Positions 1 to 56,255 of a stretch of DNA of 56,255 nucleotides are shown here, piece after piece; positions within the stretch are counted from its first letter, which is position 1; every line of letters starts with the position of its first letter. Source of the DNA: Desulfovibrio sp. (GTDB lineage Bacteria; Desulfobacterota; Desulfovibrionia; Desulfovibrionales; Desulfovibrionaceae). The stretch spans positions 1 to 56,255 of the forward strand of contig JAITRF010000017.1 in NCBI GenBank assembly GCA_031288535.1, written 5' to 3'. Below the pieces are notes generated by a model, which was given only the letters and a program-made list of their open reading frames with translations, was not told where the DNA came from and made no database searches. Made by a program: the position numbers and the translations under genes.

Positions 1-185
1 AATTCGTAGGCATCGCCGAAAGCGTCAATCGTGTTGTCTTTATAATCGCCGAGCCTCATCTCGCCCACGCCGTTGAGCAGCTTGACGAGGCGCTCATTGC
101 GTCTGATGACTGTGCCGCCCTCGGCATGAAGCTGAATGCGGGACGCCCCATCTTCCGTGGTGTAAAGGATCAATTCGCCCGGCAT
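1..185 (-). pseudogene. RhuM::HsdM chimeric fragment (type I restriction-modification remnant), cut by window edge
   Basis: Reading leftward from an ATG at 185, with an AAAGGA Shine-Dalgarno 8 bases upstream, 61 codons are visible before the window ends. Residues 1-26 (start MPGELILYTTEDG, then IQLHAEGGTV) look like the N-terminus of RhuM-family proteins, which are often encoded inside type I restriction-modification loci. From residue 27 on the sequence switches to the interior of HsdM, the adenine methyltransferase subunit: RRNERLVKLLNGVGEM and DYKDNTIDAFGDAYE lie just before the catalytic domain in that family. The joint falls at a shared Thr-Val, so a deletion through short homology inside an hsd locus is the simplest explanation. 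Whether the methyltransferase domain continues intact beyond the edge cannot be seen. Family recognition is from memory of conserved motifs, not a search. Confidence 0.7.
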
Positions 186-297
186 CAGCTTTCCTTTGAA
201 ACATTCAACATAGTGTCGTTTGGATACCAGTGTGGTATATTTTTTGAATTAATTTCACCAATTTTTGCAATATCACATTTTCAAAGTTGAATCGTTC

Positions 298-353
298 TCG
301 TGGCCGCAACCTGGTATGATGCAAATTTGCTCCCTGTCGGTCGCAACCTGGCA
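298..353. repeat. Diverged copy of a ~50-bp intergenic repeat
   Basis: This stretch holds GCTCCCTGTCGG followed by TCGCAACCTGGCA, preceded by a second partial copy (GGCCGCAACCTGGTAT). The same arrangement occurs twice in tandem at about 33891-33990. It lies between the RhuM::HsdM fragment and the AsmA gene. No coding role is seen. Confidence 0.5.
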
Positions 354-370
354 GGATTCGAACATCAGGA

Positions 371-3300
371 TTAGCGCCGGGAGGGTGGCCGGATTTCCAT
401 GGTGCCGGGCGGCTGCCCCGGGGGCCGGCGGGTCACGTTTTCCTTGGGCGGCGCGCTTTGCGGCTGCGCCCCGGGCAGTTCGCCTTTTTCAAAGAGCGAG
501 CCGATGCCGGAAAGCGCTTTGGCCGGCAGGGTGAGCACCCCGTAGATCAGGTCGAAAATGCCGGAACCCGCGGCCTGCACGGTCTCCACCATCATGACCG
601 CGCCCCGGATGTTCATGCGCGGCGCGGAGGCGTTGCCGTGAAAACGGACCGGCACTGTGGGCACCTTGGCGAAGGTCACGCTGATCTCCATGTCCATGTC
701 TTTGGTGTTGAGGTCGAACCACCCGCCGCCCTTCATATCCACCATCGGACCGCTCAGGGTGAAATTGTCCGCGCGGATCACGCCCCGGTCCAGGGGACCG
801 GAGGCCGAGGCCAGGGAAAAGGTGTTGCGCAGCTTGGAGTCCGGCCCGCTGAGAAAGGCCGGATATTGCCCGTCCTTTATGGCCATGTTCCACGAACCGG
901 AAAGCTTTGCGGGCAAATCCGCGCCTCTTTCAAAGACACCGTTCGCCTCCACGCTGAGAGAGGCCTCCCCGGCATAAGACTGTTCGCCCGTATAATCATA
1001 GAGCAGTCTGCCGAGCGCGGTCCTGTTCAACTGAAGCGTCCCCTTGCGCAGGGTCACCCGCCCCTTCTCCGGGAAAATCGTCCCCTGCAGGCTCACGTTG
1101 CCCGCTCCGCCGTAAAATTTTTCCGTCCCGCAATACAGGGAAAAACGGTCTTTCTGAAGCCTGGCCGTGAGCTGGACCTCGGAGGCCGTAAGCTTGCTTC
1201 TGCGCGCATTGCGCGCCGACAACTGGATGTCCAGGGAGAGGTCCTTCATGAAACCCAAATCCCACGGGCGGGAGGCCTTTTTATCGTTTTGTCCGGCTTT
1301 GCCCCCGGAGGCGGGCGGGTTTTCGGGGAAGACGTTGTCCAGATCCAGAAATTCGGCATTCAGGCGGGCGGTCCAGATGTTCTGCGCGGCGCCGTCGCCT
1401 TTCGCGTCGGGGCGCACCAGAGAGGCCGCGTCCGGGGCGCGCCGGTACGTGATGTTGCCGCTGATCGGCGCGGAGTCCGCTTCCACCTTTATCTTGTCCA
1501 GACGCAACAGGTTGGCGTCCCGATAAATATCCGCCTTTCCTGAAAAAAGCTTCGGCACGCCGATCCCGCCGGGCGGCTGCATCTTCCAGGCCGATAAGAG
1601 TTCGCGCGGGTTTATCCTGAAGATCGTCTGAGCGTGGACGACAGTGGCCGAGCCTGAAAAATCCAGGGAAACGGCGCCTTCGGCATAGCTGCCCTGGCCT
1701 TCGAAGGCGGCCTTCGGGAACAGGAGCTTCTCTTTGCGCACCTCCCAGTCCAGGTCCGCGTCAAGGGCGCCCTTGAGCGGCGCATCCTGTCCGGGCAACG
1801 GGATTGTGGTCTCCACCCTGAGCGCGGCTTTGCCCTTCACCCTTTCCACGCCGTATCTCCGCTCTTCGGTTCGCGGCCCCGGCATGATCCCAGGCCAAAC
1901 CAGACCTCCGGAAAACGTTCCCCTGATCGCGCCATCTCCCCGGCTCTGCCAGGGGGCGTGCAAGGCGGCGGCCTCCAGGCGCCACATACCGTCAATGCGC
2001 ACCCCGTCTTCAAGCACCGCATGGATGGACGCCTCTCCCGCGCCCGTTGCCGTCGGCGAGAAGAGTTTCCAGGGGCGGCCGTGAAATTTTCCCGTCACGG
2101 TGAAGTCCTTTACCCGGATATCGGCGCGCATCGGCCAGTCGTCCGCAACGGAACCGTCTTCCAGGAAGGGCATGTCAATTTCGCACACTCCGCTCGCCAG
2201 CCCGGAAATGCGCGTGTCGCCGCCCTCGTTTTCGGGCAGAAGTCCCAGTTCCATGCCATGGGTTTCATAGCGCATAAGTATGCCGCTCGCGTCGATGTCC
2301 AGAAAACCGTCGGCCGCGCCGTTCAGCATGCCCCCGGCCTTGATGCTCACGCGCGTTTTGTCCGCGCCGTTCGCGTCCAGGTGCGGGTGCACGCGCACCT
2401 CGAGAGGGCCGCCGGCTACCCCGTGGATGATCGCCTCCTCGGCGCGGATGTTTATGTCATAGCCGACGCTCGTCCCTTCGGAAGAGGCTGAGGACGGCGC
2501 ATCCGGCGCTTCGGGATAGGGGGCCAGGGGGGGGTGATCGAAGACGGGCGGAACCGGTTCGGGGATGTCGCGCCCTGCTACGCCGAGGAAAGGGAACACC
2601 TGATCCAGATCCGGCCTGCCCAGCAGTTGCGCGTGCACCACGACAGCCGGGTTGTCCAGGTCCGGAGCGCCCACATAGCCGGTCAGACTCAAGGCTCCGG
2701 CCCTGGCTGTGAGGTTGTGGGCTTCCACCTTGCCTTTGTTGAACAACAGGTCAAATTCCCCGCTCATGCCGTGCAGGGCCGCGCGCAGGCCGGGAGTCAG
2801 GGCGCGGCCGAACTCGAACCAGCGCGTCAGGCTCAGGCGTTCAAGCTTCACTTTCCCCGTGCATTCAAGGGCCTCAAGATCGATTTTCAGGTCGGCGCGC
2901 AGTTCGTCGCCTTCCGCATGCAGGACAAAGCCGGGCAACTCCAGAACGTTCTCTCCCCTGACCCAGGCGAAGTCCCCGGAGACGACGGCCGCGATGCTCC
3001 GGCTTGCGGGTGGGGTCATGTTCAGGGTGGCGCCGAAACTGCCCCTGACGAGGACCTTGCCCCGGTTCGGGGCCGCCGTGAGGGAAAAATCCAGGCGCAG
3101 ATCGGCTGCCGGCAAAGACATGCGGCCGGATACCCCGAGGCGCGGTTCAAAGGCGGTGAGCCCGGTCGGATCGAAAAAGAAGCGGACCGCTTCAAATTCC
3201 GCAAGAGGCGAGAGGTTTTTTTCCGGAACCACGGCAGGGGCATCGGCAGAAACCTCGGTGGGGGGATCGGAAGAAGCATCGACAGAAACCCCGGCAGGGG

Positions 3301-3679
3301 GATCGGAAGAAGCATCGGCGGAAACCCCGGCAGGGGGATCGCCTGGGGCCTCTACAGGGACCTCGGCGGGGGGATCGGAGGGGGCCTCTGCGGGGACCTC
3401 GGCCCCGTAGTCGGCCGGGATGAGCACATCCAGGGCCTCGATGCCTGGAAAAGGCGCAAGTATGGGGCGAACTCCGCCGCGAATGCGCAGGGGGACCCCC
3501 GCAACCGCGGAGACGTGCTTTTCCAGAGTCGCAATGACAAGATCCGGTTTGGATACGCACAAGATATAAAGCGAGCCCAGAAGTGAAACCGCAAGCAGCA
3601 GGGGAAGCAGCAGCAGCCAGAAAATGAAGCGGCGCAACGGACTGCGTGGGCGGGACGGTATGCTGATGCCGGTCGTCAT
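371..3679 (-). CDS. AsmA-like inner-membrane-anchored periplasmic protein
   Basis: 1102 residues. A short basic N-terminus (residues 1-17) is followed by one membrane segment at about 18-42 and a long periplasmic part. The C-terminal 250 residues have the AsmA signature pattern: repeated beta-rich segments, a FSLASASGPLDRGVIRADNF-type stretch and MVDMKGGGWFDLNTKDMDM. AsmA-like proteins are elongated beta-groove proteins thought to move or shape phospholipids between the two membranes. Residues 94-152 form a low-complexity Pro/Ala/Asp linker of 12-residue repeats inserted between the N-terminal anchor and the beta-rich body. It is the last gene of a probable operon with the DUF401 protein (38-bp gap) and a lipoprotein upstream. 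The family call is good; the exact substrate is unknown. Confidence 0.85.
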   Translation of the reverse strand: MTTGISIPSRPRSPLRRFIFWLLLLPLLLAVSLLGSLYILCVSKPDLVIATLEKHVSAVAGVPLRIRGGVRPILAPFPGIEALDVLIPADYGAEVPAEAPSDPPAEVPVEAPGDPPAGVSADASSDPPAGVSVDASSDPPTEVSADAPAVVPEKNLSPLAEFEAVRFFFDPTGLTAFEPRLGVSGRMSLPAADLRLDFSLTAAPNRGKVLVRGSFGATLNMTPPASRSIAAVVSGDFAWVRGENVLELPGFVLHAEGDELRADLKIDLEALECTGKVKLERLSLTRWFEFGRALTPGLRAALHGMSGEFDLLFNKGKVEAHNLTARAGALSLTGYVGAPDLDNPAVVVHAQLLGRPDLDQVFPFLGVAGRDIPEPVPPVFDHPPLAPYPEAPDAPSSASSEGTSVGYDINIRAEEAIIHGVAGGPLEVRVHPHLDANGADKTRVSIKAGGMLNGAADGFLDIDASGILMRYETHGMELGLLPENEGGDTRISGLASGVCEIDMPFLEDGSVADDWPMRADIRVKDFTVTGKFHGRPWKLFSPTATGAGEASIHAVLEDGVRIDGMWRLEAAALHAPWQSRGDGAIRGTFSGGLVWPGIMPGPRTEERRYGVERVKGKAALRVETTIPLPGQDAPLKGALDADLDWEVRKEKLLFPKAAFEGQGSYAEGAVSLDFSGSATVVHAQTIFRINPRELLSAWKMQPPGGIGVPKLFSGKADIYRDANLLRLDKIKVEADSAPISGNITYRRAPDAASLVRPDAKGDGAAQNIWTARLNAEFLDLDNVFPENPPASGGKAGQNDKKASRPWDLGFMKDLSLDIQLSARNARRSKLTASEVQLTARLQKDRFSLYCGTEKFYGGAGNVSLQGTIFPEKGRVTLRKGTLQLNRTALGRLLYDYTGEQSYAGEASLSVEANGVFERGADLPAKLSGSWNMAIKDGQYPAFLSGPDSKLRNTFSLASASGPLDRGVIRADNFTLSGPMVDMKGGGWFDLNTKDMDMEISVTFAKVPTVPVRFHGNASAPRMNIRGAVMMVETVQAAGSGIFDLIYGVLTLPAKALSGIGSLFEKGELPGAQPQSAPPKENVTRRPPGQPPGTMEIRPPSRR
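3224..3400 (-). repeat. 36-bp tandem repeats coding a 12-residue Pro/Ala/Asp linker
   Basis: About five in-frame copies of a 36-bp unit encode peptides of the form (E/G)V(S/P)(A/V)(D/E)A(S/P)(S/G)DPP(A/T). The central copies are nearly identical at DNA level, so slippage or unequal exchange is recent. The unit is a multiple of three, so copy changes keep the AsmA-like frame. Confidence 0.85.
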
Positions 3680-3717
3680 GGAGTTCCGCGGGGATTCTTT
3701 GAAGGTTCTACATGGTA

Positions 3718-5037
3718 TTAAAATGTCACCCCGGACGCAAGCATGGCCAGCGCCCAGGAAAGGCCTGCCAGGAACAGAATGGAAACGGGCTTGAGCAGCT
3801 TCAGCCAGATTTTTGACAGGTCCGTTTTAAAAAATTCGCAGGTCACCACCAGGCATACGTGCATGGGAGAGAGCAGCTGTCCGCAGTTGCCCGACACCAG
3901 GCTCACTATGACCAGGGGCACAAGATATTCCTGTAGCCCGGCATGCTGGACGTAGCCCAGGACGACGGGAAAGCTGAGACCCACAAAGGCCACCATGAGC
4001 CCGGTCAGCAGCCCGGATATGAACGGTATGACCGCGCAGGTCACAAAAAGCATTATGCCGCCCGCGCCCACCTCGCCCAGATCGCGCACGATGCCGCTCG
4101 CGCCTATGATGTCCTTGAACAGAAAAATGGCGACGAGCATGAGCAGGATGTTCAGCATGTTGCCGGAGAAGGCAAGGCTTGCGAGGCTTTTGCTCATCTT
4201 TCCCCGGCACTGGAAAAGCGCTGTGGACACGGCCAGGAGCAGGGACAGGGAGAAGGCCGCCTGCCCCGGAATTTCCGGCAGAAAAACATCCATGAGAATG
4301 CCGAAAAAAACCGCCCCGAGCAGAGTCACGGCCAGGGGCAGGGCGTTCAGCAACGCCGACGCCAGAGACGCGTCCCGCCCGGTTTCGGCGCCTGACCCGG
4401 GAAGCGGCGCATTGTCAGCCGGGTTGTCGGAGGCTATGCCGCGCATGAAAAAAAGCCATCCGGTGCCGCAAGCCAGGAAAACCAGGGGGAAGGTATAGCG
4501 CCAGAGGGTGGTCAGGGACAGACCCAGAAGCGAACTGACCAGGAGATAGCCGGGATAAAGCGGCCAGGCCGCTTCCCAGATATGCCTGAACCAGTAGTTT
4601 ATCAGCGTTTTCTGCTCGTCGCCGAGGTTCATGTGCCCGGCCGCCGCCTTGATCATGGGGCAGGAAAAAAGCGCCCCCCCCGGCATGGGTAAAAGTCCCA
4701 CCAAGGCGGGGAAGAGCGCAAGGCGGAAACGCGGATTTCGCAAGTATCGCTCAAGGCCGTCCACCAGGCGCGCGCTCTGTCCTCCGGCGTCCTGAACGCC
4801 CGAGAGCAGCAGCATCAGCCAGATCATCAGGCAGAGCAGAAGAAAGTCCCTGTCCGTGAGAAGCCCGGCGATTATGCCCGGCCATCTCTCCGGCCAGATG
4901 CCGGAGAGGACGGCCGTAAGCAGGCAGGCCGCGGCCAGGGTGAGCCGGAGTTTCACATGAAACTTCAGCAGCAGAACGATCAGGGCGAAGATCAGGAGAA
5001 GTTTCAGTGAAGCCGCTGCTGCCGGCGTAAATTCCAT
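3718..5037 (-). CDS. DUF401 family polytopic membrane protein (putative transporter)
   Basis: 439 residues with roughly ten to eleven hydrophobic segments. The conserved stretch GLLPMPGGALFSCPM followed by NYWFRHIWEAAWPLYPG is the hallmark of the DUF401 family; these proteins resemble GntP/Ton-type anion transporters and are common in Desulfovibrio-like and Thermotoga-like anaerobes. The start at 5037 lies 3 bp after the stop of the upstream lipoprotein, and the AsmA gene follows after 38 bp, so the three are probably co-transcribed. The transported substrate is not known. Membrane location is certain from sequence; the family call is from the motif above. Confidence 0.85.
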   Translation of the reverse strand: MEFTPAAAASLKLLLIFALIVLLLKFHVKLRLTLAAACLLTAVLSGIWPERWPGIIAGLLTDRDFLLLCLMIWLMLLLSGVQDAGGQSARLVDGLERYLRNPRFRLALFPALVGLLPMPGGALFSCPMIKAAAGHMNLGDEQKTLINYWFRHIWEAAWPLYPGYLLVSSLLGLSLTTLWRYTFPLVFLACGTGWLFFMRGIASDNPADNAPLPGSGAETGRDASLASALLNALPLAVTLLGAVFFGILMDVFLPEIPGQAAFSLSLLLAVSTALFQCRGKMSKSLASLAFSGNMLNILLMLVAIFLFKDIIGASGIVRDLGEVGAGGIMLFVTCAVIPFISGLLTGLMVAFVGLSFPVVLGYVQHAGLQEYLVPLVIVSLVSGNCGQLLSPMHVCLVVTCEFFKTDLSKIWLKLLKPVSILFLAGLSWALAMLASGVTF

Positions 5038-5040
5038 CTT

Positions 5041-5730
5041 CTACCGTATTTTTAAGCTGCGCGCGCTGTCCGTGACGCCCCGTTCAGCCGCCGTGTCGTC
5101 CGGGTCGAATTCCGCATGGATCGTTATGCCCGCCCCGTTGGGGAGGTATACGTTCCAGATCAGGACGCGGAAGGCGAGGCCCTTGTCGTCCGTGCGCAGA
5201 ATGTTGCTGAGAACGGTAAGGTGTCCGCCCAGATTTTCCCGCGAGATTTTGATGTCCAGGGGTTTGGCCTTGGCTTTCCGTTTTTGCGCGTCGGCTTTTT
5301 CCTTTTCCAGCATGTCCCGGCCCAGTCTGGAAAAGTCCTCGGGTTTCATGTTTTCCGCCATTTCCCTGGGCATGAAGTAGGGACGGTCGTTTGACAGAAA
5401 CACGGCGAGCACCGCCGCGTTGCCCTTGGCGGGGGCGGGAGCGGTCGCGCCCATGAGAGGAATCGGTTTCCCGTCCTTACGCCGTTGATCCAGCGAATCT
5501 TTGGAAGTGGTTTCCGGGGACAGCATATTGGCTATCGTCCAGGTATCCGGCAGGATGAGGCTCAAACCGTAAGCCAGGCTTTGCTGCCGCGGGTCCTCGG
5601 GCGTTGCCTGTTCCGGTTTTTTCCCTCCCGGGCTCGCGCAGGAGGCCAGGGCGAGGCACAGTATGCAGAAAACGATCAGGGCCGGAGAGCCTTTGCCGGA
5701 AAAGACCGGAAACAGACCGCGTATTTTCAT
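5041..5730 (-). CDS. Predicted lipoprotein of unknown function
   Basis: 229 residues from the ATG at 5730, chosen because AAAGGAG lies 7 bases upstream and a lipoprotein signal peptide follows directly. The hydrophobic core (ALIVFCILCLALAS) ends in a lipobox LASC with the lipid-modified cysteine at about residue 31. An ATG further upstream (5865) gives 45 extra residues without signal-peptide logic. The mature part has mixed alpha/beta composition, including LPDTWTIANMLSPETTSKD and a C-terminal VLIWNVYLPNGAGITIHAEF stretch. I do not recognise a family. It is the first gene of the lipoprotein-DUF401-AsmA operon, which suggests a cell-envelope role. Confidence 0.8.
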   Translation of the reverse strand: MKIRGLFPVFSGKGSPALIVFCILCLALASCASPGGKKPEQATPEDPRQQSLAYGLSLILPDTWTIANMLSPETTSKDSLDQRRKDGKPIPLMGATAPAPAKGNAAVLAVFLSNDRPYFMPREMAENMKPEDFSRLGRDMLEKEKADAQKRKAKAKPLDIKISRENLGGHLTVLSNILRTDDKGLAFRVLIWNVYLPNGAGITIHAEFDPDDTAAERGVTDSARSLKIR

Positions 5731-5994
5731 AAAAATCTCCTTTGCCGCTATGGCGCGTGTGATAACGGCCCAGTCATACACCAAGCCGCTTTCTCTTTCA
5801 ACAAGCAGGAGAGGAAATTCCAGGGCTGACGCGATAAGATGCTTCAGCCCTGCGGCTATGCGCAAGCATCGCCCGAGGCCGCAGGCTTCGTGAGGAGCAA
5901 GGCGGCTTTGCCGCCGTCGCGAATCTCAAAGGCGTGTATCATAATATCCTGAATTAACAATATAAAATTTAGATGCGTCAGCCCTGGAGGAAAT
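5731..5994. repeat. Gap with REP-like inverted modules
   Basis: This 264-bp gap between two minus-strand genes holds an imperfect hairpin (GATGCTT ... AAGCATC, about 5830-5865) and the GGCGGCTTTGCCGCC palindrome near 5904. Similar GC-rich palindromes next to AAGC(G/A)T elements recur in other gaps of the window. I see no gene. Confidence 0.4.
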
Positions 5995-7671
5995 TCAAAA
6001 CGGCGCGGCCCCTCCCTGTTCATCTTTGAAATAAAAGCCTCCCGCGCAGAGGGCGGAGAATTTTTCCGCAAAGGCCGTATCGTTTTTTTCCCGTTCCCCG
6101 CGCAGAAAAGCCAGGACTTTCTCCGTTTCCGCCTTAAGTTCGGCGAGGCTGCCGCTGTTGTCCACCACAAAATCGCAGGCCGCCATTTTTTTGTCTTCCG
6201 GCCATTGCCAGGCCTCCATCCCGGCTATGACCTCCTCCGTCCAGCCGCGCAGGCGCACGAGACGCGCGTGCCGCACGGGGTAGGGGCAGCGCACGCCCAC
6301 GGTCAGGGGCGGTTCTTTCCCGGATCGCGCCGTTTCAAAGTAAAGCGGGATTTCCGCGGCCGCGAAGGGGTGGCCGGAGGCCTCGCAGTCCGCCCAGAAA
6401 CCCTGCATGAGTTGATAAACCAGGGGGTGAACCAGGGCTTCCACTTCCCGGCGCAGGGTCTGGTCCTCGCGCATGGCGCGGCCCAACGCCGCTTTGTCCA
6501 CGCCGGACCCGGCGTCGGACGCAAAAAGGTCCCCGAAACGCCCCCGAAGCCGGCGCGTGCCCTCTCCGCCGGGGGCGTACAGGCCGGCCACTGCCTTGTC
6601 GGCGCTGAACACCGGCAGGCCGGCGTCGGCCAGGGCCGTGAGCAGAGCGGATTTGCCGCAGCCCGGCGCGCCGGTGATCACGACGCGCAGGACGCGGCGG
6701 GAAAGTTTCAGGGCGCAGGCGGAAAAATCCCGCGGCGGAGGACGGAAAAAGGACAAGGTCCTGCCGGGCTCCAGGCCTGTTGCGTCCGGCAGGGGATGGA
6801 CGAAGCGCAGGGCGCTGGCGTGCAGCATCTGCCGCGCGGCCGCCGCTTCTGGGAACGCCGGGGATTTGTACAGGGGGTCTCCGAGCAGGGGGTGGCCGAT
6901 GCTTTGCATATGCACCCGCACCTGATGGGTGCGTCCGCTGAAAATGCGGATCGCGGCCAGGGAAAAACGCCCCCCAGGCTCGGAATAGATGACGCGGTAA
7001 GCGGTTTTGGCCTCTTTGCCGCGTTCGTTCACGGCCATTCTGGTCTTGTGAGACGAATCCCGCCCTATCGGGGTCTCGATCGTCCCCTGCCGGTTTTTCG
7101 GCGTTCCGTGCAGAAGGGCCAGATATTCCTTGTGAATTTCGCGTCTCGCGAACATTCCGGCTAAAAGCAGGCGGCACTGTTCGGTAAGCGCCGCAAGCAG
7201 GAGACCGCTTGTGTCCTTGTCCAGACGGTGGACCACGCCGGGCCGGAACCCGCCCATGGCCGCGAGTTCGGGGAATTCCGCCGCCAGCCGGTGCGCCAGG
7301 GTTTCCCTTTCCCCGCCCGCCCCGGGATGCACGGCAAGTCCCGCGGGTTTGTCCAGGACAACCAGGACGGCATCGCGGTACAGCACCTCGAGATCGCCCT
7401 TTTTCGGCACAAGGGAGGAGGGCGCGCTACGCAGGGAGACCTCGATCCGATCCCCGGGCGCGAGCGCCGTTCTGGGGAGACAGACGATTCGGCCGTTGAC
7501 CGTAACCAGGCCGTCCTTTATCAAATTCTTTATTTTCTCGCGCGAGAGGCCCTTGTCCCGCAAATGCGGGACAAGCCGGGAATCCAGGCGGTTCGGGCGG
7601 GGGACGCCGTCGCGGATGTCCAGGACGAAGGTTTCTTCCATGTCTTGCGCAGCTTTGGCAATTCGCGCCAA
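5995..7671 (-). CDS. coaE: Fusion of RluD-type 23S rRNA pseudouridine synthase and dephospho-CoA kinase
   Basis: 558 residues with two enzymes in one chain. Residues about 25-85 form an S4 RNA-binding domain; about 90-300 is an RluA/RluD pseudouridine synthase with the catalytic motif HRLDKDTSG (Asp151) and the later GRTHQVRVHM signature. Residues 330-558 are dephospho-CoA kinase: P-loop GAPGCGKS at 334-341, the ADKAV segment, and ALVHPL and AEIPLYFE motifs. The kinase makes the last step of coenzyme A synthesis; the synthase modifies 23S rRNA. The two activities are metabolically unrelated; I recall similar fusions in Desulfovibrio relatives. The furthest start is a TTG at 7671; an ATG 30 bases later (7641) is equally likely because neither has a clear ribosome-binding site. 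Confidence 0.9.
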   Translation of the reverse strand: MARIAKAAQDMEETFVLDIRDGVPRPNRLDSRLVPHLRDKGLSREKIKNLIKDGLVTVNGRIVCLPRTALAPGDRIEVSLRSAPSSLVPKKGDLEVLYRDAVLVVLDKPAGLAVHPGAGGERETLAHRLAAEFPELAAMGGFRPGVVHRLDKDTSGLLLAALTEQCRLLLAGMFARREIHKEYLALLHGTPKNRQGTIETPIGRDSSHKTRMAVNERGKEAKTAYRVIYSEPGGRFSLAAIRIFSGRTHQVRVHMQSIGHPLLGDPLYKSPAFPEAAAARQMLHASALRFVHPLPDATGLEPGRTLSFFRPPPRDFSACALKLSRRVLRVVITGAPGCGKSALLTALADAGLPVFSADKAVAGLYAPGGEGTRRLRGRFGDLFASDAGSGVDKAALGRAMREDQTLRREVEALVHPLVYQLMQGFWADCEASGHPFAAAEIPLYFETARSGKEPPLTVGVRCPYPVRHARLVRLRGWTEEVIAGMEAWQWPEDKKMAACDFVVDNSGSLAELKAETEKVLAFLRGEREKNDTAFAEKFSALCAGGFYFKDEQGGAAPF

Positions 7672-7805
7672 TCGGCATTAAGGGGGGTTCGGTGTTTTGC
7701 CCTTCCCCATCGGGATCTCCCGGCCTCTCGCGCCGGCTTGAGGCCGGGAAACCGTACGGGGGGGGATCGTGTGCGTGCTGGATTGGTTACCCTCTGCGCA
7801 CAGTT

Positions 7806-8363
7806 TTACGCGGCTAATTGCGCGTAAAGTTCTTTGGCGCCGGCGTTGGCCGGGTTCTCGCCAAGCAAAATTTCCAGATGCCGCCGGGCGGCGTCTTTTC
7901 TGCCCGTGGACATGAGGCAGGCCGCCAGGGTGTAGCGTACCGCTTCCGTATCGCCGGATTCCAGGGCCGCCTCAAGGTAGGGCAGCACGTCCTCCAGGCG
8001 GCTCAGCACATAGCCGAGTTGGACCAGGCTGTTTACGGCCAGCATGTTCCCCGGATTGAAGGAAAGGGTGGCCGCGAAGTGTTCAAAGGCCTTGGCGTAG
8101 TTGCCCTGCTCGACCTCAATCATGCCCATCCCGGTGAGCGGCTTTTCGCCCGGAGTGACCTGATTGGCCTTTGTGTAAAAAGTCAGGGCGTCCTTGTAAT
8201 TGCCTTCGTGCACGGCTATGGCGGCCAGTCCCAGGTAGGGGTCGGCGCAGCTCGTGTCACATTGCGCGGCCTTGACGTAATAGTCGTGGGCCTTGGCGTA
8301 TTCGCCCATAAACAGGTAGCATTCTCCAAGTTCCTTGTTGATTTCGTAGTCCAGGTGACTCAT
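7806..8363 (-). CDS. TPR repeat protein
   Basis: 185 residues made of about five tetratricopeptide units, for example LGECYLFMGEYAKAHDYYVKAA, LGLAAIAVHEGNYKDALTFY and MIEVEQGNYAKAFEHF. There is no signal peptide or membrane segment, so a cytoplasmic scaffold or chaperone-like role is likely. GGGAGGGG 6 bases before the ATG supports the start. It may be transcribed alone: 134 bp separate it from the RluD-CoaE gene. Function beyond protein-protein interaction cannot be inferred. Confidence 0.85.
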   Translation of the reverse strand: MSHLDYEINKELGECYLFMGEYAKAHDYYVKAAQCDTSCADPYLGLAAIAVHEGNYKDALTFYTKANQVTPGEKPLTGMGMIEVEQGNYAKAFEHFAATLSFNPGNMLAVNSLVQLGYVLSRLEDVLPYLEAALESGDTEAVRYTLAACLMSTGRKDAARRHLEILLGENPANAGAKELYAQLAA

Positions 8364-8604
8364 ATTCCCCTCCCGGTTCTTTGCTCCTCAATTGTTGGCT
8401 GCCGCTGTTGGGTCAGGCGCGATGCGGCGTTTGTGAAGGCTGAAGCAAAGAACGTGCCAAGTGCGTCCTGGAGGGGTGTTTGATATTTTTATATATTGTT
8501 TCAATATGTTATAGAATAAAATCCGCGCCTCGGGCATAGGGAAAAATCTGCCCTGCCGGGGGTCTGCGGAAATTGCCGGTCCGGCCTGTCATGTACGCCG
8601 ATTC

Positions 8605-8964
8605 CTACTCAACGCGCTCAACTTTGCGCGGCCCACCAGGTCCGGTTCCTCCGCCTTCCGGCAGAATCTCCCCTCCGTCCTCCTTCAAGGCGCGGATCGC
8701 GTCCGCCTTGGCTATCGCCAGGAGGTAGCTCAACTCCACGCCCAAGACCTCGGTCATGCGCGAGGCGTCCGCCAGGGTGACGTTCTGGTATTTTCCGCCC
8801 GCCGAATTGCGCATGAGCCGGAATTTGCCCACAGCCGTCTTTTTTGGCGCGTCAGGCCATACCCGCACGGCAAATTCGCTGTAGTTCATGTTCTTTTCTT
8901 CCAGAACCACGAGCAAACCCTTGATGAAAAATCTTTCTATCGCCTCCGAAAAGCTTTTTTTCAT
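8605..8964 (-). CDS. Small helix-turn-helix-like regulatory protein
   Basis: 119 residues. Residues about 8-85 have the spacing of a helical XRE-like DNA-binding fold (AIERFFIKGLLVVLEEKNMNYSEFA ... VTLADASRMTEVLGVELSYLLAIA), followed by a Gly/Pro-rich tail (ILPEGGGTGPGGP). The segment LADASRMTEVLGVEL resembles the recognition region of Cro/C1-type proteins. A start at 8964 is preceded by GGAG very close to the ATG and AAGG further up. It sits just downstream of the RND pump genes on the same strand, 27 bp from the transporter stop, but no functional link is established. Confidence 0.6.
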   Translation of the reverse strand: MKKSFSEAIERFFIKGLLVVLEEKNMNYSEFAVRVWPDAPKKTAVGKFRLMRNSAGGKYQNVTLADASRMTEVLGVELSYLLAIAKADAIRALKEDGGEILPEGGGTGPGGPRKVERVE

Positions 8965-8991
8965 ACTCCGGCCTACCTTGAGTTTTTTCGG

Positions 8992-11900
8992 TTATACCGG
9001 AAAATTTTTCCTCCCGAAATGGGAATTACCGTCTTTTTTATCAGATAGCCGTGTTATTATTACATAAAAAAGTGGCGTCAGAAATATGCCTAAAAATGTG
9101 GAAATTGTCGCGCCACCAACCACTGTTATCCCTACGGCGTTTTGCGCGCCGGAACCGGCGTCGGAACTCAATGCCAACGGGATGACGCCAAAAGTAAAAG
9201 CCAATGAAGTCATTATAATGGGGCGAAAACGGGTACGCGCCGCTTCAAGAGTGGCGGACGCGATACTTTTCCCTTGCGAATGGAGTTCCCTGGCAAACAC
9301 TATTATCAAAATGGAATTTTTGGCGGACAGTCCCATAATCGTCAGGATGCCGATTTTGAAATATACGTCGTTGTGCATGCCCAGGGCGGAAACACCGAGA
9401 AGCGCCCCAAAAACGCCGCACGGCATAACCAGAAGCACGGAGAAGGGAACGGACCAGCTTTCATAGAGCGCGGCCAGACAGAGAAAGACTACTGCCAGCG
9501 ATATTGCGTAAAGCACCAATTCTTGCGCGCCGGCCCGTTTTTCCTGAAAGGAAATACCGGTCCACGAGTACCCGAACCCGGAAGGAAGTTTCGCCGCAAT
9601 TTCCTCCATTGCGGCCATGGCCTGACCGGAACTCATGCCCGGAGCCGCTTCCCCCAGCAGTTCCCTGGAAGGAATGCCGTTATACCGTTCCAGCCTGGGG
9701 GAACCTTGTGTCGTCGTAACCTTGAGGAAAGAGGAAAAGGGAACCATGTCTCCACTTGAATTTTTAAGAAAATAGTTTTTGAAATCAGTGGCCTGCATCC
9801 TGAAATGAGTATCCGCCTGCAAGTAGACTTTTTTTGTTCTGCCTCTGTCCATGAAGTTATTCACATAGGCGCCGCCCCAATACGCAGAGATGGCCTGGTC
9901 TATTTCTCCCTTGTTCAATCCAAGGGAACCGGCCTTGGCAAGATCAAGCTGAATGGAATATTGTTCCACGTCATCAAGGCCACCCGGACGAACATAAAGA
10001 AAGGCAGGATGCCGCGCCGCATGCCCAAGCAGCATATTCCGCGCGTTCATAAGCGCCTCATGCCCATTTCCGCCTCGGTCCTGCAATTCAAAAACGAATC
10101 CGGACGAACTGCCCAGTTCCAAAACGGGAGGAGGAGCGAAAATAAATATTTTAGCTTCAGCGGTGTCGGCAAAATACGCTCTTGCGCGGTCCATGATTGC
10201 GGGAACGCGAGATTCCGCGGTAGTGCGTTTATTCCAGTGCGTTAAGTTCACATAGACTTGCCCGGTATTCTCCCCCCGTCCCATAAAGCTGTCGCCTGCC
10301 ACCGTATTGAGGATGCTGACAAACTCGCCCTCTGTAGTGCGAAAGTAGCGGTCTATTTTGTCCAGAACAGCCTGGGTTCGCTCAAACGTCGCCCCGGAAG
10401 GCATTTGGACGGTGACGAAAATGATTCCCTGGTCCTCGTCTGGCAAAAACGCGGTCGGCAGCCGCAAAAACATCCAGCCTATCGACAAGACGACAAGACC
10501 GTAACAAATCATATAGGCGACAGGTCCGGAAACGATTTTTCCGATTCGTGTTTCATATTTTCCCCTGAGATATTCAAACACGTAGTTAAAATATCTCAAA
10601 CATCCTGCGCCGGTATCCGTTTTTTGCCCGGCCGGCTTCAGCATCGTCGCGCACAGGGCCGGTGTAAGCGTGAGGGCGACAAAAGCGGACAGCGCCATTG
10701 ACGTGGCGATGGTAATGGAAAACTGCCGGTAAATGATTCCTATGGAACCGTCCAGAAAGGCCATTGGGACAAAAACCGCCGCAATGACCAGCGCTACGCC
10801 AATCAACGCTCCCGAGATCTGATCCATGGATTTCCGCGCCGCTTCCTTGGGGGACAGGCGCTCATCGTGTATGAGCCTCTCCACGTTTTCCACCACCACG
10901 ATAGCGTCGTCCACCAGAAGCCCGATGGCGAGCACCATGCCGAACATTGTCAGCGTATTGATGGAGTATCCGGCAATTGCCAGCACTCCGAACGTTCCCA
11001 GCAAAACGACGGGAATGGTGACGCTCGGTATGACGGTGGCGCGGAAATTTTGTAAAAAGAGAAACATGACGAGGAAAACCAGCAAGATGGCTTCGCCCAG
11101 GGTTTTAAACACGGCTTTTATCGAAACATCTATGAAAAGGCTCGTGTCCAGAGGGAATGATATTCCTATCCCGGGAGGAAAAAATTCGGATAACACCGCA
11201 AGTTCTTTTTTAATGGCGTCTGCCGTTTCAAGGGCGTTGGCTCCGGATGCCAGTCTGAACAAAAGTTCTGCGGATTGCTTGCCGTTGGCCTGCGACTGAT
11301 CCAGGAACTGTTCCCTGCTCAGTTCGACTTTGGCAACATCTTTAAGACAAAGAAACGAGCCGTCATGGTTGATGCGCAGTAAAATATTTTCAAATTCTTC
11401 AACAGTTTTAAGTCGTGAAGAAGCGTTAAGCGTAATGTTTATTTCTTGTCCGGGCCTTGCCGGCGATGCGCCGACCTGTCCTCCGGCCACCTGATTGTTC
11501 TGTTCCCTGACAGCGGCTATAATATCAGAAGGATTGAGGCGGTATTGCTCCAGTTTCAAGGGATCGCACCAAATACGCATGGCATATTGGGAACCGACCA
11601 GCGTAACCTGCCCGACACCCGGCAGGCGGCTCAAAACATCCTTGACGTTACTGGCGACATAATCACCAAGTTCCTCTCCGCTTATTTTTCCGTCCTCCGC
11701 CGCAAAAGCGGCTATCAGAAACATGCTGGCAGTGGATTTGCTTACGGATGTACCTTGACGTTGCACTTCTTCGGGGAGCAGAGGTTCCGCAAGTTGCAGC
11801 TTGTTTTGAACCTGCACCTGGGCGATATCCGTATCCGTTCCGGTTTCAAAGGCCAGATTGACAAATGCGGAGCCGGAAGAATCACTTGTGGAATATATGT

Positions 11901-12129
11901 ATAAAAGATTATCGATACCGCCCATTTGTTGTTCTATGACTTGCGTGACGGAATCTTCCACCGTCTTGGCGGAAGCGCCGGGATAGTTCGCGGTGATGGT
12001 AATCAGGGGTGGAGCGATATCCGGGTACTGGGCGACCGGGAGTTTTATCAGAGCCAGCGAACCGGCCATCATGACAAACAACGCAATGACCCAGGCGAAG
12101 ATAGGGCGATCTATAAAGAAGCGTGACAT
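8992..12129 (-). CDS. RND multidrug efflux transporter, AcrB/MexB (HAE1) type
   Basis: 1045 residues, the usual length for the family. The N-terminus MSRFFIDRPIFAWVIALFVM is the standard first membrane helix; two large periplasmic loops follow TM1 and TM7. Motif GLLVDDAIVVVENVER in TM4 carries the Asp pair of the proton relay, and the TM6-TM11 core is complete. As the inner-membrane pump of a tripartite complex it would expel drugs, detergents or bile-like amphiphiles using the proton gradient. The adaptor gene lies 5 bp upstream; no TolC/OprM-type outer-membrane channel gene is present here, so a channel encoded elsewhere must serve. Base composition is clearly more AT-rich than the genes to its right, in line with transfer. 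Confidence 0.95.
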   Translation of the reverse strand: MSRFFIDRPIFAWVIALFVMMAGSLALIKLPVAQYPDIAPPLITITANYPGASAKTVEDSVTQVIEQQMGGIDNLLYIYSTSDSSGSAFVNLAFETGTDTDIAQVQVQNKLQLAEPLLPEEVQRQGTSVSKSTASMFLIAAFAAEDGKISGEELGDYVASNVKDVLSRLPGVGQVTLVGSQYAMRIWCDPLKLEQYRLNPSDIIAAVREQNNQVAGGQVGASPARPGQEINITLNASSRLKTVEEFENILLRINHDGSFLCLKDVAKVELSREQFLDQSQANGKQSAELLFRLASGANALETADAIKKELAVLSEFFPPGIGISFPLDTSLFIDVSIKAVFKTLGEAILLVFLVMFLFLQNFRATVIPSVTIPVVLLGTFGVLAIAGYSINTLTMFGMVLAIGLLVDDAIVVVENVERLIHDERLSPKEAARKSMDQISGALIGVALVIAAVFVPMAFLDGSIGIIYRQFSITIATSMALSAFVALTLTPALCATMLKPAGQKTDTGAGCLRYFNYVFEYLRGKYETRIGKIVSGPVAYMICYGLVVLSIGWMFLRLPTAFLPDEDQGIIFVTVQMPSGATFERTQAVLDKIDRYFRTTEGEFVSILNTVAGDSFMGRGENTGQVYVNLTHWNKRTTAESRVPAIMDRARAYFADTAEAKIFIFAPPPVLELGSSSGFVFELQDRGGNGHEALMNARNMLLGHAARHPAFLYVRPGGLDDVEQYSIQLDLAKAGSLGLNKGEIDQAISAYWGGAYVNNFMDRGRTKKVYLQADTHFRMQATDFKNYFLKNSSGDMVPFSSFLKVTTTQGSPRLERYNGIPSRELLGEAAPGMSSGQAMAAMEEIAAKLPSGFGYSWTGISFQEKRAGAQELVLYAISLAVVFLCLAALYESWSVPFSVLLVMPCGVFGALLGVSALGMHNDVYFKIGILTIMGLSAKNSILIIVFARELHSQGKSIASATLEAARTRFRPIIMTSLAFTFGVIPLALSSDAGSGAQNAVGITVVGGATISTFLGIFLTPLFYVIITRLSDKKDGNSHFGRKNFPV

Positions 12130-12134
12130 GCCCG

Positions 12135-13421
12135 TTATCTCCGCCCGGCTTCGGTACTGTCACCGGAGTTCGCCGGAGCCGCCGACGGCATGACCTCTTT
12201 TCCGGCGACCGTCATCCCGTGGCGCAGGTGAATAAGGCCGTCCACAACCAGCATTTCGCCGGGTTCCAGCCCTGCGGAGACGAGCCATCTGTCGTTGTGA
12301 TCCCTGTCGATAGTGATGCTGCGGGATTCCACGTAATATTCATGAGTCCCCAGGGGTGGACGCGCGGAATCCCCTTCAGCCGGATTGTTTTTGGTAAGGA
12401 TGAAAACTTGCGGGCGGTTTCGCAGATCTCTGCCCACACTTTTTTGTGGCGCTAAAACGGCATTTTCTTTCACTCCTTCTTCAATCACGGCCCTTACATA
12501 CATCCCCGGCAGCAATGTCCCTTCCGCATTGTCGAATTTGGCCCGGATATTGAATACGCCTGTACTTTGCTCTATGGTGATGTCGGAAAAAAGAAGTTCG
12601 CCTTCAATCCAGTCGGGCCGCCCGTTTTCATCCGCCGCAGCCCGGACGTACGGCGCACCGTCTTCAAGAAGCAGCCGGACCTTGGACGCGCTTGCAGGAT
12701 TATCGCGCATTTGCCCGCGAGTCTTTGCATGGCGTATTCTCAACATCTCCGCACTGGATTGAAAAACATCGACATAGGCCACGTCTATTTGCTGTATGAC
12801 CGCCAGTGGACTCGGCTGGTTCTGCGTTACCAAAGCTCCTTTGGTAACCAGAGAGCGGCCCGTTCTCCCGCTGATCGGCGCCGTTACCCGCGTATATCCC
12901 AAGTTTATCCTTGTTGTTTCAAGAGCTTCCCTTGCCGCCTCGATTTGCGCCTTGATGCGTTCATACGCGGCGACAGCGTCGTCGTAATCCTGCCGGCCTA
13001 CGGCTCCTGTCTTTACCAGCTTTGCGGAACGCTCCATCAACAGACGCGAGGCATTTTCATCCGCCTGGGATCTGGCCAGTTCAGCTTTGGCATTCCTGTA
13101 GGCCGCTTCATAAATCACCGGATCAATCTGATACAATACCTGCCCCGCGACGACATCCGAACCTTCCTCAAACAGTCTTTCTTTTATAATGCCACTGACT
13201 TGAGGGCGAATCTCCGCAACCGTAAAAGCCGACACCCTTCCCGGCAGCTCTCTGGTCAAAGTGACCGTTTCCGCGGATACGTGAATATATGGTATGACTG
13301 GGGAAGCGGGCTGGTGCGGCTTTTCTTCACTGCAAGCGCCCAGAAAAACAACCATCGTCAGGGATGCAAACAGACTTGCAAGTTTGAATACTTGTTTGTG
13401 TTGTACGATATGCGAACTCAT
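12135..13421 (-). CDS. RND efflux periplasmic adaptor lipoprotein, AcrA/MexA type
   Basis: 428 residues from the ATG at 13421. This start is preferred over one at 13505 because a lipoprotein signal begins immediately (hydrophobic SLFASLTMVVFLGAC, lipid cysteine 30). The body shows the membrane-fusion-protein layout: beta-barrel entry, biotinyl-lipoyl-like half motif (RPQVSGIIKERLFEEGSDVVAGQVLY), an alpha-hairpin (AELARSQADENASRLLMERSAK), the second half motif (INLGYTRVTAPISGRTG) and a C-terminal barrel. It joins the pump to an outer-membrane channel. It is the first gene of the two-gene pump operon and is divergent from a LysR regulator across a 244-bp AT-rich gap that must hold both promoters. 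Confidence 0.93.
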   Translation of the reverse strand: MSSHIVQHKQVFKLASLFASLTMVVFLGACSEEKPHQPASPVIPYIHVSAETVTLTRELPGRVSAFTVAEIRPQVSGIIKERLFEEGSDVVAGQVLYQIDPVIYEAAYRNAKAELARSQADENASRLLMERSAKLVKTGAVGRQDYDDAVAAYERIKAQIEAAREALETTRINLGYTRVTAPISGRTGRSLVTKGALVTQNQPSPLAVIQQIDVAYVDVFQSSAEMLRIRHAKTRGQMRDNPASASKVRLLLEDGAPYVRAAADENGRPDWIEGELLFSDITIEQSTGVFNIRAKFDNAEGTLLPGMYVRAVIEEGVKENAVLAPQKSVGRDLRNRPQVFILTKNNPAEGDSARPPLGTHEYYVESRSITIDRDHNDRWLVSAGLEPGEMLVVDGLIHLRHGMTVAGKEVMPSAAPANSGDSTEAGRR

Positions 13422-13665
13422 AATCTTCTGTTTTCTCCGGTACAGCATAATAGCTGGCAGGTTATATTCAGGCTTGTATTCACAAAATAACGATGTTTCA
13501 GGCATTCTTTGTCATGCTTTTCCATGCGGACCCGTCCAAAAAATATCCTGGATGCTCGCTTCCATTTCTCCATACATGCCTTCTTGTTGAAAATTTATAT
13601 CATTGCTATTATATAAAATATATGGCATTAAAAACAAAAAACTTTTACCCGAGAGAAATAATTAA

Positions 13666-14568
13666 ATGAATAACATATTTATATTTCTGCCATATTTTGT
13701 CGAAGTGGGAAGACGCAAGAGTTTCACTCAGGCCGCGGAGGCGCTCAAGACCCCTATTCCTACCGTCTCGCGCCGCGTTGCAGCCCTGGAAAGACTGCTC
13801 GGCACGCGATTGTTGCATAGAAACACCCGCAACGTGGATTTAACCGAGAGTGGGAAACTTTTTCTTAAGCGCTGCGAGCAGATTCTTGTTGACGCGGAGA
13901 GTGCGCAAGAAGAGCTTTTCAATAACGAAAAAGCTGTCAGCGGGAGAATTCGATTATCTATGCCCGCCGATATTTATTATTTATTTCTAAATGGAGTTTT
14001 GGGAACTTTTTCCTCTATGTATCCAAGCGTGGAATTACATGTGCATTTTTCTACCAGATGGGTGGATTTGCTGACAGAGCCTTATGATTTGGATATTCGC
14101 CTTGGAGAGCTTCCAAGTTCAGAATTGCGCGTTAAAAAACTGTTTACTATGGAGTTGGGGATGTACGCTGCCCCGGAACTTTTTAAACGGTTCCCTGAAC
14201 CGCAGTGTTTAAAAGATATAGAAAAAATTCCTGCCATTTTCCAAACACACAAAACTAATTTCTTGGAATTAAGCTATAATGGTAAAATAGAGCGTGCTCG
14301 TTTGCATCCTGTACATTTCGTCAACAGCATGGGCCTCACCCTTGAATTTTTGTTGGCTGGGCAAGGGATTGGAGCTTTAACCCCATCCATTGCAAAAAAG
14401 TATGAAAAGCGGGGAGAATTGATTCGGTTATTACCGGAATGGAAAGCTCCAACTATTGATGTAAGTATCGTTACGGCTCCAAGTCGTTTACCCAAACGAA
14501 TTCGTCTTTTTATAGACCATATAAAAACTTTTATCTTGAGTAAAAATGCCTGCGGACAGATCGAATAA
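13666..14568 (+). CDS. LysR-family transcriptional regulator, divergent from the RND pump
   Basis: 300 residues. Residues 1-60 form the winged helix-turn-helix (SFTQAAEALKTPIPTVSRRVAALERLLGTRLLHRNTR), followed by a linker helix and a two-lobed effector-binding domain (SGRIRLSMPADIYYLFLNGVLG; FLLAGQGIGALTPSIA). The divergent position next to the pump genes suggests it controls them, as is common for LysR proteins. AGAGAAA precedes the ATG. The gene is AT-rich compared with the average of the window, which together with the AT-rich flanks suggests acquisition. It is a paralogue of the next LysR gene: both begin with the pattern LPYFVE / IPYFLEA and share PEPYDLDIR / TEPFDLDIR motifs. Confidence 0.92.
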   Translation: MNNIFIFLPYFVEVGRRKSFTQAAEALKTPIPTVSRRVAALERLLGTRLLHRNTRNVDLTESGKLFLKRCEQILVDAESAQEELFNNEKAVSGRIRLSMPADIYYLFLNGVLGTFSSMYPSVELHVHFSTRWVDLLTEPYDLDIRLGELPSSELRVKKLFTMELGMYAAPELFKRFPEPQCLKDIEKIPAIFQTHKTNFLELSYNGKIERARLHPVHFVNSMGLTLEFLLAGQGIGALTPSIAKKYEKRGELIRLLPEWKAPTIDVSIVTAPSRLPKRIRLFIDHIKTFILSKNACGQIE

Positions 14569-14654
14569 CCTTTGATATAGTATTTTATATAATCAGTAAT
14601 GGACATAGCATTCATAATGTATCTACTGTCTTTTGTTGGCGGCAGCGTTATTTT

Positions 14655-15575
14655 TCATTCTGTATTTTCTCTGTTTTCGTCTTGTATTTTTTGGAAATAT
14701 TCGACCAGGTGCTCGACGAATAACCTCACCCGCTGTGGCTGCCGCCGATCGGGCAACAGCAAGTGGACTTCGACCTCGGCCAAATTCCAATCGGGAAGCA
14801 GTCGGACAAGTTCTCTGGAATTGTCCTTCCCCTCGAACCTATTTGCAATTCGCGGCAGGAAGGTGGCGAATCCCTGCCCGGAAAGAACGAGTTCCAAAGC
14901 CAGACGGATGCTTTGCGCGTTATGCCACGCTTGAAGGGTCACATGCTCTGCCTGATCTCCCTTGAAGCATGATAGTGTGCAGCGTCTTTCGGGGAGCTGT
15001 GAAATAAACGGCAGCGCGCCAAGATCTTTTGGCGTTTGGGGAACTGGGCGGTTTGCCAGCAGCTTGGCCGAACCGTATAAACAAGGGTAAAGAGACAGGA
15101 CTTTGCGTGTTTTTAACTCGGAGTACGGGACAGGCCCGCTACGGATATCGAGGTCAAACGGTTCAGTGTGCAAGTCTTGCCATTCACCGGGGAAAACAGT
15201 GTGCAGACTGATTTTGGGATACTTACAGGCAAACGCGGGAAGAATATCCTGCATGAAGCAATGATAAACAAAAGACTCGACAGAAATCCTGATCGGTCCG
15301 GACGGCTCTATCTGCTTTTGCTGCAGCCTGTCTATAACGGCGCCGGCTTCAGCCATGATCAGCCGCCCACTTTCCAAAAGCTCCTGCCCTTCCTCTGTGA
15401 GACGGATCTTGCGGGTATTCCTGTAAAACAGCCGGATTCCCGTGACTTTTTCCAGAGCGGCAATGCGGCGTGACATCGTTGCCAAAGGGATGCCCAGATT
15501 GTCAGCCGCCTGCGTAAAACTTGAACAGGTCGCGGCTTCCAGAAAATACGGAATATCAGCTAAAAATTTGCGCAT
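14655..15575 (-). CDS. Second LysR-family regulator, paralogue of the neighbour
   Basis: 306 residues with an N-terminal winged helix-turn-helix (SSFTQAADNLGIPLATMSRRIAALEKVTGIRLFYRNTRKIRLTEEG region) and a C-terminal effector domain. It converges with the first LysR gene across 86 bp. Its upstream gap (15576-15774) is shared with the divergent PAS-like gene and holds two TTGACAATAA copies 41 bp apart, candidate binding sites for this regulator. The likely target is therefore the PAS-like gene or itself; no effector can be named. Confidence 0.9.
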   Translation of the reverse strand: MRKFLADIPYFLEAATCSSFTQAADNLGIPLATMSRRIAALEKVTGIRLFYRNTRKIRLTEEGQELLESGRLIMAEAGAVIDRLQQKQIEPSGPIRISVESFVYHCFMQDILPAFACKYPKISLHTVFPGEWQDLHTEPFDLDIRSGPVPYSELKTRKVLSLYPCLYGSAKLLANRPVPQTPKDLGALPFISQLPERRCTLSCFKGDQAEHVTLQAWHNAQSIRLALELVLSGQGFATFLPRIANRFEGKDNSRELVRLLPDWNLAEVEVHLLLPDRRQPQRVRLFVEHLVEYFQKIQDENRENTE

Positions 15576-15588
15576 TTTAATTTCATTT

Positions 15589-15639
15589 TTGACAATAATA
15601 TATCAATTTTCCTTCGCCTATAAGTAAATTTGACAATAA
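15589..15639. promoter_or_regulatory. Two direct TTGACAATAA repeats in the LysR / PAS divergent region
   Basis: TTGACAATAA occurs at 15589-15598 and again at 15630-15639, 41 bp or about four helical turns apart, between the second LysR gene and the divergent PAS-like gene. Equal-phase direct repeats fit a regulator binding site; each also contains a consensus-like -35 hexamer for plus-strand transcription. Confidence 0.4.
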
Positions 15640-15774
15640 GCGCGAGAGATCAACGAAGTCAAGGTCCATACTTGCATTTTTAGCAATAAAGCATATATTT
15701 TTCATCATATCCTCCCATCTTCAGCAATGTTATATGTGGCAAACAGGCCGATTTAGATTATGGGAGACTGCGGT

Positions 15775-16140
15775 ATGAAAGAGGACATTCGAGTGGACAA
15801 GAGACTTTTGGAAAGTTTTCACCTGATGTGGGATCACTTCCCCGAATGCGTGCAATTAACCGATAAATCCTTTCTGGTACTGGCCGTCAACCCGGCTGCC
15901 GGCGCAATTGGGAGAGAAGCCGGGATGACTTGCGCCAAACATGGCCCTTCGGAAGGGCATAAAGGCTGTAAGGCTCAAAAAACGATCAAAGAGCATAGGG
16001 CTACCTGGACGGCAATTCCTCCGGCTCAGGAAGGCAAACTTGGAACCGTGGTTTTCTGGCTTCCCATAGACGGATATCCTGATTATTATCTTCATTTTGG
16101 CGTGGGTTCCGGAAAAGATTATATCGAAACGGAGGAGTAA
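15775..16140 (+). CDS. Small PAS-like single-domain protein with Cys/His insert
   Basis: 121 residues from the ATG at 15775, preferred because GGGAG lies 8 bases upstream; an ATG 15 bases earlier is possible. The pattern HLMWDHFPECVQLTDKSFLVLAVNPAA resembles the start of a PAS fold, where a small molecule or cofactor is sensed. A central insert, CAKHGPSEGHKGCKAQKTIKEH, has two Cys and three His and could bind metal or haem. There is no attached output domain, so it may act by protein interaction or directly as a binding protein. It is divergent from a LysR regulator, which probably controls it. I do not recognise a named family. Confidence 0.65.
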   Translation: MKEDIRVDKRLLESFHLMWDHFPECVQLTDKSFLVLAVNPAAGAIGREAGMTCAKHGPSEGHKGCKAQKTIKEHRATWTAIPPAQEGKLGTVVFWLPIDGYPDYYLHFGVGSGKDYIETEE

Positions 16141-16314
16141 CTAGTCGGTAATTTTAATAAAAATTATCGGTTTCGATTACCGGGCACAGGCGGTCCTGCG
16201 GCATAAATCGCCGAATACGACTGCCCGGTATATAAAAAGTCTTGGGGTACCGGCCGACAGGCTTGACAGGATATTCAGAGACAGAGAGGCGATGGGATAA
16301 TTACCGCCTGATTG

Positions 16315-16356
16315 CCAAAACGGAAGGGTGCCGAAACTCAAACCGTTTCGGCACCC
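16315..16356 (-). terminator. Probable terminator of tRNA-Asp
   Basis: On the minus strand a perfect 12-bp stem (GGGTGCCGAAAC / GTTTCGGCACCC, loop GGTTTGA; 16326-16356) is followed by TTCCGTTTT. It lies 57 bp beyond the 3' end of the tRNA. Confidence 0.65.
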
Positions 16357-16364
16357 TCAAGAGT

Positions 16365-16388
16365 GATTGGCACATGGATTGGCACATG
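16365..16388. repeat. Tandem 12-bp repeat beside tRNA-Asp
   Basis: GATTGGCACATG is repeated head to tail at 16365-16376 and 16377-16388, 24 bp from the tRNA 3' end. It could be a leftover of an integration site, but no integrase gene is present. Confidence 0.4.
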
Positions 16389-16412
16389 GCGCATCGCTCG
16401 TTCCGGGAAATT

Positions 16413-16489
<77 letters not shown>

Positions 16490-16559
16490 ACGTGATCCGG
16501 CGACTTTCCCCGCCGGAACGGGCCGTCTCCCGGCTAGGGGAAGTCCGGTCCGTTCGCGT

Positions 16560-16588
16560 TGTTTAGCCGAGATGGAAACCGGAGTCAA
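16560..16588 (-). promoter_or_regulatory. Sigma-70 promoter of tRNA-Asp
   Basis: TTGACT (16588-16583) and TAAACA (16565-16560) are separated by 17 bp on the minus strand, about 70 bp upstream of the mature tRNA. Confidence 0.6.
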
Positions 16589-16785
16589 CCACAATCCATG
16601 TATAGATCCGCCCCGCGAGTCAAGGTTTTTTTGAGTTTCCGAATCGAATGCAACCCGTGTGCATGCGAGATATTTCGTCCTGGGCGCGTCGAACGTGCGC
16701 AGCTGTGCTAGTTCGGACTTTCGGCGGCTTGACGTGGAGCCGCATAAGAAGAGGGGCTATCGGCCGCAACTTGGCGTCGAACGGA

Positions 16786-17661
16786 TCAGGGCGAAACCTT
16801 CCGGATTTTTTCCGGCGCGGCCGCGTCTTTCAGCCCTTTTATCCATAGGGAGATCAGCTCCCGGTCCTCGCCCAGCCCCCTGTCCACGCATTCAACCGTA
16901 AAACCGTCCGCTTCCAGGCGACGTTTCCAACTCTCCGCTTCAGGTCCGAAAAGGTCGTTGCGGCTGTGGTCCCCGGCGACCGTCATGAGCGGCGCGAGCC
17001 AGACCTTTTTCACCCCCGCGCTTTTCATTGCCGCCCTTGCCTCTTCAAAGTCCGGCTCCCCCTCTATCGTGCCGACAAAGGCGTTCCTGTCCAGCGCGGA
17101 AAGGTAATACTGCAGGGCGGGGTAGTAGATTCCGGCCGGGTGGTGCGTGCCGTGCCCGGCGAGGAGGAGCGCTTCTCCGGGCTTGCGGGCCGTGGCCGCG
17201 TTTTTTACGAGGATTGCCGCCGCCGCCTTCAGGCTGTCCGTGTCGTGGAGCAGGGGCGGCCCCAGGCGGATTTCTTTGAGGCCCTTCGGTAATCCTTCAA
17301 AGGCTTTGACGGTTTGGATCAGATCGTGGTACTCCCTGCCGGGTATCACGTGCAGGGAAAACACCAGGACATCCTCCGTCCCGTCGGCGCCCAGTTTCGC
17401 CAGGGCCTGCTGGGTGGAAGGCATCCGGGCGGGGGTGGTCCCCAGCAGGGTGCGAGCGCTCCAGGCCCACTCGACCCTGTGGTCCGGGAAGGCTTCCTTT
17501 ACCTGTTGCTCGACAGTCGCGTAAGCGACCCTTGCCTTTTCCACGCTGGTGCCGAAGGCGACGATCAGGATCGCCTTTTCCAGGGGCTTTTCCGCCCAGG
17601 ACTTCCCGGCCCAGAAGAATATGAGGGCCGCGCCCAGCAACGCCATTCCGATTTCTTTCAT
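16786..17661 (-). CDS. cbiK: Periplasmic-type sirohydrochlorin cobaltochelatase CbiK
   Basis: 291 residues from the ATG at 17661, which has AAAGGA 7-8 bases upstream; earlier starts exist. An N-terminal signal sequence (MALLGAALIFFWAGKSWA) precedes the enzyme, as in the exported CbiK form of Desulfovibrio vulgaris. The class II chelatase fold follows: AILIVAFGTSVEKA near the start, LLLAGHGTHHPAG with metal-ligand His170, Glu200 in GTIEGEP, and LAPLMTVAGDHSRND with His232. The enzyme inserts cobalt (or iron) into sirohydrochlorin, an early step of anaerobic cobalamin synthesis; the exported form may serve haem or metal handling. It lies 159 bp downstream of nrdG on the same strand and may share the cobalamin-riboswitch transcript. 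Confidence 0.92.
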   Translation of the reverse strand: MKEIGMALLGAALIFFWAGKSWAEKPLEKAILIVAFGTSVEKARVAYATVEQQVKEAFPDHRVEWAWSARTLLGTTPARMPSTQQALAKLGADGTEDVLVFSLHVIPGREYHDLIQTVKAFEGLPKGLKEIRLGPPLLHDTDSLKAAAAILVKNAATARKPGEALLLAGHGTHHPAGIYYPALQYYLSALDRNAFVGTIEGEPDFEEARAAMKSAGVKKVWLAPLMTVAGDHSRNDLFGPEAESWKRRLEADGFTVECVDRGLGEDRELISLWIKGLKDAAAPEKIRKVSP

Positions 17662-17820
17662 CAGAAAGTCCTTTACGGTCTGAAAGGGTTTCATGCCGGC
17701 CTGCTCCGACGGCATTCAGCGCCGCTTGAGCGTCGCGTCGTTCGCAGTGTTTTTTGCTTTGCGATCTTCACGTCTGCCGCGGCGGCACAGGCGTGACATC
17801 TCATTGAGCGCAAACCGGCG

Positions 17821-18816
17821 TCATGCCGTGAACGCCATTGCCTCCTCCCCCCTTATCCGCGGGCGCGCTCCGAATTCTTCGGCCAGAAAGAGCAGTTCGC
17901 GTATCGCCTGCGGCGGCATGGGGGCGCAGTCCCCGGTCCAGTCCAGGCCGGGGCGCGCCTCTTGCAAAAACCAGGGGGAATCCGCCCCCGTCATCTCCGC
18001 CATCGCGCGCAGCTTATCCGGGCCCACAAAGGGGCTTACGCAGGTTGTGCGGAATTCATGCGCGATTTTGCTTTCGCGCAGCAAGCGGGCGCTTGCGCGG
18101 ATTTTTTCCTCTATGTCCGGTTCCAGGCAGAAAGTTGACGCGTACGCCTCCGGTGCGGTCTTGCAATCCATGGCGACGTAGTCCGCAAGGGATTCTTCGA
18201 GCAGGCGGCGCAGAACCTCCGGCCTGCTCCCGTTGGTGTCAAGCTTTATGCGGTAGCCGAGCCTTTTCGCCTCCCGGCAGAAGGACTCAAGCCCTTTCTG
18301 GAGCGTGGGCTCGCCTCCGGAAATGACGAGGCCGTCAAGCAGTCCCGCCCTTTTTTTCAGGAACCCGAGGACGGTCGGGGTCTCCAGCAGCGGGGCTTTT
18401 CCCTTAAGGGAACCTCTATAAACCGTCTCCCCTGGCGGCGTCAGGCTCCTTTCGCCAACGGGTCGAATATGTTGAATATACTCCCCCTTGTCGAAACTCG
18501 CCTTCCTTGCCGGGAAACAAAAATACTGGTTTGTAGATGTTCCCTTAAGGCTGGGATTATGGCAGTAGGGGCAGTCGAAGTTGCAGCCCTGGGTGAAGAC
18601 GATGGCGCTCACCAGGCCGGGGTAGTCCAGGGTCGTCAGCTTGTGCATCCCGGCCAGTGAGATGTCGTTTCTGTACTGTCGCAACCGGCGTGAAGATCGC
18701 GGAGCGAAAGACATGGTTTTCGCTTTGCCCGCTCCGCCGTTGGCGGCGTGCCGCCCCTGCCGGACAGCGGCCGGCGCCGCGTCAGGCGACACCGGGGCGG
18801 TCTCCGGGATGCTCAC
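17821..18816 (-). CDS. nrdG: Anaerobic ribonucleotide reductase activating enzyme NrdG, with an in-frame repeat insertion
   Basis: 331 residues if translation starts at the GTG that overlaps the nrdD stop (GTGA at 18816-18813, AAAAGG upstream); ATG starts at later positions are possible. The radical SAM cluster motif CNFDCPYC (Cys78, 82, 85) and the VISGGEPTLQ motif mark it as the enzyme that makes the glycyl radical on NrdD from S-adenosylmethionine. Five residues after the last cluster cysteine the chain is interrupted by 47 residues from a 141-bp insertion (element 137 bp plus a 4-bp TTAA duplication), and SLKG is repeated at both joints. The frame stays open, so the protein may still fold with a surface loop, or may be inactive. 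Normal NrdG proteins lack this segment. Confidence 0.9.
   Translation of the reverse strand: MSIPETAPVSPDAAPAAVRQGRHAANGGAGKAKTMSFAPRSSRRLRQYRNDISLAGMHKLTTLDYPGLVSAIVFTQGCNFDCPYCHNPSLKGTSTNQYFCFPARKASFDKGEYIQHIRPVGERSLTPPGETVYRGSLKGKAPLLETPTVLGFLKKRAGLLDGLVISGGEPTLQKGLESFCREAKRLGYRIKLDTNGSRPEVLRRLLEESLADYVAMDCKTAPEAYASTFCLEPDIEEKIRASARLLRESKIAHEFRTTCVSPFVGPDKLRAMAEMTGADSPWFLQEARPGLDWTGDCAPMPPQAIRELLFLAEEFGARPRIRGEEAMAFTA
18408..18544 (-). mobile_element. 137-bp MITE-like element inserted in frame in nrdG
   Basis: The ends are inverted repeats: GGGAACCTCTATAAACC at 18408-18424 and, read on the other strand from 18544, GGGAACATCTACAAACC (15 of 17 identical). Both sides are flanked by TTAA (18404-18407 and 18545-18548), the expected target duplication. 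Element plus one duplication is 141 bp, or 47 codons, and the strand used by nrdG has no stop. It encodes no transposase, so it would need one in trans. The ends recall some IS5-like ends, but this is only a suggestion. Confidence 0.8.
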
Positions 18817-20945
18817 GATGCGGCCTTTTGCGCGCGCGGCGAACTTTCCGGGATGGGAACGTATTTTTTCCGCAGCAGGTATTCCTGCTGCTTGCCGTCG
18901 TTCCAGCGTCCGACCGGGCGCAGATAGCCCACCACGCGGGAGTAGACCTCCGCGTTCTCGCCGCATTTCGGGCACAGGGCCTGTTCTCCCGGCAGATAGC
19001 CGTGCGCGGCGCAGATGCTGAAGGTGGGCGTCAGGGTGAAATAGGGCAGGGTGTAGTTTGCGGTGATCTTTCTGACCAGAGACTTTACGGTTTGCGTGTC
19101 GGAAATCTCCTCGCCCACAAAGGCGTGCAGGACGGTGCCGCCGGTATAGAGGCTTTGCAGGGCGTCCTGCAAATCCAGGGCTTCGAAAAGGTCGTCGGTA
19201 TAGTCGACCGGCAGATGGGTGGAATTGGTATAGAAGGGCGCCGCGCCCCGGCGTACTCCGTCGGTGTTGGCGAAATGCGCCTTGGCGCCGAATTTCTCCT
19301 TGTCCAGGCGGGCCAGCCGGTAGGTCGCGCCTTCGGCGGGAGAAGCCTCCAAGTTGAAAAGCTCCCCGGTTTCTTCCTGCATGCGGCCTATAACCGCGCG
19401 CAGGCGGTCCATGACGCGCATGGCGAACTCCCTGCCCCCGGCGTCGCCCAGGTTGACGCCGAAAAGGTTGAGGCAGGCCTCGTTCATGCCTATGACCCCG
19501 ATGGTCGAGAAATGGTTGGTCCAGTAGCGGCCGGTGCGGGCCTTCACGTCGCGCAGGTAGAAGGTCGTGTAGGGATAAAGGCCGCCTTCGGTGAAGCGAT
19601 CCAGTTCCTTGCGTTTGATGCGCAGGCTTTCCCCGGCCAGTTGCGCCAGTTTGTCCAGGCGCCGGAAAAACCCGGATTCGCCGCCGGAAAACAGGGCCAG
19701 ACGCGGCAGGTTCAAGGTCACCACCCCGATTGAGCCGGTCAAAGGATTGGCCCCGAACAGGCCTCCGCCCCGTTTCCTCAGTTCGCGGTTGTCAAGGCGC
19801 AGGCGGCAGCACATGGAGCGGGCGTCGTCCGGGGACATGCCGGAATTGACGAAATTGGAGAAGTAGGGAATGCCGTAGCGTCCGGTCATCTTCCATACCG
19901 CCTCCAGACGCGGGTTGTCCCAGTTAAATCCCTTGGTGATGTTGTACGTGGGGATGGGAAAGGTAAAGACCCGCCCCTTGTTGTCGCCTTCCATCATCAC
20001 CTCGGCGAAGGCCTGGTTCAGGACGTCCATCTCCGCTTGGAAATCGCCGTAGACGCTGTCTTGCTCCCGGCCGCCGATGATCACCGGGCTGTTTTTCAGC
20101 GGGCCGGGCACGTCCAGGTCCAGGGTGATGTTGGTGAAGGGGGTCTGGAACCCGACGCGCGTGGGGATGTTGATGTTGAAGACGAATTCCTGCAGGGCCT
20201 GCTTCACTTCTTTGGGGGAGAGGCGGTCTTCGCGGATGAAGGGGGCGAGCAGGGTGTCGAAGCTGGATACGGCCTGCGCTCCCGCCGCTTCGCCTTGCAG
20301 GGTGTAGAAAAAGTTGACCAGTTGCCCTAGGGCGGAGCGGAAATGCCGGGGCGGGGCGCTTTCCACGTTGCCTGCCACCCCCTTGAAGCCTTCGCGCAGA
20401 AGATCGGCCAGGTCCCACCCCACGCAATACACCGAGAGCAGGTTGAGGTCGTGCAGATGGAAGTCGCCGTTTTCATGCGCCTGCCGGATCTCCGGGGTAT
20501 AGATGCGGCGCAGCCAGTATTCCGAGGTCAGGTCGGAAGAGATGAAATTGTTCAGTCCTTGCAGCGAAAAGCCCATGTTGCTGTTTTCCCGCACCCGCCA
20601 GTCCAGTTTTCCCAGATAGCCGTCCATGAGATCCAGGTTCGCCCTGGAGGCCAGGGAGCGCATCAGGGCGCGTTGCTCGCGGTAGAGGATATAGGCCTTG
20701 GCGGTTTTGCGGAAGGGGGATTCGAGCAGCGCCTCCTCCACTATGTCCTGGATGTCTTCAACCCCCGGCGGGTCGGGCAGGCGCATCTGCTCGGCATAGC
20801 CCAGCACGCGCAGGGTGATGCGGCGGGCCTCGCGTTCGTCGAATTCGCCCGTGGCCTTGCCGGCCTTGGCAATGGCAGCGGTGATTTTTGAGGCGTCAAA
20901 AGAAACGGTTTCGCCGTGGCGTTTGCGGATGGATGTAAAAGGCAT
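18813..20945 (-). CDS. nrdD: Anaerobic (class III) ribonucleoside-triphosphate reductase NrdD
   Basis: 710 residues from the ATG at 20945 (GGGAG five bases upstream). Residues 1-95 are an ATP-cone allosteric domain (RKRHGETVSFDASKITAAI). The catalytic barrel follows, with LHDLNLLSVYCVGWDL and NINIPTRVGFQTPFTNITLD. The C-terminus has a zinc site (CAAHGYLPG ... CPKCG) and the glycyl-radical motif RVVGYLRPV with Gly673. It reduces ribonucleoside triphosphates to deoxynucleotides without oxygen, using the radical put in by NrdG, whose gene overlaps the stop codon. The 413-nt leader has a cobalamin riboswitch and a terminator, so synthesis is expected to fall when B12 is plentiful. Confidence 0.95.
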   Translation of the reverse strand: MPFTSIRKRHGETVSFDASKITAAIAKAGKATGEFDEREARRITLRVLGYAEQMRLPDPPGVEDIQDIVEEALLESPFRKTAKAYILYREQRALMRSLASRANLDLMDGYLGKLDWRVRENSNMGFSLQGLNNFISSDLTSEYWLRRIYTPEIRQAHENGDFHLHDLNLLSVYCVGWDLADLLREGFKGVAGNVESAPPRHFRSALGQLVNFFYTLQGEAAGAQAVSSFDTLLAPFIREDRLSPKEVKQALQEFVFNINIPTRVGFQTPFTNITLDLDVPGPLKNSPVIIGGREQDSVYGDFQAEMDVLNQAFAEVMMEGDNKGRVFTFPIPTYNITKGFNWDNPRLEAVWKMTGRYGIPYFSNFVNSGMSPDDARSMCCRLRLDNRELRKRGGGLFGANPLTGSIGVVTLNLPRLALFSGGESGFFRRLDKLAQLAGESLRIKRKELDRFTEGGLYPYTTFYLRDVKARTGRYWTNHFSTIGVIGMNEACLNLFGVNLGDAGGREFAMRVMDRLRAVIGRMQEETGELFNLEASPAEGATYRLARLDKEKFGAKAHFANTDGVRRGAAPFYTNSTHLPVDYTDDLFEALDLQDALQSLYTGGTVLHAFVGEEISDTQTVKSLVRKITANYTLPYFTLTPTFSICAAHGYLPGEQALCPKCGENAEVYSRVVGYLRPVGRWNDGKQQEYLLRKKYVPIPESSPRAQKAAS

Positions 20946-21092
20946 GGGTTCTCCCTGAGGGCGTTTCACGCTCAAGAGGCAGGCAGGCGGGTTTTCGCCC
21001 GCCTGTGGGCGTCTTGCGGCCGAGGTCGCAAGACCGGGCCGGAGCGGCTTTTTCAATTCGGCCGCTTGATGCGCGGGGGCGGGGACGGGAAC

Positions 21093-21133
21093 AAAAAAAC
21101 TCCTTCGCGCCCGGAATCGGGCAGGCGAAGGAG
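21093..21133 (-). terminator. Intrinsic terminator in the nrdD leader (riboswitch expression platform)
   Basis: On the minus strand CTCCTTCGC pairs with GCGAAGGAG and is followed by seven T. It sits about 70 bp after the riboswitch aptamer and about 150 bp before the nrdD start, where a riboswitch-controlled terminator is expected. Confidence 0.85.
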
Positions 21134-21204
21134 ATGCGTATTTATCCCCATGGAACCGGACGGCAAAAGCCCCGTTGCCGACGGTTCGTCCTCCAGACGA
21201 GAGC

Positions 21205-21358
21205 AAAGCAGGTCTTCCGGCTTGCCGGCCTTCTTTTCGGCCTTCCCGACCTTGCGGTCAGTGGCGCTCGTGGAAAAGAGGCTCATTTCGGCTTACGGCG
21301 GCGGGACCGCTCCCGACTTCAACGGGATTCCCTTTTAAGCTCCGTGAGCGCTTTGCCC
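21205..21358 (-). promoter_or_regulatory. Cobalamin riboswitch aptamer
   Basis: Reading the minus strand, the conserved order of the adenosylcobalamin aptamer is present: AAAAGGGAATCCCGTTGAAG, then GGAGCGGTCCCGCCGCCGTAA, then the B12 box GCGCCACTGACC, GGTCGGGAAGGC and the closing AGCCGGAAGACCTGC. Only a few bases deviate from consensus. Its position between a promoter and a terminator ahead of nrdD-nrdG-cbiK argues for B12-triggered termination. The cell would then use a B12-dependent reductase (not in this window) when the cofactor is available and the class III enzyme when it is not. Confidence 0.9.
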
Positions 21359-21364
21359 GGGAGA

Positions 21365-21393
21365 ACCATAGACGACCGGATATTTAAAGTCAA
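21365..21393 (-). promoter_or_regulatory. Sigma-70 promoter for the riboswitch-nrdDG transcript
   Basis: TTGACT (21393-21388) and TATGGT (21370-21365) have a 17-bp spacer. The predicted start near 21358 is directly at the 5' side of the riboswitch. Confidence 0.6.
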
Positions 21394-21408
21394 GTCTGGA
21401 AAAAATCT

Positions 21409-21619
21409 AGAGCGCGTTAAGGAAGCACCGATCTATTTTTGAGATGGCTTTGCCCTCTGTACTCATAATAGATATTTCAATGAGTTGCCATCGAGGGGTC
21501 CGGGGGGAAATTATTATCGCTGCCATCGTCATCCGTACGGCCGGACTTGCCTGCGGCCGACGCACCCCCGGCGGGGTTCGGGGCGGATCCCCACAATCAG
21601 CCCTTCCTTAACACGCTCT
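21409..21619. mobile_element. 211-bp element with inverted-repeat ends, no transposase
   Basis: The left end AGAGCGCGTTAAGGAAG (from 21409) and the right end read on the other strand, AGAGCGTGTTAAGGAAG (from 21619), match at 16 of 17 positions. The interior includes GGGGCGGATCC-type and CCCCGGCGGGG-type palindromes and TTTCCCCCCGGACCCC. A related, truncated copy lies at 56144-56255. It separates the chemotaxis receptor from the nrdD promoter, whose -35 box is 16 bp away. Confidence 0.65.
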
Positions 21620-21629
21620 GTCGCCTGCG

Positions 21630-24035
21630 TTACGCCTTCAGTCCTTCCATGACCCGGCGCAGTTCCTGGGCCGTATTGGAGAGGTCCTGCACGGCCGCGG
21701 CGGACTGCACCATGCCTTCGGCCGTGTCCGCGACCACGCGGTTGATTTCCTCTATGGCCCGGTTGATTTCCTCCGAGGTGGCGCTCTGTTCCTCGGCGGC
21801 CGTGGCGATGCTGGCCACAACCGAGGAGTTGGCCGAGGCCAGATCCACGATCTCCTTCAACGCCAAGCCGGAAGAATTGGCGAGGCCGGTGGCCTCGGTG
21901 ACGTTCTTCACGGCGTTGCCCACCTCATCGATATTGGTGCGGGCGGAGTGCTGGATGGCGGAGATGCTGCTGCCCACTTCCTGGGTGGCGGACATGGTTT
22001 TTTCCGCCAGTTTCCGCACCTCGTCGGCCACGACCGCGAAGCCGCGCCCGGCTTCACCGGCCCTGGCCGCTTCGATGGCGGCGTTGAGCGCCAGCAGGTT
22101 GGTCTGGTCCGCGATGTCGGAGATGACGTTCATCACCCCGCCGATGTTTTCGGCCTGCTTGCCCAGTTCCTGCATGTTGTTTTGCAGGCCCACGGCCACG
22201 GCGTTCACGGTGTTGATGGCCTTGACCACGTTGTTGACCAGTTGCGCGCCTTCCTCGGCTTTGACCCTGGTGGATTCGCTCTGTTCCGAGGCCTGGCCCG
22301 CGTTGCGCGCCACTTCCAGGACCGTGGAGTTCATTTCCGTCATGGCGGAGGCGGTGCTTTCCACGCGGGAGCGCTGCATTTCCGCTCCGTGCGACGCTTC
22401 TTCGATCTGGGCGGACAGCTCTTCGGAGGCGGCGGCCACGCGGTCCGAAATTTCCGTGGCGTCCTTGGCCACCTTGAGCATGGTGCGTTGTTGGTTCTTT
22501 ATGTCCGTGAGATCGGTGATCAGCTGCAGCACGGATACCATGGCTCCCTGGGCGTCAAGCATGGGAATGGCGGTATAGCTGATGTCCATGTCCCGGCCTC
22601 CGGGGTGGGCCCTGGTTTCCGCCGAAGCGCGGCGTTTGCTTTCAACAGCTTTGTGCATGGCGTCGTTCGGGCCTTCGTCCTCGCGCTTGAACAACTGCGC
22701 TTTGCCCTTGTAATCCGGACCTGTCAGATCCTTGCCGGCGTTGTTCATGTACTGAAGCTGGGATTCTTTGTCCATCATCAGCACAGGGGAGGGAATGTTG
22801 TCTATCACCATGCGGAAGCGCGTCAAAACGGCGTTGGTGCCGTGGACCAGAGTGGCGAAATCGCCCTGGTATTTGCTCTCGTCGCCCTGAGCCTCCAGCT
22901 TTCCGAATTCGATCTCCTTCTCCAGAACCCGGTATTCGGCCAGCACCCGCTTCAGAACATCGGGAATGGCCAGTAAAGCGGCGACCATAGCCCCTATTTC
23001 TCCTTTTTCGCGTACCTCAAGCCGCTCGGCGAAATCTCCTTTGGCCACGCATCCGGCGAAAGTTGAAACACGGGTCAGAACCCGCACCAGCCCGACAATG
23101 ATCAGCAGGGCCAGTAAAATGGCGATGACCACCCCGGCTATGCTTACGATCAGAGTGTAACGCTGGGCGTCGGCGGCGTGTTGTGAGGCCTCCTTGCCTA
23201 TGGCGGACATTTCGTTGTCGGCGATAGTGTTCAGACGGTCCGAGTTGGAGCGTATCCTGTCGGCCAGCTCGACGAGGCTCGCCACGTCCTTTTCCACGGC
23301 CGCGAACCTCGTGACCATGATCTGCACTTCGTCCCGCAGGATATTCGCGTTGCGCAGCAGTTCCGCATCAGTCTTGCGTCCCTGCTCGGTTTTCAGAGTG
23401 CTGCCCAAAGCCTCAAGGGCTTTGATGGCGTTTTCCATATGCGCGAGCGAGGCTTTCCCGTCCTCTCCGTTACGTCCCAAAGCCAGACGGCTGGAGGTGG
23501 ACCGGTAGCGGGCCAGAGGCAGCCAGGCGTCGACGATGGCCGCGAGCAGATCCGCATTTTTGATTTCCTTCCCCTGCCTGGCCAGATCGATCAGGAGTTC
23601 CCTGACTTTGGTGTAGGACTCGGTCGAAGGCCCGTTAAACGCCTTGCGGCCGGCCAGCAAACCGTCGCGCAACTGGCGCAGAAGCTTGCCGTATTCGGCG
23701 AGGTCTTTCCGCAAGCCCGCGAGTATTTCCTTGTTTTCCGGCCTGATGATTTCCTTGTCGGCCGCCTGTAGCAGGGTGTCCGCCACCTTGACCCGCGCCT
23801 CGGCCATATCCATCCATTTCGGCGAGGCGTCGTCAAGAAAGCCGTACAGGTCGTAAAGCGAGGCGTTCATGGCCGTCATGGTGTCGCTCATGGCAATGTT
23901 CAGTCTCGCCCGGCTGCGGTATGTGTCCAGGTAGTCCGAGCCGTCCTGCAGGTTGGTAAATCCGATGGTTGCCACCAGCGCGAGCAGCACGACCATCATG
24001 ACAAAGCCCGCTATGATTTTAAACTTTGTAGTCAT
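21630..24035 (-). CDS. Methyl-accepting chemotaxis protein with PAS domain
   Basis: 801 residues from the ATG at 24035 (GGAGG six bases upstream). Membrane segment 1 is at about 6-28, a helical periplasmic sensor of about 260 residues follows, and membrane segment 2 is at 293-317. A HAMP linker covers about 318-365, a PAS domain about 400-520 ([22 protein letters not shown]), and the signalling hairpin about 550-801 with the highly conserved tip around [21 protein letters not shown]. The protein forms part of chemoreceptor arrays and signals to CheA/CheW. The ligand cannot be told; the four-helix-like periplasmic domain and the PAS domain suggest two sensory inputs. No che genes are nearby. 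Confidence 0.95.
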
Positions 24036-24202
24036 ATTTTCCTCCAAAATGTATGCAGCCCTCTCGCGCCCCGCGCTACGGGGAACCTCCGGGATTGTTA
24101 TTATGTCTGAACGCAATGCTCGTCAGAACGTTTTTGGATGTTACACTTTTTAGCCGGTCCTGCAACAGAAAAATTCGGATTTCGTCCGCAAAGCGGGATC
24201 AT

Positions 24203-24397
24203 TCAGCCCTCATGCCCCCGCACAATCCGCAGCGCTTGCCTCAAACCTGCGCCGCTTGCAAGAAGCTCACCGCATTCTGTCTCGGTAAGAGAAAATTCGT
24301 CAGACAGACACGCTATGGCTTCTGTTGTGTGAATGGGATCGTGAGAAGCCAGCCGAAGCACGGGTAGCATAAAGCTCTGAAAACCAGGGATTGCCAT
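24203..24397 (-). pseudogene. Truncated Mrr restriction endonuclease (N-terminal domain only)
   Basis: 64 codons. Residues 1-47 (MAIPGFQSFMLPVLRLA ... LSDEFSLTETECGELLASG) match the start of Mrr-type modification-dependent restriction enzymes, a winged-helix DNA-recognition domain. The reading then runs into unrelated residues and stops, so the rest of the domain and the whole nuclease are missing. It lies at the left of a defence cluster with HigBA and AbiE, which fits a decayed restriction gene. Recognition rests on a short segment. Confidence 0.6.
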
Positions 24398-24453
24398 ACT
24401 TATCTGCCTTACTCTTGTATGTTGTTTCCTGGTGGGGTTCTTTATCGGATTTT

Positions 24454-24846
24454 TTATGCTGGACTATAATCCCTGGGATTTGATTCCTTAATCAGACTCT
24501 CTGCCGGAATACCGAATTGTCCATGAAGATTGCGGATCATTTTTAGTGTAAGCGGTCGTGTATGGTTTAGCACTTCATAGACACGGTTAATACGCCCGAT
24601 TACAGGCTCAAGATCCTTTGGGGTCATTTTGTTTTGCTCCATATAGAACTTGATTGCCTCCACAGGGTCGGGCAAATCCATTGGGTAAACTTTCCGCTCG
24701 TAAGCTTCTACCAGAGTTACCAAAATATCAAGCTGGTCACCTTCGGAGGTATTTTCTTTGGCGCCCATCAGAGTTTCAATCTGATTCAAGGCTTCCCTGT
24801 AGTCATTTTCATTATGGATAGGCTTTATATTCATCGTATACCTCAT
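24454..24846 (-). CDS. higA: HigA-type antitoxin
   Basis: 130 residues. The N-terminal part (YREALNQIETLMGAKENTSEGDQLDILVTLVEAYE) followed by YPMDLPDPVEAIKFYMEQNKMTPKDLEPVIG and an XRE-type helix-turn-helix is the standard HigA layout. Its ATG overlaps the higB stop (ATGA at 24846-24843), so the two are translationally coupled with toxin first, the usual order of this family. HigA binds HigB and represses the pair through an operator upstream of higB. Confidence 0.9.
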   Translation of the reverse strand: MRYTMNIKPIHNENDYREALNQIETLMGAKENTSEGDQLDILVTLVEAYERKVYPMDLPDPVEAIKFYMEQNKMTPKDLEPVIGRINRVYEVLNHTRPLTLKMIRNLHGQFGIPAESLIKESNPRDYSPA

Positions 24847-25142
24847 ACGGTTTGCGGGTTAATTGCGTCATACTGCGCATGTGTACCAATAAAACGAATG
24901 TAAATAACCCGATAGGGGTAATTCAGCCAAACCACTAATCTATATTTGTTTCCGGCAATGTTGAAAACAGCTCTCCCATCCTGCAAGATGCTGGCACTTC
25001 TGAAGTCGGATTTAATGTCGGTTGGTGAAGCCCAATCAGCGTTAAGAGCAAATCTGTGCCAAGCCGGCAGCGGCTCTTTTGCGGTTGTATGAGCCGGGTT
25101 TTCCCAAAAGTTTTTTAATGTGGAAAGAGCGATTATTCTCAT
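24843..25142 (-). CDS. higB: HigB-type mRNA interferase toxin
   Basis: 99 residues from the ATG at 25142. It shows the HigB pattern: MRIIALSTLKNFWENP at the start, then FRSASILQDGRAVFNIAGNKYRLVVWLNYPYRVIYIRFIGTHAQYDAIN. HigB cuts mRNA on the ribosome; HigA neutralises it. No ribosome-binding site precedes the ATG, and the predicted transcription start coincides with the first codon, which suggests a leaderless mRNA. Longer reading to 25352 would run through a terminator and is rejected. Confidence 0.93.
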   Translation of the reverse strand: MRIIALSTLKNFWENPAHTTAKEPLPAWHRFALNADWASPTDIKSDFRSASILQDGRAVFNIAGNKYRLVVWLNYPYRVIYIRFIGTHAQYDAINPQTV

Positions 25143-25148
25143 GATAGC

Positions 25149-25177
25149 AGTATAATCCCAAAATGGGACTACAGCAA
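25149..25177 (-). promoter_or_regulatory. higBA promoter
   Basis: TTGCTG (25177-25172) and TATACT (25154-25149) are 17 bp apart on the minus strand. The -10 box ends six bases before the higB ATG, so transcription should start at or next to the A of the start codon. Confidence 0.7.
25156..25168. promoter_or_regulatory. Palindromic operator in the higBA promoter spacer
   Basis: TCCCAAAATGGGA has perfect 5-bp arms (TCCCA/TGGGA) and lies between the -35 and -10 boxes. That is where an autorepressor such as HigA would block RNA polymerase. Confidence 0.6.
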
Positions 25178-25299
25178 GTGGTTTTGAAGTGCTCCAAAAA
25201 TCAACTTGCCAAAGATTCCGATTTTGTCCGGGGAGGCGTCTTTCCAGCCTACGGCGGGCTACGTCCGTCACGTTCCTGCGCCCTGCCGGGCGCACGAAC

Positions 25300-25326
25300 A
25301 AAAAAAGCCCCTCACGCGGAGGGGGC
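25300..25326 (-). terminator. Orphan intrinsic terminator upstream of higBA
   Basis: On the minus strand GCCCCCTC pairs with GAGGGGC around CGCGT and is followed by seven T. No complete minus-strand gene precedes it, so it may be a leftover leader or attenuator, or it may insulate higBA. Confidence 0.65.
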
Positions 25327-25383
25327 AAGTGATCGGGCTGTTTTCCTCCCATTTCCGACCTGACGCCAAATCCAATTCGATAT

Positions 25384-25413
25384 TTGACACAATAAGGGCA
25401 TTATCTTACCCTT
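25384..25413 (+). promoter_or_regulatory. Possible AbiE promoter/operator
   Basis: TTGACA (25384-25389) is a perfect -35 hexamer; the -10 is unclear (TACCCT at 17 bp is weak). AAGGG and CCCTT (25394-25398 and 25409-25413) form an inverted repeat over the presumed -10, as AbiEi-type antitoxins bind inverted repeats at their own promoter. Confidence 0.35.
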
Positions 25414-25500
25414 TACGCGACAAACATGAAAATTTCAAACTTTTGCCAAAAAGGCTGTTTTTTTGCCCTTTTTGCGTTTTTATTGAAATGAGCAATTAAA

Positions 25501-26265
25501 ATGAAATATTACGAGCGCCTTGTGGATTTAGGTTGCTTCACTCGGGACAACGTGGAAGCAATGACCGGAAATCGCGAAACCGCCCATTCCATGATTGAGG
25601 CTTATAAAAAGAAGGGGTTGATTGAGAGTGTCCGACGCGACTTATTTGTGACTATAAGCCTTGAAACGAAACAACCTGTCCCGAACCGCTACGCCATTGC
25701 TTCTCACGCTGCCCCCAGCGCGTATGTATCCCACCATTCGGCGTTTGAATATCATGGAGTTGCCAACCAGATTTATTACGAAGTTTATGCTTCCTCGGAA
25801 TCGCGTTTCCGGGCATTTGAGCATGGTGGACTGATCTATCGCCATGTTATGTCTCCTTTTGATAAAGGGGTGGAAACCAAAAAAGACGGAACTCGCGTTA
25901 CGGACAAGGAACGCACAGTTTTGGACGGAATCAGGGATTTTGAAAAAATCGACGGGTTGGAGGAACTGCTGCGTTGCATAGGACTGCTCCCTTATCTTGA
26001 ACCTGCCAAGCTGCTTGGCTATTTAAGCGCCTATGACAATGCTTTCTTATATCAAAAAACAGGTTATATCCTTGATCATTACAGAGAATCCCTTAAATTG
26101 CCGGAAGACTTTTTCGCAGCTTGCCGGGATAAAATCCCGCAAAGCAAACGCTATCTTTATAAGAAGTTACAACGCGAAGGCCATGAGTACAATAAAACAT
26201 GGTTGCTGTACGCTCCGGCAGACTTACTCGCTGTTGTTAGTAAAGGAATATCCCATGATGTATGA
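25501..26265 (+). CDS. AbiEi-type antitoxin (type IV toxin-antitoxin system)
   Basis: 254 residues. The N-terminal winged-helix (FTRDNVEAMTGNRETAHSMIEAYKKKGLIESVRRDLFVT) and the following AIASHAAPSAYVSHHSAFEYHGV segment are typical of AbiEi. The middle TRVTDKERTVLDGIRDFEKIDGLEELLRC is the C-terminal domain seen across the family. AbiEi represses its operon and counteracts the toxin without binding it. The partner gene overlaps the last 11 bases. Base composition is AT-rich relative to nearby housekeeping genes, fitting a mobile defence module. Confidence 0.9.
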   Translation: MKYYERLVDLGCFTRDNVEAMTGNRETAHSMIEAYKKKGLIESVRRDLFVTISLETKQPVPNRYAIASHAAPSAYVSHHSAFEYHGVANQIYYEVYASSESRFRAFEHGGLIYRHVMSPFDKGVETKKDGTRVTDKERTVLDGIRDFEKIDGLEELLRCIGLLPYLEPAKLLGYLSAYDNAFLYQKTGYILDHYRESLKLPEDFFAACRDKIPQSKRYLYKKLQREGHEYNKTWLLYAPADLLAVVSKGISHDV

Positions 26266-27238
26266 ATACAGTGGAAAAGTGATAGGCACGCAAGCCGCAA
26301 AACTTGGTTTTATCCGCGACGCTTTTGAAAAGGTAAGCCGTCTTGTGGATGTATTGGCGTTTTTAGAGGGTGATCCACTCTTATCAAAGTGTCTCGCCCT
26401 TAAAGGCGGCACAGCGATTAATCTTGCCATCTTCAATATGCCGCGTCTATCTATGGATATAGATCTCGACTTCGCGGAAAATTTGTCCCTTGAAGAAACT
26501 ATGGTAAAACGAAATGTTGTAACTCAGACCATAGACCGTTTCATGGCAATGCAAAAATATAGCCTAAATGAGTCACGATCTAAACGATATCATGCGCTTG
26601 ATTCATATGTGTATAAATATATCAATACGGCTGGAGTCAATGATAACATTAAAATAGAAATCAATTATTCTCTCCGCAGCCATATACTGCAATTTGTCCA
26701 TCTGCCTGTGGAAACTCTCGGCATATTCGCGCCGGTCAGGGTTCTTGCACTTGCTCCCATTGAAATTTTTGCCGCTAAAATCGTCGCATTGTTCTCACGA
26801 GCGGCGGCGCGTGACTTATACGATGTAAACAGCATGATTGAACGGCGACTGTTGGATGAATCATCGGAGACGCTTCGCAAAAGCATTGTGTTTTATGCCG
26901 CCATCAGTGGAACAAACACGGTGACAGCCTTTAATTTCAACAGCTTGGACACCCTAACAGAGCGTGATATGAAAACACGGCTTGCTCCGATGCTTCGCAA
27001 AAAAGAAAAATTTAACCTCAGCGAAGGACGGGAGAGAGTCAGGAAATATTTGTCCACACTTCTTACCGTAAGCGATGGCGAGAAGCAATTTCTGACTTTA
27101 TTCCAAGGTGGCGAGTACAGACCGGAGTTGATCTTTGGCGGCGAAATGCTTGAGCGTGTCCGGAATCATCCGATGGCCATCTGGAAAGTAAAACAAAGCG
27201 AGCGCATGGCCAAAAATATGACAATTGACCTCAAATAA
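26255..27238 (+). CDS. AbiEii-type nucleotidyltransferase toxin
   Basis: 327 residues from the ATG at 26255 (a second ATG follows directly). The nucleotidyltransferase motifs are visible: LKGGTAINL with the Gly pair at 51-52 and SMDIDLDF with Asp68 and Asp70. Further on, LAPIEIFAAKIVALFSRAAARDLYDV matches the lysine and Arg-Asp-x-x-Asp region of the family. AbiEii proteins stop growth by transferring nucleotides, at least some of them to tRNA ends, and protect populations from phages. Overlap with the AbiEi stop indicates translational coupling. Confidence 0.92.
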   Translation: MMYEYSGKVIGTQAAKLGFIRDAFEKVSRLVDVLAFLEGDPLLSKCLALKGGTAINLAIFNMPRLSMDIDLDFAENLSLEETMVKRNVVTQTIDRFMAMQKYSLNESRSKRYHALDSYVYKYINTAGVNDNIKIEINYSLRSHILQFVHLPVETLGIFAPVRVLALAPIEIFAAKIVALFSRAAARDLYDVNSMIERRLLDESSETLRKSIVFYAAISGTNTVTAFNFNSLDTLTERDMKTRLAPMLRKKEKFNLSEGRERVRKYLSTLLTVSDGEKQFLTLFQGGEYRPELIFGGEMLERVRNHPMAIWKVKQSERMAKNMTIDLK

Positions 27239-27441
27239 GCAAGTTATCATTTTTTTGAGTAGTCACCGCATCCGCAACCCCGGAACCGAAACAGCCCATT
27301 CCACAGTCCGCGCCGTGTCGGGCAAAAGGTATCTCTCGAAATTCGCTGCGATTTCCAACGCCTCATCCGCCGAGCTTGCAGTGGTGGCGTGTTTTCTGCG
27401 CCCGTCGAGGATATGATTTTTTTCGTGTTCCGAAAATACGG

Positions 27442-27495
27442 AAAAAGCCCCGCCCGCCATCGGCACAACAAGGTGAAGTGCAGGCGGGACGGGCT
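27442..27495 (-). terminator. Terminator after the hybrid histidine kinase
   Basis: On the minus strand AGCCCGTCCCGCC pairs with GGCGGGCGGGGCT (one mismatch) and five T follow. It begins 38 bp after the kinase stop codon. Confidence 0.75.
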
Positions 27496-27532
27496 CGAAA
27501 TTCCCCGGTTCTTATGGGGCAGGAGCCCTTCT

Positions 27533-30500
27533 TCAACAGGTTCTTGAGTGCGCCAGATTTTTTTCAAGTTTCTCGAACATCTCGTGCACGTCGATGGGCT
27601 TGCCTATGTGATCGTTCATGCCCGCTTCCAGGCAGCGTTCCACGTCTTCGCGGAAGACGTTCGCGGTCATGGCCACTATGGGAACGGCGGCGGCTTCCGG
27701 AAAATCCAGGGCGCGGATCAGGCGCGAGGCTTCGTAACCGTCTATGTCCGGCATCTGGATGTCCATGAAAATCAGGGCATAATCCTTGGGGTTGGCCTTG
27801 AACATCTCATAGGCCTTTCGTCCGTCCTCGGCGCAGTCCACCTCCACCCCCTGCGTCTCCAGGAGGGAAACCGCGATTTCCCGGTTCACGTCCACGTCGT
27901 CGGCGAGCAGGACGCGCACTCCCCTGAAGCGCTGTCCCTGTTCCTCCCCGTTTTCCGAGGCGGAGCCTCCGTGCGTTTTGGGCGCGAATTTGCCTATGCA
28001 ATCCAGCACGATCTCCGGCGAAAGGGGTTTTTGGATAAAGGCGGACACCCCGGCGGCCCCGGCCTGTTTTCCCACCGCGTTCCAGATGTCCGCCGAGGTC
28101 ATGATCACGGTCGTGGCGGCCTCCGACAGTTTTTTAAAATGCCTGACCAGTTCTATCCCGTCTTCGTCCGGCAGCTCGTATTCGGTAAGGAGCAGGTCCG
28201 GCAGGCGGTCTTTGCCGGTTTCGACGAGCCCCATGGCTTCGGCGGCGGTTAAGGCCGTGAGGCAGGCGAAGCCGGTTTGCCGGGCGAGGTTGAGGAAAAA
28301 ATCGCGCGTGTCCGGGGAAGGGTCGACGGCCAGAACGAGCATGGCGGACCAGTCCACGGTCTCCGTCCCGGCCGCCGGGCCGTCTTCGGCGCCGCGTTGG
28401 GCCATCAGCGTGAAGGCGAATTTCGCGCCGCGACCCTCCTCGGATTCCACCCAGATGTCTCCCCCCATCATCTCCACAATGCTCTTGGATATGGCGAGGC
28501 CCAGGCCCGTGCCTCCGAATTTGCGGGAAATACTGCCGTCGGCCTGTTCGAAGGACTTGAAAAGCTTGCCCTGCTGGTCCGGAGAGATGCCTATGCCGGT
28601 ATCGGTGACTTCCACCAGCAGCACGCACATGCCGTCGCTCTCGTCCAGCAGGTTCATGGTGAGAGTGATGCGTCCCCCGTCCGGGGTGAACTTGACGGCG
28701 TTGCCCAGAAGGTTGGTCATCACCTGGGCCAGTCTCTGCTCGTCCGAGACGATGGCGGCGGGCACGGAGGGGTCCACGGTGATGAGCAGTTCCTGCTTTT
28801 TTTCCTCGATTTTGAAGGCGTTCACCGTGGAAACGCGCCGGATGAGCTTTTGCACGGGGAATTCCGTGAAGGACAGTTCAAACTTGTTGGCCTCGATCTT
28901 GCTGATGTCGAGAACGTCGTTGATCACCCCGAGCAGGTGGGTGGACGCCTCGTTGATCCGGTCCAGGCAATATTCCTTTTTCTTCAGGTCATGGGAGGAC
29001 TTGGCGATGGTGACCATCCCGATGATGGCGTTCATGGGGGTGCGCATCTCGTGGCTCATGCGGGAGAGGAAATCGCCCTTGGCGCGGCTGGAGGTTTCGG
29101 CGTGCTCCTTGGCCGCCACCAGTTCTATCTCAAGAAGTCGCGCTTCCGTAACGTCCCTTGCGATAAAGGCCACGCCCTCGACGTCGATGTTCATGGGAAA
29201 GGTGGAGAAGGACATGATGCGCGTTTCTCCGTTCCTGCGGATTACCGTGAGCTCGTATTCCCCGGTTTCTTTCAGAAGGGCGCCGGGGAGGATGTCGTTT
29301 TTCATCCTGCGCAGGGAATCCGCGTCAAAAACCGCCGTGATATTGCCGCGTTCCAGTTCGTCCAGGGCGTAGCCCAGGTGTTTCGCCCCGCCCTTGTTGA
29401 GATAGAGGAAGTCTCCGTCCGGCTTGATGAAGCAGATGAGCTGGTTCGAGTTCTCCACAATGGAGTCCATCAGCATGTGTTCTTCTATGCGCTGGCGCAA
29501 GGTGGTTTCGGCCTGTTTGCTGTCGGCGAGCGCGTTGCTCATGCTGCTCAAGCGCAGCAGCATATCGTTCAGGGAGGAACAGAGCAGCGAAAACTCGCGG
29601 CTTCCCGAATACTTGCCCTCATCCAGGTTCCGCTCCGGGGTGATGGCGGAGATATCCGCAATCAGGCTTTCAAAGGGGTGGACCACGACCATGGTGTTTA
29701 TGGAATAGAGTCCGAGGAAGAGCAGAAAGATGAGCATGACCAGGACGTAGACCGTGGTGCGCAGGATATCCATGCCCTGGCTGTAGACGAGTCTTGCGTC
29801 GCTCATGCGCAGGGCGACGTCGTTGCCGAAGATGTCCTTAAGGCGCAGCCAGGTTGAAACTTCGCCGTCGCTGATGATCTCCACGGTTTTTTCCCCGTGC
29901 TGGAGCGGGCCGTCGGAAGCGGCGTCCTGCCAGGCGAAGGCGACCGTATCGTAATGGGTCAGGGCGCGCAGGTAGTCGTTGCGCAGGGAAACACCCATGA
30001 TCGCCACCCCGAAGGCCTCGCGCGAGTCCGGGTCCATCACGGGCATGGCGGCCAGGGCGTAAGCCTGTCCGGAGACGAGCATAATTCCGATGCGTCCGCG
30101 TTCCTCCAGAGGCAGTTCTTCCGTTTTGGCGTCGGGGCGGGAATAGATGGAGATAACCGCTTGGGCCACGGGGTTTACGGCCTCGCTGAAACCCTGCGGA
30201 GCGGGCATGGGCAGGTTAGTCACGGAATCGTAGAAATCCGCGAAGAGGTCCGCGCCCGTCCTGTCCTTGACCAGCAGGATCTCAAGGTTGTGTCCGTTGG
30301 CCGGGGAGCCTTTCGGCCAGTTGTTGCTTATGAAGTCCGGGTTTTTGCCCGCGGCGAAGCGCGAGGCTTCTTCCCAGAAGCCGAAGTCCTCGCAGACCAC
30401 GGCGGTGCGGTGCAGGGTGTCGTCAAGCAGTCCGCGCACCACCTCCATTTGCTTGTCCAGGTAGTTGCCTTCGGCTTTGAACAGCAGATCCGGTATTCTG

Positions 30501-30604
30501 GAATAAAAAAGGACGGCGAACAAAACGGTAAATATCCCGAGTATGGCGCCTGTCAGCAGGAAAACCATAAACCGCAGGGATCGCGGCTGTTTTACAGAGG
30601 GCAT
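27533..30604 (-). CDS. Hybrid sensor histidine kinase: CHASE4-like, HAMP, PAS, kinase, two receivers
   Basis: 1023 residues from the ATG at 30604 (CGGAG eight bases upstream). Membrane segments at about 12-34 and 281-303 enclose a periplasmic CHASE4-like sensor (GFWEEASRFAAGK ... ISNNWPKG). A HAMP-like region, a PAS domain (about 380-490) and the kinase core follow: SHEMRTPMNAIIG with His518, and the ATP lid with DTGIGI and GGTGLGLAI. Receiver 1 (about 753-875) is unusual: the phosphate-accepting Asp is replaced by Glu808 (LLLTEYELPDEDG) and one of the acidic pair by Pro. Receiver 2 (about 895-1015) is normal with Asp948 (IFMDIQMPDIDG). No histidine phosphotransfer domain or response regulator gene is adjacent. 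The signal is unknown. Confidence 0.93.
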   Translation of the reverse strand: MPSVKQPRSLRFMVFLLTGAILGIFTVLFAVLFYSRIPDLLFKAEGNYLDKQMEVVRGLLDDTLHRTAVVCEDFGFWEEASRFAAGKNPDFISNNWPKGSPANGHNLEILLVKDRTGADLFADFYDSVTNLPMPAPQGFSEAVNPVAQAVISIYSRPDAKTEELPLEERGRIGIMLVSGQAYALAAMPVMDPDSREAFGVAIMGVSLRNDYLRALTHYDTVAFAWQDAASDGPLQHGEKTVEIISDGEVSTWLRLKDIFGNDVALRMSDARLVYSQGMDILRTTVYVLVMLIFLLFLGLYSINTMVVVHPFESLIADISAITPERNLDEGKYSGSREFSLLCSSLNDMLLRLSSMSNALADSKQAETTLRQRIEEHMLMDSIVENSNQLICFIKPDGDFLYLNKGGAKHLGYALDELERGNITAVFDADSLRRMKNDILPGALLKETGEYELTVIRRNGETRIMSFSTFPMNIDVEGVAFIARDVTEARLLEIELVAAKEHAETSSRAKGDFLSRMSHEMRTPMNAIIGMVTIAKSSHDLKKKEYCLDRINEASTHLLGVINDVLDISKIEANKFELSFTEFPVQKLIRRVSTVNAFKIEEKKQELLITVDPSVPAAIVSDEQRLAQVMTNLLGNAVKFTPDGGRITLTMNLLDESDGMCVLLVEVTDTGIGISPDQQGKLFKSFEQADGSISRKFGGTGLGLAISKSIVEMMGGDIWVESEEGRGAKFAFTLMAQRGAEDGPAAGTETVDWSAMLVLAVDPSPDTRDFFLNLARQTGFACLTALTAAEAMGLVETGKDRLPDLLLTEYELPDEDGIELVRHFKKLSEAATTVIMTSADIWNAVGKQAGAAGVSAFIQKPLSPEIVLDCIGKFAPKTHGGSASENGEEQGQRFRGVRVLLADDVDVNREIAVSLLETQGVEVDCAEDGRKAYEMFKANPKDYALIFMDIQMPDIDGYEASRLIRALDFPEAAAVPIVAMTANVFREDVERCLEAGMNDHIGKPIDVHEMFEKLEKNLAHSRTC

Positions 30605-31167
30605 CAATATTCTCCGGTAGCGAAAGATGCGGACCAGCGCATTTTCGCCTTTGCCCTGCGGCGCCCTGAAGGCGCCAAACCGGTCATAAATCAACCGGTA
30701 TTTATTTAACAGCCCGCCCGCCGCAAGCGCCGGGCGGGGGCGTTTCATACAATATGCCTGTGCCTGAGACGCTCGCCTGACGGCGGGCGAAGCCCGCCTG
30801 CGGGCGTCTCGCGGCAAGGTTCCGCCCTGCAAATCCTTGCGGAGCGGTTAAGTTTTTTCATGGTCGAACCGCTCTGACGAGGCGGCTCGGTGCGGTGGCG
30901 GGCTTTCCGCCGCCGGCGGTTTTTTGCGAAAGCAGGCTTTGCCTGTTTCACAAAAGAGCAGACCCGCGCATTCAGGCCCCGGAATGCAAACCGGCGGCAA
31001 TGCGCTCTGCCCGCAGGCGGCATGTTAACCTTTGTTGCGGAAATAGGCAAATTGGAAAAGGCGCGGGCGGCAAAGGGAGGGAGTAAATCGCCGCGCATCA
31101 AGTAATTCCGGGGCGGCGAAGCGCTTCGCCGCCCCGGACCGGGCGCGGGGCAAAAAGCGCGTCGGGT
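30605..31167. other. 563-bp gap with repeat modules and a perfect palindrome
   Basis: The stretch holds palindromic repeat modules: GGCGGGCGAAGCCCGCC-type near 30783, and GAGCGGTTAAG ... CGAACCGCTC (30841-30876), a relative of the hairpin module found at 39300, 42378 and 54296. At 31108-31137 a 30-bp perfect palindrome has arms CCGGGGCGGCGAAGC and lies just after the 3-hydroxyacyl-CoA dehydrogenase stop; it lacks a T run but could end or protect that transcript. No convincing gene is seen. Confidence 0.55.
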
Positions 31168-32121
31168 CTATTTTTTCTTTTCCTGGTCCTTGCGCAGGAA
31201 GTCGATCAGGCTCAGTTCGCGCGCCGCGCGGCGTTCCTGGATCCTTTCCGGGGGCCAGGGGAAATATCCCTGGCCGGTTTTCAGGCCGAGATGCCCTTTG
31301 GCGCGCAGATCGGCCACCAGGGAAGGGGCTTTTTTGTAAGCGCAGAGCTTGTCGCCCAGTTCGTCCAGCAACGCGCCCAGGATATCCCAGCCGCCCATTT
31401 CCGCGCTTTCGATGGGGCCGGTTTGCGTGTAGCGGCGACCCAGGCTGTTGGCAACGGCCTTATCCACGGTTTCCGCCGAAGCCCAGCCCTGCTCCACTAT
31501 ATACAGGGCCTCGCGCAGCACCGCCGCCTGAATGCGGTTGATGACGAAGCCGGATACGGCCGTGGACAGCTCAATGGGCATGTTTCCTATGGATTCCACC
31601 CATTGCGCGGCGGTTTTCTGCACGGATTCGAGGGTCGCCGAGCAGGGGCAGACCTCGACCGTGGGCATGAGATAGGGCGGGGTGAAGAAGTGGATGGAGA
31701 GAAACCGTTCGGGGTGTTTGAAGACCGTGCGGATTTTTTCAAGATCGAGGCCGGACGTGTCCGTGGCTATGATGGCCTTTTCCGGGCAGACGGCCTCCAC
31801 CTTGGCGAAGACGTCGTGTTTGACTTCAAGGACCTCGGCGACGGATTCCATGACCAGATCGGCGCCGGTCGCGGCTTCTTCCAGAGTGGTGACGCCGGTG
31901 ATGTTCTTGCGGATCCTGTCTCCTTCCCCGGCCGGCATCAGTTTGTTGTCTTCATACAGGGCGATGGCCCGGTCTATGCTGCTGAGGCCGCGCTTTATGC
32001 TTTCCTGCGAGCGCCCGAAAAGTTTGACCGTATAACCGGCCTTGGCGGCCAGGAAGGCCACCCCGTGTCCCATGGTCCCGGTGCCCAGGCAGGCTACGGT
32101 TTTGATTGTTTTCACTTGCAT
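31168..32121 (-). CDS. 3-hydroxyacyl-CoA (3-hydroxybutyryl-CoA) dehydrogenase
   Basis: 317 residues from the ATG at 32121 (AAGGAG six bases upstream). The N-terminal Rossmann domain has ACLGTGTMGHGVAFLAAKAG, the NAD-binding glycine pattern, and MESVAEVLEVKHDVFAKVE. Motifs IIATDTSGL, RFLSIHFFTPPYLMPTVEVCP (catalytic His) and VSGFVINRIQAAVLREALYIVE complete the short form of the family. It oxidises 3-hydroxyacyl-CoA with NAD, or runs in reverse. It lies downstream of the short-chain fatty acid transporter (163-bp gap, same strand), so use of butyrate or acetoacetate-type acids is the likely context. Confidence 0.92.
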   Translation of the reverse strand: MQVKTIKTVACLGTGTMGHGVAFLAAKAGYTVKLFGRSQESIKRGLSSIDRAIALYEDNKLMPAGEGDRIRKNITGVTTLEEAATGADLVMESVAEVLEVKHDVFAKVEAVCPEKAIIATDTSGLDLEKIRTVFKHPERFLSIHFFTPPYLMPTVEVCPCSATLESVQKTAAQWVESIGNMPIELSTAVSGFVINRIQAAVLREALYIVEQGWASAETVDKAVANSLGRRYTQTGPIESAEMGGWDILGALLDELGDKLCAYKKAPSLVADLRAKGHLGLKTGQGYFPWPPERIQERRAARELSLIDFLRKDQEKKK

Positions 32122-32284
32122 GGCTTTCTCCTTGCGTAGAAATGGATGGGGCCGCGGAGCGCCGGGGCGTTTTCCCATCCGCCGCGAGGCGCCAAAGCGG
32201 CATTTTCCGCAAACCCGCGAGTCGGGTTCGCCGTCTTTTTGGAGGGGCCTTGCGGCCCCTCCGGGATTTCACAATGGCTTTATT

Positions 32285-33604
32285 TTACCAGGGGATGAGC
32301 ATGCCGACGCCCATGATTATGCCCGCCCAGATCATGACCATGCAGGTGTAGCCCATGATGTCCCTGGCGCCGAGCCTGGCTATGCCGAGCAGGGGCAGAG
32401 CCCAGAAGGGCTGCACCATGTTCGTCCACTGGTCGCCGTAAGCGATGGCCATGGCGACCTTGGCCGGGGCTGCGCCCAGTTGGACGGCGGATTCCATGCA
32501 GATCTGGCCCATGACCACCCAGTGCCCGCCCCCGGAGGGCACGAAGAAATTGAGGATGCCGCTGGCTATAAAGGTGAAGAAGGGGAAGGTGTAGCCGGTG
32601 GAGATGGCGACGAACCACTCGACGACCATGGCGCCCAGTCCGGTGCCGACCATGATGCCCTGAATGCCGCCGTAGAGGGGAAACTGCACGGCTATGCCCG
32701 CCCCGCCCTTGATGGCCTCGGCCACAGCCCGCACGTAGGCTATGGGCGTGCCGTGCATGATGATGCCGAGCCACATGAAGACGAAGATCACGATGTTCAG
32801 GGAGAGGTTCAAGGCCCCGTTGATGTAGAAATAGCGCACCAGGTAAACGACGCCCATGGCCCCCAGAATCAGGGTGACCAGGCGGGAATACTCCAGCCTC
32901 TGGGCCGGGGTCTTTACTTTGGGTTCTTCCGGCTCGTCCGGTTCGAGGAGCAGGACCGGATCCACGACGCGCACTTCCTCCTTGGAAGGAGCTATGAGTT
33001 TGATAAGCAGAGGTACGGACAGGATTACGGCGGCCGAGATCAGCAGGTTGGGGGTTGAGAACATGGTGTCCGTGGTGGGGATAACCCCGATCAGCTTCTC
33101 CGCGAGATGGCCCTTTGTGGCTATGGCCAGAGGTACCGAACCGGAGAGGCCGGCGTGCCAGATTATGAACCCGCCGTAGCCGGCGGCCACGACAAAGGCG
33201 TAGTCCATGTTCTGCACCTTGCGCGCCAGCTCGCGCGCCAGAAGGGCGGCGACGATGAGTCCGAAGCCCCAGTTGATCCAGCTGGCTATGCCGGCCACCA
33301 GGGCGCAGAGCATCCCCGCGCCCGCGTTGTCCTTGGGAATGGAGGCCAGAGCGGAAAGCAGGCGTTTTACCGGGCGGCTGCTGGCCATGGTGTGCCCGGT
33401 GACCACGATCAGGATCATCTGCATGGAAAAGCCGAGGATGCCCCACAAGCCGTTGCCCCAGCTGTTGAGGATGTCGATAATGCCTTTGTCGGTTAGCGCC
33501 CAGGCGGCCAGCACGGCCGCGAAAGTGAGAATGACGGCGAACAGGTAGGCATCGGGCAGATATTTCTGCATCACGTTGACGAAAAACCTGACTAGTGCTC
33601 TCAT
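32285..33604 (-). CDS. atoE: Short-chain fatty acid transporter, AtoE family
   Basis: 439 residues from the ATG at 33604 (GGAGG six bases upstream). It has about ten to twelve hydrophobic segments and the family patterns MQKYLPDAYLFAVILTF near the start, GHTMASSRPVKRLL, INWGFGLIVAALLARE, and FFVPSGGGHWVVMGQI close to the C-terminus. AtoE proteins take up acetoacetate, butyrate and similar acids. The 3-hydroxyacyl-CoA dehydrogenase follows on the same strand. A long frame on the same strand in another phase is a codon-bias shadow. Confidence 0.92.
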   Translation of the reverse strand: MRALVRFFVNVMQKYLPDAYLFAVILTFAAVLAAWALTDKGIIDILNSWGNGLWGILGFSMQMILIVVTGHTMASSRPVKRLLSALASIPKDNAGAGMLCALVAGIASWINWGFGLIVAALLARELARKVQNMDYAFVVAAGYGGFIIWHAGLSGSVPLAIATKGHLAEKLIGVIPTTDTMFSTPNLLISAAVILSVPLLIKLIAPSKEEVRVVDPVLLLEPDEPEEPKVKTPAQRLEYSRLVTLILGAMGVVYLVRYFYINGALNLSLNIVIFVFMWLGIIMHGTPIAYVRAVAEAIKGGAGIAVQFPLYGGIQGIMVGTGLGAMVVEWFVAISTGYTFPFFTFIASGILNFFVPSGGGHWVVMGQICMESAVQLGAAPAKVAMAIAYGDQWTNMVQPFWALPLLGIARLGARDIMGYTCMVMIWAGIIMGVGMLIPW

Positions 33605-34188
33605 AAGCTTCCTCCCGAGCAATTAAATATGTGACACGCTCTGACGCAGCAAACACGCCGCCTTTCGCGCGGAAGCGGGCGAGCCTGCTCCAGACGGGAG
33701 GCAGGATAGCACATGCGGTTGGCTTTGCCCATAGGGAAAGAGTGGAAAATTATGGAGGAAGCATCATAAAAGTCGCATTCAAACGGGTTTGCATGCGGCA
33801 AGACACGCCCGCTCCGGTGTTTTACGGCGGCAGTCGATGTCGTCCGCCCTCTCGCGGCGGGCTGAAGGCAGAGCTTTCAGTCCGCATCAGTTTGCTCCCT
33901 GTCGGCCGCGACCTGGCATCATCGCGTCTGTCCCGCGCCAGTTTGCTCCCTGTCGGCCGGACCCGGTATTATCGCGTCTGTCCCGCGCGGGTGCGCAATC
34001 GTTCTGTTTGGGGGTTACCCTTCCGGTGAGCTTTTTGTCTGTCCCGCTCGGATGGCAACCGTCGCCCGAAGCCGCCGCTTCGTAAGGAGCAGGGCGTATT
34101 CGCCGCCGCATCTTGCCATCGCCCCGCGCAGTGATTATTTGATAAAAACGGCCGATTTTCGGGCCGGAGAAATATTTTTGGAGTTGAA
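33605..34188. other. 584-bp gap with tandem 51-bp repeats
   Basis: It separates atoE from the divergent radical SAM gene. At about 33891-33990 two copies of a roughly 51-bp unit stand in tandem; each has AGTTTGCTCCCTGTCGGCC followed by a (C)CTGGCATCATCGCG- or CCGGTATTATCGCG-like part and TCTGTCCCGCG. A diverged relative is at 298-353. The rest has no gene that I can support; promoter positions for the flanking genes are not obvious. Confidence 0.55.
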
Positions 34189-35070
34189 ATGCGTTACGAA
34201 GGAATAGTTTACCGTCCGCCCTCCGAGGGCGGAAGCCTCATTATCCAGGCCACGGTCGGCTGTCCGCACAACCGTTGCCGTTTCTGCAACATGTACAAGA
34301 ACAAGCGTTTCCGCATACGCAAGGTCGCGGAGGTGCTGGAAGACATAGACGAGGCCGGGCGGGTCTACGGCGGGGACAACGTGCGCACAGTCTTTCTGGC
34401 GGACGGCAACACCGCCGTCATGCGCACTGAGCATCTTTTGCGCATCCTCGGGCGTCTTAACGAGGTTTTTCCGCGTCTTGAGCGGATCACGTCCTACTGC
34501 GCCTCGCAATACATGGACAAAAAGACGGAAAAAGAATGGGCCGATCTTCGCGCGGCCGGTCTTTCCCGCATCCACTGCGGCATGGAAAGCGGCCATGACC
34601 CTTTGCTGCGCAAGGTCTGCAAAGGCACGAGCATGGAGGAGCAGATCCGGGGCGGCCGGGCCGTGCGCGCGGCCGGCATCGAACTGAGCATGTACTATCT
34701 GGCCGGGCTTGGCGGGGCGGAGATGTCCGCGTCCCACGCGACGGACAGCGCCGCCGTGCTCAACGCCGTAAATCCGGAGTTCATCCGCGTGCGCACCTTT
34801 ACGCCCATGCCCGGCACGGAACTCGGCGAAGACTTTCGCGCCGGACGCTTTGTCCCGCTTGACGCGCACTCCTCCTTGCGCGAACTGCGGATTCTGATCG
34901 AACGCCTGGAAGGGGACGGCCTTTTTCTGAGCGACCATTGGCTGAATTTCGCCGATATCAGCGGACGGCTGCCCGAAGACAAGGAAGTCATGCTCAAGGC
35001 GGTGGACCAGGCCCTTGCCCTGCCGGGCGACCAGTTTCGCCCGGTGGGAATGATAACGGACAGTCTCTGA
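34189..35070 (+). CDS. Radical SAM protein with CX4CX2C cluster motif
   Basis: 293 residues. The cluster motif is GCPHNRCRFCNMYK, with cysteines 25, 30 and 33: the first gap is four residues rather than the usual three. I recall the same spacing in relatives that start YEG.(V/I)YRPPSE, so it is probably a family trait. Downstream segments VFLADGNTAVMRTEHLLRIL, SYCASQYMDKKTEKEW and LSRIHCGMESGHDPLLRKVCKG resemble the core of the Elp3/MiaB-type radical SAM barrel. There is no B12-binding or TRAM domain. The reaction is unknown. It appears to stand alone between atoE and cynS. Confidence 0.85.
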   Translation: MRYEGIVYRPPSEGGSLIIQATVGCPHNRCRFCNMYKNKRFRIRKVAEVLEDIDEAGRVYGGDNVRTVFLADGNTAVMRTEHLLRILGRLNEVFPRLERITSYCASQYMDKKTEKEWADLRAAGLSRIHCGMESGHDPLLRKVCKGTSMEEQIRGGRAVRAAGIELSMYYLAGLGGAEMSASHATDSAAVLNAVNPEFIRVRTFTPMPGTELGEDFRAGRFVPLDAHSSLRELRILIERLEGDGLFLSDHWLNFADISGRLPEDKEVMLKAVDQALALPGDQFRPVGMITDSL

Positions 35071-35405
35071 TTTTTCCCTCCGGTACGGACGCGGGACTCA
35101 TCCACCTGAATGTAATAATTGGCGTAGATAAGCGGAAATAAAATACATAAACGTTATTTTATCCCGCAATTACCCCCTCCATCTTCCTTCTTCCCCAACC
35201 AACACCGTGAAATACCGGTATTTATTTTCTATGGCACAGTTGATGCTGAATGCGTCCGGACGGGTTTCCATTTTCATGGCGCCGAAGCGGATTGACATTG
35301 AAAATGTGTAAACCGCTACGCAACGGGGTTGTCGCAAGGCGAACCGGCTTTGCCGTCAAGCGACTATTTCGAGCGTAACACGCCATAACAAAAGGAGTTT
35401 GTCTT
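35071..35405. other. 335-bp gap upstream of cynS with an AT-rich inverted repeat and a repeat module
   Basis: Near 35123-35165 GCGGAAATAAAATA and TTATTTTATCCCGC form a long AT-rich inverted repeat, which may end the radical SAM transcript or bind a regulator. At about 35310-35390 a copy of the intergenic repeat family (ending TTCGAGCGTAACACGCC) lies just ahead of cynS. No gene is seen. Confidence 0.45.
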
Positions 35406-35849
35406 ATGCAACGCTCGGAAGCGACGGCGGCGATAGTGGAGGCGAAAAAAGCGCGCGGACTTACCTGGGAGAAGATTGCCGCGGAGGTCGGGGCAAGCCC
35501 GGAGTGGACGACTTCCGCCCTGTTGGGACAGAACAGCATGGGCGCGGAGCAGGCCGCCAGGGTTTGCTCCGTTCTGGGGCTGGGCAAGGACGTCGCCGCC
35601 GCCTTGCAGGATTATCCGCTGAAAGGGGCGCTGGAAGCGGCGGTGCCGGTGGACCCGCTTATTTACCGCTTTCACGAGATCACGCAGATTTATGGAACGA
35701 CCATCAAAGAGCTCATTCACGAGAAATTCGGCGACGGCATAATGAGCGCCATCGATTTTGAGATGAAGATCGAGCGCCTGGAAGACCCCAAGGGCGACAG
35801 GGTAGTGGTCACCTATAACGGCAAGTTCCTGCCTTACCGCAAATGGTGA
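35406..35849 (+). CDS. cynS: Cyanate hydratase (cyanase)
   Basis: 147 residues, the usual length. Residues 1-75 form the helical N-terminal domain (ARGLTWEKIAAEVGASPEWTTSALLGQ), and the C-terminal domain has the active-site pattern IYRFHEITQIYGTTIKELI and GDGIMSAIDFEM. The catalytic triad corresponds to Arg88, Glu91 and Ser114. It converts cyanate and bicarbonate to carbamate, which breaks down to ammonia and CO2. AAGGAG precedes the ATG. The adjacent ABC importer (36071-39293) probably supplies cyanate. No carbonic anhydrase gene is present to restore bicarbonate. Confidence 0.97.
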   Translation: MQRSEATAAIVEAKKARGLTWEKIAAEVGASPEWTTSALLGQNSMGAEQAARVCSVLGLGKDVAAALQDYPLKGALEAAVPVDPLIYRFHEITQIYGTTIKELIHEKFGDGIMSAIDFEMKIERLEDPKGDRVVVTYNGKFLPYRKW

Positions 35850-35879
35850 GGAAAACGGCGGCGGTTCTGCCGCAGGCTT

Positions 35880-36057
35880 CAGGATGTCACGCCGAAATGC
35901 GAAGCATTTCGAGCGGCAAGGCGAAACAGAGCTTGCGCCGCAGCCGCCAAATCAAAACTGCATGGATGCAGTTTTGATTTGAAATTCGAATAAGACGCCC
36001 GCGGGCCGGCCTTGCCCGCCAGATGCGCATTTCAAGCGTAAAATGCTCTATAAGCCG
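35880..36057. repeat. Intergenic repeat between cynS and the importer genes
   Basis: This stretch includes GAAATGCGAAGCATTTC, a hairpin AAATCAAAACTGCAT/ATGCAGTTTTGATTT (about 35949-35981) and the repeat-family end TTTCAAGCGTAAAATGCTCT. It may affect how much of the cynS transcript reaches the transporter genes. Confidence 0.6.
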
Positions 36058-36070
36058 GAGGAAACGAGAT

Positions 36071-37417
36071 ATGACCGAAAAACACGCGCATGCTTTGCCC
36101 GATGCGGGACATGGCGTAAAATGCTCCTGCGCCGCATGCAGACCGGCGCAGGCGGAGCCGGAAAAACAGATTGAGGCGATGGTGGAGGACGCCGTGACGC
36201 GGGCGATTTTCGCCGGCAACGAGCCGGGCAGGCGCGCCTTTGTAAAGGCCTTGGGCGCGAGCGCGGCCCTGGCCCTGATCGGCGACCTCTTTCCCCTTTC
36301 GGCGGCCAAGGCCCTGGCCGCGGAGCCCGGCGGACCGATCGAAAAGAAAGACGTGTCCATAGGCTTTATACCCATCACCTGCGGCACGCCGATCATCATG
36401 GCCAAACCCATGGGCTTCTACGACCGCTACGGTCTTACCGAGGCCAAGGTGGTCAAGGCCTCCGGCTGGGCCATGATCCGCGACTGGTCCACCTCCGGGC
36501 AGACGGACTATTCGCATATGCTGGCGCCCATGCCCATAGCCATTTCCCTGGGTCTGGGCTCCACCCGGATGCCCTTTATCGTCCCGGCCGTGGAGAATTT
36601 GAACGGCCAGGCCATCACTTTGCGCAACGACCACAAAGACGTGCGCGACGCCAAGGACATGAAGGGCTTTGTCTTCGCCGTGCCCTTTGATTATTCCATG
36701 CACAATCTGCTGTTGCGCTATTATCTCGCGGAAGGCGGGGTGGACCCGGACAAGGAGGTGCAGATAAGGGTGCTTCCGCCCCCGGAGATGGTGGCGAATC
36801 TCAAGGCCGGCAACCTGGACGGCTATCTTTCCCCCGACCCGTTCAACCAGAGGGCGGTTTATGAAAAAGTCGGCTTCATATTCAAACTGAGCAAGGAACT
36901 CTGGGATGGGCATCCCTGCTGCGTGTTCACCTCCTCGCTCAGGTTCGCGAAAGAGGCCCCCAATACCTTTAACGCCGTCACCCACGCCATAGTGGACGCC
37001 ACGTTTTTCAGTTCCGACCCTGCCAACCGCAAGGAGATCGCCAAGGCCATCTCCACCCGCAATTACCTGAACCAGCCTGTGGAAGTGCTGGAAGAAGTGC
37101 TGACCGGCCGCTTTCCGGACGGTCTCGGCCATGACGTGGATGAGCCGGAGCGCATAAATTTCCATCCTTTCCCCTGGAATTCCATGGCCGTTTGGATCAT
37201 GACCCAGCTCAAGCGCTGGGGTTATCTGAAGAACGACGTGAATTACAGGCAGGTGGCCGAGGAAATTTTCCTGGCCGCCGATTGCGCCGGTGTGATGAAG
37301 GAGCTTGGACGCGAAACCCCGTCCGGGGCCTATGCCAAACATGTGATCATGGGCAAGGAATTCGATGCGGCGGACCCGGAAGGGTATTTGAACTCTTTCG
37401 CCATAAAGCGCGCCTGA
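36071..37417 (+). CDS. NrtA/CynA-type ABC substrate-binding protein, probable Tat export (cyanate)
   Basis: 448 residues. The ATG at 36071 has GGAGG nine bases upstream. The N-terminus is long and has a Cys cluster (VKCSCAACRP, about residues 16-26), followed by a twin-arginine signal GRRAFVKALGASAALALIG. The mature protein matches the CmpA/NrtA family: IGFIPITCGTPIIMAKPMGFYDRYGL, LNGQAITLRNDHKD, MVANLKAGNLDGYLSPDPFNQ and DGHPCCVFTSS. These proteins capture nitrate, bicarbonate or cyanate; the cyanase next door points to cyanate. The N-terminal cysteines are not part of the binding fold and might bind metal before export. Confidence 0.88.
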   Translation: MTEKHAHALPDAGHGVKCSCAACRPAQAEPEKQIEAMVEDAVTRAIFAGNEPGRRAFVKALGASAALALIGDLFPLSAAKALAAEPGGPIEKKDVSIGFIPITCGTPIIMAKPMGFYDRYGLTEAKVVKASGWAMIRDWSTSGQTDYSHMLAPMPIAISLGLGSTRMPFIVPAVENLNGQAITLRNDHKDVRDAKDMKGFVFAVPFDYSMHNLLLRYYLAEGGVDPDKEVQIRVLPPPEMVANLKAGNLDGYLSPDPFNQRAVYEKVGFIFKLSKELWDGHPCCVFTSSLRFAKEAPNTFNAVTHAIVDATFFSSDPANRKEIAKAISTRNYLNQPVEVLEEVLTGRFPDGLGHDVDEPERINFHPFPWNSMAVWIMTQLKRWGYLKNDVNYRQVAEEIFLAADCAGVMKELGRETPSGAYAKHVIMGKEFDAADPEGYLNSFAIKRA

Positions 37418-37644
37418 CCGATAGGGCGGCATGGCCCGGACCACGCCGCCTTGCGCTCGGGCGGGGTTTGGACCCCGCCCGGGCTTCCGCCCCGGAAAGC
37501 TGCCCCGCCCTTCAGGGCGGGGCAGGGACGCAGCCGGCCTGAAGGCCGGGATTTCAAAAAAAGCGGGACAAGCGCGCCCGGCGCCGGTTTTTTTTGCGTC
37601 TTTGGGCGTCTGGCCGCCGGGCGATGCCCGGCAAGGGAGAAGCG
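37418..37644 (+). other. Intercistronic hairpins between binding protein and permease genes
   Basis: GCCCCGCCC-TTCA-GGGCGGGGC (37502-37523) is a perfect hairpin, CCGGCCTGAAGGCCGG follows, and the palindrome CCGGCGCCGG (37578-37587) is followed by eight T. The last could be a partial terminator that lowers permease and ATPase expression relative to the binding protein. Confidence 0.55.
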
Positions 37645-38403
37645 ATGACCTTTAAAACGGCTTTCCTGTCGCTCGCGATAGGCTGTTTCCTCCTGCTGTG
37701 CTGGAAGGGCATAGCGGCGCATTCCGAGATCCCCGGTCCGCTTGACGTTTTGGCGACCGCCGTGGAATTTCTGCGGGACCCGCTCTATGACGCCGGCCCC
37801 AATGACAAGGGTATAGGCATCCTGACCGCCTACAGCATGGCCCGGCTGCTTTCCGGCTTCACGGCGGCGTCCGTCTGCGCCGTATTTTTCGGGGTTATCC
37901 TTGGGCGCAACGCGGTTCTTTTCAATGCAGTGAATCCCTATATCCAGGTTTTGCGCGCCATTTCCCCGATAGCCTGGATGCCGCTGCTGCTGTACACGGT
38001 CAAAGACAGCGGCATAACGGCCTTTCTGGTCGTGTTCATGGCCAGCATCTGGCCCACCCTGGCGAACACCGCCTTCGGCGTGGCCAATATCCGCAAGGAT
38101 TACCTGAATGTGGCGGAGATTCTCCAGATGGGCTACTGGAAAAAGCTTTTCCAGGTCATCCTGCCGGCTGCCGGCCCGACCATCGTAGCCGGACTGAAGA
38201 TTTCCATGGGCAGCGCCTGGGTGTCCATCATCCCCGCCGAGGCCATGCTCGGCTCTTTGGGACTCGGCTATTTTGTCTGGAACGAGTGGAACAATCTCTC
38301 CCTGACCAGCGTGATCTTCGCCATTTTTACCATAGGAGCGGTAGGGGTCGTCATAGACGCCATGTTCACCCGTCTCTCCCGCAGGCTTTCCTATACGGAT
38401 TGA
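37645..38403 (+). CDS. ABC transporter permease (NrtB/CynB type)
   Basis: 252 residues from the ATG at 37645 (GGGAGA just upstream). It has about six hydrophobic segments and the EAA loop region LNVAEILQMGYWKKLFQVILPAAGPTIVAGLKISMGSAW. As a homodimer it would form the membrane channel of the importer that pairs with the preceding binding protein and following ATPase. Confidence 0.93.
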   Translation: MTFKTAFLSLAIGCFLLLCWKGIAAHSEIPGPLDVLATAVEFLRDPLYDAGPNDKGIGILTAYSMARLLSGFTAASVCAVFFGVILGRNAVLFNAVNPYIQVLRAISPIAWMPLLLYTVKDSGITAFLVVFMASIWPTLANTAFGVANIRKDYLNVAEILQMGYWKKLFQVILPAAGPTIVAGLKISMGSAWVSIIPAEAMLGSLGLGYFVWNEWNNLSLTSVIFAIFTIGAVGVVIDAMFTRLSRRLSYTD

Positions 38404-38492
38404 TTTTCACTGCTTCCCAATTCCGGTTCCCGATAGATCTGAAGCGATTTTAGCGGGAGCGGGAACAGGCCGGAAAAAAACAGGAGCAAGCG

Positions 38493-39293
38493 ATGTACCC
38501 GGTACCGATGCTGCAGGTGGATCATGTGTCGCGCAACTACAATGTCGCCGGATCCCCGGAAAAATTCTGCGTTTTCGAAAATGTCTCGCTCAAGGTCGAC
38601 GAGGGCGAATTCGTGACGGTCGTAGGACATTCGGGCTGCGGCAAGTCCACGCTGCTGAACATCATAGCCGGCATAGACAAGTCCGATACGGGCTGCGTGC
38701 TGCTTCGGGGCAAGGCGGTGCAGGGTCCGGGCATAGACCGGATGGTCGTGTTTCAGAATTTCGCGCTCATGCCCTGGCTCACGGTCTATCAGAACGTGAG
38801 GCTCTCCGTGGAGGCGGCTTTCCCGGACTGGACCGAAAAGCAACTGGACGGGCACACGCGGCGCTACCTGGAAATGGTCAGCCTAAAGGGAGCGGAAAAC
38901 AAGCGCCCGGCGGCGCTTTCCGGGGGGATGCGCCAACGCTGCGGTCTGGCCAGGGCCTTTGCCGCCAATCCTCCGGTCATGCTGCTCGACGAACCCTTTG
39001 CCCAGATCGACGCCTTGACGCGCGGCGTCATCCAGGACGAACTCATCCGCATGTGGAACGAAACCAGGGTGACCATATTCATGGTCACGCACGACGTGGA
39101 TGAGGCCATCCTGCTTTCGGATCGCATAATTTTGATGAGCCCCGGTCCGGGCGCGGTGATCGCCGGAACCGTAGATATCCCGATCGAACGGCCCCGCTCC
39201 CGCCAATCCATTATCGAAGACCGGCGCTATTATGCGCTGCGCAACGACATCATCCGCTTCCTTGAAAACAGGCAGGTGGAAAAGACAGCCTGA
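38493..39293 (+). CDS. ABC transporter ATP-binding protein (NrtD/CynD type)
   Basis: 266 residues. Walker A is GHSGCGKSTLLN, the Q-loop is VFQNFALMPWLTV, the signature is LSGGMRQRCGLARAFA, Walker B is VMLLDEPFAQID, and the switch histidine is in MVTHDVDEA. The tail PIERPRSRQSIIEDRRYY is typical of nitrate/sulfonate-type ATPases. GGAG precedes the ATG at 38493. It completes the cynS-importer operon. Confidence 0.95.
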   Translation: MYPVPMLQVDHVSRNYNVAGSPEKFCVFENVSLKVDEGEFVTVVGHSGCGKSTLLNIIAGIDKSDTGCVLLRGKAVQGPGIDRMVVFQNFALMPWLTVYQNVRLSVEAAFPDWTEKQLDGHTRRYLEMVSLKGAENKRPAALSGGMRQRCGLARAFAANPPVMLLDEPFAQIDALTRGVIQDELIRMWNETRVTIFMVTHDVDEAILLSDRIILMSPGPGAVIAGTVDIPIERPRSRQSIIEDRRYYALRNDIIRFLENRQVEKTA

Positions 39294-39299
39294 TGCCGG

Positions 39300-39427
39300 A
39301 GCGGTCCAACTTTGAAAAGTTGGATCGCTCTGCTCGGTATCGGGGGGCAAGGTCTTCAGCCCGCCGCGAACGCAGGCGGCAGTCGATGTCGCCGTATGGC
39401 GACAATCCCAAGCGCAAAATGCTGTAA
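39300..39427. repeat. Copy of the composite intergenic repeat family
   Basis: The stretch starts with the hairpin module GCGGTCCAACTTTGAAAAG / TTGGATCGCTC and ends with CCCAAGCGCAAAATGCTGTAA. The same two modules in the same order occur at 42268-42500 and 54296-54424. Confidence 0.7.
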
Positions 39428-39474
39428 GGAAAAGCCGTCTGATTGGGGATCTGCTCCAATCAGACGGCTTTTCC
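39428..39474. terminator. Bidirectional terminator between the cyanate importer operon and queC
   Basis: Perfect 19-bp arms (GGAAAAGCCGTCTGATTGG at 39428-39446 and its complement at 39456-39474) have A-tracts and T-tracts at the base on both strands. It lies between convergent transcripts. Confidence 0.85.
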
Positions 39475-39507
39475 TTGAGCTTGCAGCGTATTGGCAGCGG
39501 GCCCGGT

Positions 39508-40221
39508 TCAGGTCAGGACGGGGTCGATTGTGCCGTTGGCCGCGAAGGCCGCTTCCCTGGCCTGGCAGGCGGGGCAGACCCGGCAGGGGGAGTCCGCGCC
39601 CGCGTAGCAGGAGCGGGTGAGTTCATAGGGAACGGAGCGTCCGAGCCCGAAGCGTACTATCTGCGCCTTGTCCGACATGACAAAGGGGGCGATGACCTCG
39701 ACCGTCCCTTCGCTGGAGAGCAGGATGGTTTTGCGCAGGGATTCGACGTATTCCGGGCGGCAGTCCGGGTAGACGGCGTGGTCTCCGCCGTGGACGCCCA
39801 AGGCCGCATAGGTTTTTTCGCCCCCGGAGAGTGATTGGGCGAGCCCGGCCAGGGCGGCGGCGAAGATGGTGTTGCGTCCGGGGACGACGGTGAGTTTTAT
39901 GTTCTCGCCGTCATATTCTCCCTGTGGCAGTTCGCCTCCGCCGAGCAGCAGGCTGGAGCGCGCGCCGCGGAACAGAGCCGAGGCGTCTATTTCCAGCAAA
40001 TTGCCGTTTGCGTAGAAGGCGGCGACCCGCCGCGCCGCGGCGTATTCCATGGAGTTGTGCCTGGAGGGATATTTGAAGAAGACGGGCCGCACGTCCGTCT
40101 TCTTCATGAGCAGAAAGGCGTAGAGAGTAGTGGAATCCAGACCGCCGGAGAGAGAGAGGAAAACGCGTTTTCCCTCCATGTCCGGGGGCAAGGTTTCAGT
40201 TGAAAGCGGGCTGTGGTTCAT
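39508..40221 (-). CDS. queC: 7-cyano-7-deazaguanine synthase QueC
   Basis: 237 residues. The PP-loop SLSGGLDSTTLYAF, the VPGRNTIFAAALAGLAQSL stretch and the C-terminal zinc site (SCYAGADSPCRVCPACQ) are typical of QueC, which makes preQ0, the precursor of queuosine tRNA modification. The first 14 residues before MEGKRVFLSLSGG are longer than usual and no strong ribosome-binding site marks the start. No other queuosine genes are adjacent. A small divergence from standard QueC cannot be excluded without alignment. Confidence 0.9.
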   Translation of the reverse strand: MNHSPLSTETLPPDMEGKRVFLSLSGGLDSTTLYAFLLMKKTDVRPVFFKYPSRHNSMEYAAARRVAAFYANGNLLEIDASALFRGARSSLLLGGGELPQGEYDGENIKLTVVPGRNTIFAAALAGLAQSLSGGEKTYAALGVHGGDHAVYPDCRPEYVESLRKTILLSSEGTVEVIAPFVMSDKAQIVRFGLGRSVPYELTRSCYAGADSPCRVCPACQAREAAFAANGTIDPVLT

Positions 40222-40349
40222 GCCGGGTGTCGGCGCGGCAGAAATTTGCGGCGCAAATCTCCGCCGCGAGATTGCCGCGGGGGGAAGGCGCTTCGCCCCG
40301 CGGCAATCTCAAGCGTAAAAGGTTAGAGCAATTTCAAAGTTAAAGTGCC

Positions 40350-41744
40350 TTAGAAGTTGAGGCCGAGTATCGTCCAGATCAGGATGAGCAGCAGGGTGAC
40401 GGCAAAGGGGGTCACCACTGTGGCCATGCCGATGTCCGGATAGGATTTCTTGTGCGTCATGCCGCAAATGGCCAGCAGGGTGATCACCGCGCCGTTGTGG
40501 GGCAAGGAGTCGAATCCGCCGGAGGACATGGCGGCCACGCGGTGCAGCATCTCGGCGCTCACTCCCGCCTGTTGCCCCCATTCCAGGAAGCGCGCGCCCA
40601 TGGCTTCAAGGGCGATGCTCATGCCGCCGGAGGCGGACCCGGTGATGCCGGCCAGCACGTTGACGGTCAGGGCTTCGGAGAGCAGGGGGGTGCCGGGGTC
40701 GATGCTCAGGAGGAAGTCGCGCACCGAGGCAAAGCCGGGCAGGGAGCTGACCACGTTGCCGTAGCCCGTTTCCGAGGCCGTGTTCATGATGGCGAGCAGG
40801 GAGCCGATGGCGCCGCCGTTGAGCGCGGCCTGGAGGTTGCCGCGCGCCTTGAACTGTTTGGCGGCAAAGAGGACGCTCAGCACAATCCCCACGATCAGGG
40901 AGATGATCAGCGCCCAGTTGGCCACGGGGATGGCTGCGGAAACAAGGGGGACCTTCTTGTAGGGCGCGAGCATGGAGACATCCCAGGCGCCGATGATCTT
41001 GGTGAGGATGAAGTTGAGCACCAGCACGGCGAACAGGGGCAGGGCGGCCAAGGCGGGAGATATCTCCGGCACCCCGTCGTCCAGATTGACCTGGGCGCGG
41101 GTGTCTTCCTCGCCGTAGCCTTCGCCGGCGGCCAGCATTTTCTTTTTACGGTATTCCAGCCAGAGCGTGCCTATGGCGAAAATGAGCACCGCCCCGCAGA
41201 TGCCGAAGAGCGGCGCGGCGAAAGAGGTGGTGTTGAAGTATTTGGCCGGGATGATGTTCTGAATCTGCGGGGTGCCCGGAACGGCGGTCATGGTGAAGCC
41301 GAAGGCGCCGAGGGCGATGCAGCCGGGCAGCAGCCGGCGGGGGATGCCGCCTTCCTTGAACAGGGCGTTGCCGAAAGGATACACGGCAAAGGCGACCACG
41401 AAGAGGCTCACGCCGCCGTAAGTCAGAATCGCGGCGGCCAGGACGACGGCCATGATGCCGCGTTCCGGACCGAGCTTGGTCGCGATGAATTTGGCTACGG
41501 AGCGGGCCGCGCCGCTTTCTTCCATGACCTTGCCGAAAACCGCGCCGAGCAGGAAGACCGGGAAGAAGTTCTTCACGTAAATGACGGCCCTGGCCATGAA
41601 AAGTTCGCTGTATTCGGGAAGAAGGTGGTGGCCGGCGGTCAGGGCTGCGGCCAGAGCGCACACGGGCGCGAAAAGGATGACCGAATAGCCTTTGTAGGCT
41701 ATCCAGGTCAATAACGCCAAGGATAAGATTATGCCGATTACCAT
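40350..41744 (-). CDS. GntP-family permease (organic acid / hydroxybutyrate type)
   Basis: 464 residues with about twelve hydrophobic segments. Patterns FFPVFLLGAVFGKVMEESG, GVSLFVVAFAVYPFG, FTMTAVPGTPQIQN and ITGSASGGMSIALEAMG are family hallmarks. GntP-like carriers take up gluconate or hydroxy acids such as 3-hydroxybutyrate with protons. GAGGAG precedes the ATG. The MaoC-type hydratase lies 37 bp upstream on the same strand, so a hydroxyacyl substrate is likely. Confidence 0.88.
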   Translation of the reverse strand: MVIGIILSLALLTWIAYKGYSVILFAPVCALAAALTAGHHLLPEYSELFMARAVIYVKNFFPVFLLGAVFGKVMEESGAARSVAKFIATKLGPERGIMAVVLAAAILTYGGVSLFVVAFAVYPFGNALFKEGGIPRRLLPGCIALGAFGFTMTAVPGTPQIQNIIPAKYFNTTSFAAPLFGICGAVLIFAIGTLWLEYRKKKMLAAGEGYGEEDTRAQVNLDDGVPEISPALAALPLFAVLVLNFILTKIIGAWDVSMLAPYKKVPLVSAAIPVANWALIISLIVGIVLSVLFAAKQFKARGNLQAALNGGAIGSLLAIMNTASETGYGNVVSSLPGFASVRDFLLSIDPGTPLLSEALTVNVLAGITGSASGGMSIALEAMGARFLEWGQQAGVSAEMLHRVAAMSSGGFDSLPHNGAVITLLAICGMTHKKSYPDIGMATVVTPFAVTLLLILIWTILGLNF

Positions 41745-41781
41745 AAAAAACTCCTCAAAATGTTTTTAATGACAAAATGCT

Positions 41782-42195
41782 TCAAACGTCGAACTGAAGC
41801 ACCGCTTCGCCTTCCACCACATTTTCGCCCTTCTGGTTGGCCACCCAGTTTTTCATGGTAACGCGCTTTTTCTCTTCGTTTTTATCCACCACTTCGGCCC
41901 AGGCGGTCAGGGTCTCGCCGAGAAATACCGGGCGGCGGAATTTCAAGGTCTGGGAGAGATAGATGGCGCCCTGCCCGGGGATAATCGTTCCATGCACGGC
42001 GCTTATGAGGCCGGCGCTGATCATGCCGTGGGCTATGCGTTTGCCGAATATGGTCGTTTTCGCGAACGCCTCGTCAAGGTGCAGGGGGTTGTTGTCGGTG
42101 CTCACGTCGGCGAATTTCTCCACCACCTCGGCGGTTATGAGCTTGCTTGTGCTGTCCTTGTCGCCTACCTTCAGGGTTTTGAAAGTCCATGCCAT
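41782..42195 (-). CDS. MaoC-type (R)-specific enoyl-CoA hydratase
   Basis: 137 residues, a single hot-dog fold. The hydratase motif is STDNNPLHLDEAFAKTTIFGKRIAHGM with probable catalytic Asp34 and His39. It adds water to trans-enoyl-CoA to give (R)-3-hydroxyacyl-CoA, or the reverse. AAGGAG precedes the ATG. It is the first gene of a two-gene operon with the GntP permease; the two could feed imported hydroxy acids into beta-oxidation. Confidence 0.92.
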   Translation of the reverse strand: MAWTFKTLKVGDKDSTSKLITAEVVEKFADVSTDNNPLHLDEAFAKTTIFGKRIAHGMISAGLISAVHGTIIPGQGAIYLSQTLKFRRPVFLGETLTAWAEVVDKNEEKKRVTMKNWVANQKGENVVEGEAVLQFDV

Positions 42196-42267
42196 TGTTC
42201 TTCTCCTTTTTTTCGGCGCGCGGCGGATGGTCGCTCCCCCGCCGGCTTTCCCGGTACATGGTTCTAA

Positions 42268-42600
42268 AGCAGTTCGACTTTGATAAAGTTGGACTGCTTC
42301 GCAAATCCTTGCCGCGAAATGCTTGCAGGCGGGCTTCGCCCGCCGTAAGCAAGCATTTCAAGCGTGAAATACTCTGTAGTGGTCCGACTTTGAAAAGTCG
42401 GACTGCTTTGCAAGGATTTGTTCGCAAATCCTTGCCGCGAAATGCTTGCAGGTGGGCTTCGCCCGCCGTAAGCAAGCATTTCAAGCGTGAAATACTCTGT
42501 AGTGGTTCGACTTTGAAAAGTTGGACTGCTTTGCAAGGATTTGTTCGCAAATTCCTGCCGCTCGAAATGCTTCGCATTTCGTTGCTGCGGCTGTCCGTTC
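42268..42600. repeat. Tandem array of the composite intergenic repeat (about 2.5 units of 110-123 bp)
   Basis: Unit 1 is 42268-42377, unit 2 is 42378-42500 (123 bp), and unit 3 starts at 42501 and degenerates near 42560. Each unit has hairpin A (GACTTTGAAAAGT... with GTGGT/GACTGC flanks), GCAAGGATTTG, AAATCCTTGCCGCGAAATGC, hairpin B (GGCGGGCTTCGCCCGCC), and the end TTTCAAGCGTGAAATACTCT. Unit 1 lacks 13 bp present in unit 2. Confidence 0.85.
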
Positions 42601-42802
42601 AGGGGCTGCCCCACCTGACGGCTGCCGCTTCGGCGTGACATCCCGTCACGCTTTCCGCTTCCGGATCAAAAATGCCCTCTTTTTTGTCCGGAGATGGAAT
42701 AACTCGTCCGGAAACCATGTTTTCCGGCCGACGCCGCCGCATTGAAAGTTTACTTTTCAACGAGACTGTCGGAAGCGGGGAAACTATTCGGGACTTTTGT
42801 TT

Positions 42803-42831
42803 TTGTCAAGATTACCCGAAAAGTATTTAAT
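42803..42831 (+). promoter_or_regulatory. Sigma-70 promoter of tRNA-His
   Basis: TTGTCA (42803-42808) and TTTAAT (42826-42831) have a 17-bp spacer. The tRNA begins 128 bp downstream of the -10 box. Confidence 0.5.
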
Positions 42832-42958
42832 AAAAGATGTCCAGGAGTTACGTTAGCGGGAATCGAGGAAATCGCGCACGCCCCGCCTGCGGACTTTGAG
42901 AATCACGGGAAAATTCTTGACCGTTCGCCCGCTGCGGTGTAAATGGTCGGCTTCTTAC

Positions 42959-43036
42959 GGCGAATGTAGCTCAGCAGGTTAGAGCACCAGATTGTGGATC
43001 TGGGGGCCGAGGGTTCAAATCCCTCCATTCGCCCCA
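42959..43036 (+). tRNA. tRNA-His (GTG)
   Basis: The cloverleaf starts with the extra G at 42959 followed by GCGAATG and ends CATTCGC-C-CCA. The G-1/C73 pair is the tRNA-His identity mark. The anticodon arm CCAGA-TTGTGGA-TCTGG has anticodon GTG, and the T arm contains GTTCAAATC. Confidence 0.95.
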
Positions 43037-43208
43037 AAAGAAATTTCAAGGTTGTCCGTCTGGTTCCGAAAAGAGCTGGGCGGACAAAGCTTTTTCAGGG
43101 TTTTCGTCCTTTGCAATCTTCACTTTTCCGCTTACTCCCGCAAACATTTGTGAGTATGAATCGAGTAACTTCCTTGTCGTCCGAGGTTTGTTCCTTCGCG
43201 GGGCACGG

Positions 43209-45443
43209 TCAACGCACCCAGAGCAGTTCCGCATAGGTCGGCAAAGGCCAGTCCGCATCGTCCAGCATGAGTTCCAGGGCATCTACGTGTTCGCGGCAGC
43301 GCTGCATGGCCGGGACGACCACGTCTCTCGCCGCGCGCGCGCGCCCGAGAGTTTCCGGGTATTCCAAGAGATCGCGCCTCGCCGCGTCCAGGTCTTCCAG
43401 TGAGTCGGACAGGGCCAGGACACGCTCCCTGAGCGCGGCAAAGCGCTTTTCTTCCGGCAGTGTAGTATGCGCGTCAGGCTTTTGCGTCTCCGGGTTTTCT
43501 CCGGATTGGCCGAGAACGGACCGCGCGCGCAGAAGCAGCCGCGCCGCCTTGTCCTGCCCGGACAGGGCGACGGGCAGAATGGAGGTCCGGCCGATACGGC
43601 TGGTCAGACCGGCTTCCACAGAGATCGTTTTGGCATAGGCGTCAAGGAGTATCTCCTGTCTGGCCAGCAGCTCGCGTTCCGTCAGAACCGCGTGGCGCAT
43701 GAAAACGTCCATGACCGCCGGGTCGCTGTAATGTTCCAGGGTTTCCACCGTGGTCGTCATGTTCGGCAGCCCCCGCCTCGCGGCCTCTTCCTTCCATTCC
43801 GGGGCATAGCCGTTGCCGTTGAATATTATCGGCATATGTTCGCGGGACAGGACGACCAGGAGTTCCTGCACGGCCTGATTGAGTGGAGTGCCCTCGCAGA
43901 CCCCGGCCTCCAGGCTGGTGGCTATGTCGTCCAGGGCGCAGGCCACGGCGGCGTTCACGGCGATGTTGGCCGGGGCTATGGACTGGGACGCGCCTACGGC
44001 CCGGAATTCGAACTTGTCGCCCGTAAAGGCGAAGGGGCTGGTGCGGTTGCGGTCCGAATAGTCCTTGGGCAGTGGGGGCAGGGTGGAGACGCCGATTTCG
44101 ATGCTCGTTCCCTGTTTCGCGCCTTTGCCGAAAGCGCCGGCAGCGAGACCCTGCATGACTTCCGTGAGCTGTTCGCCGAGATAGACGGATAAAATGGCGG
44201 GCGGGGCCTCGTTGGCCCCGAGGCGGTGGTCGTTGCCGGCCCCGACGATCCCCAGGCGCAGCACGGTGGAGTGCTTGTGCACGGCCCGCAGCACGGCGGC
44301 CAGGAAAACCAGGAACTGGGCGTTGGTGTGCGGGGTCGCGCCGGGGCTCAACAAATTGTTGCCTTCGGAGTCCCTGAGCGACCAGTTGTTGTGTTTGCCG
44401 CTGCCGTTCACCCCGGCAAAGGGCTTTTCGTGCAAAAGGCAGACGAAGCCGTGGCGCAGCGCGGTATGGCGCAGAATGTTCATCACCAGCATGTTGTGGT
44501 CTGCGGCGATGTTCGCCTCCTCATGCAGGGGGGCCATTTCGAACTGACCGGGCGCGACTTCGTTGTGCCGGGTCCGGCAGGGCACGCCAAGGGCGCAGAG
44601 GCGGTATTCGACGTCCTGCATGAAGGCCATGACCCTTGAGGGAACGGCCCCGAAATAATGGTCTTCCAGTTCCTGGCCCTTGGGCGACACCGCGCCCGCG
44701 AGGGTCCGGCCGGCGAGCATCAGATCCGGGCGCAGGGCGGCCAGACGGCGGTCTACGAGGAAATATTCCTGTTCCGCCCCCACCACGGCCTGAACCGAGG
44801 TGGCCCTTGTGTTCCCGAAGAGGCGCAGGATGCGCAGGGCCTGGCGTGACAGGACGGAGAGGGAGCGCAAAAGGGGGGTTTTACGGTCCAGAGCTTCCCC
44901 GGTGTAGGAATAGAAGACGGAGGGGATATGCAGGGTTTTCCCGCCCGGTCCGTCCACGATGAATACCGGCGAAGTGGGGTCCCAGGCCGTGTAGCCGCGC
45001 GCTTCAAAGGTGGAGCGGATGCCCCCGGAAGGAAAGGAGGACGCGTCGGGTTCGCCGCTGATCAGCTTCTGGCCGGAAAATTCGTTGAAGGCCCGTCCGT
45101 CTTCCGCGGGCGCCATGAAGGCGTCGTGTTTTTCGGCGGTCAGGCCGGTCATGGGCTGGAACCAGTGCGTGTAATGCGTGGCTCCCCGGCTGATCGCCCA
45201 GTCTTTCATGGCGTTGGCGATTACGTTGGCCACGTCCGGCTCAAGCCGGCCCCCGGTTTTGACCGTCTGTTCCAGCTTTTCGTAGGCCCCGCAGGGCAAA
45301 AGCGCGCGCATCGCCTGGAGGGTCAGAACGTCCCTGCCGAACAGGCAGGCCATGTCCGGATCCTTTTCCTGCGGCGAAAGGTCTTTCGCCGCAGGGGAAG
45401 AGGCCGCTATGTCCAGAATTGCCCTTACACGCGCTGGAGGCAT
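43209..45443 (-). CDS. glnN: Type III glutamine synthetase
   Basis: 744 residues, in the range of the large GSIII class. Landmarks are ANVIANAMKDWAISRGATHYTHWFQPMTG, VGAEQEYFLVD, RHNEVAPGQFEMAPLHEEAN and AGVNGSGKHNNWSL, which include the metal and ATP ligands. It makes glutamine from glutamate, ammonia and ATP. The ATG at 45443 has only a weak upstream signal; another ATG (MACLFG) follows 30 codons later. The NifA-like regulator gene ends 25 bp upstream, so the two form an operon whose expression probably follows nitrogen supply. Confidence 0.95.
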   Translation of the reverse strand: MPPARVRAILDIAASSPAAKDLSPQEKDPDMACLFGRDVLTLQAMRALLPCGAYEKLEQTVKTGGRLEPDVANVIANAMKDWAISRGATHYTHWFQPMTGLTAEKHDAFMAPAEDGRAFNEFSGQKLISGEPDASSFPSGGIRSTFEARGYTAWDPTSPVFIVDGPGGKTLHIPSVFYSYTGEALDRKTPLLRSLSVLSRQALRILRLFGNTRATSVQAVVGAEQEYFLVDRRLAALRPDLMLAGRTLAGAVSPKGQELEDHYFGAVPSRVMAFMQDVEYRLCALGVPCRTRHNEVAPGQFEMAPLHEEANIAADHNMLVMNILRHTALRHGFVCLLHEKPFAGVNGSGKHNNWSLRDSEGNNLLSPGATPHTNAQFLVFLAAVLRAVHKHSTVLRLGIVGAGNDHRLGANEAPPAILSVYLGEQLTEVMQGLAAGAFGKGAKQGTSIEIGVSTLPPLPKDYSDRNRTSPFAFTGDKFEFRAVGASQSIAPANIAVNAAVACALDDIATSLEAGVCEGTPLNQAVQELLVVLSREHMPIIFNGNGYAPEWKEEAARRGLPNMTTTVETLEHYSDPAVMDVFMRHAVLTERELLARQEILLDAYAKTISVEAGLTSRIGRTSILPVALSGQDKAARLLLRARSVLGQSGENPETQKPDAHTTLPEEKRFAALRERVLALSDSLEDLDAARRDLLEYPETLGRARAARDVVVPAMQRCREHVDALELMLDDADWPLPTYAELLWVR

Positions 45444-45468
45444 GAAACCAACCGCCTTCCGGGCGCCT

Positions 45469-46575
45469 TCAGCGTCCGGTTCTGTAATCCTTGTAGCTTA
45501 TTCCATATTTGGCCATGCGCAGGCCCATGACCCTTTCCGTAAGACCCAGTTCCGCGGCCGCGCGTCCTATGTGCCCGCGCGCGGTTTGCAAAGCTTCCGT
45601 GATGCAGCTCTGTTCCAGATTGTCCAGGCGCTCCTGCAGGGTGACCTTTTTGCCGTCCGCGCGTCCGGTTTCCGTAAACCCGGCGGGGGCCGCCTCGGCG
45701 GCCTTGCCGTTTTGGCGCTGCATGTCCGGAGGCAGATGCTCGGGCGCGATGCAGCCTTCCTCCTCCGCCAGCAGCACCGCCCGTTCCATGACGTTGGCCA
45801 GTTCCCGGATGTTGCCTGGCCAGTCGTGGGTGTGCAGGAGAGCGGAAATGGCCGGGGAAAGGCGCAGGTTGCCCTTGTGGTGTTCGGCGGCGAAGAGTTT
45901 GACGAAATGATCGGCCAGGGGGAGGATATCGTTCGCGCGTTCGCGCAAGGGAGGCAGATGGATGGGGAATACGTTCAGGCGGTAATACAGGTCCCGTCTG
46001 AACTGACCCAGTTCCACCATATCCTCCAGGTCTCTGTTGGTGGCTGCGATTATGCGCGCGTCCGCCTTGAGCACCGCGAGGCCTCCCAACCGCTCGAAGG
46101 TGCGTTCCTGGATGACGCGCAAAAGTTTGGCCTGGGTCATGAGCGAGAGATCGCCCACCTCGTCCAGAAACAGGGTTCCGCCCTGGGCGAGCTCGAAGCG
46201 TCCCTTGCGCACCGCGAGCGCCCCGGTGAACGCGCCGCGTTCGTGCCCGAAAAGTTCGCTTTCGATCAGGCTTTCCGGGATGGCCGCGCAGTTCAGGGAG
46301 ACAAAGGGGCCGTCGCGGCGGGGGCTTGCGTCGTGCAGTGCCCCGGCTACCAGTTCCTTGCCTGTCCCGCTCTCTCCGCGCAGCAGTACGGTGGTGGTCG
46401 AGGGCGCGACCTGGGCGATTTGGGCGAAGACCAGATCCAGGGCCGGCGCCGTGCCGATCATGGATGCCGGACGCAGATAGCGCAGAGAGGTCACGGGCCT
46501 GAAGTCGCGGCCGGCTTCATCCGGCTTGGACGCCAATTTGCCTTTGCGCGGAGTTTGGGAGTTGCGGGAACTCAT
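45469..46575 (-). CDS. Sigma-54-dependent activator, NifA-like but without N-terminal sensor domain
   Basis: 368 residues from the ATG at 46575. The AAA+ domain begins after only about 35 residues: Walker A GESGTGKE at 67-74, the sigma-54 contact motif GAFTGA at 114-119, Walker B GGTLFLDEVGD and the arginine finger region FRRDLYYRLNVFPIHLPPLRER. The C-terminal helix-turn-helix (IGRAAAELGLTERVMGLRMAKYGI) resembles NifA. NifA normally has a GAF sensor of about 200 residues in front, which is absent here, and upstream sequence does not encode one. The protein may be constitutively active or controlled by a partner. It heads the operon with glutamine synthetase III and is divergent from the methyltransferase cluster. 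Confidence 0.9.
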   Translation of the reverse strand: MSSRNSQTPRKGKLASKPDEAGRDFRPVTSLRYLRPASMIGTAPALDLVFAQIAQVAPSTTTVLLRGESGTGKELVAGALHDASPRRDGPFVSLNCAAIPESLIESELFGHERGAFTGALAVRKGRFELAQGGTLFLDEVGDLSLMTQAKLLRVIQERTFERLGGLAVLKADARIIAATNRDLEDMVELGQFRRDLYYRLNVFPIHLPPLRERANDILPLADHFVKLFAAEHHKGNLRLSPAISALLHTHDWPGNIRELANVMERAVLLAEEEGCIAPEHLPPDMQRQNGKAAEAAPAGFTETGRADGKKVTLQERLDNLEQSCITEALQTARGHIGRAAAELGLTERVMGLRMAKYGISYKDYRTGR

Positions 46576-47033
46576 AATGACCACACCGTTGTTTGCCGGG
46601 CCATATATCAACAAACTGCGGAAAAGGCAAATCATTCTCGAACGCGAAGCAAAAGGCGTTCTCTTTGGCGGCGCTTCGAGCCTGTGCCGCCGGGTTGTCC
46701 GGCGTGACATTTCACGGGTCAAAAGACGCGTTTTCGGCGAGAGATATCCTCATCGGCAATCATCGGACCGCTTATTGAGATATCTTGCAAAGTTTTTCTA
46801 AAAATTTGTTCGATTCCCTGCGCAACAGGCATATTGCCAAAGACGCCTTCCCCCGGCGCGTCATACGGGCGAGGCGACGCGCAGGGCGACGGTGGCCCCC
46901 CGGCAGGCAAGCACCTTCCCGCATCAACCGGAATAAGGACATATGAAAATAATATTTCCCTCCTCTGTCATGCGCCGGGTACGAATACGGAAAATCTCCT
47001 GCATCAACACATACCGACAGTGAGGGAATCTTC
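46576..47033. other. 458-bp divergent control region between the regulator-glnN operon and the methyltransferase cluster
   Basis: Both transcripts must start here. I did not find a convincing TGGCA-N-TTGC sigma-54 promoter in either direction, nor the conserved elements of a cobalamin riboswitch. A palindromic piece with GGTTGTCCGGCGTGAC (about 46692) resembles the intergenic repeat modules. The right end gives GAGGGA seven bases before the first transporter gene. Confidence 0.5.
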
Positions 47034-48113
47034 ATGAAAGACAAGAAAAGGATTCTGGCACAGCTTCTGGCGGCGGTATTTCTGTTCGCCGCCGCTGGCG
47101 TCGCAACGGCGGCCGGGGGAACGGACATCAAAATCGGCTATCTGCCGGCCACCGGGCACGGAAAACTCTTTATCGCCAAGGAACGCGGCTATTTTGCGGA
47201 AGAGGGCCTGAACGCGGAGTTGATCGGCTTCATCAATTCCGCCGACGGCATCGCAGCCATTCGCTCAGGCAAGGTGGACGTTGGCGGCTTCGGAACGGTC
47301 GCGCCCCTCCTGCAGATATCCACCGGCGCAGACCTGCGGATCATCGGCGGATTGATGGGCGAGGACACATCTATCATCGCCACGGAGAAAAACGCCCCCA
47401 AGGTGAAAACCCTTGCCGATCTCAAAGGGAAAAAGGTCGCCACCATCCGTCTGGCCACCGGCGACGCCGTACTGCGCGGCGGACTGCACAAAAGCGGCCT
47501 GTCATGGAAAAACGACCTGGAAATTTTTGAACTGAAGAGTCCGGGCGCGGTGATTGAGGCGGTGAAGACCGGGCAGGTGGACGCCGGAGTCGTCTGGGGA
47601 CCCTTTGATGTCTCGGCTCTGGAACAGGGGCTGAAAACGGTCCTGGTTTCCGCCGACATCTTTCCCGGCCATCCCTGCTGCCGCCTGACGGTCGTGGGCG
47701 ACCAGTACGCCCCCCGGCTTGACACTTGGCGGCGTTTCCTCCGGGCCGTCCTGAAAGCGGAGCGCTATGCCTTCGGCGGCGGCGCGGGCCATGAGGAGCA
47801 GGCTGTGGAGGACATCAGCAAATACGCCAAACTGGACAAGACCCTCATTGATAAAAGCTATTACCACGGCCATCTGGATCAATCCACCGATCCCAACGCC
47901 AGCGGAGTCAAGAGCATCTGGGGCATCATCATTGATGCCGGGTTTGTGCAGTCCACGGAAGACGCTTCGCGCTTCATAGAAACGGGCGCATACAAACAGG
48001 CCCTGGACAGCCTGTTGGCGGAAGAACCCAACGACGCCTACTGGAAAAAACTCAAGCAGGTCTTTGATCAGCGCGATGCCGGCGTCTACGGCGGCGGCCG
48101 CGGAAAATCCTGA
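47034..48113 (+). CDS. NitT/TauT-type ABC substrate-binding protein of the corrinoid methyltransferase cluster
   Basis: 359 residues. A Sec signal (LLAAVFLFAAAGVATA) precedes a type II periplasmic binding fold: IKIGYLPATGHGKLFIAKERGYFAEEGL, INSADGIAAIRSGKVDVGGFGT, KVATIRLATGDAVLR and VWGPFDVSALEQG. It shares the short motif GHPCC with the cyanate binding protein at 36071, though the two are otherwise distant. It should capture the substrate of the cluster in the periplasm and pass it to the permease and ATPase encoded at 52643-54293. The gap to the next gene is 10 bp. The ligand cannot be predicted from sequence alone. Confidence 0.9.
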   Translation: MKDKKRILAQLLAAVFLFAAAGVATAAGGTDIKIGYLPATGHGKLFIAKERGYFAEEGLNAELIGFINSADGIAAIRSGKVDVGGFGTVAPLLQISTGADLRIIGGLMGEDTSIIATEKNAPKVKTLADLKGKKVATIRLATGDAVLRGGLHKSGLSWKNDLEIFELKSPGAVIEAVKTGQVDAGVVWGPFDVSALEQGLKTVLVSADIFPGHPCCRLTVVGDQYAPRLDTWRRFLRAVLKAERYAFGGGAGHEEQAVEDISKYAKLDKTLIDKSYYHGHLDQSTDPNASGVKSIWGIIIDAGFVQSTEDASRFIETGAYKQALDSLLAEEPNDAYWKKLKQVFDQRDAGVYGGGRGKS

Positions 48114-48123
48114 CGAGGGAACC

Positions 48124-49194
48124 ATGGCCAGGGATTTGATGACGCCCGTGGAGCGCGCCAAGGCCTTGCGCGAAGGGAGGCCGGCGGACCGCATCCGTTG
48201 CGTGCCCTCCATCTCCAACACGGCCGCGCGGGTTATCGGGGTCAGGGTTTCGGAACTGCGCTCCAGCGGCGAAACCCTCGCCCGCGCGACCATCGCCACG
48301 TACCGCCGCTTCGGCTTTGACAGCGTGCGCGTGTTTACGGATCTCTACGTCCAGCCGGAGGCCATGGGCTCCAAGGTGCGCGTCCCCCTTGACGAGACGG
48401 CGCACATGGAGGCCCCTGCCGTCTCCAGGGAAGAGGAGGTGGAGACGCTTGTTCCCCACAATCCCTATACGGACGGCCCTCTACCCGTGCTTCTGGAGGC
48501 CACGAAGCGCACCCTGGACGCCATCGGGCATGAAGTGCCCGTGACCTGCGGGGTCGAAGGGCCTTTTACCCTGGCTTCTCTCCTGGTCGGCGCGGACAAC
48601 ATTTCGCGCTGGATGCTGCGCAAACCCGAACTCGCCCACCGGGTCATAGGCCTTGCCTATGAAGCCAGCCGCCAACTCGCCGATGCGGTCATTGATCTTG
48701 GTTCCGCGCCCAACATCACCTGCGCCATGAGTTCGTCCACCGTCATCAGTCCCCGGCATTTCCGCGAATTCTCCCAGCCCTATCTGAAGCGGTTGATCGA
48801 GCACGTCAAAGGCCGGGGCGTTGCCGCTGTGGGTCTACACATCTGCGGCAAGACCGCGGGCATCTGGCGGGGCATGGCGGATACCGGCGCCTCCTGCCTG
48901 TCCATAGACAACATGGCCCATCTGGACGAGGCAAAGGCGGAGGTCGGCGACCGGGTCTGCCTGATGGGAAACATTCCCCCTTCGGAGGTTCTCCTCCAGG
49001 GCGCCCCGGCCGAAGTCCGCGCGGCGGCCTTCAAGTGCATCCGGGAGGCCTGGGATTCTCCCTGCGGGTTTATCCTCGCAAGCGGGTGCAGTCTGGCGAC
49101 GGAAACGCCCTTCGCCAACATAGACGCGATGATGGATGCGGCCAGGGAGGCCGGTTGGCCGGTCAGACCGGATATCCTGGCGACCGAAGCCTGA
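48124..49194 (+). CDS. Zn-dependent corrinoid methyltransferase A (UroD/MtaA superfamily)
   Basis: 356 residues from the ATG at 48124 (GAGGGAACC upstream). It is a TIM barrel of the uroporphyrinogen decarboxylase superfamily, but with the zinc ligands of MtaA/MtbA-type methyltransferases: His239 and Cys241 in GLHICGKT and Cys322 in ASGCSLATE. Such enzymes move methyl groups between a corrinoid protein and a thiol, or from a methoxy or other methyl donor to the corrinoid. The first third differs from protein B of the cluster, so the two probably act on different substrates. True UroD residues are absent, so haem synthesis is unlikely. Its position directly ahead of the corrinoid protein suggests it handles the imported substrate. 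Confidence 0.88.
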   Translation: MARDLMTPVERAKALREGRPADRIRCVPSISNTAARVIGVRVSELRSSGETLARATIATYRRFGFDSVRVFTDLYVQPEAMGSKVRVPLDETAHMEAPAVSREEEVETLVPHNPYTDGPLPVLLEATKRTLDAIGHEVPVTCGVEGPFTLASLLVGADNISRWMLRKPELAHRVIGLAYEASRQLADAVIDLGSAPNITCAMSSSTVISPRHFREFSQPYLKRLIEHVKGRGVAAVGLHICGKTAGIWRGMADTGASCLSIDNMAHLDEAKAEVGDRVCLMGNIPPSEVLLQGAPAEVRAAAFKCIREAWDSPCGFILASGCSLATETPFANIDAMMDAAREAGWPVRPDILATEA

Positions 49195-49222
49195 CCCCGC
49201 GGCGAAAAAAAGAGAGGAAACC

Positions 49223-49906
49223 ATGTCCGAGGAAAGCGAGGCTTTATTTCGCGGCCTGTCCGATGCCGTCGTCAACCTGGAAGAGGAGAAAGCCGTCGAA
49301 CTGGCCGCGGAGGTGGTCAAAAAGAACATTGATGCTTACGAGGCCGTGGACAAGGGTCTGGCCCACGGCATGGACCGCGCCGGCCGGCTTTTTGAGGAAG
49401 ACGAGTACTTCGTGCCGGAACTCCTGATCGCGGCCGACGCCATGTACGCCGGGCTGGATGTCCTGCGCCCGCACATCAAGGCGGACGCCGCTTCCGAGCC
49501 GGGGAAAATCGTGCTGGGCGTCGTGGAGGGGGACACGCACGACATCGGCAAAAACCTGGTCAAGATCATCTTGGAAGCCAAGGGGTTTACGGTCTTTGAT
49601 CTCGGACGCGACGTGCCGCCCGGGGACTTCGTCAAAAAAGCCCGGGAGGTAGGGGCCGATATCATCGGGCTGTCCACTCTAATGACCACCACCATGCCGG
49701 GCATGGCCGAAGTGGTGGAAAACCTCCGGGCGGCCGGGCTGCGGGACCGCATCAAGGTGATGATCGGCGGGGCGCCTATTTCCTCCGCCTTTGCCCGCAG
49801 GATAGGCGCTGACGGGTACTCCGCCAACGCCGTCGAAGCGGGCGAACTGGCCGCCAGACTCCTGGCCGAAACCCGCGCCGCAGGCGCTCGGGCGGTGGCC
49901 GTATGA
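49223..49906 (+). CDS. Corrinoid protein (MtaC/MtbC/MttC type)
   Basis: 227 residues. Residues about 5-90 are the helical cap domain; 93-220 is the B12-binding Rossmann domain with GDTHDIGKN, in which His106 coordinates cobalt (Asp104-x-His106-x-x-Gly109). ADIIGLSTLMTTTMPGM and IKVMIGGAPIS complete the corrinoid site. It carries the methyl group between the two methyltransferases encoded on either side. The next ATG overlaps its stop (ATGA), so stoichiometric translation is likely. Confidence 0.95.
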   Translation: MSEESEALFRGLSDAVVNLEEEKAVELAAEVVKKNIDAYEAVDKGLAHGMDRAGRLFEEDEYFVPELLIAADAMYAGLDVLRPHIKADAASEPGKIVLGVVEGDTHDIGKNLVKIILEAKGFTVFDLGRDVPPGDFVKKAREVGADIIGLSTLMTTTMPGMAEVVENLRAAGLRDRIKVMIGGAPISSAFARRIGADGYSANAVEAGELAARLLAETRAAGARAVAV

Positions 49907-50955
49907 ACACGGACACGCCAAAGCCGCCCTTCACGCCCAAGGAACGCCTGCTGCGCGTCCTGCGCCGGGAAACAACGGACCGTCCCCCCGTGGCCTGCAT
50001 GGGAGGAATGATGAACGCGGCCATTGTCGAGATAGCGGGGAATTGCCCGGCAACCTTGCCAAACGCCCATTTCGACCCTGGTCTGATGGCCGAACTCGCC
50101 CTTACGGTGGCCGGGAAAACCGGCTTTGAGAATCTCGCCGTGCCCTTCTGCATGACCGTGGAGGCCGAAGCCCTCGGCATCGCCGTTGATCCGGGATCTC
50201 TGGCCTGCGAACCCAAGATTGTTTCCGAACCTTATCAGTCCATTCCGGAGGTTCCCGACCTGGATTGGGAATCCCTGCCCGATGCGGGACGCATTCCGGT
50301 GGTTCTGAAGGCTGTGGAGCGTCTTGCCGCCGCCGGGACGGATCTGCCGATCATCGTGAGCCTGACAGGCCCCGTCAGCACGGCCGCTTCCCTGGTCAAC
50401 CCGCCCGCCTTTTTTAAGGAACTGCGTAAAAAAAAGGAGGACGCCCACCGGCTTCTGTCCCGCATCAGCCGTTTCCTGGGGGAATATGCCCGCCGCGCAG
50501 TCAGGGCGGGGGCCGATGTAATCGCCGTCGGCGATCCCAGCGCCACGGGCGATATTCTCGGCCCGGCCCTGTTCGAGGAATTCGCCGTGCCCTACGTGCG
50601 CGACGTGGTGCGCGCCGCCCATGAAGAGGGCGCACCGACCATCGTGCATATCTGCGGCGACACGGATCGCTGCCGCGCCTTCTGGCCCCTGATGGAAAGC
50701 GAGGCCGTCAGCGTTGACGCCATGATCAATCTCGCCAAACTCAAACGTTTTCTGCCCGGCATCGTCACCATGGGCAACCTCAGCACCTACATGCTGGAAT
50801 TCGGCACAGCGGCCAAGGTAGCCCGGCGGACGGAAACGCTGATCCGGGACGGAGTGGACATCATCGCCCCGGCCTGCGGGTTGAGCACAGGCACAAAGCT
50901 CCCCGTCATCCGCGCCATGACCGATACGGTGCGCTCCCGACGGCGGGAGGCCTGA
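49903..50955 (+). CDS. Zn-dependent corrinoid methyltransferase B (MtaA/MtbA-like)
   Basis: 350 residues, also UroD superfamily. It is closer to MtaA: ERLLRVLRRETTDRPPV at the start, NLAVPFCMTVEAEALG in the first third and GDPSATGDILGP in the middle. The zinc ligands are His249 and Cys251 in IVHICGDT and Cys325 in APACGLSTG. In methanogens this class methylates coenzyme M; in bacteria the acceptor is not established and may be another thiol or tetrahydrofolate through a further enzyme. The start overlaps the corrinoid gene stop. With protein A it makes a pair of Zn-type enzymes around one corrinoid protein. Confidence 0.9.
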   Translation: MNTDTPKPPFTPKERLLRVLRRETTDRPPVACMGGMMNAAIVEIAGNCPATLPNAHFDPGLMAELALTVAGKTGFENLAVPFCMTVEAEALGIAVDPGSLACEPKIVSEPYQSIPEVPDLDWESLPDAGRIPVVLKAVERLAAAGTDLPIIVSLTGPVSTAASLVNPPAFFKELRKKKEDAHRLLSRISRFLGEYARRAVRAGADVIAVGDPSATGDILGPALFEEFAVPYVRDVVRAAHEEGAPTIVHICGDTDRCRAFWPLMESEAVSVDAMINLAKLKRFLPGIVTMGNLSTYMLEFGTAAKVARRTETLIRDGVDIIAPACGLSTGTKLPVIRAMTDTVRSRRREA

Positions 50956-50958
50956 TCC

Positions 50959-52626
50959 ATGCCGATCGTGCGTTTTTTCCCAAAAGGCGCCGTGACGGCC
51001 GTCCCGCCCGGAACATCCCTGCTGGAAGCCGCCGAAGCGGCCGGACTGGCTATGGAAACGCCCTGCGGCGGAAACGGCGTCTGCGGCAAATGTCTGGCGC
51101 GCGTCCTTACAGGTCCGCTCACCGCAACGCAGGACCGCGCTCCCTTTGTCCTCGTCTGCCAGGGCGTCGTGGGCGAGGACGACCTTGATCTGGAAATCCC
51201 GGAAGCCGGGGAAACCTCCTTGCAGATCCACGACGAAAGCCTTGACGTTCCGTTCACCCACGCCCCCCGCCTGAGCAAGCGATTCCTGCCTGACCCGGGA
51301 CAAACCGAGGTCCTGGCCGACGGCAAAACCCTGTGCCTTGAGACGGGAAACCGCACGAGTTCCCTTTTCGGCCTTGCCGTCGACGTGGGTACGACAACGC
51401 TCGCGGTCGCCCTGGTGGACCTGATCAGCGGGGAGGAAAGGGCTTCCGCCGCCTCCCTCAACAGGCAAACACGCTACGCCCAGGACGTGCTCGGCCGCGT
51501 CAGTTTCGCCGCCGAACCCGGCGGGCTGGCCATCCTGCAACGGGACGTGCTCACGGATATCAACTCCCTCATCGACGGGGTCTGCGGACAGGCAGGCATC
51601 ACCGGCGCGGACGTTTATGAGGCGGTGATCTGCGGCAACACCTGCATGCAGCATCTGGCCGCCGGCGTAGATCCGGCAAACTTGGGCCGGCGTCCCTACC
51701 GCCCGGACTTCCGGGGACATGCCTACCTCAAGGCCGCGGAAATGGGCCTGCGGATATCCCCCCGGGGGGAAGTCTATTTCCCGGCCGTCCTCTCAGGGCA
51801 TATTGGCGCCGACATTGTAGCCGGCATCATGGCCACGGGGCTTCTGCGCCGCCGCCGTCCCACGCTGTTCATCGACATCGGCACCAACGGGGAAATGGCT
51901 CTGGCAGAGGAGGGCAGGTTGATCGCCGCCTCCACGGCCGCGGGTCCGGCCTTTGAAGGTATGAATATCTCCTGCGGCATGAGGGCGGCCGCCGGGGCCA
52001 TCGAGGCCTGCCGCCTGGACGGGGACGGACGACCCGCCCTGAAAACCATTGCCGGAGCTTCACCCCAGGGCATCTGCGGAAGCGGCCTGATCGACGCGGT
52101 GGCCGCTCTGGTCGTGCACAACGGCATCGCCCCAAGCGGCCGCTTCACCCCTGACGGCGGCGCAATCGCCCGCCTTCTGGAGCGCGTCGACGGCAAAATC
52201 CGTATCAGGCTCACCCCCAAGGTGTTTCTGACCCAGAAGGACATCCGTCAGGTACAACTGGCCAAGGCCGCCATCCGCGCGGGGATCGATCTCCTGCTGC
52301 GGCAGGCGCGGATTTTGCCGGAACAGGTGGACCGGGTGCTGATTGCCGGGTCCTTCGGCTATCACCTGAAAGAGCGCAGTTTGCTGGATCTGGGACTGTT
52401 GCCCGAAGCGTTCGCCGGCAAAACGGAGTTTGTGGGCAACACATCCAAGGCCGGCGCGCGCATTTTTTTGCTGGACGCCGCCAGCCGGGACTTTGCCGCC
52501 TCTCTCGCGGAAAAGGCGTTCTGCCTTGATCTGGCGGATCTGCCGGAATTTCAGGACGTTTTTACAGCATCCATGGCCTTCCCGCGCGTCAGCCGGCCCG
52601 CGCCCGAAGCGGCCCCGGCGGCATGA
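50959..52626 (+). CDS. RACo-like ATP-dependent corrinoid reductive activator
   Basis: 555 residues. An N-terminal plant-type [2Fe-2S] domain has CGGNGVCGKC with Cys36, 42 and 45, then Cys67. The C-terminal ASKHA-type part (DUF4445) shows FGLAVDVGTTTLAVALVD, FIDIGTNGEMAL and PQGICGSGLIDAVAALV. These activators reduce accidentally oxidised Co(II) corrinoid to Co(I) using ATP. It is shorter than the best-known RACo (about 630), mainly in the linker. Its presence is strong evidence that the neighbouring corrinoid protein works as a methyl carrier. The gap to the previous gene is 3 bp. Confidence 0.93.
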   Translation: MPIVRFFPKGAVTAVPPGTSLLEAAEAAGLAMETPCGGNGVCGKCLARVLTGPLTATQDRAPFVLVCQGVVGEDDLDLEIPEAGETSLQIHDESLDVPFTHAPRLSKRFLPDPGQTEVLADGKTLCLETGNRTSSLFGLAVDVGTTTLAVALVDLISGEERASAASLNRQTRYAQDVLGRVSFAAEPGGLAILQRDVLTDINSLIDGVCGQAGITGADVYEAVICGNTCMQHLAAGVDPANLGRRPYRPDFRGHAYLKAAEMGLRISPRGEVYFPAVLSGHIGADIVAGIMATGLLRRRRPTLFIDIGTNGEMALAEEGRLIAASTAAGPAFEGMNISCGMRAAAGAIEACRLDGDGRPALKTIAGASPQGICGSGLIDAVAALVVHNGIAPSGRFTPDGGAIARLLERVDGKIRIRLTPKVFLTQKDIRQVQLAKAAIRAGIDLLLRQARILPEQVDRVLIAGSFGYHLKERSLLDLGLLPEAFAGKTEFVGNTSKAGARIFLLDAASRDFAASLAEKAFCLDLADLPEFQDVFTASMAFPRVSRPAPEAAPAA

Positions 52627-52642
52627 GCAGGGAGGGACGGAT

Positions 52643-53512
52643 ATGCTGTTCAAAGCCGCGGCAAACGGACGGACCGATGCGGGAGGACTCCGCTCCGCTT
52701 CTGGGGAACTTACGGCGGAAGGGCTGTACTTCGCCTATGGCGGGACCATGGTTCTGGAAAACATCACCCTGTCGGTGTCGGAAGGAGAATTCGTCTCTCT
52801 GCTCGGGGCGAGCGGATGCGGCAAAACCACCTTTCTGCGCCTGCTGGCCGGCCTGGAAAAACCCACGCAGGGCGCGATGTTCTGGCGGGGACGCGCCCTG
52901 ACCGCCCCCTCTCTGGAACGAGGCGTCGTTTTTCAGGAATATTCCCTTTTCCCCTGGCTTACCCTCAAGGACAACGTGGCCCTGGCCGTGGGCAAGGCTT
53001 CGCCCGGGGCAACGAAAAGCCGGGTGCGGGAGTTGGCGGACAGGTATCTGTCCATGGTCGGCCTGGATGGGGCCGGAAAAAAATACCCCCACGAATTGTC
53101 CGGAGGCATGCGCCAGCGCGGCGCCATTGTGCGCACCCTCGCTCTGGGCAGCCGTGTGCTCCTGATGGACGAGCCCTTCGGGGCGCTGGATCCGGTCAAC
53201 CGCATGCGCCTGCAGGAGCTGCTCCTGGAGATCTGGAGCGCGACATCTCCCCGCCGCACTGTGGTTTTTGTGACCCATGACGTGGATGAGGCCCTGTTTC
53301 TGGGCGACCGCGTCCTGATCTTCGGGTCCGCTCCGGGCCGGCTGATCGGGGAACTGCCTGTGGACTTCCCCCGTCCCCGGTCCGCCCGCCTGCTGTTTTC
53401 CTCAGAAAGATTCCGTTCCCTGAAGGAAGAAGTCAGCGACTACTACCACCGCGACATCCAGGACCGGAACGATGCGCTGCTGACGGACCTGACCTGCGGA
53501 GAGGGGATCTGA
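52643..53512 (+). CDS. ABC transporter ATP-binding protein of the methyltransferase cluster
   Basis: 289 residues from the ATG at 52643 (GGGAGGGA just upstream). Walker A GASGCGKTTFL, Q-loop VFQEYSLFPWLTL, signature LSGGMRQRGAIVRTL and Walker B VLLMDEPFGALD are present. The NitT/TauT-type tail suits a small-molecule importer with the binding protein at 47034 and the permease at 53514. Transporter genes flank the enzyme genes, which implies joint expression. Confidence 0.95.
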   Translation: MLFKAAANGRTDAGGLRSASGELTAEGLYFAYGGTMVLENITLSVSEGEFVSLLGASGCGKTTFLRLLAGLEKPTQGAMFWRGRALTAPSLERGVVFQEYSLFPWLTLKDNVALAVGKASPGATKSRVRELADRYLSMVGLDGAGKKYPHELSGGMRQRGAIVRTLALGSRVLLMDEPFGALDPVNRMRLQELLLEIWSATSPRRTVVFVTHDVDEALFLGDRVLIFGSAPGRLIGELPVDFPRPRSARLLFSSERFRSLKEEVSDYYHRDIQDRNDALLTDLTCGEGI

Positions 53513-53513
53513 C

Positions 53514-54293
53514 ATGTCCGTCCCGCGGCAGTTTTGGCTCCGTCTGGCACGGCTTGGAAAATCTCTGGCCGGCTTCACTCTCTTCGTGCTGTTGCTGCTG
53601 GCATGGAGCGCGGCCACGTGGTTTTTGCCGGAAAAACACCAGTACCTGTTCCCCGCCCCGTGGACGACGGCCCGTGCCCTGTGGCATTCGTTGCCGGAGC
53701 TTCTGTTGAGCACATATTATTCCTTTCTCATACTCATTCCGGGGTATCTGGCGGCGACAGCCGCAGGCATGATCGGGGGTGTGGTCATCGGCAGCACGAA
53801 ATGGCTGCGGACCATCTTCATCCCTTTTGCCAGGGTCGCGGCGCCGGTGCCGCCAACGGTCTACGTCCCGTACGCCATCGCCCTGCTTCCCTCCTTCCGC
53901 CTCTCGGCCATCGCCATCGTGATCCTGGCCGCCTTCTGGCCGGTCTTCCTGAACGCCGTGGCCGGGGCGCTGGCGGTGCCGGAACGGCACAGAGACAGCG
54001 CGCGCGTGTTCACCTTCAGCTACCTTGAATATCTGCGCATCGTCGCCTTCCCGGCGGCGCTTCCTTTTATTTTCAACGGAATGCATGTGGGATTGGGTCT
54101 GTCTTTCATCATGCTGACCGTCGCCGAACTGTTCGGGGCATCTTACGGTCTGGGGCGTTTTGTGCAGTATTACGCGGATTTTGCCGATTATCCCCGCATG
54201 GTCGCGGGGATTTTCTATACCGGCTTGGTGACCTTCCTGTCCATGACGGCTCTGGCCCGCCTGGAAAAAAAGGTCCTTTTCTGGCCTCATTAG
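53514..54293 (+). CDS. ABC transporter permease of the methyltransferase cluster
   Basis: 259 residues with six hydrophobic segments and an EAA-like loop (YLEYLRIVAFPAALPFIFNGMHVGLGLSF). The ATG follows the ATPase stop by one base. It completes the importer of the cluster. A repeat-family copy begins 2 bp after its stop. Confidence 0.93.
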   Translation: MSVPRQFWLRLARLGKSLAGFTLFVLLLLAWSAATWFLPEKHQYLFPAPWTTARALWHSLPELLLSTYYSFLILIPGYLAATAAGMIGGVVIGSTKWLRTIFIPFARVAAPVPPTVYVPYAIALLPSFRLSAIAIVILAAFWPVFLNAVAGALAVPERHRDSARVFTFSYLEYLRIVAFPAALPFIFNGMHVGLGLSFIMLTVAELFGASYGLGRFVQYYADFADYPRMVAGIFYTGLVTFLSMTALARLEKKVLFWPH

Positions 54294-54295
54294 AG

Positions 54296-54424
54296 TAGTT
54301 CAACTTTGAAAAGTTGGATTGCTCTGCAAGGATTTGCCTGCAAATACTTGCCGCGAAATGCTTGCAGGCGGGCTTTGCCAGCCGCCGTCAAGCAGGCATT
54401 TCATTTCAAGCGTAAAATGCTCTA
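54296..54424. repeat. Copy of the composite intergenic repeat family
   Basis: Starts GTAGTTCAACTTTGAAAAG, continues with GCAAGGATTTG, GCCGCGAAATGCTTGC and GGCGGGCT-type hairpin pieces, and ends TTTCAAGCGTAAAATGCTCT. It sits directly between the permease gene and the DUF1847 gene. Confidence 0.8.
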
Positions 54425-54441
54425 ACGCAAGGTGCGAAGAC

Positions 54442-55110
54442 ATGAAAAGCAAAAAGACACCGAACTGCGCCCATTGCGGCGTGTTGAGCTGCCGCTCGAA
54501 CGACGAAGCTTCCTTTCCCTCTTTCTGCCTGACGAAACACGTCGATCCGGCCCTGCTGCAAACGGCCATGGACGTCTATGCGGGCAATGAGGAATATCTG
54601 CGGCTGGCCCGCGTTTCGACAATCCTTGAAGGCGAGACCTACGGCAGACTGAGCCGCGTTGAGGAAACCATAGAGTTCATCAGCCGCATGCGGTACCGGA
54701 CCGTCGGCATCGCCTCCTGCGTTGGGCTTATGGCCGAAACTTCCCTCTTTGTCAGAATCCTGGAACGGGAAGGCATAGAAAATTTCACCGTGGGCTGCAA
54801 AATCGGCGCCCAGGACAAAACGGCCATCGGGGTGCCGGAAGAGAAAAAACTGAACGGCGGATGCGGGCATGAATCTATGTGCAATCCGGTGATGCAGGCC
54901 AAGGTGCTGGCGGCTCGGAAAACGGATTTCAATATCGTGATCGGCTTGTGCGTGGGACACGATTCTCTTTTCATCACCCATTCGCAAGCGCCTGTAACGG
55001 TGATGATCGTCAAGGACAGGGTGCTCGGGCACAATCCCGTCGCGGCGCTCTATACCTCCAACGGCATGTATTCGCGCTTCAAAAAGAGAATCACGGCCCC
55101 GACGATCTGA
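54442..55110 (+). CDS. DUF1847 family cysteine-rich protein
   Basis: 222 residues from the ATG at 54442. The N-terminus has NCAHCGVLSCRS, a likely metal or cluster site, followed by FCLTKHVDPALLQTAMDVY. The central RTVGIASCVGLMAETSLFVRILE and C-terminal IGLCVGHDSLFITHS segments match DUF1847 proteins, which are common in anaerobes and have no proven function. Its position after the transporter and ahead of the FMN reductase suggests a role in the same pathway, perhaps as metal or corrinoid chaperone or sensor. The link is by position only, because a repeat copy intervenes. Confidence 0.8.
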   Translation: MKSKKTPNCAHCGVLSCRSNDEASFPSFCLTKHVDPALLQTAMDVYAGNEEYLRLARVSTILEGETYGRLSRVEETIEFISRMRYRTVGIASCVGLMAETSLFVRILEREGIENFTVGCKIGAQDKTAIGVPEEKKLNGGCGHESMCNPVMQAKVLAARKTDFNIVIGLCVGHDSLFITHSQAPVTVMIVKDRVLGHNPVAALYTSNGMYSRFKKRITAPTI

Positions 55111-55427
55111 TTTCCCCTGACCACTTTTGCGCGGTTACGCAGGCGTTTCTCCAGAGACGCCGGCTCAACGGCGGGCAAAGCCGGCTTGCAGGCATCCCGC
55201 GGCAAGAATTTGCGCGGCAAATCCTCCGTAGGAAATTCCGCACTCGTGACTTTTCGTTTGCCGCACCTGATAAAAGCTGGCATTATGCTTTTTTACCGGC
55301 ATGCGCGTTGAAAAGTTGACTTTTTAACGCGGGATCACCGGCCAAACGACTTCCGGAAACGGACGCCCGCATCCGGCAGAGCCGCGCGTAGCGCGTCCGG
55401 CGTCTGCAAAAAATACTGGAGGACAGC
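55111..55427. other. 317-bp gap with repeat modules
   Basis: Holds GGCGTTTCTCCAGAGACGCC and GCCGGCTCAACGGCGGGC-type hairpins (about 55140-55185) and a near-perfect hairpin GCGTTGAAAAGT / ACTTTTTAACGC (55304-55329). GGAGG precedes the next gene. No gene is seen. Confidence 0.5.
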
Positions 55428-55967
55428 ATGGAAAAAAAAGCAGCAGTTCTGGTTGGAAGCCTGCGCAAGGAATCCCTGAACCGCAAACTGGCCCTGGCCC
55501 TGGCCGACATAGGCTCCGGGATTCTGAGTTTCGACATAATCCCCCTGGACGCCGTGCCTTTGTTCAATGAAGACCTGGAAGCGGCCCCGCCCGCCGCCGT
55601 GCTCGACATGAAAGAACGGGTCCGGGCGGCGGACGCGACGCTTTTCATAACCCCGGAATATAACCGGGGACTCCCGGCGGTTATGAAGAACGCCGTGGAC
55701 TGGTGCTCAAGACCGACAGGCAAAGGCGCCTTCGCAGGCAAGGCGGGAGCCATAGCCGGGATAAGCCCCGGCGCGATCGGCACGGCCCTCGCCCAGTCCC
55801 AGCTCAAACCCATCCTGGTCATGCTGGGCATGCGCCTCATGGGCCAGCCGGAAGTCTACGTTCAGGGCGGCCCTGCCTACTTCGACGCCTCCGGCAAGGT
55901 GGCCGACCCCAAAAACCGCGACTTTCTGACCCTGTTTCTCAAACGTTTCGCGGCCTGGATCGGCTGA
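55428..55967 (+). CDS. NADPH-dependent FMN reductase family flavoprotein
   Basis: 179 residues, the usual length. VLVGSLRKESLNRKLALAL is the flavin phosphate loop, and TPEYNRGLPAVMKNAVDWCSR is the second flavin contact. Members reduce flavins, quinones or metals with NAD(P)H. Beside a corrinoid system it might supply electrons for reductive activation, though the activator's own ferredoxin partner is not identified. GGAGG is seven bases before the ATG. Confidence 0.92.
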   Translation: MEKKAAVLVGSLRKESLNRKLALALADIGSGILSFDIIPLDAVPLFNEDLEAAPPAAVLDMKERVRAADATLFITPEYNRGLPAVMKNAVDWCSRPTGKGAFAGKAGAIAGISPGAIGTALAQSQLKPILVMLGMRLMGQPEVYVQGGPAYFDASGKVADPKNRDFLTLFLKRFAAWIG

Positions 55968-55995
55968 TCTTCCGTCTCCCCGGCAGGACTGGCGC

Positions 55996-56255
55996 ATCTA
56001 GAGCATTTGTCATTGAAAGTATCTTTCCGCTAAAATGCTCTGACGGTGTGAAGCGAAGCGTAACACCGTCCGCGGGGTTGGCGCAGGCGGGCTGCGCCCG
56101 CCGTCAGGCGACAATCCCAAGCGCAAAATGCTATAGGGAATTGCCGATTAATAGGGGCTCCGCCCCAAACCCCGCCGGGGGGAATGATTCCCCCCGGACC
56201 CCCCCGATAGCGACTGATTGAAATGGCTGTCGGGAGTGCGAAGGGCAGGGGCATT
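55996..56255. repeat. Composite repeats ending in a truncated copy of the 21.4-kb element
   Basis: The stretch begins with an inverted pair AGAGCATTT / AAATGCTCT (about 56000-56040), continues with GGCGGGCTGCGCCCGCC and CCCAAGCGCAAAATGCTATA, and from about 56144 runs into sequence related to 21409-21619: GGGGCTCCGCCCC, CCCCGCCGGGGGGAATGAT, TTCCCCCCGGACCCC and GATTGAAATGGC. The window ends inside this copy. Confidence 0.65.

Follow-up and report, generated by a model that had tools for sequence, protein, structure and literature searches.

The window (the whole 56,255-nucleotide stretch of Desulfovibrio DNA analyzed here) encodes a hybrid histidine kinase with two receiver domains, the first of which, REC1, bears a Glu in place of the phosphate-accepting Asp. 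This substitution poses a question: what kind of receiver is REC1, and what might it do in the kinase? The initial annotation of the locus suggested that Glu can mimic the phosphorylated state, such that REC1 may be a locked structural or regulatory domain while the second receiver, REC2, carries the phosphate.

The kinase and its two receivers

As read from its open reading frame, the gene occupies positions 27533–30604 of the minus strand (1023 amino acids, with the stop codon included in the span). It starts with an ATG at 30604, and a GGAG lies a little upstream. All of the features described below are encoded on that strand. Pfam identifies a CHASE4 sensor domain (residues 60–219; 29948–30427), a PAS domain (residues 383–489; 29138–29458), a HisKA domain (residues 508–572; 28889–29083), whose phospho-acceptor is His518 by residue numbering, and a HATPase domain (residues 621–734; 28403–28744). 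Two receivers follow: REC1 (residues 752–878; about 27971–28351) and REC2 (residues 896–1018; 27551–27919). Having HisKA, HATPase, and at least one complete receiver (REC2), the protein is a hybrid histidine kinase; a Pfam scan of the 1023-residue protein revealed no HPt domain.

The five active-site positions of REC1 are occupied by D761, P762, E808, S837, and K859. Two observations of the initial annotation are borne out here. With the ATG at 30604, its numbering of Glu808 at the acceptor site is exact (GAA, 28181–28183). The acidic pair is indeed reduced: in the motif AVDPSP, which begins at residue 759, Asp761 is retained and Pro762 replaces the second acidic residue (28319–28324). The span that it assigned to the domain, 28130–28345, lies inside REC1 but covers only residues ~754–825 of it. 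With Glu at the acceptor position and Pro at the second acidic position, REC1 thus lacks two of the five catalytic residues; the second acidic residue of receivers binds metal directly (PMC12632262). REC1 retains the aromatic switch (F856), Pro812 (D+4), and Gly816 (D+8). In a profile alignment, the active site of REC2 is complete (D-D-D-T-K), and its canonical composition makes Asp948 a plausible acceptor, in keeping with the proposal that this domain would carry the phosphate.

Despite its altered pocket, isolated REC1 is recognized by the Pfam Response_reg profile (PF00072) at 52.1 bits, against a cut-off of 30.2. When modeled alone, it is predicted to adopt a receiver fold (pLDDT 89.8, pTM 0.86), and the model matches many receivers with Z about 20. 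Recognition by PF00072, replacement of the acceptor Asp, and a receiver fold, the last by prediction only, place REC1 among the aspartate-less receivers. Its own genome contains 47 receiver matches, 46 of them over the Pfam cut-off. The acceptor in these 46 is Asp in 44, Asn in one, and Glu in one, namely REC1 of this kinase. The 47th match, below the cut-off, starts at profile position 46, and its aligned Glu was not trusted. The receiver with the Asn acceptor (G000:C67:9646-9990) has Ala at the Thr position and is part of a 1029-amino-acid open frame.

The neighbors of the kinase within the window, as identified by Pfam, include toxin-antitoxin genes, an MCP, and a 3-hydroxyacyl-CoA dehydrogenase. 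Two toxin-antitoxin modules lie adjacent to each other downstream of the kinase (24454–27238): a HigB toxin with its likely antitoxin (24454–25352, minus strand) and an AbiEii nucleotidyltransferase with its likely AbiEi partner (25501–27238, plus strand). Neither the antitoxin nor the AbiEi partner has a Pfam match. No conserved neighbor that could serve as an output partner was seen, either in the Pfam results for the window or, by eye, in the open reading frames downstream of one orthologue (L037) and upstream of another (L045).

Orthologues, the wider family, and the descent of REC1

Relatives of the kinase were sought in its own genome and in 15 genomes of the genus (E 1e-100), 288 of the family (1e-180), and 348 of the order (1e-170). 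The own genome is included in each of these counts, and weaker relatives lie below the cut-offs. One contig-collection scan kept 80 of 299 relatives, and L083, with no H-box match, was left out of the family sequence set. Of the matches listed, a Desulfovibrio MAG (isolate Nc350_bin8) is the closest relative that bears a name, and the ones that match from residue 1, CHASE4 end included, are the window itself, L037, L011, and L045.

The closest orthologue, L037 (MAG JAISZH010000123.1), is 86% identical to the window protein; it is identical to L010 across the last 900 residues. Its REC1 has Glu at the acceptor position, encoded by GAG rather than the GAA of the window, and Ala at the site of Pro762. 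Because the same Glu, spelled by another codon, recurs in so similar an orthologue, a sporadic change or a sequencing error at Glu808 is ruled out. Judging from the sequences, a small lineage has become fixed for the Glu, which is more than a chance occurrence.

L011 (66% identical over residues 1–744) and L045 (51% identical in the best segment) have the same sensor, but in both the kinase leads through a linker to REC2, and REC1 is absent. The tails of L008 and L061 are likewise too short for a REC1. From the homologue comparison that shows this absence, 24 rows were left out by length, as were two duplicates.

Among the matches listed, the wider family comprises paralogues encoded in the kinase's own genome as well as members from MAGs of Synergistaceae, Treponema, and Clostridia. 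The REC1 alignment used 67 of the 72 chosen rows; the short tails of L011, L045, L008, L061, and L052 (the locus of which ends there) were dropped. In these 67 rows, the acceptor is Asp in 63, Glu in two, Pro in one, and Ser in one. A close set of 50 rows was obtained by removing 17, namely 15 outer-clade rows of the kinase-core tree and the divergent L021 and L022; it contains L036, which is absent from that tree. The close set cuts both ways for the initial annotation: the nearest orthologue keeps the Glu, which argues against a sporadic change, but 47 of the 50 rows have Asp, with Glu in two (the window and L037) and Ser in one. The second acidic position holds an acidic residue in 44 of the 50. 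The positions of Ser837, Phe856, and Lys859 are generally conserved across the family, both members of the Glu pair included.

Other members of the family are of interest in their own right. A protein from a MAG labeled Acholeplasmatales (L046:4793-5170) has a REC1 with Ser at both the acceptor and the second acidic site. L038, L039, L041, L043, and L080 come from MAGs of Synergistaceae, Treponema, and Clostridiales and fall, with weak inner support, within the clade to which most Desulfovibrionaceae rows belong; this placement hints at transfer of family kinases between phyla. Some relatives' titles contain the sample codes Lab288 and Th196, which are also used in termite-gut papers.

How did the kinase come to exist with and without REC1? 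The four orthologues form one clade in the kinase-core tree (SH-aLRT 98), within a larger clade whose members mostly have REC1. In a 13-row tree, for which REC1 was taken out and the rows were then cut to the last 760 residues, the order is (((window, L037), L011), L045), with support of 99–100. This order implies that REC1 was lost twice, or was lost and then regained. A single deletion shared by L011 and L045 is disfavored by the AU test: an exclusive clade of these two received a p-AU of 0.00245 in the 13-row set, a value that is too flattering, as the pair was named after the first tree had been inspected. For one loss followed by a regain in the Glu pair, the REC1 tree offers no close donor in the set. 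Recent replacement of REC1 from a paralogue was also rejected: the nearest REC1 beyond the pair lies at a path of 2.75, in a poorly resolved tree. The REC1 of the window derives from an ancestral REC1 of this kinase family that was normal and could be phosphorylated.

Rate of evolution in REC1

Between the window and L037, dN/dS is 0.49 in REC1, the highest value among the folded domains; it is 0.10 in REC2, 0.07–0.08 in HisKA (depending on the borders), 0.13 in HATPase, 0.20 in PAS, and 0.34 in the CHASE4 part. The short linkers flanking REC1 have values of 0.68 and 0.64. For this one pair, and with rounded counts, the REC1 ratio lies under 1 (Fisher p 0.018) and exceeds that of REC2 (p 0.013), whereas comparison of the REC1 counts with those of L002/L027, a canonical pair drawn from these two genomes, yields only p 0.083. 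In 11 of 12 control pairs (some with common members), REC1 dN/dS ranges from 0.04 to 0.30; in the twelfth, the distant L006/L033 from outside the family, it reaches 0.70. The control pair L013/L025, with a canonical acceptor, shows 0.30 for REC1 vs. 0.06 for REC2, the same five-fold excess as the window pair.

A second measure, taken on trees, was the ratio of the REC1 distance to the kinase distance, which is highest where the acidic pair is broken. The six rows whose second residue is not acidic rank 1, 2, 3, 4, 5, and 8 of 50; a Mann-Whitney test of these against the rest gives p 2.5e-7 (2.1e-6 without L037), values that are too good because the rows are not independent. As three of the six rows keep the acceptor Asp, the speed of REC1 is tied to the broken pocket and not to the Glu itself. 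These three (L038, L080, and L120), with Asp kept, the second acidic residue lost, and fast evolution, represent a different route to a broken pocket.

The raised dN/dS and the absence of REC1 from two sister orthologues are what one would expect if REC1 were a functionless remnant heading for deletion. We consider this quite improbable, however: the REC1 ratio nonetheless falls below 1, the β4 strand (832–837) is unchanged between the window and L037 with no indel in the whole of REC1, and the predicted fold is intact. REC1 is best read as an aspartate-less pseudo-receiver, predicted to be unphosphorylatable, with constraint that appears weakened but real.

REC1 compared with known pseudo-receivers

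In a representative bacterial set, pseudo-receivers account for ~6% of the receivers, and their mode of action is mostly unknown (PMC12632262); those located between a CA domain and a phosphorylated receiver are described as widespread (PMC7010744). Of the aspartate-less receivers, 65% retain the first acidic residue and 70% have a basic residue at the Lys position, but only 29% have an acidic residue at the second position (PMC4395418). The residue pattern of the putative pseudo-receiver is typical of this class: it keeps the first acidic residue, the Lys, and the aromatic switch, as is common there (PMC4395418). ChxR, the plant PRRs, and Rim15p of Ascomycota have the same Glu acceptor; unlike these cases (PMC12632262), the present REC1 sits inside a bacterial hybrid kinase and adjoins a complete receiver. 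The pseudo-receivers of GacS/BarA and RcsC occupy the same site, between CA and the phosphorylated receiver; that of RcsC was recognized by structure only (PMC7010744), whereas Pfam readily finds REC1 here. The portions of the literature covered contained nothing on point about loss, degeneration, or selection in such domains, and those on CHASE4 hybrid kinases, Desulfovibrio, and the termite gut contained nothing on the present kinase.

The closest structural parallel is ShkA of Caulobacter crescentus, which is likewise arranged DHp-CA-pseudo-REC-REC, with phosphate on its REC2 (PMC7010744); here, too, a pseudo-receiver would lie between CA and a complete REC2. Among the top 1000 Foldseek matches, full-length ShkA is the best one to a 531-residue model of kinase, REC1, and REC2 (Z 24.1, rmsd 13.7, 402 aligned residues). 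This model has a pTM of 0.53 and weak linkers on either side of REC1, and at that pTM it was left unused for domain arrangement. The shared domain order and the structural match would fit a REC1 with a small-molecule ligand, for instance c-di-GMP, which the ShkA pseudo-receiver binds. The residues of ShkA with roles in c-di-GMP (PMC7010744) differ, however: in a hand-counted profile alignment, Tyr338 corresponds to Phe856 and Arg324 to Asn842. Moreover, the DDR motif of the ShkA REC1–REC2 linker was not seen by eye in the linker of the window protein or of L037. The pockets also diverge, in that ShkA REC1 lost the acidic pair and has Asp in the acceptor column, whereas the present REC1 has Glu there and keeps the first acidic residue (profile alignment). 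Another ligand is conceivable, but we regard a ligand-sensing REC1 as highly improbable.

Might Glu808 instead act as the initial annotation supposed? It would bond with Lys859 and Ser837, and the resulting phosphorylated-like shape of REC1 would set the kinase or phosphatase activity. Ser837, Lys859, Phe856, Pro812, and Gly816 are kept in REC1, the first three in both members of the Glu pair. The solved PhoB receiver 2jb9_A is titled "constitutively-active double mutant D10A and D53E". We take Asp10 of PhoB to be the second acidic residue; L037, with Ala and Glu, would then be a natural counterpart of that double mutant. Glu is also the commonest acceptor replacement in aspartate-less receivers, at 26% (PMC4395418). 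However, Ser837, Phe856, and Lys859 are kept family-wide and hence are not specific to such a lock, and REC1 has the highest dN/dS among the folded domains of the pair. Further, since L011 and L045 do without REC1 behind the same sensor, an essential lock is argued against. The idea that Glu confers constant activity is a standing hypothesis that has been disproved for some pseudo-receivers (PMC12632262), and Glu alone is often insufficient (PMC4395418, PMC12632262). That Glu808 locks REC1 in an active state is possible; as the full account of the domain, we judge it unlikely. The initial interpretation is thus partly supported.

The explanation that we prefer, with a probability of roughly 65% taken as a whole, is that REC1 is a non-phosphorylatable pseudo-receiver that serves as a folded spacer or contact domain. 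It should neither accept phosphate nor bind metal normally, and Glu808 may partly fill its pocket. His518 would probably hand its phosphate to Asp948 in REC2, from where it would reach a separate HPt protein and a response regulator. The own genome has ten HPt matches, nine of them over the cut-off, and two of these nine are in short separate open reading frames of 143 and 218 amino acids (the two separate HPt proteins lie at G000:C46:4218-4460 and G000:C99:16565-16798). REC1 would remain a folded domain linked to the catalytic domain on one side and to REC2 on the other; purifying selection on it would be weakened yet present, and its role would most likely be that of a spacer or a contact surface. 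In the sister orthologues, the same domain is gone. The retained switch residues count against this explanation, as they would also be expected of a lock.

Given that the REC1 domains of its relatives are either intact or absent, REC1 gives the impression of a switch on its way out rather than of a new device. Tentatively, one may picture a succession of states, an idea that we hold to be somewhat doubtful: a phosphorylatable REC1, as in the family, would have become a Glu/Pro or Glu/Ala pseudo-receiver, with separate deletion in two lineages; loss of the acceptor would permit drift, and the Glu mimic would be a tolerable bridge.

Taken alone, the finding is ordinary: REC1 adds one more pseudo-receiver to a well-described class, and the evolutionary twist is modest. 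Its use lies in the orthologues, which represent different states: one sensor and kinase combination is found with a Glu-type REC1 or with none, alongside a wide family with a normal REC1, and together these provide a comparison for the role of the middle receiver.
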